A program made the translations under genes and the position numbers. A stretch of 64,000 nucleotides of DNA from Dysidea avara (taxonomy: Eukaryota > Porifera > Demospongiae > Dictyoceratida > Dysideidae). Each line of letters starts with the position of its first letter. Positions within the stretch are counted from its first letter, which is position 1. Below the pieces are notes generated by a model. The model saw only the letters and a list, made by a program, of their open reading frames with translations, ran no database searches and had not been told where the DNA came from. The stretch covers positions 18,605,272 through 18,669,271 of the forward strand of contig NC_089276.1 of NCBI RefSeq assembly GCF_963678975.1, given 5' to 3'. Below are positions 1 through 64,000 of the stretch, in pieces.

Positions 1-2393
1 CTTAAGGGACCACGCGTATGAATCTCTGCCTTCATCTCGTCAGCACCACGAACAGCTCCATATTCCTTGACTCCATAAGACAAGTACTTCTTTACTTGTG
101 TGCACTGGATAAGAAGAAACATGTATCACATAAAATTAACTAGATAAGAAAAGGCTGGAATTTTAAGTTCAATTAGGGATAAATCATAAAAGGTATAGGA
201 AGTCGAAGATATGATATACTAGTGGATATTTCTTTATGCTTCATTTTGAGCTTGTTACACCAGAGTTACATTGTTACACAGAGCTACATTATACCTTGCC
301 AAAGCATCATGAGGCTGTTTCTGGTCAACAGTTTTTGCAATACAGTAGTACAAACATCTATGATCCCTAATATACAGTACTACTGTACTGTATGATAAGG
401 TAGAACCTCTGTTTTATTACCAATTCTGGGACAAAAATTCTTACAGAAATGTTACTTCCTTTTTTTAAATTAAAAAGCTTCTGCATGGAGATTACTGTAC
501 GTATCTATATTATAGAGTTATATTGCTACAATTCATACTGTCCTACAGAGACTTCAGTGTACCAGACTTACCCCACTGTTGGGTGCACAGGTCTCACACA
601 CACCAAGTGGTTTGCACTCACCATTAGTAGCCTGTGGGATGTATACATGTACAGGCATATACTCTTGGTGTGTGCAGTTTGTTACCTCATAATTTTGGCA
701 GGTTTCATCAGGGATACCATGCTTCTTGATGTACTCATATGCACCACCAGGATTACCACCTGGAAAGTTAAGTGTACACAAATTCATGAAGAAACTAGTT
801 ACTTCAAAGTATGCGAAGTTGATCAACAATGTTATAATGGTATACAGATTTCGTTTATGTGTCTTATCAAATATCTGTATGTGATCAGACTGATACGCAC
901 TGGTGACATAGTGGAATCGTCCACTTAGTTAGTAACAAATGTCTATACTGGCCAATTTGAAATGAAAACAGGGGTTCTCTGCCAAGGCAATGAGGTGACA
1001 CACATAACTCTGTACTTCTTGGGATTCTGTGTGTAGAGTAGGTTGAGCAATCATATGACAGGTAACCAAGGTAACAATTTGTACATGTTAGAGCAAACAA
1101 TTACATCAGAACTAAACGCTTCATTAGTTGACCTTTCTTACTGTATAGGCACAACAGTGTTATGTGCTGAATGTGTTTTTCATTTATAGTAAGACAACTG
1201 CACGTTGTTGACCATGCTAAGTAAAAAAAAAAAACTTGGTAAAGAGGCCATAACAAGTCATTTATCATTAAATATGTATTGGTCCCTAGCTCCACCACCG
1301 CCAAAATTTTTTTTCTTATTTGCAGCATATGTAATATATGCATATATGGGTTTTGGGTCTCCCTACATATACACTGCTTACCATCACAAGTTCCTCCACC
1401 ATGGCAGTTGATCAGGACTTGAGGAGCAAGATTGACTTGAGGGTAGCCGTTCTTTCTCATGATGGAGATCCTGTCACCAAGAGCTGATGTGACACCAAAT
1501 GCCCAACAACCTCCGCAATCTGTGTGATAAACACATACACTACCACTGTCAAAATTGCAGCTTATTTTATAACCATAAGATAACTAAAACTGCAATTGTA
1601 ACTCCTAAAATAACACCAACAAGCACACACAGACAGTACACAAAGTAAAATATGCTATTACTTACACTTAGGCACATGTTGGTTTCTCGTTGCAGTGAGA
1701 TAGTTCACACCATTCACATCGGCCCAAGTGAAGTTAGCTGGGAGGTCTTCAGGCTTCAAGTACTCGTGAGGTAGAGGTGACAAGATTAAGGGACCATCCT
1801 CAAAGGTAGCTATTAAAAGAGTGAAATATGTTTTGTTAACCGATACCTTGCATGCGTATCCCTTACAGTCCCACCCAAAAGTCTACACATTCAGAAACTC
1901 TAAGATCTCACAGGGCTGAAGGCTATGCCAATACCATCAATACTTACATTTAATACCATGTTTGGATAAAATTTAAAAAAAAAAACTTTATTTAGTCATA
2001 GATACATTTTTGTAGTATCTATGATCATAGATATTAGATATGATTCAGTCTTTGTACAAACAGCAATATACGATGAATAGTAATAAGGGTTGAGGCTGAA
2101 ACCATAGTAACTCTAGTATGAGCAGCAAACGGGTTTACTCGGTATAGCCCTACGGTTGAGCAATGCTGTAATAAATTTTGCAAACATTTCCAAATGTACT
2201 AATATGGAGGTCTGATATTAAACTGTTAGCCTCGCTGTTAGCTCGAAATCAGCGAAGTATTTCCCCCTCGAAAATATTTTGGCTATGCGTTAATAACAAC
2301 GTACAACTTACTTTCGGGAGTTCTACACGGTTGATAAGCACTCACTACAGTAAACAGAGCCACGATCACCAAAGAGGTCACGAATACCGCCAT
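1..2393 (-). CDS. CTSZ: Cathepsin Z/X-like lysosomal cysteine carboxypeptidase, 3' end outside window
   Basis: Five exons read on the minus strand: 2312-2393, 1666-1809, 1382-1519, 572-759 and 1-104, with GT-AG junctions and matching phases. The start gives a signal peptide ([19 protein letters not shown]). The pro/mature junction reads [15 protein letters not shown]. The hallmark [15 protein letters not shown] holds the catalytic Cys and the cathepsin X mini-loop (His-Val-Pro after the oxyanion Gln). Exon 4 reads [11 protein letters not shown] and CETCAPNSG, both typical of cathepsin X rather than cathepsins L or B. The Ser usually before the catalytic Cys is Gly, and the RGD of the human propeptide is absent. 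The exons with catalytic His and Asn lie beyond position 1. The family trims single residues from protein C-termini in lysosomes. Family assignment is firm; activity is inferred. Confidence 0.93.
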
Positions 2394-2722
2394 AGCTGTT
2401 CAAGAGGACCACTACTGAATCATGTGATCACAACGTCATGTGATTACAACGTCATGTGATCACAACGTCATGTGATCACAACGTCATGTGATTGAGTAGA
2501 CTAGTGTGCATTCTATCTTGTCTAGCGCGTAAAATTTCAAACAATTATTTTTTTCAAGGCGTTAGGTTTATTTTCACACCCTTTATCTGACCATAGATAA
2601 TCTGACTATAGATTATGATCTGACTTCTCTCAACCTTCTCTTCACTTTTCTTCAGTGTTCAGAGGCGGCCGGGGAAGTGATGGATTGATTTCAGTTTTAA
2701 GTAGAATGTTCATTATTGAAGT
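2394..2722. promoter_or_regulatory. Shared head-to-head promoter region of cathepsin Z and EFCAB7
   Basis: The two start codons face away from each other across 329 bp, so one short region must drive both genes. It holds a five-copy tandem E-box array next to the cathepsin side and is otherwise AT-rich with no obvious TATA box. Bidirectional use is inferred from geometry. Confidence 0.6.
2420..2492. repeat. Five-copy 16-bp tandem array of an M-box/CLEAR-like E-box
   Basis: The 9-mer TCATGTGAT occurs at 2420, 2436, 2452, 2468 and 2484, exactly 16 bp apart. Copies 2-5 are preceded by ACG, giving ACGTCATGTGAT, which also contains a CRE-like half site (TGACGT on the other strand). TCATGTGA is the M-box bound by MITF/TFE bHLH-zip factors, which regulate lysosomal genes. 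The array lies 27-100 bp upstream of the cathepsin Z start. Binding is inferred. Confidence 0.75.
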
Positions 2723-10629
<7,907 letters not shown>

Positions 10630-11010
10630 GAAATTGTGCTATTAATTTATCACTCATAATTGTACATTGCTCAAAAATAATGGAATACATCTGAAAGACA
10701 TGGATAACATCATTAACAAATTCAAGTGAACCTTCACAGATTTTAAACCTAGCCATTATAGTCTCTCCAGACGTCTTGTACTTCATCTCCCTCAACTTCT
10801 GTGAGTAGCAACAATGAAATTCACTTTGCACTGTCTGCAGAAGTGCAGGAAAAAGTTTATATGCCAATCCACTCGTGTGTTTGGTATATTAAGTCACGTA
10901 TGCTTGTTTCCCATCATGAAAGGTAAACAGATTTTTTATTTTTCAATTATACACTATAACAGATTATAATTAGTATATAAAATCCTAGTTGACAAAATAG
11001 AGAAATCTTT
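10630..11010. other. Convergent intergenic region, EFCAB7 and RS-protein 3' ends
   Basis: The two genes converge with 381 bp between stop codons. An AATAAA signal for the minus-strand gene lies at 10935-10940, 71 nt past its stop. A remnant of the repeat seen near 8880 (sharing words such as GTCTCTCCAGACGTCTTG) is present. No further gene is visible. Confidence 0.6.
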
Positions 11011-12531
11011 TCAACTGGTGCCGCCAATTTTCTCGCCACTTCGTGTCTTTGACAAGAAGCTTTCCACCATCTTAGCATAAGTCTGCTGATCCATCTACAA
11101 CAGAGAAACAACATTTTACAATGTTTTACCGAAATCTCAAACCACTTACTGGTTTATTGGTGGTTTGTTGTAGAGCCTGGGCCAGTGCTTGCTGACAAAT
11201 ACTGGTGATTCTGTCAGTGGTTATGCCCTGTAGGGGAGACATGGAATTGAAACAGCATCCTTCTTAAATATTTAGGCAATTTCATTCCCAACTGATGTAT
11301 CATCAAACATTGTTACCCTTGAAAGAGGTAAGTAACCTTTTTACTGGTATGCAGCTGAAGCGTCATACTGAAATGTAGGTACGTGCCACATGTGTTTTGG
11401 GACCTGGACTTTTAAACATCCAATGGGGCGGGCTATCAAGGGGGAGCCAACATAGGTAATACACAACTCACATGTTTTGATCCTCCACTTTTACTGCTGC
11501 TGGTGCCACCACGACTCCTGTACTCCTTCAGGTACTCGTCATAAGACTGTGTGGAATACATTATGTATGTTTTGATGTACTGGGTAAACATCAATGACAG
11601 CTAGCTTAGTTAAAATTCCCTGATGAAAGAGGTAAGCAACTCTGCTGGCCTAAAATTACTTGTTACAAGTGCAGAGTTTTGGGACTTGACTTTTAAACAG
11701 CTGATGGGGCTTGGGAATTTTAGTACTTTGACTTTAAACAACAAAACAAACACAAAACTAACTGCTTCCAACTAACAAATAGACCTACACCTCCCTGTGG
11801 GCTAAGTAGTAATGTGAGAGATTTTAAAGATATTGATGGTTTGAAGTAGTAACAAAGTCTTAAGTGGAATAATGCAAAGTAACAGTGCTGTTGCTAAAGC
11901 ATTCAACCACTATTGATAGGAGTCTGTACACTTCAAAGGAAGGAGCCCTTTTAACAACCACCAACAAAGTAAACAAAACCACATTACTCCTTTGTGTAGC
12001 ACAGCCAACACAACAGCCCACAGACTTACTCCATGTAGAAGCGTCTCTTTCCTAACTCCATATTCTTCTTCCATTGAAGAGTCAGACCCAGAACGGGACC
12101 CAGATCTGGAAAGTTGCAATAATTCAATGCACAACTCCATTTTCTGTATGTACCTTCTTCTATCCCTGCCCTTATCACGGTGACTTGTTGGCCAATAGTC
12201 TGATTTACTGCGACGGCTACCGCTCTCACGCTCGCGACTCCTGCGTCGTTCCCTGCCCTCACGATGGCCACTGTTTCGTCCCTCATGAGAAGTACGTGAT
12301 GAAGAATGGTATCCTGAAGCACTCCGAGATGAAGACTCATAGCGGCCTAAAGTAATTGAAATACAACACATGGATTAAGCAATATTCTATGACAAGCTAA
12401 CACATTTTAAAGTACATGCACCCTTTTGCCAATCCTAACTTGAATGAGATCTCCTTTCTCTATCTCTGTCACCTTCACTTCGTCGCTTCTTTGATTCACT
12501 GCTACTGACATCATCCAACTTGTGTTTACTG
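11011..12531 (-). CDS. Arg/Ser-rich (RS) nuclear protein, 5' exon uncertain
   Basis: Six exons join in phase on the minus strand: 12440-12531, 12154-12346, 12030-12105, 11472-11546, 11150-11227 and 11011-11094 (TGA). The N-terminal half is RS/RE-rich (KKRRSEGDRDRERRSHS, RERRRSRERESGSRR), the mark of splicing-associated nuclear proteins. The C-terminal half is ordered-looking: YDEYLKEYRSRGG, then a Gln-rich helix-prone segment ITSICQQALAQALQQ, then QTYAKMVESFLSKT. I cannot name the family. The first exon starts with one leftover base, so coding sequence exists upstream. A phase-compatible candidate start exon is 12718-12761 (ATG at 12761, donor GTAAGA), but it shows no recognisable homology. 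The gene lies just downstream of YTHDC1 on the same strand. Confidence 0.72.
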
Positions 12532-12761
12532 CTACAGATCATCAGGGAGTCAGGGTACACACGTGTACATACAACAAACACCCCCTGCCTGTCATGTATT
12601 CTGACATAACATACATGGGGTAACATACAAAACTATTCAAGACTTTTTCACATGAATTTGTATGTAATGCATTGCTTAAACCGTAACCCCTTCTACAGGG
12701 TTAAGTAAACATCTTACACATAAGGAACCACAAAATGGGTAACAGGTAGGTTTGTTACCAT

Positions 12762-13496
12762 GAGCACAAAACACTAAAGCTAAAACCACTTTATGAAACA
12801 GAGAAACCAATTTGGAAAAGATTTTGCCACAAAGTTGAAGTCCCTCTTTGAACAAAAGCCCATCTTTTTTTTATGAACACATCAGCATATAGCACAAAAA
12901 GTTTCATGTCAATTTCAACACATATGCCAAGACAGTGCAATATGGTACAGTGAGCAGAGAAGGTGGACAGATATGTGACGTGCAAAATATTGTGATGTTT
13001 GTGCTGTACAATGTGGAAATACGTGCAACAATTTATAAAAATACAAAAACAAGAAACTGAAAAAATCATGACACAAAATACCAACACAAAAAATAGTGAC
13101 CCAAATTATTAGAGTCAAATCACTTTAAGACTCATTAGATGAACAGTTAACAGTCCAGACACAATAAAATTAGAACACAGCAAACAACCAACTTTCCTAT
13201 TTCTCGTATTACCAGTGATAATGTGAGCATTGATGGTGTGCTCCAAATAGAAAAGTTCATTCATAACAGTTCTTATTAATGCCATACATTTCTTGGTCCC
13301 TTATCATTCATAAACTTATCTATTAAGTGAAAGGTAAAGTCCTGAAAACAGTTCTCAATAACAGAATGTCCTTGTGTATTAGTCCAAGGAAATTGTATGC
13401 TTGAATTGGATTCCATTGAAGTATCAATTTTTTATACTGTAGCTAAGTCCAAAAATTATTTTAAACTGTATTTTTTAAGTCCATAGGAGAAGTCCA
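12762..13496. other. Gap between RS gene and YTHDC1
   Basis: AT-rich sequence without a supported exon. It probably holds the 5' end of the RS gene (promoter, untranslated exon). Open frames here are short and lack splice support. Confidence 0.4.
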
Positions 13497-13502
13497 TTTA
13501 TT
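13497..13502 (-). terminator. Poly(A) signal of YTHDC1
   Basis: AATAAA on the minus strand, 60 nt past the YTHDC1 stop codon at 13562. Its position fits a short 3' UTR. Confidence 0.55.
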
Positions 13503-13561
13503 GATAATATACAATATTTTTTTTATCTAAAAGATTACTAAAAAACAACTTCTTCAAAACG

Positions 13562-16500
13562 CTATGTCCTTTTTTGTGCCGGAGGTTTGCGCATTTGTTT
13601 GGAGTATCGATGATGCCCGGCTGACCTGCTTGACTGTGGGTATTGTGGATGATATCCGCCCATCATTTGATTGAGGACTCCACTTCGTTGTTGGTGTGCC
13701 ATAATCGCCTGAACATGGTACGCTGCTGGGTGCATGAACGGATTCGGTGCTGCATACATGGGATGGGGTGGCATATGGTGGTGATGATGATGATGGTGTG
13801 GCATTGTCTGTGACATGTGGTGAGAACTGCCGCCACTGCTGCCACCACCACCACTGCTGCTGTTTACATTTCCCAGACGAGACGCAAACTTGAGTTGTGT
13901 GGCACTCATGCCTCCACTGCCAGAGGATCCACTCGGATGTCCATTGCCTTCTTCACTGACACTTTTCCACAATCGACACAATTGTTCACCAACAGATGGC
14001 TCTACTTCCTAACAAGAGAAAAAGGTCTACATGTACATTAGAACTGAGGATTGTATCGTGTACAAAACATAAGCCAAACATTAGTGTCTGTTTATCGATG
14101 AGAACATGAATGTTATTAGGTGGCTATAGAACAATTTATAGACAAGGATAATTCTTTTACCATATTAGGAAGTTATACTACTACTGTTTATAGATATGCA
14201 CAATAGGACTTACCTGTCCATCTCTACTAATTTTTACAGGCTTGTTATCATTCCATGGGTTCTTCAAGTCCAGCGTGTGAGAGAATTCCAGCTCTCCACT
14301 AAGAGAAGACAACACACAAATAAAGTAAAACATACAGGAAGGCTTGCTGTGTTGCTACTATACAGGTACTTGAGATGGAAGTCATGCAGACAAGTTCTCC
14401 TATACTACGTCTCACAGGTGAAGGTGTGGACACCTTAAGCACCTCATCCTTTTACAGCAAGTGAAGAAAAGATAGCATTAACTTTCCCACGTAACACACG
14501 GTCTCATAAATACAACTGGAGCAGAACCAGTAAAGATTCTAAGGAACAAACATGTTAACTGGGCATTGGACCTCAGACCATTAACAAAAAGTTAAAAACA
14601 TGCTTACACACAGGTAGTACAAAACTTTAGCATTGCAGTAGAAGTAATCAGCAAATACAATGGCAAATACCAATTATCTACATGAACAACATGATACCAG
14701 TCTCATACCGATGGATCCAGTCAAGTTTGAAAACACCTCCTAGTTGCTCTATGGATAGGCTGGCCGGTAGCACCCATGGGGGATTAGGGATATCTCGCCG
14801 AGAATCAGAAGAAAGGCGTGCAAAGCCTGCAATACACACAACATTCAAACATGTTACCAACATAAATTATTATATAACATTATCTAGACTCATCAAACAA
14901 CAAAATTCTGTACCTTGAAATCTTCCACTCTCTTTGACAGAAAATATTAGAAGCACATTCTTGCATTCCTACTCAAAAGTAATACAATTGTAGAACACTT
15001 TGACAACCACATCACAACAACCATCAACACATGCATGGACACAAAAACACATGACGCTCAGTACAGATACAATTACTAGACAACCAAGATATTAGACTAT
15101 GTAACACAAACACACAAACACACATACAACATACCCTATAAGACTTGTTCAACTTTTTTTCATTGTATGGAGGAGTAGCCCACACACTCTACACAAAAAA
15201 AATACAAGCAAAAATTGCAGATTGAAATATAGCATTAAAAAACACAAATAAGTATAAATCAAAATGTCTACATATCGAGACTGTAAAACAGTCTGCAACA
15301 TTTGGTCAAAAAATTGTTAACTTTATCCATGCATTTTGCAATCTACTAGTACCAACCTTGGCTTTGGCAATATCAACATTGTCATAGTTGTTGCTCTTCA
15401 TTACAAAGTATCTTGTGTTTACAAAGATCTTATCAACTATCTTGTGAGGTCCTGAGTCTGTGATTAAGTAGCAGTAACAAGTTGTAATGGGCATTAATTA
15501 GAAATTACCTGAATCATTACTCTTTTCTTTATCTTTCACTTCACTGACACCTGGAGAACAAATAAAAGGATTAAAAAAAACAACACAAAAGCATATATTA
15601 GCAGTGTTTAAAATTCTCACTTGCATGTCGTGCATACATTTGTATTTCTAAAAGAGAAATGTACAACAAATTCTCTTTTCCAGGTGGCAAAAATAATAAT
15701 AAATGTAAGTTAACTGTTCCAAAATAATGCTACAATATTGACAGTACATGACTAGCTATATCCCCCACACAGAAAATTTATTATTAATTAGTACAGTTTT
15801 AGTTTACCGTCATCATTAGAGCTGAACTTTACTGGTGAGATATCCTTCTCTTTTCTCTGAGAGCTTGAAGACCCTGTCATGAATAACATGACAAAAACAA
15901 AAATAATTTAATCCTAAGCTCTACATCTAAGACAAAGTCACTACCACAAAGTGATACTACCCAACTCCGTGGGTGCCCTAAACTATAGGTACAGCTTGAA
16001 ACAAGCACAATGCAGTCATCTGAGTGAAGAGATTTCTATTGAAACAGGGGCAGCTGGGTAAGTTTACATGGAGGAGTCTTGAAAAACTACTCAGGCTATA
16101 AATTAATACCATATGTACAACTTGTGCGATTGGGTGTGTATAGATGATGACAATTAGGACTTTTGGCTCCTACAATTGTTCATGTAATTTAAAGCCACTA
16201 ATGGATTTCAAGTTTTGAACTACTTCACTGCATAGTCAGCCAAGTAGCTACATACAAGCATTTTTATTATTTATTATTTAGACTTGGTAAAATTTCACGT
16301 ATACATTCTGACAGTCACACATTATAATCATGTTGCTATTTACGGACAATTAGAAGCAAGTTAAATCCTAAATCTAAAGATTTATAAGACTACAAGAGCT
16401 GAGTAGCAGGTTCTAACCTACTAATGCTTACATAGCTACAACCAGACACGATTTTAATATAACACAAAACATGATGTTGGTCAACACAAATGCTGAGCAT

Positions 16501-17059
16501 TAATTAGACAAAACACTAAAAAAATACCTTTACTGTCTGATTCTCTTGATCTTGACTCTTTGTCTCCATGAGAACGTCCCTCACTTGAGCGTTTTGATCT
16601 TCGACGAGTGTCTTCAGAAGACAACGGTTTCTTACCTTCGTCAAAATTGTCAATATTGTCAGTGTCCCCAGCACTGTCTAATACTTCAAATTGATCATCA
16701 ATAGTGGCATCTACTCCAGCTTGTAGTTCTAAGATATCTTCATGATCGTCTTCTCCAGGTTTTCCTACTACATCATCTTCATCCTGTCCAATGTCGTCTA
16801 CCGCCTTCGGCGACTCGATCAAGAAATTTTCCATCTCACCCAGTATGCGGTCGCTGACACTAGTTCTTTGCGGTTCGTTTCCCGCGTCTTTGTGTGCGGA
16901 GTCTTGCGAATGTCTTCGCCCGTCCCCGCTGCCCAGTTCGTCGCTGTTTCGACGATAAATCTTGTCATTGGTAGATAGAGAATCGGCCTCGTTCCCAACC
17001 ATGAATTCTGATTCTTCCGAGTTCAATTTGCCGTCCAATCTACCATCCTTTTCCGCCAT
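13562..17059 (-). CDS. YTHDC1: YTH-domain m6A reader, YTHDC1-like
   Basis: Nine exons join in phase: 16528-17059, 15808-15873, 15509-15550, 15357-15457, 15135-15188, 14914-14968, 14709-14826, 14214-14298 and 13562-14008, giving about 499 residues. The first 180 residues are acidic and Ser-rich, with an Arg/Ser stretch ([14 protein letters not shown]). The YTH domain spans about 216-365: [66 protein letters not shown] and [16 protein letters not shown]. The m6A cage residues appear intact (Trp250, Trp301, Leu312). The last exon is Gly/Ser-rich with an eight-His run and lacks the long Arg/Glu tail of the vertebrate protein (727 aa). In animals this nuclear reader links m6A to splicing and export. 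The start codon sits in ATGGCGG context. Confidence 0.94.
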
Positions 17060-17452
17060 TATTCAGTCCACCCTAGTAAAGTATATTTGATCTAATCAAC
17101 GAAGTAGTAACGCTTTCCACTTTACGAAGATAACATCAACCTGACGGCAGCCATTTTGATTATTACCATATCACATCTGAAGACTCGTTGATACAATATT
17201 TCCCAACGATTATTCCGCTCACCAGTTTAAAGAGTTATAATAATCGGTAGTATTGGTCACCAAACTTGTTCCTTTCGAAGACAAAACTTGGAGAAAAATC
17301 TAGAAAGACACAGACCAGAGTAATCACGTGCTATAAGGTTGGTTAGTCACATGCAAAGTCGTAGTAATCGTCCGGATAATTTAGTTTGATCTTGACCTGA
17401 TTCGCACAGCTTGATCGAAGCTTGATCGATTGCTTATAATATTACTGCTGGC
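17060..17452. promoter_or_regulatory. Head-to-head promoter region of YTHDC1 and the SDR gene
   Basis: 393 bp separate the two divergent start codons. The minus strand holds CAAAATGGCTGCC at about 17147-17159, close to a YY1/TISU-type motif, about 90 bp upstream of the YTHDC1 start. No TATA box is evident. Shared regulation is inferred. Confidence 0.5.
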
Positions 17453-27614
<10,162 letters not shown>

Positions 27615-28621
27615 CAGTTACACTAATGTGTTGTACATCAGATAATCTTTAGATTTATATGGAGTTTTGTAAAGCTGAACTCTTAAAGTCATGTTTTTCT
27701 TTATCATCTATGTAATTTTCCTTTTACCATTGACCTTTAGCCATAGTTTCTGGAACATGTCAAACTACTTTGTAATAGAAGCTGTAAAATATGCATAGCT
27801 ATACATTTTGTGCATTAAGAAAAGTTTCAATTTCAAGGTTCTCACTTTGCTATACAGGCTTTTAGTGCTAGGGCAGTATAATCATGTTGCTTTCTGGGTC
27901 ACCTACTGAATGACTTTTGACTGGTATGGTGGGAAGAGATCCTAGAAGACCCAAGTCAGAAAATTGCAACAATTAGAAGCAATTGCGATAGATGATGCCA
28001 ATATCCAAGAAGCTTCTCTATACATATAGATTTAGCTACTGAGAAATCAATGGATCAATGCAGCTGTGATGATACTGATCATGAGACAACCTTGTCAACA
28101 TAATCATCTATGCATGAGGAGTTGTCATCAATCAGAATGTTATACAAGACATATACAGTGCTTGGGACCAGGGACAAGCTGACTCGTACAAGGGAGAAAG
28201 TGATAATGTATGAACAGAGGTGTGATTTCTGTAGATGTAACATAAGTACAACCACCTTGTATTTGACTCGGAACCTATTAATACCTGATGCTCAAAATTT
28301 TGCCCAAAATATTTTCAGGAATTTCCTCAGTGTTCCCAATATTCTGCTACTGTTAACGGCTCTTGAAACATGCATTTTAATCAGTGAATGCTCTATTAGA
28401 GTGTTTCACCACATAAGTGAATGTTCGATTCTGTTAGACAAGGAGCTATGTACAATCAAAGAGTTCATGATGAACTCTTGATAGTATCATGCTCTATCAC
28501 AGTTCGCAATTATGACTGTTGGAGTATCGATCTATTTTCATGGAATTAGCTATAATTAAGTTTGAAATATCCACCTAATGTGCTACCTAGCATTATGCTG
28601 CACAGTGGCTCAGTGCAGCCG

Positions 28622-28664
28622 CCACCACCCCTAGCACTTCAACATCTAGTGCTAGGGGTGGTGG
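28622..28664. repeat. Perfect 17-bp stem hairpin upstream of DHRS11-like gene
   Basis: CCACCACCCCTAGCACT at 28622-28638 is exactly complementary to 28648-28664. A related block, with CCACCACCCCCAGCACT, is at about 23738. It lies about 220 bp before the DHRS11-like start codon, so it may be in the promoter or 5' UTR. Confidence 0.8.
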
Positions 28665-28885
28665 CAAGGGGTGCTGGATACCCTGGGAAAAAAATATATA
28701 TAAAAAGCCATATGGGGTGTCTATTATCTATGCTGCAGCTATATCAATCGATAAGCGCCGCGCGAAGAGTAGGGTCTGGCCACGCGAGACACGAACGCAA
28801 CGTCAAGAAACGTCATTGCAGGGGGGATTGTAGATATCAATCGAGCATCAAAGTGGCGAGTACTGACACTTTCAACTACCCTGGG

Positions 28886-31800
28886 ATGGAGAGATGGAAG
28901 GTAAGAGTTGCTATTGCCACTGGAGCATCCGCTGGAATAGGATACGAACTATCGAAGAGACTAGTTCAACTCGGAGTAGTGTGCTAGAAACATCGCAGCC
29001 ATTGAGGTGAGGAAAGGGCTAATAGATCTGGTGTACTATTACGAAGCCCACACAGAGCTTATCTCAGGAGCTAAGTACATCAGGAGGCAAGCTGGTAGCC
29101 ATGAAGTGTGATGTTAGAAAGGAGGAAGACATCTTGTCTGTGATAAGTGCAGTAAAGTCACAGTTTGGAGGAGCAGACATCTGTGTCAACAATGCTGGAC
29201 TGGCTAATAATGCTCCATTGTTATCCGGTACTACTGAAAAGTGGAGAGAAATGATGGAGGTGAGAGTTAAGTAATGCACAGATTAGGACACTGGGACACT
29301 ATAATGCTGACCCACGTTCACTGACCTGGGTAGCAATCCGGATATAGTTAAAACCAAGGCATGTGCCAAGAGCTACATTTTGGATGCTCCACTAGCAAAT
29401 TAAACGGATAGCTGTATGATTTATGATTAACAATCAGTGGGCGTAGCTCAGTGATCTTTGTGTAAAGTATATAGTTATAAGCCATAGTTTGGACCCTATA
29501 ATTTCAACACACCATCTGCTTGACGTTGCTTCAACCGGACATGTGCCTTTTGGCTTACCGCAGTACGTACAATGCATTCTTCATGGACTGACCAGTGTCC
29601 TCCTTTCTGTCCCATTCATCTTTGCTGATAGCGAAAGGTGTCGATTTGGCAGTAGCGAGTGATGGCTTCCCTTCGCAACGGAAGTCGTCTGTATTTTCAT
29701 AGTGGCTACTTTGATTGCAGAGGTATTTTTTTGAGCAGTTCCTGATTTGTACTGCTGTGTAACAGGTTGAACATAGCTAAAAACGGATACTTCACTTTTC
29801 GGACAATAATTGATATAGCTGGGGCGCTCGGTGCCATTTCTTTCTTTTGATGCAGTATGCGTGGGTTCACCAGTCATAATAATTATTGTTTACAAAAAGT
29901 TAACTAACAAGTACATAAAAATTTTGGAATTTTCAAATAAGAGTAGGGACCATTGCACATTGATAAAAGTACTAAAACAAGCTGGAGTAATGCATGATAT
30001 TAAATCATAGTAAGACAATAAGAAGTGTTATATCCCTATTGTGCATTTCTGTTATGGTACCTTGAGCACAGTAGGGATATAACACTTCTTATTGTTTTAC
30101 TGTGATTGTGCTTGTTTCAGTACTTTTTATCGATATGTGCTATGGTCCCTACTCTAGTTAAAAATTCCAAATTGTACTTGTGTGAAACACAGTCTAGTCT
30201 GTGGATCTGACCCAGATTAGATCACATGTGAAATGACTGACAATATGGAATTGTATTAACACATTGTAGTCTTATAAGGGATGTCTTACTGCTCACTTCG
30301 GTTTGTGCACCAAATAATAATTGATTAGTGGGCGTGCTCCAACAGGTGGCAAGGAACAAGGATTTTTACATATCTACAGTCTGCAACGTAAAATGGGTGT
30401 GGCTCCTTGTTTGCCTAAGACTGTGATGTGTTAATAGATTTCCTAATTAATTAATTAATTTCAAATCTGGGTCAGACCTGGATGTCCTATAAAGCGGCAG
30501 ATTACCCGACAAAATTTGACCAAGATGACTTCAACAACATTTAGTGGTTGATACTCAAAGAGTTTGATCAAGAAATTTTGATGACTTCAAATTAATTGAT
30601 ACTGAGGTCAGAAAGCCTTGTGACATTTGGGTTTTCAGGCCAAAAATATTACCCAAAAACCAGCTTTACAATACCATCCTGGTGCCTTGACAGTGTGGTA
30701 TAACCCAGCCCAAGTGCCTTCGGTACGACCCTAAATGCTTCCAAAAGGCCGATATCAACAATGAAAAAATTTGATGTCATAATTGACTAAATGGTCGTGT
30801 TAGTATGGGGGCTTCAGAGACTTTGGCACACAGCAGTGGCATAGTCAGGAAAATTTTTTACCGAGGCAATGTTTATACATTGAAACCACTCAGGCCCTTA
30901 GTAGCACTCTCACTGTGTTCGGGGAGATTCCTCCAGGGTTACTAAATCACATGAAATTGGTTTCCTTGGTTTTGGTGTTAAACTGTTGTTTCATTTGAAT
31001 CATTAAATATTTTTCAATAAAATTGACATATGAATAAATCAGTCCTGGGTTCTAAGCTGGGGGCTTTCAACAGATATTTCAACAGATAAAGATGGTCTCA
31101 AATCTGCTTGCTGAGCTTCCCTCCATCTTATATTTATATTTAGACTCATGATCAGGTGATACTGAGCATTAAATGAAAGTTGTAGTTGAGCTTTGTTTAA
31201 TTGCACAATTTAATTGTTTACCCATTATCTACATATTAATTCTCGAACACCCACGTACATGTATTTCAAGCACTGTTCCGTCATTCTTGGTCAGATTCCA
31301 ATCTCATTGGTACCATTGTAATCTACAACTAGTATAATAAAAATTTTAAATTGTGACCATCTCAGCAAAAACCCGACTTGTTCTCACAAGCATGCGTATT
31401 GAAAAAATCGAAATTTAAAAATTCGTAAAATTACAAGAAAAATAACTAAGCAAGTTTTTATCGGACCAGTACTCGAAGGAGAAAGACTCAAATCGATTAA
31501 AACTATATACCATCGTATTCGCCTGTTCATGGAGAGTTTGAAAAGCTTTGTTTCATTTCTCTAGCTCCAATGGTATGCATGTCACATGTGTTTGTTTACG
31601 ATGCGGTAAACGTAAACAAGATTGTCATCATTTCTTCCAACAAACCGCCTTCATATCCATATGCGCAAGTATCTATAGAGCTAATACTATACCTTGGCTG
31701 ATGTGCTGATCCATGGTGAACGTTTTAAGCCAAATTGCAACGTTGTAGACTAATCCAAACGGAAGTTATAGCTGCGAATGTAAGCGCCTGTAGTTTATTT

Positions 31801-34800
31801 TCAGTATAGTCGCTGTACAAATCGATTACCTTGCTCTTCCTACTGTCTATCGCTATAATTCCAAAACTACATACCACAGAAGGCTGAAACTTTGGTGGTC
31901 CATTCCTTGGACACTGCTGATATTGCTGAGTGAATAAAAACATTGTTTTTAATTGTGCGAACAAGTCGGATTTTTGCTGAGACGGTCACAATTTACAAAT
32001 GAAGTAGGGATCCAAGCAATAAAAAGTAATGAAACAAGAGATGAACAATAGTAGCTATTACAGTATTGCTCAGTGGGAAATCCCTAATTTGGCATTGAAC
32101 ACAAAATAATTGTTATACCATTTCAAAGTAGGGATTTCCCACTGAGCTATGCTGTAATAACTACCATTGTTCATCTCTTGTTTCACTACTTTTTATCACT
32201 TGGATCCCTACTTCATTTTTAAATTAATACTTTTTATTATTTAGTTTTTTTTTTTGTTAAAGCATGCAGCTAGCTATAAACATGTGACTGTTCTATTAGG
32301 GTGGCTGCTGTATTAGAGTATCTTGAGTCAGCCTGCAAAGATGTGTGCTTGCCCAAAAAGGGGTGTGGTCATCGTGGTTTCAATCGATTATTAGACTAGA
32401 GTATCTCAAATCAGCCTACCAACTTGAAGGTGTGTGGTCACAAATACAGCTAGCGTAAAAGGGGCGTGGTCTCAATCGATAGATCGATAATACGTAGAAT
32501 AAAGAATGGGCGTGATCTTGTGACCTATCATTGAGTACCAGTACCTCCGTACAGTAATGTAGTCCAAGTGCCTTAAAGAATTTTGCGGTGTCTATTATGC
32601 TGCTTAAACAAAGTGTTGATATGGGAAATTAATGCCTCGATATTGTTTCGTTGGATGAAGAAGACAAGCAGCCTGATTAAAGATAAAGAAAAGACAAGGC
32701 GCACAGGGCGTACAATCGTTGCAACCCCAAAAGGCACATTCCACCAGTGAATTTGTTGTGGCGTAAAATGGTGACTGTGCACTGCTTTGTTTGGACTCTA
32801 GGCTTGTGACTGTGGTCAGTGAGTGAGACAAAATTTTTAGTTTTAACAATTTTTTAAAAAAATTCTATATCCGGCCGCCAGTAAGCATTTTCTTGTTTTT
32901 AACGATGTTAGATGGACTAATATTATTCCGTAAAGGTGATTTTCATCGCGTAAAAAGTTTCTAAGCTGGTTTTTAAAAGGTGGTATTTTTGGAGGTGCAT
33001 GTCGTTTCAGGGGATCCCTACTAAATAGTACTACCATACTGTTTGATAGACAAATTCCATGGCTTTATAGCATATAGAAATAACCATTGCCCCTAGCAAC
33101 CTGAATTTCCAGGTGATAATGTCTGAAGTAACAGCTCCAAATTTTGAAAGGATAGCATATATATGTCATAAGATATGACAATTTGAAATTTGTGGTTTTC
33201 TCATCCATCTCTACATGTATCTGAGAGGGCTACTGTTGCCCCTTTGGGCAATCACAAAAATGAGGTATTTCAATGTATGCAAAAGCCAAAAATTCAAAAG
33301 TACAATTTTACGTAATTTTGTAGGTGTGAATGTCAACTATAATCTCTCCAAGTTTTAAATGATTTAATATTTAGGTTGCTAGGGGCAATGGTAGATTTTT
33401 CATTATTATGAAATTTGTCTATTGAAGGCGAATCTGTCGATCCGGGTTGGGTGGCGATTCGCTAAACTAAGGAAATACCCCCTTTTAACTGCCATTTGCT
33501 AACAGGAGAAGTTACAAATTCCTCTGAAACTCGCTAGACTTTCATAGCATGTAGACAGCCATCTGAGTGTGCCTTTGTTAGACACCCTGCCCTGTAGTTG
33601 CCCAGACTGAGGAAAAGTAAAAATTGAAGCCATAAAATTTTCTACACAAACTCCTCCTGGTTTTTTCCCCTAATCATTCAAACTCGCTCCACATACCTCC
33701 CATCCAAATCAACGTGTCAAAATGTGGTTTTCGTGCCTATCCGTACTTGCTAACCTTGAGTATGGGAGCAATTCTCTTAAAAATCGCCATTATAAGTTTA
33801 AAGAATAGGTTCAGACTTATGACATCATTATCTAAAAGCTTAAAATATAATGGGACAATTACTTTTTTACTATTTAGCTAATCACATCAAAGAGTTTGAT
33901 CATGTAATCTAGTGTGTACAATATCATCTGTCAGTCACACCCACCAGTATTATAAAAGGGAGAATTCTTAAGTAGGCGTGTGAAGATTTTTGCCTCCCAC
34001 TACTTACCGTAAAACACGTACAAAATATTGCCAGCACAAATAAAAGGACAAGATTTTGCTATCACATCTCTGCCTGACACCATTGTGAGCAATGAAGAAT
34101 GGAAGATTACACTCATAGAACGCACATTTACCTTACCAGGTAACGAATCATGGATGAGATCATGAAATTGCCATTACAGTTTTCAATGTTGGGAGATACA
34201 TTTTCACCCCCTGATTAACTCTACAGGGACAGCTGAAACTTGCACTTCTCTGACGCTAGAAGCTCTAATCTATTTAACTACTCTAATAGAACATACATCT
34301 ACCCTAATAGAACACACACACGACCCCTAATTGAGAAACCACTCTTCATATGAAGGATTCTCTTGGGCTATGCTGATACCTTTCTTCTGAAAGCAACTAT
34401 CAAAAATAACTAACATTATATAAATATGTTTACCTTCTTGCTACAGCCAATTAATTTGAGTACTTACATAATTATATACATGCAACAACAACAGTACCAT
34501 GAAAAAACAGAAACTCCAATTCAGTTACTCTAATAGAACACACACTGATAACAACATCTAAAATGGTCATTATAAACCACTCTATGTGAACATACAAGTT
34601 GAATTCAACCATTAGTGATGGAAACTGATTATGCCTATGAGTAATCCATGCCAAGGCAAGCCTCATATCACACTCAAGACAGTTTGCTCATGCAACACCA
34701 TCATCCAAATGAAGTAGCATTTTTTCAAGAACCCGTAACTTTATGAATGGACACATCTTGATATGAGGACTGTGTATAGATGTTTAGGAATGTAGGTCTC

Positions 34801-37800
34801 TGTGTATGTGGCATTTTAAAGAGCCTGTAACTGGAACACATGCATCTTGATATACCATCTTCAAGAGTACTGCACAGATGCTCAGGCAGAGCAGAAATTC
34901 CAGTGCACAAGGCCAACTGACATAAACAAAACTATGATATCAGTCACTATTTATGTGCCAGGTCATGTTGGTGTGCAACATAGGGGTGGATCCAGGAGCT
35001 GGCAAAGGGAGGGGCACAAACAGGCTAAGTTGTAGGTGGTTGGGGAGAGCAGATCATTTGTTAGTTGTTGTATTTTTGAAGCAGCAGATAATCACCTCTT
35101 TGTAGTGTCTCACTGTTGATTTTTGCTTTGCAGATGGTTTTGAAATCTTAAAAGCTGTATGAATGTCTTGAACACGAAACACCAGCAACACGATAATTAT
35201 TTTAGAGGCGCTTAATATGCACAAAGGTGCTGGGTGACAGTTTGACAGCAGTTTCGACTTTGATTTCAGGTGAGTTTGCATATTTTTCATGAGTTAAAAA
35301 TAGATTTTGGCCTATTAAGGTTTAGTATTTCTTCTCAAAAGAAGTAAGCTATGATTCCTACACAAGGGATGACATTTGCCCCAAATTCCCCATCCTGGAT
35401 CCGCCATTGCAACACACCTTTGAAGAAACTATACGTGCACATCAGTAGCTATGCCAAAATCATGTCTTTGTTAGTATGTAATATCAAGAGTTTATAATGG
35501 TGTAGGGAGAGTGTCAAACTTTGCTATGCCCTGTGAAATATGAGCCCGTAAAGTCCTATGGCATTGTTCAAATGACTCCGTGATTTGTGTTGATTAGTGA
35601 CTAGTTATAAGTACAGTAGGCGCACACACATATACTGAGAGACTGAAGCTACAAAGTGAAAGAACAGTGTACTCGAGAAAAGTATGGCACAATGCACTGA
35701 GGAACTCGGTACAAAGAGAAAGACACGGCCAACTAACCTGGAAAGCCATAGATATCAACTTTCCGTGTGACGTCTTAATCATGCCTCGACAGTTCTGATA
35801 GTGAAGTGACACTTCTAGATGGGGTTTTGGCCATAGGGATTCAATATGGACTACCCGACCAAACTAAGAAAGTGTTAAATAATCTGGGAAATCAACAGCG
35901 GTCAAATTTACAAGAGGACACAAAGGTATGCAGGCTACTTCACGGGCTTATTTTTTATTGGAGTTTGATACTCTCCCTATCACATTATAAACTCTAATAT
36001 GTAGCAATGTTATTACTCTTCTATCAATTGTAATGTTCAAATGTAAGTGTATTTACACAATAGCACATTACAACTGTCTTAGTATCAAGCGTTTTTTGTG
36101 CAGGTACAACTAGTTATGTATAAGTAAATTCCCAGTCTCAAATATAAGCCCTATAAATTTAAAGGTCGATTGGGTAGGAAAAAATAAAAGCCCATGGCAG
36201 GGAGTTTATTATTTTGAGTATGGATAAAATACTAACAGTTTAATATTTACTTTTCAGGTGAATGTCCTTGGACTATGTATTATGACTAGAGAGTTTATCA
36301 AACAACTCAGGGAGAGAAATGTGGACGATGGACATGTGTTCTTTATAAACAGGTTTGTGTTGGTGTATCATACCGTACTGTATATCAGGAGTTTGGGTTT
36401 TTCTGGCCACCCAAAAACCAGCTTCACAATACCATCCTAGTGCCTTGGCATTATTAGTTAGGTGGTATAACCAAGTCCAAAAGTGCCTTTAGTACGACTC
36501 TAAATACTTCCAATAAATTGCTACAAAATTTTAAAATTAACTTTATTCAATAAAATTTTCTGCTGACTGACTAACTGCCTGTCTGCCTGATGCCTTCAGA
36601 TAAGTGTAACTCGATAATGGCTATGGCTACAGGCTTGACATTTTCACAGTTCAATGTTGTTTCAGCCTGACAGGTGCCTTTTGGCATACCACAGTATGTA
36701 CAATGTACGCATCATGGACTTATCTTTGTCCTCCATTGTGTCTCATATCTTTTTGCTGACAGCCCAAAGTGTCGATAAATCGTAAACATATAAGTACCGT
36801 ATTCTTCGTATAAAAACCACATACACCTGGTCCTAAATAAAGACCAGGGGTGCTACCTTAATACAAGGGATGGTACAAGATTACAATAGCGTAATTTGTA
36901 GAACAAGCCTTACTACATCTACTGAAACCCGTGAATTGTCAAAAGTATGTCAATAGCAGCTGCTACAAGAAGCAATAAGATTTTTCAGCTGGTTCAAGAA
37001 TGGATTATAAGAAATAAATGTCCCCGGGCTTTGACGGAATCATGGGTATAGGGATAAAATGTCCACTGGTATATCTGCAGGTGTATAGGTAACCCCAATC
37101 AAACTTAAAATTCTTATCATACTTAAGATGGTATTAGGTATTTCACTAGTTATTGTCGATTAAAGAATACTTATGTGTGTAGCCATGTTGTGCAGGGATA
37201 TTTCATAATTGTACGTATATATTACATAACTACTTGGACTAATTGTAATACTTTGTAGAGCATTTCAGTCCTATGTAAGGTATAATGATATTTCTTCTAG
37301 TACGGTTGGACATCATCCAATAGCTTCCTTCGGTGCCTCATTCTATTCAGGCACAAAATTTGCTGTAACTGCACTGACTGAAGGACTAAGGAAGGAATTG
37401 CGGGACATTAAATCTAATATCAAAATCACTGTGAGACATATAATCAATCAATCAATTGTATCACAACTGCTACCATAGGCTGTTTCCCCTGGAATTGTTG
37501 CCACTGAGTTTGCTCCACGTCTAATGAACATGGCCAATCCAAAGGAGGCTGTTAGTACAGCATATGATCAGTTTGGTATTACGGTGAGTACACTGTAATG
37601 TTCATTATCCAGGTGTTGCATAATACCTGGAAATTCATTGGCTAAATTTTTGTTTTATACAAACTTGTATTACACAGTCACAGTATGCTAGTACTGTATC
37701 ATGGTTGAGGTTTGTGTTTTCCCACATGTATATCACTTTATCGTCCTTCACAACAACTTGTTAGGTATAAGTGACATGTTGGAGTGATGGCATTGTGGGC

Positions 37801-40800
37801 ACCATTCATTTCAGGGGGATACCCTACTAAACAGTACTACCATAAAACAAAATTGTTCATAATTTTCTTCTGCTGTTAAAAACCATCATAGAAATATCAT
37901 GTGAAAAATCACCTTCTTCAAATAAAACAAGTTGATACATGTTGTGAGACTCCTAAAAACCAGGTGCCATGCAGCTAGTTAAAACTCATTTGGAATTAAC
38001 CAACTCTATATAACTCTATGTAGCTACAATACATCAGTGGATTTCATAACTCATGAAACTTTCATAAATTTTCAATTACGTTGTTATGCATTTGTTAAGG
38101 AAGCATTTATTAAACAAATCGCTTTTAACAACATGTTATGCACAGAAGTATCCTCTAAACTGTTTTATGATTTAACAATCTTATATTTTCTTGCAAATTC
38201 TTTCAACAAGGCCTCAAAGCTGCTCTTTATTTTTGTTCATGTATGTGGGAGACACGCCCACATTCAACTCAAGGGATAGGCTATCCCTGCTAGTCTACGA
38301 GGCCTGCACTGTTGTTTTTCAGTTGTTAAAACCACTTCAGAGCAAAGTTTACAAGTTTAATACAGACTTCAGTTTGCTTTTACTTCTTACGTGCAAGCTG
38401 CTTTTACCATTGAACTATTTTGCACACAAGGGTAGGTACACACATACGCACGCACACACACACACGCACACACACTTTTACGAAAACAGTGAACCAGGTG
38501 CACACCCACAGCTGGTGACATATGCCTGGTTTAAAAACAACAAGAAAATGCTTACGGGACAAATATTACATTTAGAAAAAATCGCCAAAATCCAATTTTG
38601 GCTTGTCTGCCTGCCTGCGCCTGATCACAGTCAGGCCAAGTGAAACAGCGCATGATATGGCCACCATTTCATGCCATGATAACAAACTCACATGTGGCAA
38701 TTGTCTTTCTGGTTCAGATGAATATCTGTCTTTTGCACTTTCCTTTGCTTTTATCTTCAAACTACATGGTCATCTTCAAAGAAACCATACCAAGGCATTG
38801 ATTTTCTGTATCAACACTTTCATCACAAGGAGCATATTTTATATATTATGTAAGACTCAAAATTGAGCATAATACATGTAAAATTGTAAAGTGTTAATAA
38901 GTCAGGTGGTCTAACAACTTTCTCTAGTTCCATAGTTGAATGGCTGTAGGTAGAAATAAATGACTGGTAGAAGGCTTGTGGATACAGGATGATGGCTGGT
39001 TTTCTATGAAGATGATTACAGAAACAATGTGATCTTTTAAAACATAGTAATGGTGGTGCTTTAGCTCTCCTATTTTGATGTTACAAAACTATGTGAAGTG
39101 CTTATGTTATCGTATAAAGAAAGGGTAGATACCTGTAGCTGCACTTATAAAATGATCACATAGTGGCCACGCCTATGAAAAATCAAATCAATCAGAGCAC
39201 AGCAATCACGACCCTTAATGATGTAGCAAGACCTCACCCTTTAATCTATTCCGTAGATCACTCAAGATAAGCAATGATATCACAATGCGCACAGCCACAC
39301 ATGTACAGTGGAACCCCTCTAAGACGGATACCATTGGGGAAATGAAATATGCCTTTTATATGGAGGTGTCCTTATTTAACGGTTTTCTAACATTTTAAAA
39401 TTATCAGTTTTAATGCATGAGACTAGAGACCAAGTGGTGGAGCAAGATGGGTTATGATACCATGTGCACTAGATATGAACAGTTTAATAGCAACAGAAGT
39501 GATGTTATTAAGCAGGTTTCCGATGGTGTGTGGCCTCTGCTACACTATCCAGACAATTATGCACCACAAAAATTTATACATGCTCCCATTAAGACTTGTC
39601 CAGATTACTCCATATTTGATTAGATGGTTGGCTATACAGATTATGTAGTTTATCCTGTAGTGCAGTTTATTCTTTAAAGTGCACCAGCTACTATTTTCAG
39701 AAGACCTGGATAGAACATTAACAGATAATTATGCATTCATATGGCTTCTTGTAACTTCAGTGCTTTGTCTCACACTTTGTAGAATATGCAATAGCCACAG
39801 AGACAATGCTTTCTACATTAAATGATGTAATTTGATTGATTGTTGTTAACTGGCAATGAACCTTTATTGTTTGCGTCCGTGATTAGTGAGGTGTTGTACT
39901 GTAGTGCTTGCCATGTCTGGGAATTGTGCAGTGTCCGGTTCATGGAATAGAGAGGTGTCCGCTATTGAGGGGGCATTAATACACACAGGTATTGGAAATT
40001 GCATTTGGGACTTTATTAATTGTCCGTTATAAAGAGGCTGTCTGCCATTCAGGGGTGTCCGTTAAGAGGGGTTCCTGTATATCATTACTATGCTATAGCA
40101 AAAAAAATAGTTAACAAAGTAAAATAGGGTTTAAGTAATAAAAATCAGTGAAACAATATATGTGACCGGGCCTGCGAAAACAGGGCATGTGGGCACAAAC
40201 TACACCCAGTCACACTACAGGTCATATCTCAGTATTGGAACAGTATATTTGCATTCTGTAACTTGCCATATAAAGCCAATTCAACGCTTCCTAAGACCTG
40301 AAAATTGCATTGCCATAGCATAATGGTATACAAAGTTATGTGTGATGGAAGTTTGAAAAAGTAGGCAAAAATCATGTGCCCATATGCCCTATTTTTGCAG
40401 GCCCAGTCACATATATGAAACAAGTCCCCATTATACAGCACTACCATACTGTATGATAAACAAGTACAAGGAAATGTTACAGTGTTTAATTTGTATAGGT
40501 GCTTCAGCCAGAAGATATTGCCAACTGTGTTTTGTATGCTCTATCAACTCCTCCCAGGATGCAGGTATAAACATCAGTCATTGTTTGTATTGTATGTGCA
40601 TGACAAGTACTCACGGGGTCACGGGGTAGGCGGATCCAGGTGGGTTTCTGTGGTTTCGACAAACCCCCTTTTAAATTTAGCTCAGTGACAGTCTAACTAG
40701 TTCGTTATTGTTGTATTGACAATTTGTCATAGCAAACAACCGTATATCACCGTGTTTCAGTAACATGCATGCAAATTGCATTTAACTAACACCATTTATA

Positions 40801-41541
40801 CCATCAGCAACACTTCACTTTCTCACCGCATTAAAAATGATCGAGATACTCTAATAGAGCAATCAAAGCTACATATACAGTTTAGTCACAACTTTTGCCC
40901 TATAGTTAGCTATAGCAATAATGCGTTAGACTTATTGTAATTGTGGCCTAAAATCCAATTTCAGAGCTTCTAAATCTCAAAAATAACTTCAGATGCTTCA
41001 GCTATACAAAATCCCATTTTTTTTAAATCCTAGATTTGCCACTCTACACTGTACACTACAGATTCCCAGACGGAAAACAGATGTATTAATTATATTCTGG
41101 TCTCTACATATGTTGCTGGGCCTTCCAAATCTGACTTGTTAGTACCAGTAGTGTACTGAGATTACATTACAAATTGACAGCTACATTCGTACACTGACAG
41201 GTTCCTTGCTTCTACCAGGGCTGCTTTTGTGCAAAGTTGTAAAACATGTGAATGGCAGTCTGAGGTATTCCCATGCCTGAGCAGGTATGGTTGGTACAAA
41301 GGGTCTGTGGTCTTGGGTAACTGCTGCACTCTGCTTGTAATATTTTCAGCCATCAGTGGCTCCACTGGGGCTGGTTTTTTGCCTTGTGGGTCTTACACAT
41401 CCATTAATGATAGCTTAAATACTAAAGTGTACAATCTTCTGTGCATAAACAAGTCAGCTTCTTTCAGATCCAGTTGCATATTATTATATTTATCTATTAC
41501 AGATTCATGACATTTTGGTGCGGCTGACACAGCAGGCATGA
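28886..41541 (+). CDS. DHRS11: DHRS11-like short-chain dehydrogenase/reductase, with a frame break in exon 1
   Basis: Seven exons: 28886-29006, 29056-29259, 36258-36352, 37301-37430, 37479-37583, 40499-40564 and 41503-41541. The start MERWKVRVAIATGASAGIG matches the vertebrate MERWRDRLALVTGASGGIG. Further landmarks are CVNNAGLA, RERNVDDGH, FYSGTKFAVTALTEGLR (catalytic Tyr and Lys), AVSPGIVATEFA and VQIHDILVRLTQQA. DHRS11 is a cytosolic NADP(H)-dependent keto-steroid/carbonyl reductase. Exon 1 has 121 nt where the phase needs a multiple of three: the frame hits TAG at 28984, yet CARNIAAIE continues one frame over. That fits a 5-bp deletion where VVGCAR is expected. All other exons are open with good splice sites, so this is either a recent loss, an allele or an assembly error. 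Confidence 0.85.
29530..29880 (-). repeat. Dispersed-repeat fragment in DHRS11 intron 2
   Basis: Resembles 36655-36780 and 23155-23310 (GTGCCTTTTGGC, ACAATGCATTCTTCATGGAC, AAAGGTGTCGATTTGGCAG). The open frame here is chance. Confidence 0.5.
29908..30182. mobile_element. Foldback element 1
   Basis: Two arms of roughly 110 nt face each other: GAGTAGGGACCATTGCACAT at 29941 and its complement ending at 30154, with inner arms meeting around GTTATATCCCTA. Flanking ACAAGTACA/TGTACTTGT extends the pairing. No coding sequence. Ends resemble foldback element 2 at 31999 (GTAGGGA-CC). Confidence 0.8.
31347..31995. mobile_element. TIR element with 37-bp ends, copy 1
   Basis: Terminal repeats about 37 bp long with two mismatches: TAAATTGTGACCATCTCAGC at the left and its complement at the right, both continuing to CCGACTTGTTC. 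The interior has no transposase. A reverse, 3'-intact copy lies at about 54660-55312 (shared words ACTACAGGTGCTTACATTCG, GCCATAACTTC). No clear target duplication seen. Confidence 0.8.
31999..32216. mobile_element. Foldback element 2
   Basis: Nearly perfect arms of about 87 nt: ATGAAGTAGGGATCCAAG at 31999 pairs with sequence ending at 32216, and inner CTCAGTGGGAAATCCCTA pairs across a loop of about 40 nt. It directly abuts the TIR element on its left. Confidence 0.85.
33046..33422. mobile_element. TIR MITE in DHRS11 intron 2
   Basis: Ends read ATAGACAAATT and AATTTGTCTAT. Inner inverted words are CATTGCCCCTAGCAACCT and AGGTTGCTAGGGGCAATG, giving a long gapped TIR. Non-coding, 377 bp. Confidence 0.75.
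33423..34970. other. DHRS11 intron 2 sequence without assigned features
   Basis: Contains several TACTCTAATAGAACA-type dispersed motifs (34281, 34306, 34528). No exon, RNA gene or clear element end recognised. Confidence 0.4.
34981..35407. mobile_element. MITE with GGATCCAGG ends, copy 1, 7-bp target duplication
   Basis: Starts TAGGGGTGGATCCAGG and ends CCTGGATCCGCCAT (inverted). Flanks repeat TGCAACA exactly (34974-34980 and 35408-35414). The GGCGGATCCAGG-type end is common in hAT-like MITEs. A second copy is at 49429-49827. Confidence 0.85.
36405..36780 (+). repeat. Copy of the dispersed medium-length repeat in DHRS11 intron 3
   Basis: Best-preserved forward copy: ACCAGCTTCACAATACCATC, CAATAAATTGCTACAAAATT, TAACTCGATAATGGCTATGG, TGGCATACCACAGTATGTAC. 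See also 18640, 22880, 29530 and 30630. Confidence 0.65.
37584..39300. other. DHRS11 intron 5, left part
   Basis: AT-rich intron with a short CA-rich run near 38440-38475 (ACACACACACGCACACACAC). No exon or element end that I can support. Confidence 0.4.
39306..40077. mobile_element. Tigger/pogo-type MITE with TA target duplication
   Basis: Left end CAGTGGAACCCCTCTAA and right end (complement) CAGGAACCCCTCTTAA, bordered by TA on both sides (39304-39305 and 40078-40079). These are classic Tc1/mariner Tigger-pogo ends. Inner words TCCGTTATAAAGAGG/CCTTTTATATGGAGG extend the symmetry. No transposase frame, so non-autonomous. Confidence 0.85.
40157..40415. mobile_element. TIR MITE, TATATGTGACC family, copy 1
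   Basis: Ends TATATGTGACCGGGCCTGC and its near-complement GCAGGCCCAGTCACATATA. Inner GGGCATGTGGGCAC and GTGCCCATATGCCC also pair. A relative with the same outer 10 bp is at 57591-57847. Confidence 0.8.
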
Positions 41542-41716
41542 AGTGGATATGGATAGAGAATCTTATATGCTATTGTGTGTTGTGTTACTTTGATTGGTAT
41601 ATAAATCCTTCAGCATTGTTAGGAGTGTTTTGAACTATGCAGTAAAAACTGCAGGCCTGCAGGCAAACTGCAGGTAATTATAATTATAAGTGATTTTTTT
41701 TTTTCAGAAACAGTTT

Positions 41717-41722
41717 AATAAA
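41717..41722 (+). terminator. Poly(A) signal of the DHRS11-like gene
   Basis: AATAAA 176 nt past the stop codon at 41541, the first such hexamer downstream. Confidence 0.5.
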
Positions 41723-41807
41723 GTTACATCTATTTCCACTGTACAACAATGATGTATGCAGTGAGCTCAGATTTTCCTATGCCATTGTTGTAAGGAAAGG
41801 ATAACTG

Positions 41808-44010
41808 AATCAAGACACACGGTAGTGTGTCGTGCGGCCCAAGAAGCCGGCGTGCCACCCATGAGTATATTAACAGGAAGAAAGAAAACGCAATTTTCAC
41901 ACCTATGTAGCTCTGTGATCCCTTATCCGATTGGAACCAAATGTGCTAGAGAGGTGCCGGCCAGCTAGGGGAGTCTACACACCAAATGTGAAGAAAATCG
42001 GTCCAGCCATTTCCGAGATACGAGCGAACAAAATTTCGTTTTAATTTCTTCGTTTTTTTTCTTCTACTTCACTTCGCAGAATCCACCATAAAACACGAAT
42101 GCGTGCTCGGATCGGGCTGAACTTTGGCACACGTAAAGGGCTCATTAAGGCGGATCACCGTACCAACTTTGGTAGGAATCCGATGAACATTCACGGAGTT
42201 ATGACCGATTATTTGCGTAAAATAAGGTCGAAGGTCTGTCACGCCTACAGGGTAAAACCCTTGGAGGAATCAGTTGAAAAGTGATATGTAGATGGAGCAA
42301 CCATCGTAGGAGTGCCTTTTTGTGGCTTGAAAGGAATCGGGATAAAGACCATGGAGATATGACACAAAACCCAACCTGTGTCAAAATTACGCGATCGATT
42401 TTTATGAATAAAAAAACTATTAGTTTTCGTGTCTACCAGGTAAACCGCTTAGACCAACGAGCTGAAAATCAGTATGTAGCTGGAATAATCATCATAGAAA
42501 GTCCTTGCAGTAGTACAGAAGAATCGGATTACAAATCACTGAGTTATGATTCGAAAGGCAACTACGTGCAGCAAATACGAGATCGAGATACTCTAATAGA
42601 ACAGTCACCCTAATAAAGCATTCAGCTGCATTTATAATTTACTCAGTAATCTTACATTGCACGTTATTCTGTAGAAAATTCAGCTACAAACAAGTCACCC
42701 TGTAGTCAGATCGGCTAGAAGAAGGTACCTTATAGAGGGTTCAGCTACAAAGAAGCCATCATGTAGAGAGTTCAGCTCAAATAAATCACCCTGTAGAGAA
42801 TTCAGCTACAAACAAATTACCCTGTAGAGAGATCAGCTAGAAGAAGTTATCTTGTAGAGAGTTCAGCTACAAATAAATCACCCTCTAGAGAGTTCAGCTA
42901 CAAACAAGTCATCCGGTAGAGAGATCAGCTAGAAGGATCACCTTGCAGAGAGGTCAGCTACAAAGAAATCACCATGTAGAGAGAGTTCAGCTGCAAAGAA
43001 ATCACCCTGTAGAAAATTCAGCCACAAACAAATTGCCCTGTAGAAAGATCATTTAGAAGAAGTTACCTTGTAGAGAGTTCAGCTACAAAGAAACCATTCT
43101 GTAAAGAGCTCGGCTGCAAACAAATCACCTGTACAGAATTCAGCTACAAACAAATCACCCTGTAGAGAGATCAGCTATAAGAAGTTACCTTGTAGATCGT
43201 TCAGCTACAAACAAATCACCCTGTAGAGAGATCAGCTAGAAGAAGTCACCTTGTAGAGAGTTCAGCTACAAAGAAACCACCATGTATAGAGTTCAGCTAC
43301 AAAGAAACCATTCTGTAAAGAGCCGGCTCAGCTGCAAACAAATCACCTGTACAGAATTCAGCTACAAACAAATCACCCTGTAGAGAGATCAGCTACAAGA
43401 AGTTACCTTGTAGATTGTTCAGCTACAAACAATTCACCCTATAGAGAGAGCATCTAGAAGAAGTCACCTTGTAGAGTGTTCAGTTACAAAGAAACCACCA
43501 TGGAGATTTCTGTAATCAATATATGTATTATATATATAATTTGTACATTTACTGATAAAATATTTAAAGTACATCTTCTTCATCTTTTCTTCTTCCTGTG
43601 ATAAAGAAAAAGAAGATAGGTTATAAAGTCTCAAAGCCGGCCATAGTTGGGGTATACAAATACAAAAAGAAATGAAATCTATTCCAAAACAGACAAGCTG
43701 TAAAAAAAAGTGTGCGGCCCTTAAAAAGGCTAAGGTGAAAAAAGATGTGAAATCCAAGGTGGCGGCCAAGAAATGGCTGTGATGGTAGGTTAATGGTAAA
43801 AATTTTAATAACGCAATTCAGGTGAATTTTGTGCCAAGACAAAGCGGCACCAAATTCACCTGAATTTTCGTTATTAAAATTTTTACCATTAACCTACCAT
43901 CACAGCCATTTCTTGGCCGCCACCTTGGATTTCACATCTTTTTTCACATTAGCCTTTTTAAGGGCCGCACACTTTTTTTACAGCTTGTCTGATTTGGATT
44001 AGATAATATT
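41808..44010 (-). mobile_element. Foldback-plus-minisatellite element, copy B (opposite to copy A)
   Basis: Same parts as copy A in reverse order: terminal stem-loop GACACACGGTAGTGTGTC near 41815-41832, a region of about 800 bp with an internal repeating design, a minisatellite of about 29 units (TTCAGCTACAAACAAATCAC type, 42650-43500), the spacer, then the foldback arms (43683-43998). The array is nearly twice as long as in copy A. Shared words include GTGCGGCCCT, AAATCCAAGGTGGCGGCCAA and TGGTAGGTTAATGGTAAAA. Its open frames are not kept between copies. Confidence 0.78.
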
Positions 44011-44189
44011 TATCCACCACGAAAACAGCCAATTCATTGAAAAACTATATTATTGGGGCGAGCCCCACACTAGGGAGTCAGCGGTGTAATGGACACGTTT
44101 ACTATAAATTACGATATAAAGCGGATACCTTACCCGTGCTTCCAGACCATTCTCCTTATACGGTGTGCGTAGTCCATACAAGTGCGTGT

Positions 44190-46230
44190 AATCGTCCATT
44201 CCACGGGGTAGGTAAAAACAGTTGACCCGGGACCAGGGGTAGCGATTCCGGAATTCCATAAATTTTGCATAAAATTTTCTCCGTGAATCTTCCATTGGAG
44301 AGTTGGCACAATCAATTCGCTGCCGTACGAGTGATTGATCAAACAATTGGATCATTTCTAGGGTTTCTGGGGCAAGGAATATGATGGTGCAGTTATTTTT
44401 CTGCTACAAATATGTTTGTGTGTAGTTTTATGCCAATTATAAGATTATTTTGCAATATAGCCACCACAATGTAATGTTCTCTTTGCAAGAAACGACCTAG
44501 CACATGTTAGTTACACCAAGGTGAGCATTTTTGTACATGTAGTTTTCAATATTACTATGCTAAAAGTTAGCAAATTTGCACCACAAATAGCTCATCTCTT
44601 TGATGCACCATTTTGGTAGCTGTCAAGGATCTGTGCGTTAAGAGAAAAAATAACCATATAAGCAGCTATAAATCAACAATACAACTCCTTGCTTTACATG
44701 CACATTGTATTTTTGAGTGGAGGTGACTGGAACAGAGTGGTTGCACTTCACCATGTGTATGCTGCTTTGCCTTCCGCAAGATCCTAAATGCATGCAACTA
44801 TTTAGTGGCTTTCTATGGAGGTGACCTTTATTCAGAGGGTCTTACAAGTAAGGTTACACTGTGGTCCATGTATTAAGGTATTGATAACAGAAAACAGAAG
44901 TTCAAAATGTTATTGCAAAGCTCAGTTATAAGCATTCATTCAATTGTGCCATTATCGGGACTATTTTCAATGGAAAGATATGGAGAAAATTTTGCCTATT
45001 TTCCAGGACAAAATTGCTTATAACTCCACCATCCTATGACGAATTTTTAAAAACTAAGTATTTATGAGATCCTTAGGGAGTACTGCACAAGGCTATCCTA
45101 AATAAAAACTATTTCCATTAATTTTAAAATTCTCCTGGAATCGCTACCAGGGGACCCACAGAAATCCAACTCTTCTTGGGACTTTTTACACTTTACAGTA
45201 TTCTATACTTGTACTAGGTACCTCTGCAAGCAGTCTTGCATGGCCAATCCACTTTTACCCTCCTCGCGGCGTCTCGCACGATGTTTACACATTAGGCCAC
45301 TCCAAATAAATTCTCTGTTTCCCGTCCTGGACTCAAGCATATTTGCATGCGGGCGGGTGGTCCATTTCCATTATTCATTATAAGATTAGCAGCTTTTGAA
45401 GCCATTATTTACCTGGCACAGCCATAAAAAGCTGCATAAAAGCATGATTAAGCTTATTCCTTCCATTTAAGTAGCAAAAATAGTACAAACATGAAGTTTG
45501 TGCCGACTTGATAGCACTGCTGACACGTGAGCAGACATGGTTTCAAGTGAGCCTGTCAGTATGCAACAATAACCGGAAAATAATGGAAGAATACGGAATA
45601 ATGGAATATTTAGAGCTGATAGTAACCAGATGCGGGCGGTGGACGGGAAACAGAGAATTTATTTGGAGTGGCCTTATATATAAGCACCTCTGAAAAAGTG
45701 TCTGAAGCTGACTGCATTGATTACAGGTCACTCGCTATTTTTCCAGAGTAGCTATTTGTTTGCACAATGTTTACTTTAGTAGCTAGGTGACATAGCTAAT
45801 AGACTAGCATGCTCATTGTGCACCAGGCGAACAATTACCAGCTAAGTCAAGCTGAGCAAGTTCCAGTAGCTCTTCATACGTCATGATGCATTTGCACAAT
45901 GTTCCTAAACTACTCTAGTAGCTAGGCGGCATAATAGACTAGTATGCTTACTGTGCAGCAGGCAGTGGCCTATAATGCACTCAGCTTCAGTCACTTTTTC
46001 AGAGGCGCTTATAATTTCTAATTGGTGTAAACATCGTGTGAGACGCCGCGAGGGGAGAAAAAGTGGATTGGCCATGCAAGACTACTTGCAAAGGTACCTA
46101 TAGTACAAGTATAGAATACTGTGAGGTGTATAAAATTCCAAGCAGAGTTGGATTTCCGCGGGTCCCCGGGTCCCTGGTCCCCGAGTCCCTGGTCCCCGGG
46201 TCCACTGTTTTTACCTACCCCATTCCACGG
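44190..46230. mobile_element. Nested inverted-repeat cluster
   Basis: At least two inverted pairs. AGGGGTAGCGATTCC (about 44235) opposes GGAATCGCTACCAGGGG (about 45138). GGCCAATCCACTTTTACCCT (about 45243) opposes AAAAAGTGGATTGGCCATGC (about 46058). A third pair links CCATTCCACGGGGTAGGTAA (44198) with TTACCTACCCCATTCCACGG (about 46211). A complete MITE (45295-45673) sits inside. Boundaries of the outer element are approximate. Confidence 0.65.
45295..45673. mobile_element. PIF/Harbinger-like MITE with TTA target duplication
   Basis: Perfect terminal inverted repeats of over 30 bp (GGCCACTCCAAATAAATTCT at the left, its complement at the right). TTA borders both sides (45292-45294 and 45674-45676), the duplication used by PIF/Harbinger elements. 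The 379-bp interior has no transposase. Confidence 0.85.
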
Positions 46231-46595
46231 AGGATTTACCGCGTAGATTACTGCTTAGCCATATTTGGTATGAAGATAAATATGCTATACAAAATTCTAA
46301 CTAGCTTAACTACCATGCAAACTAAGTACTGTAACTACAAAACTAGCTATGTGTAATGGTTCATTTCACGGAGGAGTTAACAGCGTAGATTACTGCTTAG
46401 CCATATTTGGTATGTGTAATTGTTCATTTAACGGAGGAGTTAACGGCGTAGATTACTGCTTAGCCATATTTGGTATGTGTAATGGTTCATTTCACGGAAG
46501 TTAACGGCGTAGACTACTGCTTAGCCATATTTGGTATTTGTAATGGTTCATATTACGAGAGTTATCGGTGTAGATTACTGTTAAGCCATGTGAGT
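46205..46595 (+). repeat. 63-bp tandem repeat, about five units
   Basis: Units share TTCATTTCACGGAGGAGTTA and GCGTAGATTACTGCTTAGCC, then CATATTTGGTAT. Period is about 63 bp, with units starting near 46345, 46408 and 46471, a diverged one after 46535, and a partial one at 46215. Confidence 0.85.
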
Positions 46596-46599
46596 GATG

Positions 46600-48150
46600 T
46601 CTGGCCACGTGTGACTATTGAATGGATACGGAGGAACGTCTTAGATGTAGGAGGGAGCAGTACAGGCTCAGAAGGGATGCAGAAACTCCTGAAGAGACAG
46701 AAAGGAGAAGGCATAGAAACCGTGAATAGCTATATGCGGTGTCGTAGAACTACAATGACTTGAAAAGAAGTGGTTAAAGTAGCAGATCAAAGACTTGACC
46801 TTATCAACACCTATCATACCATCAATAAAAGCTTTACAGATGTGTACATAGTGATTTTGCACAGGCTATATTGATTCTTAGACAGTCTCCTCCATAATGT
46901 TTCAGTAGTTTTCACTGCCATCAATACTTCAAAATATACACTCAGGCTCGCCCCACAATGCTGTTAGCATTTGTCTAGTAATCTTGCATTAGTTCTGCAG
47001 TGTATGTCATGACTTTGTTGATCCACACATAACAGGCTCTATTCTTTACATAACTACTGAATTCTTCATGATTCTTTCATAATATTTGTGATAAAAGTTC
47101 ACCACCTCAGTTTTGAATATCCTATAGTGTTCTTTTTCTAAATTTATAGTTAGTTTTGCATATATATAGTTTCATCAAGTGGTGTGCTTGTGAAATATCT
47201 GATGTGGTAAAATATTTGCTGAAATTCACCACAAGCAGGAAGTAGTTCACTGTATGTCTTTTTGCATATGCTGAATAGACAATAGACTTTAACTTTTTTT
47301 TCATTTTAGCTGTTGATAATATTCCACTAAATAGGTTGTTTTTATTAAAATGTGGTAATAACAGTTTAATGAGTTTTTACAAAAAGTTGTTTAAAGCCAT
47401 GCAGCTATAGTTTAAAAGTGCATATTATAAATTGTATTCTGAATTGTGCTCTGTGAAGATTTCTTCAAGACTAGCTTTGTCCCAGCACTCATTCTCATAC
47501 ATATAACTATGCACACAGGTGAATCACACCACACTTCTGAAAACAACTAACTAGCATTTTGGCCTATCCAGTATATGAGAAACTTCATACTGTATTCATA
47601 ATTGCTATTATTTGTATGTTAGTGACTCGGGGGGGTTTCATCTATTTCATGCACCGATAATTGGTTCAATAAGCAACCATCATCACCGATATTGGCTACT
47701 ATCCAACACAGGCGGCGGAAGGGGGCTTAGCCCCCTCAGAATGATATTACAGCGAAATTATCCTTCTTGGAGTGGGGCTGAAAACCGTGATAAAGTAAAG
47801 ATCGAGATACTCTAATAGAGCAGTCACTCTAATAAAGGAGTCACAGTATTAGATCTAGAATTATGTAAAGATTTTTATATAGTTTATCAGCTATAAATGC
47901 GTAGCTGGTGAGGTGGGCAGCTATTGTCACTTAGCTGTGACCTTTTTTTTTGGGGGGGGGGGTCTCACCTTACCAAACCAGAGACAATGTAGTGCCTTAG
48001 TTCATTTCCGCCCCTGGTCAGCCCCCCCCCAACCCCCCTCATATCAAGTAATTCCTTCACCACTGCTATCCAATACTAGCTGATTAATCGATTTAAGTTG
48101 ATTAACTGAAAACCGATGTTAATCTCTACTACGCTACATGTGTAGTATAA
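46600..48150. other. Intergenic sequence
   Basis: No supported gene. One copy of the GAGATACTCTAATAGAGCAG motif at 47805, G-rich and C-rich runs near 47950 and 48020. Otherwise AT-rich filler. Confidence 0.45.
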
Positions 48151-48151
48151 T

Positions 48152-48182
48152 GATAGGGGGGGGGGGGGGGGGGGGGGGGGGG
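48152..48182. repeat. Poly-G run of about 30
   Basis: An unbroken G homopolymer between GATA and CATAGAC. Four or more G-triplets make it G-quadruplex capable. Exact length is unreliable in most sequencing. Confidence 0.9.
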
Positions 48183-48360
48183 CATAGACATAATAAAATT
48201 CAACAATGGACAATTTTAGAATAAAACAAAGCTTTGTTAACATTTATGTCGGGTCATAACTCAGCTTTAATTTATTTAACAGAAGGCTCACATTTTGCTT
48301 ACTAAAGCACAAATAATATAGTGTTATAGCTAGAGGTCTCACTTTTGGCATTAGTTTTAG

Positions 48361-48414
48361 CAAGAGTACATAATAATAGAAGAGGGCTCCCTCTTCTATT
48401 ATTATGTACTCTTG
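48361..48414. repeat. Perfect 26-bp stem hairpin with 2-nt loop
   Basis: CAAGAGTACATAATAATAGA and the next six bases are exactly complementary to 48389-48414, with loop CT. Flanking TTTAG and GTTTTAG words are direct, not inverted. Too regular to be old. Confidence 0.92.
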
Positions 48415-49428
48415 GTTTTAGTAAGACTTTAAGTTATGAGTATATAGATTGAAAGGCCTTGACAATCTTTTATTTTGGTTTTGCAGTACATTTATAATTA
48501 GGTCTCAAGAAATAATTAGTTTTTGGTTGTAGTAGAGGCCCTGAGAAAAATTTTAGTTACAGTTTTAGGTAAGGCCTTAGCTTATAGTTTTAGTATTAGT
48601 TATAGTGAGATCCTCAATTTAAATAAAATGGCTTACTAAATATATATCTATGAAATACATGCAGCTGAGCATGTATCCATGCATAGTGGAATAAAAATTG
48701 TAGTTCCAATGGCAAGCCTATGTGCAAACCATAACCACAAGTACATACATTGAGTGCTACAAGCAGTATATAGACACCTTATATTTACCAGAAAAGCTTG
48801 AACATTCACAACTATAATGAACTTCTTTTAAAAACTTGAGCATAAGGCCACATAAACTTAATCCCCGCCTGCATGGCAGTTTTCCTTACCTAGGCCTGAT
48901 CAAGGATTTTTACACCACTGGTGGCTGAGTGCAGCTAATCCAGCACCTTCTATTGCTAGACCAGTCTAAGAAACTGCATTCTGAGCCATTCTAGCTAGCT
49001 AATTCAGCTATCTAGTCTATAAAATAAAAATCCACTCTCCCGCTCTGCTATTTTGAGTACAGGAGGATGAGAAACTAATAATTAAGTTTATGTGGCCTAA
49101 AATCTGTGGCATGCACCCTCATTAAAATCATTACTTATCAATTCTTCATAATTACTATAACGGACCACAGCAAAGGCTTTGCACATGTCTAGCTAGTTTT
49201 GCTTTATTTTGTGATTACTGAATGCAATATAGAACTATTTTCATTATTTCTAGTTGTGCAGTGTGCACAAAAATAGCTAAATACTGTAGTAATATATACT
49301 GTACGTAGATTCATTATAATCAAATGTTTATGCATTCTTAGCTTATAGCTTCTTGTTAGGTCACATGAAGCTGAAATTTTACCATGGAATCCTATATGTC
49401 ATTTAGTAACCAAAAATGAGACCAATGC

Positions 49429-49827
49429 AGGGAGCTGGCAAGTGGAGGGGCACAAACAGAATGATTGGAGAGAGCAGATTCTCTTGCTAGTTGCTGTGAT
49501 CATTCCTTAGTGGGTTGATTTTTGTCGCTATACATGGCTTGCCCTTTGCAGATGGTTGTCAAGTCTTAAAAGCTGGCTATGAAAGTCAACACCAGCAACA
49601 TGACAATTATTCTAGAGGCGCTTGTATCGTATGTATGAAAGTGCTGGGTGAGTTTGACATCTATATATTAATTTTTAACTTTGGTTTCAGGTGATAATAT
49701 GCAGTTTTAATGAGTTATATATAAATTGATTTTGGTCTGACAAGGTGTACAGTATTTCTATCAAAAGAAGTATGGCTTTTCTGGGGAGGAGGGGGGTGAC
49801 CAAAATTCCCCATCCTGGATCCGCCAT
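49429..49827. mobile_element. GGATCCAGG-end MITE, copy 2, left end missing
   Basis: Matches 34993-35407 (GGGAGCTGGCAAGTGGAGGG, CACCAGCAACATGACAATTA, AGAGGCGCTT) and keeps the right end CCTGGATCCGCCAT. The left terminal repeat is absent. Confidence 0.75.
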
Positions 49828-50353
49828 TTACAGTGAACAACATAATAACTTAATGAAAATTCTAATGTTTAAAGAACATCAATTGTGAGGGACTGACAAG
49901 AAAATTGTTAATAAGTTGTCTAATATAATTGCTAAAATACAACTGCAATATAACATAATTAACCTAAAACAATTTTATGGTCACACCATTATATTTAATT
50001 CATACATATATGTGTTATTTCATACATATAATATGTATATGCATTTTAACATAATAATATGAGTGCATGATTTTTATGATATTTCATGACTTTAACAGCA
50101 AATGTATTTGTAATTGTTACATTTACAATCATGTGTACTTCAAGCTCCATGGCAAAAGATGTATAGCTAGTTATGCAATTTTACTTGTTTTAATGCACAG
50201 ATACCACATCATAACAGGTATTTGTGCATTTTTTAAAATGCATGAACTAGGGTGTTACTGGCTTTTCTAGTATACCAGTGAAAGATCCAGCAATTAAATT
50301 CACTATCAAAGATGCAAATTCCTTACTACTGTCATAAGGGGGTAGCTAATGGT

Positions 50354-50401
50354 ACCTACAGTCACCTAGTATGATGTACATCATACTAAGTGACCGCAGG
50401 T
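50354..50401. repeat. 48-bp near-perfect hairpin
   Basis: ACCTACAGTCACCTAGTATG pairs with CATACTAAGTGACCGCAGGT across the GATGTACATCAT-type centre. Solitary in the window. Confidence 0.85.
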
Positions 50402-51795
50402 AGCACACTATTAAAGTAAGTTAAATAATGATGAGAATGAGTGCTAATTAGTGCTATTGTATACCAGATCAGTTATCAGTATTGGCTAATTATGTTGCAT
50501 AATATTGGTTATCAGAATAATCGGCTAATTTGGTTATCGGTGCACCACTATTATTTATGGTCAGTAACACCAGAGCTCACTCATTATACACATGCAGTTA
50601 GTCTTGACAGTACTTCTTCACCAGTGTTGACATTGCTAATCTGGAACATTGCCTTCAATCATGGTGATGATTGCCATCATGTACCATGCTGCTAAATCGG
50701 ATAGCAGGGCTTTGATTCCAACTTAGCAATAGACCGACTCTAGGAAACCGGTGACAGCAGATTTGATTATTCCTCATGAATGAAAAGCTACATGAAACTA
50801 TTAATTTTCATAATCAAAATCAGGTAGAGTTGAGTGATCTACTTTTGCTGGCTGTTTTTTCCAAAGTACAATGGCAATTCATATGAGCAGTGTAGGGCCC
50901 TAATGGAGCTCTGTGGGCCAGCCTGGGGGTGGCTGTATCTGGCTGTACCACTCTGGTGGCGTTGAATATGATGTAATGTCTTTTCATATTAGCTATAGTT
51001 TTGAGACCTGAATGACCCATAATTTGACCTAATCATCCCTACGCCTTCCTCTTAAATTTTTTAAACAGTTCTCCTGCAGGTGATACTGTCAATCTTGGTT
51101 TAAAATTAAGCTATCTAAAATGGTGGGGAAAACTTACAGCCATTGGCTACTTGTACAGTGGATGCTCTGGGAGATAAGGAATTGGTGTGAATGTGTAGCT
51201 TCAGCCATTGGTGAGCTACAACACACTGAATACTAAAACCAGCATTAATACTTTCAATAGGCGATAAGACCGGTTTTGCCAGACTGGACCACATATAAGA
51301 TTCAGTTAATGTGAAATTCTAAGACTCCAGTGTATATATTAAATATACGTAGTAATTAGGTGCTCTCAATCATTATTTTCTAGCATGACTGAACAACTAG
51401 ACAACCAACCTTAACAAGCTCTCTAAATTAAAGGCAGCAACAGAAAAAAAAGCTCCATAATAAGGGCAAAGAAAGAGTACTACATAATAAGAATAGGTCA
51501 CAATTTCCTGCCCACTGCAGTGTTCCACTGTATGTACATACACCTATAGATACCTGGAGTGTATCTGCCATTTTCATATTGCTTCTGCTTTGAGGAGTTT
51601 GCAGCAAATGCACATAGCTACTTATCATAATAACAAAATGAATGGTTTATGATTTCAACAAGCAATGTGTCAAAATAACAAAAACATACAAAAAAGAGGC
51701 CTGAGCTATACAACTAAAATCTAAAAGTCTGTAACTAGTTGTGCCAGTTAACAATCTAATCAACTATTATAGTCACATTGCTTTTCTGTATGAAA
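50402..51795. other. Intergenic, 3' flank of the secreted-protein gene
   Basis: No supported gene or element. Open frames are short and lack splice or composition support. Confidence 0.4.
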
Positions 51796-53037
51796 TTATT
51801 GGATGTAGAGAGACATTTGGGAAACAATAGTTCCTTCATTGGACCAAGACTGATCACCACAAATCCTCACTTCAATATCATCCCTAATGGTATATCCTGG
51901 TATAAACTTGTAAAACCATGGAGACTCTACTTGTGCACAGCAGTTGTTACCATATCTACATTGCATATTCTTAAATACAGGATACTTGTAATAGTATGTT
52001 GAAGCAGATGGGCAACCACTAGTTCCTGCATCACAGTAGTAATCATTTCTCACAAAGCTAGGAGGAGCTGGTCCAGGATATTGAGCACACGGACAGTTAT
52101 ATTTGGGACTGTTATAATTATCGCTAAACCCAACAGCATAAGAAAACAGATGCTTACGTTCTTGTCCCTTGGAAGGGTTACCGTGTGTTATAGAAACTCC
52201 ATCAAGATAAGGGCCATCTATCCATCTGTCACCATATTTCCTCTTAGCTGCAATGTTAGCAAAAGCATTTGTGGTTCCCTTCTGATATGCAACTACAGAA
52301 CCAGTTACATGACCATATCCACTGCTGCATGCATTAGTTGAGTAGAAAACTGAGCAGCAGCCACCATAAGATGAAGGAGGTCTACACCCAGGTATTGAAG
52401 TGCCAGGAATTTTGATAGAGGTCCATCCTTTTGGGCATACACCATTGTAGACATAAGCAATCCGAACCCATCCACCTTTCAAACCACCAGCAGACAGCAG
52501 CATTTCGCAGTATACCTGTAATTATACATGTAAGATTATACCATACTGTATAATTGATAGCAAACATTTCTAATCCATACAGTACAATCAGAAGCTACCA
52601 AATTCAAGCACATCCCATTACCATGCAGGTTAGCATTATTAATAAATGACATGTAACACATCCAAAATATACCTAGCTAGTGTACAATTTGAAATGTTAT
52701 ATATGTGTACCTTAATATTCCCTTCTGCTGATTTAATCCAGTAATAACCTGAGCGGTTCCTGCTGTCAAAATTCTTGTCGTATATTTCCCTACAGGATTC
52801 TGCAGCAAAGTCTTCATCCATTCCTAGCCTATTTTCTGTCTTTTTATGTTCTGAGAGAGTGGATTCTTCCTCTACCTCCAAGTAATCCTCTTCTATCTGC
52901 ATGGTGTCTCCTTCTTCCTCCAGTTTGGTATAGTCAGTCCCCACATCTAGAACATTCTCCAATCCTTCTTTCTGCAACACTGCTGCATTAGTAGCTGCCA
53001 CCAGAAATGCAAGAGTGAGATAGTAGGCAAAAAACAT
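51796..53037 (-). CDS. Secreted cysteine-rich protein, fibrinogen-C-like family of sponges/cnidarians
   Basis: Two exons, 52711-53037 and 51796-52515, phase 0, 348 residues. The start at 53037 gives a signal peptide (MFFAYYLTLAFLVAATNAAV). An acidic stretch follows (KLEEEGDTMQIEEDYLEVEE), then SCREIYDKNF...SGYYWIKS and VYCEM, the opening of fibrinogen-C-like modules. The remainder (WVRIAYV, CPKGWTSI, GCCSVFYST, YGHVTGSVVAYQ, DGPYLDGVSITHG, PSFVRNDYYCDAG, PWFYKFIPGYTIRDDIEVRICGDQ, MSLYIQ) matches an uncharacterised extracellular family abundant in sponges and cnidarians. The family call is from memory of conserved words. Function is unknown; adhesion or recognition is a guess. An upstream ATG at 53118 lies before the TATA box and is unlikely to be used. 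Confidence 0.85.
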
Positions 53038-53083
53038 TGTTGCACAGTATGAGTGAACAACTGCATGCATGTGTACATACCTT

Positions 53084-53091
53084 CTTTTATA
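53084..53091 (-). promoter_or_regulatory. TATA box of the secreted-protein gene
   Basis: TATAAAAG on the minus strand, 47-54 nt upstream of the ATG at 53037. That spacing leaves a 5' UTR of about 20 nt and supports the chosen start. It is the only clear TATA box at a gene start in this window. Confidence 0.7.
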
Positions 53092-54659
53092 CTTTACTTC
53101 CCTCCCCTCACTCCTCAAAAACCATACACAATACTTTTGTGAATAATATAAATGAATTCTTGGTTAATGATCTGACAATTATGGGGGAGAGTAATTTATC
53201 GGACAGTTAATTTGTTCATGAGCTAATTTTCCGGGTAAACTGTGACACATTCTCCTCTGCTGATAGGTTCAATAAGGTAACAAGCACGTCAACTCATAAA
53301 TTAATGATTATAATTTTTAAAAACAACATTTCTATATAGTAGAGTGGCTAAGTGAAAAAATCATTCGCTTTTTGATAAAAGCACCAAACTTGGTACAACT
53401 TCATATTATTTCATATTAGATATGGTGCCATTAAAATTACCAATCATATTATGCTCAAAGTACCTGACAAGTAAAATAAAAGATGTGTGTATTGTGGAAG
53501 CCATAAAAGTATCATATAGGAAATATACTGAAACACTATGCATCTGCATAGACGAGCAAGGGATGGTTATATCCAAAAGCTGATGAAGGGAGGTGTCCAT
53601 CCAGGTAATTAGCTTGCCATGTTAAAAAGCATGGAGGGTCATGGTATATGAAGCCATAGATGTGCAATGTATTATTTCTGTGCCCGTACTTTTGTTACTA
53701 AAATATAGGTTCCATTAGAAATGTTCAAAAAGCTGCTGCATTTTAAAGATTTTTTGATTGCATCTGTAAATTTGAAATACTTCCATGTGATTTAAGCAAA
53801 AATGAAGATTCTGAATGCACTTGTATGGTTTCCTGGCCAGCTAGAAATAAGCTTATAACTCGGCGTTAAAGTTACAAAACATGCCCTAAGACAATGAGTT
53901 TGATGTGGCACCGTATCTCAAATGATTTAGTATACCTTACTCAGCTTCCACAGAAAATTTGGTGCTTTTAATTATCACAAAGTGAACGATTTCATCAAAA
54001 TTTGTTGCTTAGCCGCTCTACTAATACCTATGGACTCTGCATGCTGTTCATTTATATAACACTTTAGCATGGGCATTCAAAGGTGCCGCTTGGACTTTAT
54101 TTTGCATATTGAATATCATGAGAACGCGGTTTGCTCGTAGCTTTGATGCCCAACCAGTTCAAAGATATGATATGTTTTGACTCGTTACACACAGAATTGA
54201 TTCAGTATTAGTTTCTTAGCTTTTGCTGTGCATGTGTTAATAAATTTTAATATACTATTACAAGCAAACAAACTATAAATGTCCAAACTAAGGATGGAGA
54301 TACTCCTCATGCATAGTCAGGCCAATCATCAAGGGATCAGGCAGGTGTCCAGGGGAGGAGCGGCAACCAAGCAAATACAAGCGTATTAAGGAAAGTCCTA
54401 TATGGCATCAAAGCCAGTAAAGCTGTGACTAGGTTTCTGAGTGTACAGTCGCAAAATTACGTCAAGATGAATGTTAACAAACTATTTTCTATGATGAAGG
54501 ATCACTAAACGATCAATTGGGCAATGCAAGAATACATACTTATATGCATCACGTATTAGCCATAGAGTAGACCATGGAGCAAGATACTATATTGAAAATA
54601 TAGGTCAGTAACTTATGGTCCTAAACACCTTACTTAATATATGTGCATTTCATTGCTAA

Positions 54660-55312
54660 TACTATGCGTGACTGTTCTATTAGAGTATCTCAATCTTTTT
54701 CATACAAAATGCGCTAATTATAAGTTGCCATTTCTAGGTGCCCATTTTTCCAATTTTCCACCTATTTTTCCAGAATTTTGCTCTTTGCTTTTACTAACGT
54801 ATTTTTCCAAACGTTTTGCCGGCAAAATCGGCGAATCCCTAAAGGCAATCAATTTGTACAGCAACTATACTGAAAATAAACTACAGGTGCTTACATTCGC
54901 AGCCATAACTTCTGTTTGCATTAGTCTACAACATTGCAATTTAGCTTAAAATGTTCACCATGGATTAGCAAAGTGAACAAGGTATAGTGTTTGTCCTGTA
55001 GTTACTTATCCACATCGGTATGAAGGTGGTTTAGTTGAAGAAATGATGATGATCTTGTTTAACAAATACATGTGACATGAATACTGTTGGGACTACAGAA
55101 ACAAAACAAAAGATTTTTGAACTCTCCATGAGCAGGCAAATAAGTTGGTGTATACTGTATAGTATTAATTGATTTGAGTCTTCCTTCTCTGCCCAATAAA
55201 AACTTGCATATCTTTTCTTTGTGTAATTTTACGAATTTTTAAAATTTAGTTTTCCTTAATATGCATGCTTTTGCAAACAAGTCAGGTTTTTGCTAAGACG
55301 GTCATGTAAAGC
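54660..55312 (-). mobile_element. TIR element, copy 2 (reverse), nested insertion
   Basis: Reverse-complement relative of 31347-31995. It keeps the right end (GTCAGGTTTTTGCTAAGACG, near 55276), with GCAATCAATTTGTACAGCAA and GTTCACCATGGAT inside. The left part is diverged or replaced and carries a CTATTAGAGTATCTC motif at 54678. Confidence 0.65.
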
Positions 55313-55573
55313 TATTCACTATTATATTACTGTCCCAATAACAAAGTTAGTAGCCTTAATGTTGTGTAAAAGAGTAGAAATAAAACTCACACCCACAATG
55401 ATAACTTGTAATGAAGCATAATGATGCATGGATAACATTCTTAAGAGTAGTAGCCCATGCTTTTACAACCACAATCAATCATCAGATACCGGTGTATAAA
55501 ACAAACAGGGTGAGTGCTCTATAGTTCTTTCACCTATTAGGTGAGTACATGATATATATATATATATGTGTAC

Positions 55574-55745
55574 CACTTTCACACCTCAGATCAAAGGAAA
55601 GCCAGTGCATATATATCACATATTGCACTGACTCAAAATGTTAACGAGATATACGCACTGCGTATATCTCGTTAAGACAGTGGGTATATCTCGTTACACA
55701 CTGCCTTAACGAGATATACGCACTGCGTATATCTCGTTAACTTGA
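55574..55745. repeat. Conserved 25-nt head plus twin 35-bp palindromes (H7)
   Basis: CACTTTCACACCTCAGATCA, five more bases, is identical at 57242-57266. It is followed by CAGTGCA...TGCACTG and two identical palindromes with 17-bp stems (TTAACGAGATATACGCA) at 55641-55675 and 55706-55740. A degenerate half copy lies between them. Confidence 0.88.
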
Positions 55746-55855
55746 GACATTGCATACCTAATAGCTATAGGTGTGCACACTATATCCAGAAATCATCAGA
55801 TTTCTTTAATGTTTTACTGTTATCCTCTTCTCTTATATAGGGAATCAAGCAAGCT

Positions 55856-55943
55856 GCACTCGTGCTTTGCCTGTATATACGCACTCGCCCTCGGGCCTGC
55901 AGCCCTCGGGCTTGTGCGTATATATCAGGCAAAGCACTCTTGC
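55856..55943. repeat. Long hairpin H2 of the variable-palindrome family
   Basis: Left arm GCACTCGTGCTTTGCCTG then TATATACGCAC; right arm GTGCGTATATA then CAGGCAAAGCACTCTTGC. Compared with H1, CTCTGCC/GGCAGAG has become CTTTGCC/GGCAAAG and AAAC/GTTT has become ATAC/GTAT: paired changes. Confidence 0.88.
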
Positions 55944-55991
55944 CCATGGTATAACTATTACATATATATATATAGATATATATAATATCAC

Positions 55992-56103
55992 TTATACCAC
56001 AGCTCCTTGGGATTTGCTGATATATACACTTAAAGTCAGAGTGCCATAGGCCCAAGGGCGTTGGGTGTATCTATCTGCAAAATCCTTCGCAGCCGTGGTA
56101 TAA
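55992..56103. repeat. Long hairpin H4 of the variable-palindrome family
   Basis: TTATACCACAGCTCC at the left pairs with GCAGCCGTGGTATAA at the right; inner GGATTTGCTGATATATACAC faces GTGTATCTATCTGCAAAATC. Followed by CTATTGCA, like the CTATTACA tails of H2 and H3. Confidence 0.82.
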
Positions 56104-57241
56104 CTATTGCATGGACATTGTTATAGATCATAAACACACTGATACTAGAGCTTTCTCAAATTCAAATAATTATTAGAGCTAATAAAACTTGTGATCATCA
56201 TCAAGACTTACCGAATTTAAGGATAAACAAAATAGTACATAGCTACCCACCATGTGGGAGGTAGTATTAGTATGTGGGTGAAATGACAGTGATAATATGG
56301 ATCATTAACAAGTAGAAAACTACCAAGGTCTACTAAAATGTATTTTATTAACTTGCTGGCATCACCGTAAACTGTAATTATAGTCACCCAAAAGAACACT
56401 AACATAGCTCTGTGAGGAGTGAGTATTACTTAAAATACATGGATTTAAACTTAATTAATGATAGCTTTTAGGAAGTGGGTAATGTTTACAACATAATTAG
56501 GAATGTGCTGGCTGGTTGCTAAATCTTCCTACAATAAACCAAGCTTTTCCCTATCATTCCAGCCATTTGCACGCGTACAGTCACTGTCTGCCAGATTCTG
56601 GTCGTACATACTTCCAACTCTTCTGGAAGAGATTCTCCTATCAGATATCTTTAAAATGCAAGCAACCATAAGATCAGAGAGAAATATACAATCTAGAGTA
56701 AATACCTTGGATCTGCTTTAGATGTGGAAAAGCATGCAAAAGATCCAAAACAGTGGCAACTCAATCTTTTAGCAGCATACTATCTAACGGGTGTACTGTG
56801 TCAACAAAGAAACACATTATGAAATTCAAATTTAACCTTAGCAACATCAATTGTTGACATCATAATAGTGTACAGTGCTAGGTGGGAAGACTTGAGTTTT
56901 AACTACTTTCATAACAAATAACATAACATGGGATCAGTCGATCACTCATGCACAATGCGCTGTTACAATATCATACCACTGATAATGGTGCATTAAATAA
57001 CTGTACATGTACATTCCTGAGCAACCATGCATGCACGTATACAATCCTGATATATATGTATATATGCTAATATATATGTGCTTGACAGTTATAGTATGTG
57101 TACCCAGGCAAGAGTATTATACGTAGTTCTTTTTGTTATACCTCTTGATCCAAGAGGTCAGATACTCATGGCTGCTGCTCAGTATTTATACCACTCAATG
57201 CATCTCTTACCAATTGCTATAAAATATATAATTATATGTAA

Positions 57242-57330
57242 CACTTTCACACCTCAGATCAAAGGAGCCGCCCAGGCTACATTTCATATGTTTCCCAGCT
57301 AGCCAGGCTACATATGAAATGTAGCTGGGC
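57242..57330. repeat. Conserved head plus hairpin H6
   Basis: The 25-nt head shared with 55574 is followed here by an unrelated stem: GCCCAGGCTACATTTCATAT pairs with CATATGAAATGTAGCTGGGC. Same scaffold, different palindrome. Confidence 0.85.
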
Positions 57331-57590
57331 TACAACTGGGCAGTGATTATATAGACTTTGAAGCCAAAATCGATTGTGGGGATTGATTATACTCTCATGT
57401 TTAGGATGCACAACTTGGATTTCGCCATGAAAACCACTCAGACAGAGAGCATTTTGTTATCCTCGCCATCCTATGAGTTGAAAAACGTTGGGCTAAGGTG
57501 AGAAGTAGTGCTATAACTTATTCACCGATTGTTTCCACACATTTTCGAATACAGACACGTCCCACAGGCTATCAGCCTGATAAGTGTTAC

Positions 57591-57847
57591 ATATGTGACC
57601 GAATTTTGGAAAATCACCCATATGGGCGCATTTGACACCTAAAATATTTAATGATCAAATCTAAACTTTATAGTGCAAATCTACTTGTTGGTGGTTTTAA
57701 GCCATTTTCAATGCCTTAAATTACAAGAAAATTCTTGAAATATTTTCAAAACTGTACCCTGCTCTTATTAGCAATCCACTAAACATGAAAATTCTAATTA
57801 TTTCACCCATGCCCATATGGGTGATTTTCCAAGATTCAGTCACATAT
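57591..57847. mobile_element. TIR MITE, ATATGTGACC family, copy 2
   Basis: Ends ATATGTGACCGAATTTTGG and CCAAGATTCAGTCACATAT. Inner AAAATCACCCATATGGGC pairs with GCCCATATGGGTGATTTT. It abuts hairpin H3, so it probably inserted into that element. Confidence 0.82.
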
Positions 57848-57849
57848 TA

Positions 57850-57947
57850 GCTGTAACATGGGGCATTCAGGCTTTGCCTTATATGTATGCCCTCTGCCCT
57901 CTGCCATACATATCAGGCAAAGCCCTCATGCCCGTATGTGTTACAGC
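57850..57947. repeat. Long hairpin H3 of the variable-palindrome family
   Basis: Outer GCTGTAAC pairs with GTTACAGC; inner GGCTTTGCCTTATATGTATG pairs with CATACATATCAGGCAAAGCC. Followed by TATTACATATATA, the tail seen after H2. Confidence 0.85.
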
Positions 57948-58947
57948 TATTACATATATATACATACACCTGCATGGGGGAGGGAAGAAGGAGAAAACTG
58001 ACAGTACTAGTATCTCAAAATAAAAGTATTTAAGAAAAGTATTTAAGGGGGTGAAAGAAGTACATAGAGAGTTTGCAAGGTGAAGACATCATGAATAATA
58101 ACCAATATAGGATTAGTAGTACGTGTTAGAGGAATGAGCTTTGAAAAGTGAGTGTTCAATATTAGAATGCTTATATAACCTATATATAGCTATATGTACA
58201 CTTATATGGATAAACAGATTAACGGAAATCTGTTGTTGATGTATAACGAAAGATAAAATGGAATGTATGTGTATGCTTGTGAATTGTGTAGTGTGTGTGT
58301 GTGTGTGTTTGTGGCATACTTGTAATATAGTAGGCTGCAATTGAGTGTTTGTAAAGTGCATGGATAAAGTGTAATGGGAAAAGTGTGTTATTGAAAAATG
58401 CAAGCATTGTAACACATTTCATAGAACTTTATCAATGACTACAATTCTGTATAACCCAAAAGCAATTGCTACTAAGAATTAATTAATGATGCATGAGGTT
58501 TGCCCCCTAATGGGATTTCAAAGAATATGCATATGTTTATAATTTAGACTATTCACACCCTATACACAACAATTATGTTGTCAAAATAATGGTGTGAAGT
58601 AAACATTATACTTATCACGTTAGCACCTCATTATTATGATTAATTGAGTTATGATAATGCACATTTTAGTGCAAATCGAACATCTGGTTTTGTACTAAGA
58701 GAGGATTGTACAAAGTTTTATGCAAGGCAACTGAGTCATCTGTTCAATGATATGAAATGGATGTATTATGCTTCACTATAATTATGAGCATGCATGTATA
58801 CAGTGATGTGGCAATATAATAATTTATGTACTGTGTTATGAGACAAGACAAAAAAGTTTCTAGCAAAGAATGGCAGGGGCAAATTTGCTATACTTGTACT
58901 GTCACAGTACTCCAAGTTAGATCGTACATAGACAAGCATATTGATAG

Positions 58948-59119
58948 TTAAAATACCTTCTGATCAGACCAAGAACCTGGGAAGTCTAATTTACTGCAGC
59001 TCACTGACAGTGTAAGGATGGCTTTAGAGTTTAGATCCATTGCTTGTACACCAGATGCCACTTCATTAACTACTTCTAAATCAGTAGACAGGTTGTCAAA
59101 TTTGGAATGGAAGCTGAAG
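58948..59119 (-). other. Possible exon on the minus strand
   Basis: Open frame HSKFDNLSTDLEVVNEVASG then VQAMDLNSKAILTLSVSCSK, with an acceptor-like TTCTTCAG at 59120 and a donor-like AAGGTATTTT at 58957. Phase does not match the QPAL/GTAAGT end of the multi-membrane gene upstream, so a link to it is unproven. It may be chance. Confidence 0.3.
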
Positions 59120-59199
59120 AAGTTCCACAGCAAACATGGTTAATTATACTGTGTTCAAGCACTATTGAGTTACAGATACATAAAAACTGCATTTTCTTG

Positions 59200-60650
59200 G
59201 TTCTGTAAAATGAGTCTTTTGTGCGACTTTACACACTACTGTGCGTCTTGATATATTATTTTTGTCATATTCTAATAAAGCGCACATTTTTTATGAGCAC
59301 TTCTAATACAACACAGAACATTCTAGAACCATCATTGAGTGAGGTGAGCAACTGACAAAAGTGACAGAGTTGGCCACACAACACACTATCGTGTGTCCTG
59401 GTCTAAAATTAACATTTATAGTATTACTCAGCTCCTACAGTGTCTGAGACATGAGCAACCAATTTGAAAGTTGCACATTTTTCACACAATTTTCAAAACT
59501 TGCTATCAAACACAAACACATTAGTTATCCAATCTTGTTGAAATTTGGTACGTCTATCTAAAAGCATATTCTAGTACCAGTTTAATGTTTCTTCACTTAC
59601 AACAAGATAGATTAATTACCACATCAACATGATAAACCACTTCAAGGAATGAGTTGGAAATCAGTTTGTAGATACAGTAGATTAACCATCGTAGGAGTAG
59701 AGTCACCAAAACTAGACACAAAAAGATTGTCACCTAGGTCAAATCTTTACCCACCACAATAGACCAGTTTCACAACAACATGATTGGTATTTTAATTATA
59801 ACCACATATCCCATAGCTACACACATTACTGACAAAAGTAAGTGAAAATAAAATAATAATACAACCACTAACAGACAATGCAACAATACAAAAGCTAGGA
59901 TGTCACTTAGCATCATCATTATCATCGTCACATTGATCATCACCTGTAACAATTTTTGTGGGAAATCCAACAAATGATAATGTTCCTACCAACAAATACA
60001 AAAGCACATAGATAGCATTAAGCCAGTTGCATGTAAGGGAAAGTATTTTAATTGATATTTTAATTGCGTTTGCGCAACCACTAGATGCTGTGGTTAGGCA
60101 TAAAAATGTACAGAAACCATTGGGAAACGGACGACCACGGACACAAAATCTATTGTCACCTTAAATCTAAAGATGGTATCCGAGTTTTTTAACCAGCACT
60201 GGAAACTACATTGATTCCTACGCCCTGTGATGTTTGTCTGATGTAAATACGCTAAGCCAATAGCGAGTTATGAGCCAGTAAAGCGTAGAATTAGTGATGA
60301 AGATGTTTTTCGGAGACGACATAAACAGGCAGATGCTTGTTTTCGTTGTTTACCACAGGTACAGTACAAGAACAAGTGTTACAATCACCTGGATGATGTA
60401 ACTTGGCCTGCTGAACACGCTATTAACTTAGTTGGCTGCTATGTCGATTCAGCGCTTTCCTGCGAAGCGTTTCACTACAAACTTATTGTTAAGATTCGTT
60501 GGCATTCTTGAACGATTTTCTAACTCTGAACTTACGAATAGCAGCTGTGAAAAGCCTTGTCTGATAAATTTTCTAACTTCACGGCCCTATAACTCAGGCA
60601 TCTTTCATCCTATTTACAGCGGATAACCACGAAACGACAGAGAAATCAAT
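59200..60650. repeat. Diverged relative of the foldback-plus-minisatellite element
   Basis: Holds terminal-loop-like words (ACACACTATCGTGTGTC at about 59382, ACACACTACTGTGCGTC at about 59229) and CCATCGTAGGAGTAGAG (compare CCATCGTAGGAGTGC at about 42301). No minisatellite remains here. Boundaries are approximate. Confidence 0.5.
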
Positions 60651-61194
60651 GTAGATTCTTCCCGTGTACAGGAAATTGGAACATACCGTATACTTTGCAG
60701 GTAACGGAAGTTTTACTGTAGGTTATCATCGTTTTCCCAATGGCTTCAATACATTTTTATGAGTATCCACAGCATCCAGCGGTTGCGTAATGGGCAATTA
60801 ACACTGATTGCATTCCCAAGGCCTTACATGCAACTGGCAAGATTAATAGGCCCATACAACCAAGACAGAATAAAATTATGTAAATTAAGAGAGACTTGTT
60901 TCTAAGCATGCAAACAACTTTCACTCTTCTTTGTATTCGCTTCTTGTGGTGTTGATTAACATGTGACAATAGTTTTATTGACATGTAAAAATGAATCCAA
61001 AATTGTCTGAAATATTGCACCAAGAGTTCATAATATGAACTCTTGATTGCACCATTCCTTTTTGAAGTGAGAGTACCATTTTACATAAGTATAACAGGTA
61101 TACTCCAGAGTGATTTCTGCATGCAGTGCACATAAATTTCTATATACAAGCAATCTTGGATTGTTACAATCTCTTATATTAACTACATTTACTT

Positions 61195-61890
61195 CAAGCA
61201 TGCAAAGGCACCACTTGGAGTTTAACTCACATATATCATGGAAACACAGTTTGCACATGGCTTTGAGTTCACAGATATGATACGCTTTGAATTGTTATAT
61301 TGAGTGACATGGAGTGTTAAATTGTGGGTTTGGGTTTACAGGTTACTAGCTAAGTTTTGATTAGTTGACAGTTACTAAATGAGGTAATTGTTTGGGCAAT
61401 GCGTGCATGCGTATTTCTACCTAACACATGTCAGCCATTGAGCAGAACACGGAACAACACAAAGAGCACAGCTACGTCAGTAACTTATAGTCCTAACTAC
61501 TTAACTTAATAGATTACCTTACTTACTGTCCCAATAGCAAAGTCAGTAGGCATAATGTAATACAAAATGCTAATGCTAAAAAACTGAATCCCACAATCGT
61601 ATTTTTCTGGTGCTGTATGTAAAGCATAGTGACGTATGAATAATGTTCTAATGGTTATTAGCCCACATTATTAATCAATCACCAGATACTAATGTATAAA
61701 AGGAACAGGGTAAAGGTTCTGTAGTTCTTTCACCTATCAAGTGAGTGTGCCTATAGAGTGATATATTATCACGTATACTACACCTGGCTGCATCTGGTTT
61801 TTCTGATATATACACTTCGAGCCTGTGGCCCTTGTGTTTCAGGTGTATATATCAGCAAAATCCCTCGCAACTATTAAATATATAATACAT
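61195..61890 (+). mobile_element. Variable-palindrome dispersed element, copy 2, with hairpin H5
   Basis: Uninterrupted counterpart of 54060-56110, ending in hairpin H5 (61785-61870): GGTTTTTCTGATATATACAC faces GGTGTATATATCAGCAAAAT. CACCTATCAAGTGAG replaces the CACCTATTAGGTGAG palindrome. Tail CTATTAAATATATA. Confidence 0.7.
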
Positions 61891-61900
61891 ATATACTTAC

Positions 61901-64000
61901 TAAAGCTGGCTGGTATTTACTTCCCCTGTACTTTTTCCAAACCGATAGTACATTCAACAGCAGTTTCCAGGAATAATACAACATAACAAAACCCAGTGGT
62001 AGTAGTGACATGAATATCTCTATCCAGATGAGCTCTTCAGATGACTTGTTGGTAGAAAAGAGATAATGTTCAATTATCAAGATGGTCAGCATTAGTAGGT
62101 AAATTACAGAATATGCAGCATTGTCCACATATCTTTTGAATGGCATTGCCAGTACATGAATTAGTAAGATACCTAGGAAAAAGATGATCATAGCGAAAAG
62201 CAAACCATCTACATCTGGTGTTGATGCTGCTACCACAATCGTAAAGAAGATAATTCTATAAAGAAATGAGTGTAAACCAGCAAAGAAAGATAAATTGTCT
62301 TTGTAATCCCCTTGAAATGAATCTAAAACTGGTTTTAATTTGTTAATCAATAGAATTTTATTGACACATTCTACACATTTACTATTTCCCCATTTGAAAT
62401 AAAAAGCAACAGTTATCATAATGGGATGCAGCACTAAGATCAGAGTTGGGAAAAGGAGGACTGTTACTATTGTGATAAGAGAGTCAGCTGCATATACATC
62501 ATATTTTGCATCTTTGAAGTACTCAATATCTCCTTGAAGGAACACTACTCTCCTGAACGTTGGACCATTGATGTAAGCCAGGTTGGCTGATTTCAATATT
62601 CCAAATGCAAGTACATTAATTTTTGCAAAGCAGAGGACCAGAAAAGCGCAGATTCCATGAGTCACTGATTTAGTGGACAGCCTGAATGTGCGGAAAAACC
62701 TGTATTTGCAGTTACAGTAGTGACACAGTAGAAAGTATTCAAATATAAGAATCACTGGGTAAAAGGATAACAGCAAGTTAAATGAAATTATATCTACAGT
62801 TCCAGCACTTGGAAACAAACAGTATGAAAAGACATTGTGATTGAAAAACTCAAGGTTGGTGATACTATAAAGTGTTACCACTACATTTGTAGCAGCTAAA
62901 GAATCATCAGAGCTACCTTTGAGGGTTATTACAAATGCAAAATGATTTTGACTGCTAATAATTTGTGAAAAGAATAAAAAGGCCCCGATTGGTCCAGTGG
63001 TCATTCTTACATTGTAGGCCATTATGAAACAAAAACAATCTAGTAAATGGAACTATGTAAGACAGGAACAGATACAAGATTCCCAAGTAATGATTTCTAC
63101 AGCTGAATCATATCCTATCCAATAAAACTGATTAAAGTATGCTTGAAATGATGCAAGTTCACAGCCACCTATAGCAGGACTGTGATGTGTGCAGTTCACC
63201 AGACATTCACACTGTGCTTCTTTGTCATTATATGTGAAGCTGGGAGGACAGTTTAACAATGTAACTTGTAGTGTAGTAGCAACTTGATAATCTGTATCAG
63301 TTTGCAGGGTTAGGTGACTAGACTCCCTGCAATTTGAATTGTTCCATTTGTGATCTGATAAAGTGGCAGTACATATGGTGAAGGAGATTCATTACAGCTT
63401 GCTATAAAGATAGCTGTGGTGACATTTTGACCAAGTTCATCTACTAAATATACTGGCAAATTGGAAACCTCTCTTGGAACAATATAAAATTCACCACTTG
63501 TGTTTAAAAATTTAAACATGGCAGGTGAAGTAGCTATTGTGTTGTAAGAGCTAGTAGGATAACGGTAAAATTGTTCAAGATCAAATATATTTGATCCTAT
63601 CGTATAGACCTTTAGACATGGTTGTAGAGTACTTGCAAAAATTATGTTCTCACTTTGACCAGTCGTATTGTTACAGAGTAAAATAAAAGTGACATTCCAC
63701 TTAGCAGGACAGATATTCTCAAGGAAGTACCTTACAAAACAAACATGAGAGAGCAGATAATCAAAGGTGTTGTGAGTTTCACATAGATGACCCTTCCATA
63801 GTCCACAGCCCTGTTTCGTAAAAACACTAGACTACTGTTACAGTGGCTAAAAAAACTATTTTTTACAACTAGCCGTAATCTGAGACTGGCGGGTGAGTTG
63901 TTAACATGGTGACATGCAAACTTGCTTTTGTATATGAAGTACGTATTTTGAGCTCTGTATTGTAATAGTTAAAGTGATAAGAGAACTTTCAGGACCTTCA
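61901..64000 (-). pseudogene. Multi-membrane receptor-like gene of a sponge-type family, probably damaged, 5' end outside window
   Basis: The minus strand carries an extracellular part (LPVYLVDELGQNV, LLNCPPSFTYNDKEAQCECL, FNQFYWIGY). Then come a membrane-rich region of about 375 residues starting MTTGPIGAFLFFSQIISS, with about eight hydrophobic segments, and a cytosolic WKKYRGSKYQPAL. The last ends at a GTAAGT donor (61900), so more exons should follow downstream. This architecture is familiar from large uncharacterised sponge families; function is unknown. Two problems appear. TAG at 63053-63055 lies in frame between the ectodomain and the membrane part, removable only if a 48-nt intron (GTAGAA...CATAG) is spliced. 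A frame change near 63310 separates TIQIAGSLVT from LTLQTDTDYQVATTLQ. No other lesion in the long membrane exon suggests recent decay, unrecognised splicing or sequence error. Confidence 0.6.

Follow-up and report, generated by a model that had tools for sequence, protein, structure and literature searches.

Introduction

That the 3′ stem of DINE-1 elements is maintained by compensatory mutations was proposed in 2008, in the part of the report available to us (PMC2374699), and insertion in TT together with a lineage-specific 3′ stem are the marks given for DINE-1/HINE elements in the accessible portions of PMC4067079 and PMC2374699. FoHeli1 and FoHeli2 insert between TNAT and T, according to the excerpt of PMC5148889. 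For Helraiser, the available text of PMC4778049 reports that about 90% of activity was kept when the stem sequence was exchanged, and that activity was not kept after deletion of the hairpin or a change in the loop; tolerance of stem exchange is what a drifting yet paired stem would need. In maize and rice, as far as the accessible section of one study goes, there was little to show that the 3′ palindromes of Helitrons are important (PMC2575219), which counts against reading the hairpin as an end signal. Template switching, in which one arm is rewritten from the other, has been described for RNA genes, where it both creates and repairs stems (PMC8794818, available in part). A literature search with subscription journals mostly outside its range found no papers combining Helitron, hairpin and covariation.

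Here we analyse a 64,000-nucleotide stretch of the Dysidea avara genome, referred to as the window, whose positions are used throughout. An original prediction had proposed that six long hairpins in it (H1 to H6) are dispersed copies of one kind of element, with a fixed scaffold and stems that stay paired while their sequence drifts or is replaced. We find several related families of short non-coding (non-autonomous) transposable elements, which are probably rolling-circle elements of the Helitron2/Helentron type.

Results

The hairpins belong to separate families

All six hairpins are present in the window. H1, H3 and H6 are among the 25 longest of its 36 inverted repeats; H2, H4 and H5 are not in those 25 and fold as long bulged hairpins. 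Under a stricter definition the window holds 9 long hairpins, compared with 0 in each of 20 dinucleotide shuffles, and H1 is the only one of the six that qualifies, the others having bulges or longer loops. Contrary to the proposal, the six are not one kind of element. The family A element starting at 55569 has H2 at its 3′ end, and the family B element starting at 57237 has H6 as its 5′ palindrome and H3 at its 3′ end. H4 and H5 terminate copies of family C on the 3′ side, as H1 does for a further family. A single family with reshuffled palindromes was rejected; A, B, C and H1 represent separate families.

The 25-nt head occurs in the window at 55574 and 57242. Allowing up to 3 mismatches, it matches the 550.8-Mb genome 1,461 times in forward and 1,479 times in reverse orientation (2,940 in all), compared with 0 for the reversed 25-nt head used as control, and an A-specific 35-nt start has 262 and 288 matches. 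We retrieved 20 loci with exact head matches (cited below, like other loci of this genome, by L numbers) and compared them together with the 2 window copies. The 22 heads sort into family A (n = 6) and family B (n = 16), and 15 elements were read from head through tail. The head is indeed identical, as had been noted, but the apparently unrelated palindromes that follow it are those of two families with a common 5′ end. Copies of both families end in the long hairpin followed by CTATTAC(A/T).

Diverged heads are found at 7991 (TGTACCACTCTGCGTGGGCAGTTCAAAGG, followed by palindromic-looking sequence) and at 54055 (TATAACACTTTAGCATGGGCATTCAAAGG), so the head is a scaffold wider than families A and B. 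The first of these lies in the following feature:

7991–8300, no strand assigned: diverged head with palindromes (7991–8019, plus strand), apparently joined to a minus-strand scaffold of small hairpin and TATA-like box (8229–8300).

Another long foldback repeat has two copies in the window, at 19240–19564 and 43670–44011, with arms of more than 110 nt that are 96–98% complementary. A Pfam search of ten window reading frames gave no domain above cut-off; NIDO and hormone-receptor (HRM) domains were seen in neighbouring loci.

Family A starts with TGTAC, the head and AAGCCAGTGC (6 copies), and is represented in the window by the following features:

55569–55962, plus strand: family A element, 394 bp, internally deleted, with TGTACCAC, head and 5′ palindrome at one end and H2 and CTATTACA at the other (aligned with L003, L011, L014 and L019; ends checked).
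55640–55741, plus strand: inverted units of the A 5′ palindrome, their number differing among copies (inverted-repeat list and alignment).
55846–55963, plus strand: H2, the A 3′ hairpin, with the base of its left arm deleted.

Most of the body of this copy and the base of the left arm were lost by internal deletion, so the H2 stem, unlike in the proposal of stems that stay paired, is not intact. In L014 (2601–2650) the A tail is followed 11 nt on by another, diverged head that points the same way, an arrangement that fits the expected appearance of tandem rolling-circle products. In L019 (2130–2160) the tail of the A copy stops 16 nt short of what seems to be a host exon of a receptor-like gene (HRM domain, E 2e-9). 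L006 carries a tyrosine-recombinase-like fragment (2676–3011; Phage_integrase, E 0.006, below the family cut-off) near its A head and outside the A element.

Family B starts with TGTAA and the head, followed in nearly all of its 16 copies by a CC.GGGCTAC-like palindrome; beyond the palindrome, some B-headed copies (e.g. L002, L005, L017) have a different sequence. The B features in the window are:

57237–57954, plus strand: family B element, with TGTAACAC, head and 5′ palindrome (H6) at one end and small hairpin, H3 and CTATTACA at the other (aligned with L001, L004, L007–L010, L015, L016, L018 and L020; ends checked).
57266–57340, plus strand: H6, the B 5′ palindrome (inverted-repeat list).
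57565–57579, plus strand: B small hairpin, CAGGC-TATCA-GCCTG.
57595–57843, plus strand: MITE-like insertion of 249 bp inside the B copy, with ATAT on both flanks and an inverted repeat beginning GTGACCGAATTTTGG (inverted-repeat list).
57847–57955, plus strand: H3, the B 3′ hairpin, with tail.

The MITE-like insertion is missing, and its site uninterrupted, in 10/10 other B copies checked. Family C and the family of H1 are represented by:

55473–56111, plus strand, 5′ limit not set: family C element interrupted by A, with small hairpin (55531–55545), H4 and tail CTATTGCA (56104–56111); a dispersed repeat in the window.
61673–61877, plus strand, 5′ limit not set: family C element without A, with small hairpin (61731–61745) and H5.
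8916–9055, plus strand, 5′ limit not set: 3′ part of a further family, with small hairpin CACCTATTAGGTGAG and H1.

The A element is nested in C: its flanks match 61622–61746 (73% identity) and 61752–61869 (68%), which are adjacent regions of the second C copy; L034 holds a third. This arrangement gives an approximate empty site, since AT repeats mask the exact bases of the joint; none exact to the base was found. The words said to be shared among hairpins do recur, CACCTATTAGGTGAG at 8916, 55531 and, on the minus strand, 8229, and CTATTACATATATA at 55955 and 57947, but the CACC word at 55531 goes with H4 of family C rather than with H2. CACCTATTAGGTGAG is part of C, of the H1 family and of others, and is absent from A and B.

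Element ends and flanks point to probable rolling-circle movement

The base before the TGTA of the head is A in 20/22 cases and G in 2/22, and the 3′ flank begins with T in 15/15 elements (in L010 after a one-base index correction). Targets are AT-rich, the same dinucleotide (TA) stands on both sides of 6/15 elements, and inspection by eye showed no 4–6 bp target duplication in the 15. Depending on where the first base is placed, the flanks fit insertion at T/T or A/T, a reading for which the empty site is approximate only. L016, which is near-identical to L015, was left out of this flank survey as well as of the B stem counts and hairpin alignments described below. Between the 5′ octamer and the base of the 3′ hairpin, 6–8 of 8 positions are complementary in 13 of 15 rows; the remaining rows score 2 (L010, indexed one base off) and 4 (L019, with a truncated hairpin). 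Complementarity of the two ends is slightly better within than across families (means of 6.6 and 5.8 compared with 5.6 and 5.2). Helitron2/Helentron features found here are thus asymmetric terminal inverted repeats, of which the 3′ one is subterminal, and a 3′ hairpin with a 5′ palindrome. Three points speak against this class: no partner element was found, no exact empty site was found, and the dimensions are unusual.

We weighed these ends against two other kinds of mobile element. Cut-and-paste DNA transposons (MITEs), with TGTAAC/GTTACA as terminal inverted repeats and subterminal palindromes, would account for the inverted ends (TGTAA...TTACA) of short, non-coding elements in AT-rich targets; nonetheless, the 5′ end finds its better inverted-repeat match at a subterminal position, and with TA matching in so few elements and no longer duplication seen, this origin seems quite unlikely. 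A MITE of the Tc1/mariner type was rejected, since the TA duplication it would leave on both sides is seen in 6/15 elements only. Solo LTRs of a retroelement would likewise have TG...CA ends, as seen here, and could explain a TATA-like box 43–48 nt ahead of a splice-donor-like step near the 3′ end. Their 4–6 bp duplication was not seen by eye in any of the 15 elements, and when 18 of 100 listed A places were checked, the sole same-strand pair within 15 kb was 104 bp apart, which is not a retroelement length. Solo LTRs are therefore extremely improbable and were rejected for want of a fitting target duplication. Rolling-circle replication of the Helitron2/Helentron type agrees best with the asymmetric ends, and we infer that the elements moved in this way.

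The genome has at least 150 Rep matches. Thirty Rep loci were read, covering 26 distinct places of the 150 scored; the head (up to 5 mismatches) was found in 0/30, and no autonomous element with these ends was recognised among them. The four long proteins scanned all have Rep and PIF1, and two also have OTU. Long reading frames from 20 ten-kb Rep loci were also compared with the window and the 20 head loci. Three queries gave weak alignments, five pieces in all: one in L002, about 650 nt downstream of the head (L002 has no recognised tail), and four in the window from 23968 to 25784, far from the elements under study.

Two Rep-PIF1-OTU elements, L045 and L050, are near-identical (98%) and carry GTACCACGGTAGTGGTAC at the 5′ end, with the same opening bases as family A. 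Compared at the 5′ end only, they start with ATCATGTACCAC, which resembles the TGTACCAC of A.

Several Rep loci are canonical TC...CTAG elements. L031–L039 are canonical Helitrons of this kind, with open reading frames of up to 1,613 aa and copies 95–98% alike, indicating that rolling-circle elements were recently active in this genome. Descent of the present families from the canonical Helitrons (Helitron1) retrieved was rejected, their ends being TGTA(A/C)...TTAC(A/T) rather than 5′ TC and 3′ CTRR.

Stems covary between families and decay within one

The complementary changes first noticed between stems are correct: CTCTGCC/GGCAGAG in H1 corresponds to CTTTGCC/GGCAAAG in H2 and H3, and AAAC/GTTT to ATAC/GTAT. 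Using consensus arms made from copies and aligned by hand, we counted 7 paired doubles and 1 single-sided change in 38 pairs between A and B (1.5 doubles expected, P 6e-7), 4 and 4 in 41 pairs between A and H1 (0.85 expected, P 0.0016), and 9 and 5 in 38 pairs between B and H1 (3.4 expected, P 4e-5). When 15 hairpins (10 B, 4 A and H1; L019, with its truncated hairpin, was left out) were aligned with MAFFT, both sides are changed in 12/39 pairs, and the covariation score is 0.164 compared with 0.092 for shuffles, 0/500 of which were as high; slid versions scored at most 0.059. The window A copy, with part of its left arm lost, contributes unpaired cells to this test. Further pair types were not in excess of shuffles in the 15 hairpins (22 compared with 23.6). 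Most covarying cells split A and H1 from B, so that they represent a few events on a tree and not fifteen independent observations.

Within-family counts come from B, family A being too small for such a test. Among the ten B copies alone, 1 pair is changed on both sides and the covariation score is 0.036 compared with 0.041 for shuffles, of which 451/500 were at least as high. Over the 38 Watson-Crick pairs of the B 3′ hairpin, 314 cells are unchanged, 36 have single-sided changes, 1 is a paired double, 1 is an unpaired double and 28 are gapped, with 1.1 doubles expected; L015 and L018 are related, and changes common to both are counted twice. Stem substitutions that are mostly unpaired, as these are, had been named in the original prediction as the outcome that would speak against it. 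Its picture of complementary changes on a fixed scaffold therefore holds between families and fails among copies of one family. Stem changes in B copies are ordinary decay, and paired changes separate source lineages. Covariation between families with none within B indicates that hairpins are kept in multiplying lineages while inserted copies decay.

The B 5′ palindrome was counted in 11/16 copies (excluding L007, L008, L013, L016 and L017) and has 20 single-sided changes, 4 paired doubles and 1 unpaired double, with 0.95 doubles expected. A single CpG change accounts for three of the four paired doubles: in L004, L005 and the window copy, both sides go from GC to AT. This change may reflect shared descent or deamination of both arms and was thus not counted as selection.

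In copies of both A and B the stem usually holds a 2×2 TC/TC loop. In L001 the right arm has GA at the loop site and pairs with the left arm; in the related loci L015, L016 and L018, the left arm has GA and pairs with the right. Such adjacent double changes, opposite in direction and each restoring pairing, would be hard to obtain by point mutation and fit template switching. The original prediction had raised a self-templating process, and since arm copying is visible in two B lineages, the idea is partly real, although it covers a small part of the pattern.

Could copying between arms, by template switching, snap-back copying or gene conversion, be the main means by which complementarity is maintained, with no need for selection? 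Erasure of the TC/TC loop in both directions argues for it, as do the excess of paired doubles in the 5′ palindrome and the making and mending of stems by template switching documented in the available part of PMC8794818. Yet the single-sided changes in the B 3′ hairpin were left uncorrected, B copies show no excess of covariation, and three-quarters of the 5′ doubles may be inherited as one change; as the main explanation, arm-to-arm copying is unlikely. Retention of the hairpins for the sake of a pre-miRNA-like or otherwise structured RNA would suit the long, stable stems and the TATA-like box upstream of hairpins in several families. Loops and inner stems differ, however, in length and content, and at the gathering threshold the window has 0 Rfam matches, by which a known RNA family was rejected. 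Selection on RNA structure, also part of the original prediction, is very improbable, and on balance nothing found favours an RNA product. A DNA hairpin retained as a rolling-circle 3′ end signal explains most of the pattern.

A promoter-like scaffold recurs ahead of the small hairpin

A TATA-like box lies 43–48 nt ahead of the AG of the small hairpin in the eight instances measured, from at least four families. The scaffold consists of this box followed by the small hairpin, which also reads as a splice donor (AG/GTGAGT), and is found at:

8229–8300, minus strand: scaffold joined to the diverged head.
8850–8930: scaffold.
55495–55545: scaffold.
61713–61745: scaffold.
L009, 1418–1470: scaffold; further instances in L003, L011 and L019.

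A regular expression for the scaffold gave 4 matches in 360 kb, compared with 4 in total over 20 Markov resamplings. The instances are related by descent, so that they establish a common scaffold and not a function. Judging from sequence resemblance, the 3′ scaffold might be a mobile start cassette, with CCCACAATCGA, the TATA-like box and the donor-like AG/GTGAGT 43–48 nt on pointing out through the 3′ end, and with the head as an acceptor-like counterpart (TTTCACACCTCAG/A). We regard this as rather doubtful; the GT of the donor-like step is lacking in family B, and a minority of C1-type copies was sampled. The final AGATCAAAGG of the head is presumably a TCF/LEF site. If the cassette were real, thousands of copies would spread promoters, splice sites and enhancers, or would put them to use where the ends join in a circular intermediate.

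Discussion

In these elements the 5′ end is formed by head and palindrome and the 3′ end by small hairpin, long hairpin and CTATTACA. The first eight bases and the base of the long hairpin complement each other as asymmetric inverted repeats. The long hairpin probably signals the 3′ end to what would be a replication-helicase enzyme. Multiplying lineages would hence keep the stem while its letters drift, inserted copies would lose pairing one side at a time, and an occasional template switch may rewrite one arm from the other. Paired changes between families, where structure is kept, can in this way be told from the one-sided decay of inserted copies, although the two look alike in raw sequence. 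Long, simple hairpins present by the thousand in a single genome could also allow template-switch rewriting to be gauged against mutational breakage of stems.

Recopying of one arm from the other is likewise described for template-switch mutations at stems in the accessible part of PMC8794818; here it is a minor process, acting in copies of mobile elements. The bat element HelibatN3 is a non-autonomous Helitron with promoter and splice donor, which the TATA-like and donor-like scaffold described here resembles, but in the excerpt available these came by capture from an identified host gene and are documented in transcripts (PMC4778049), whereas in the sponge there is sequence resemblance only. 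Canonical Helitrons of the same genome (L031–L039) have TC...CTAG and a short hairpin, compared with TGTA(A/C)...TTAC(A/T) and a long hairpin in the present families. Helitron2 elements, including FoHeli of Fusarium, share asymmetric terminal inverted repeats, hairpins at both ends and a 3′ repeat within the hairpin, as given in the available part of PMC5148889; they differ in having other terminal sequences, and no coding copy is known here.

A close likeness is also seen to DINE-1/HINE, the non-autonomous Helentrons. According to the accessible portions of PMC2374699 and PMC4067079, these too are non-coding and present in very many copies, insert beside T without clear duplication, and have inverted repeats, the 3′ one subterminal, with a 3′ hairpin whose stem changes in a lineage-specific, compensatory manner. 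Dimensions differ: in the same excerpts 3′ stems are 7–11 nt in DINE-1 and 5–10 bp in HINE, compared with about 40 bp here, and the distance from 3′ repeat to end is about 38–60 bp in HINE, compared with about 9 nt here. Compensatory stem change between families is thus a pattern already known for such elements, and the sponge families are a variant of known rolling-circle elements that involves no new principle.
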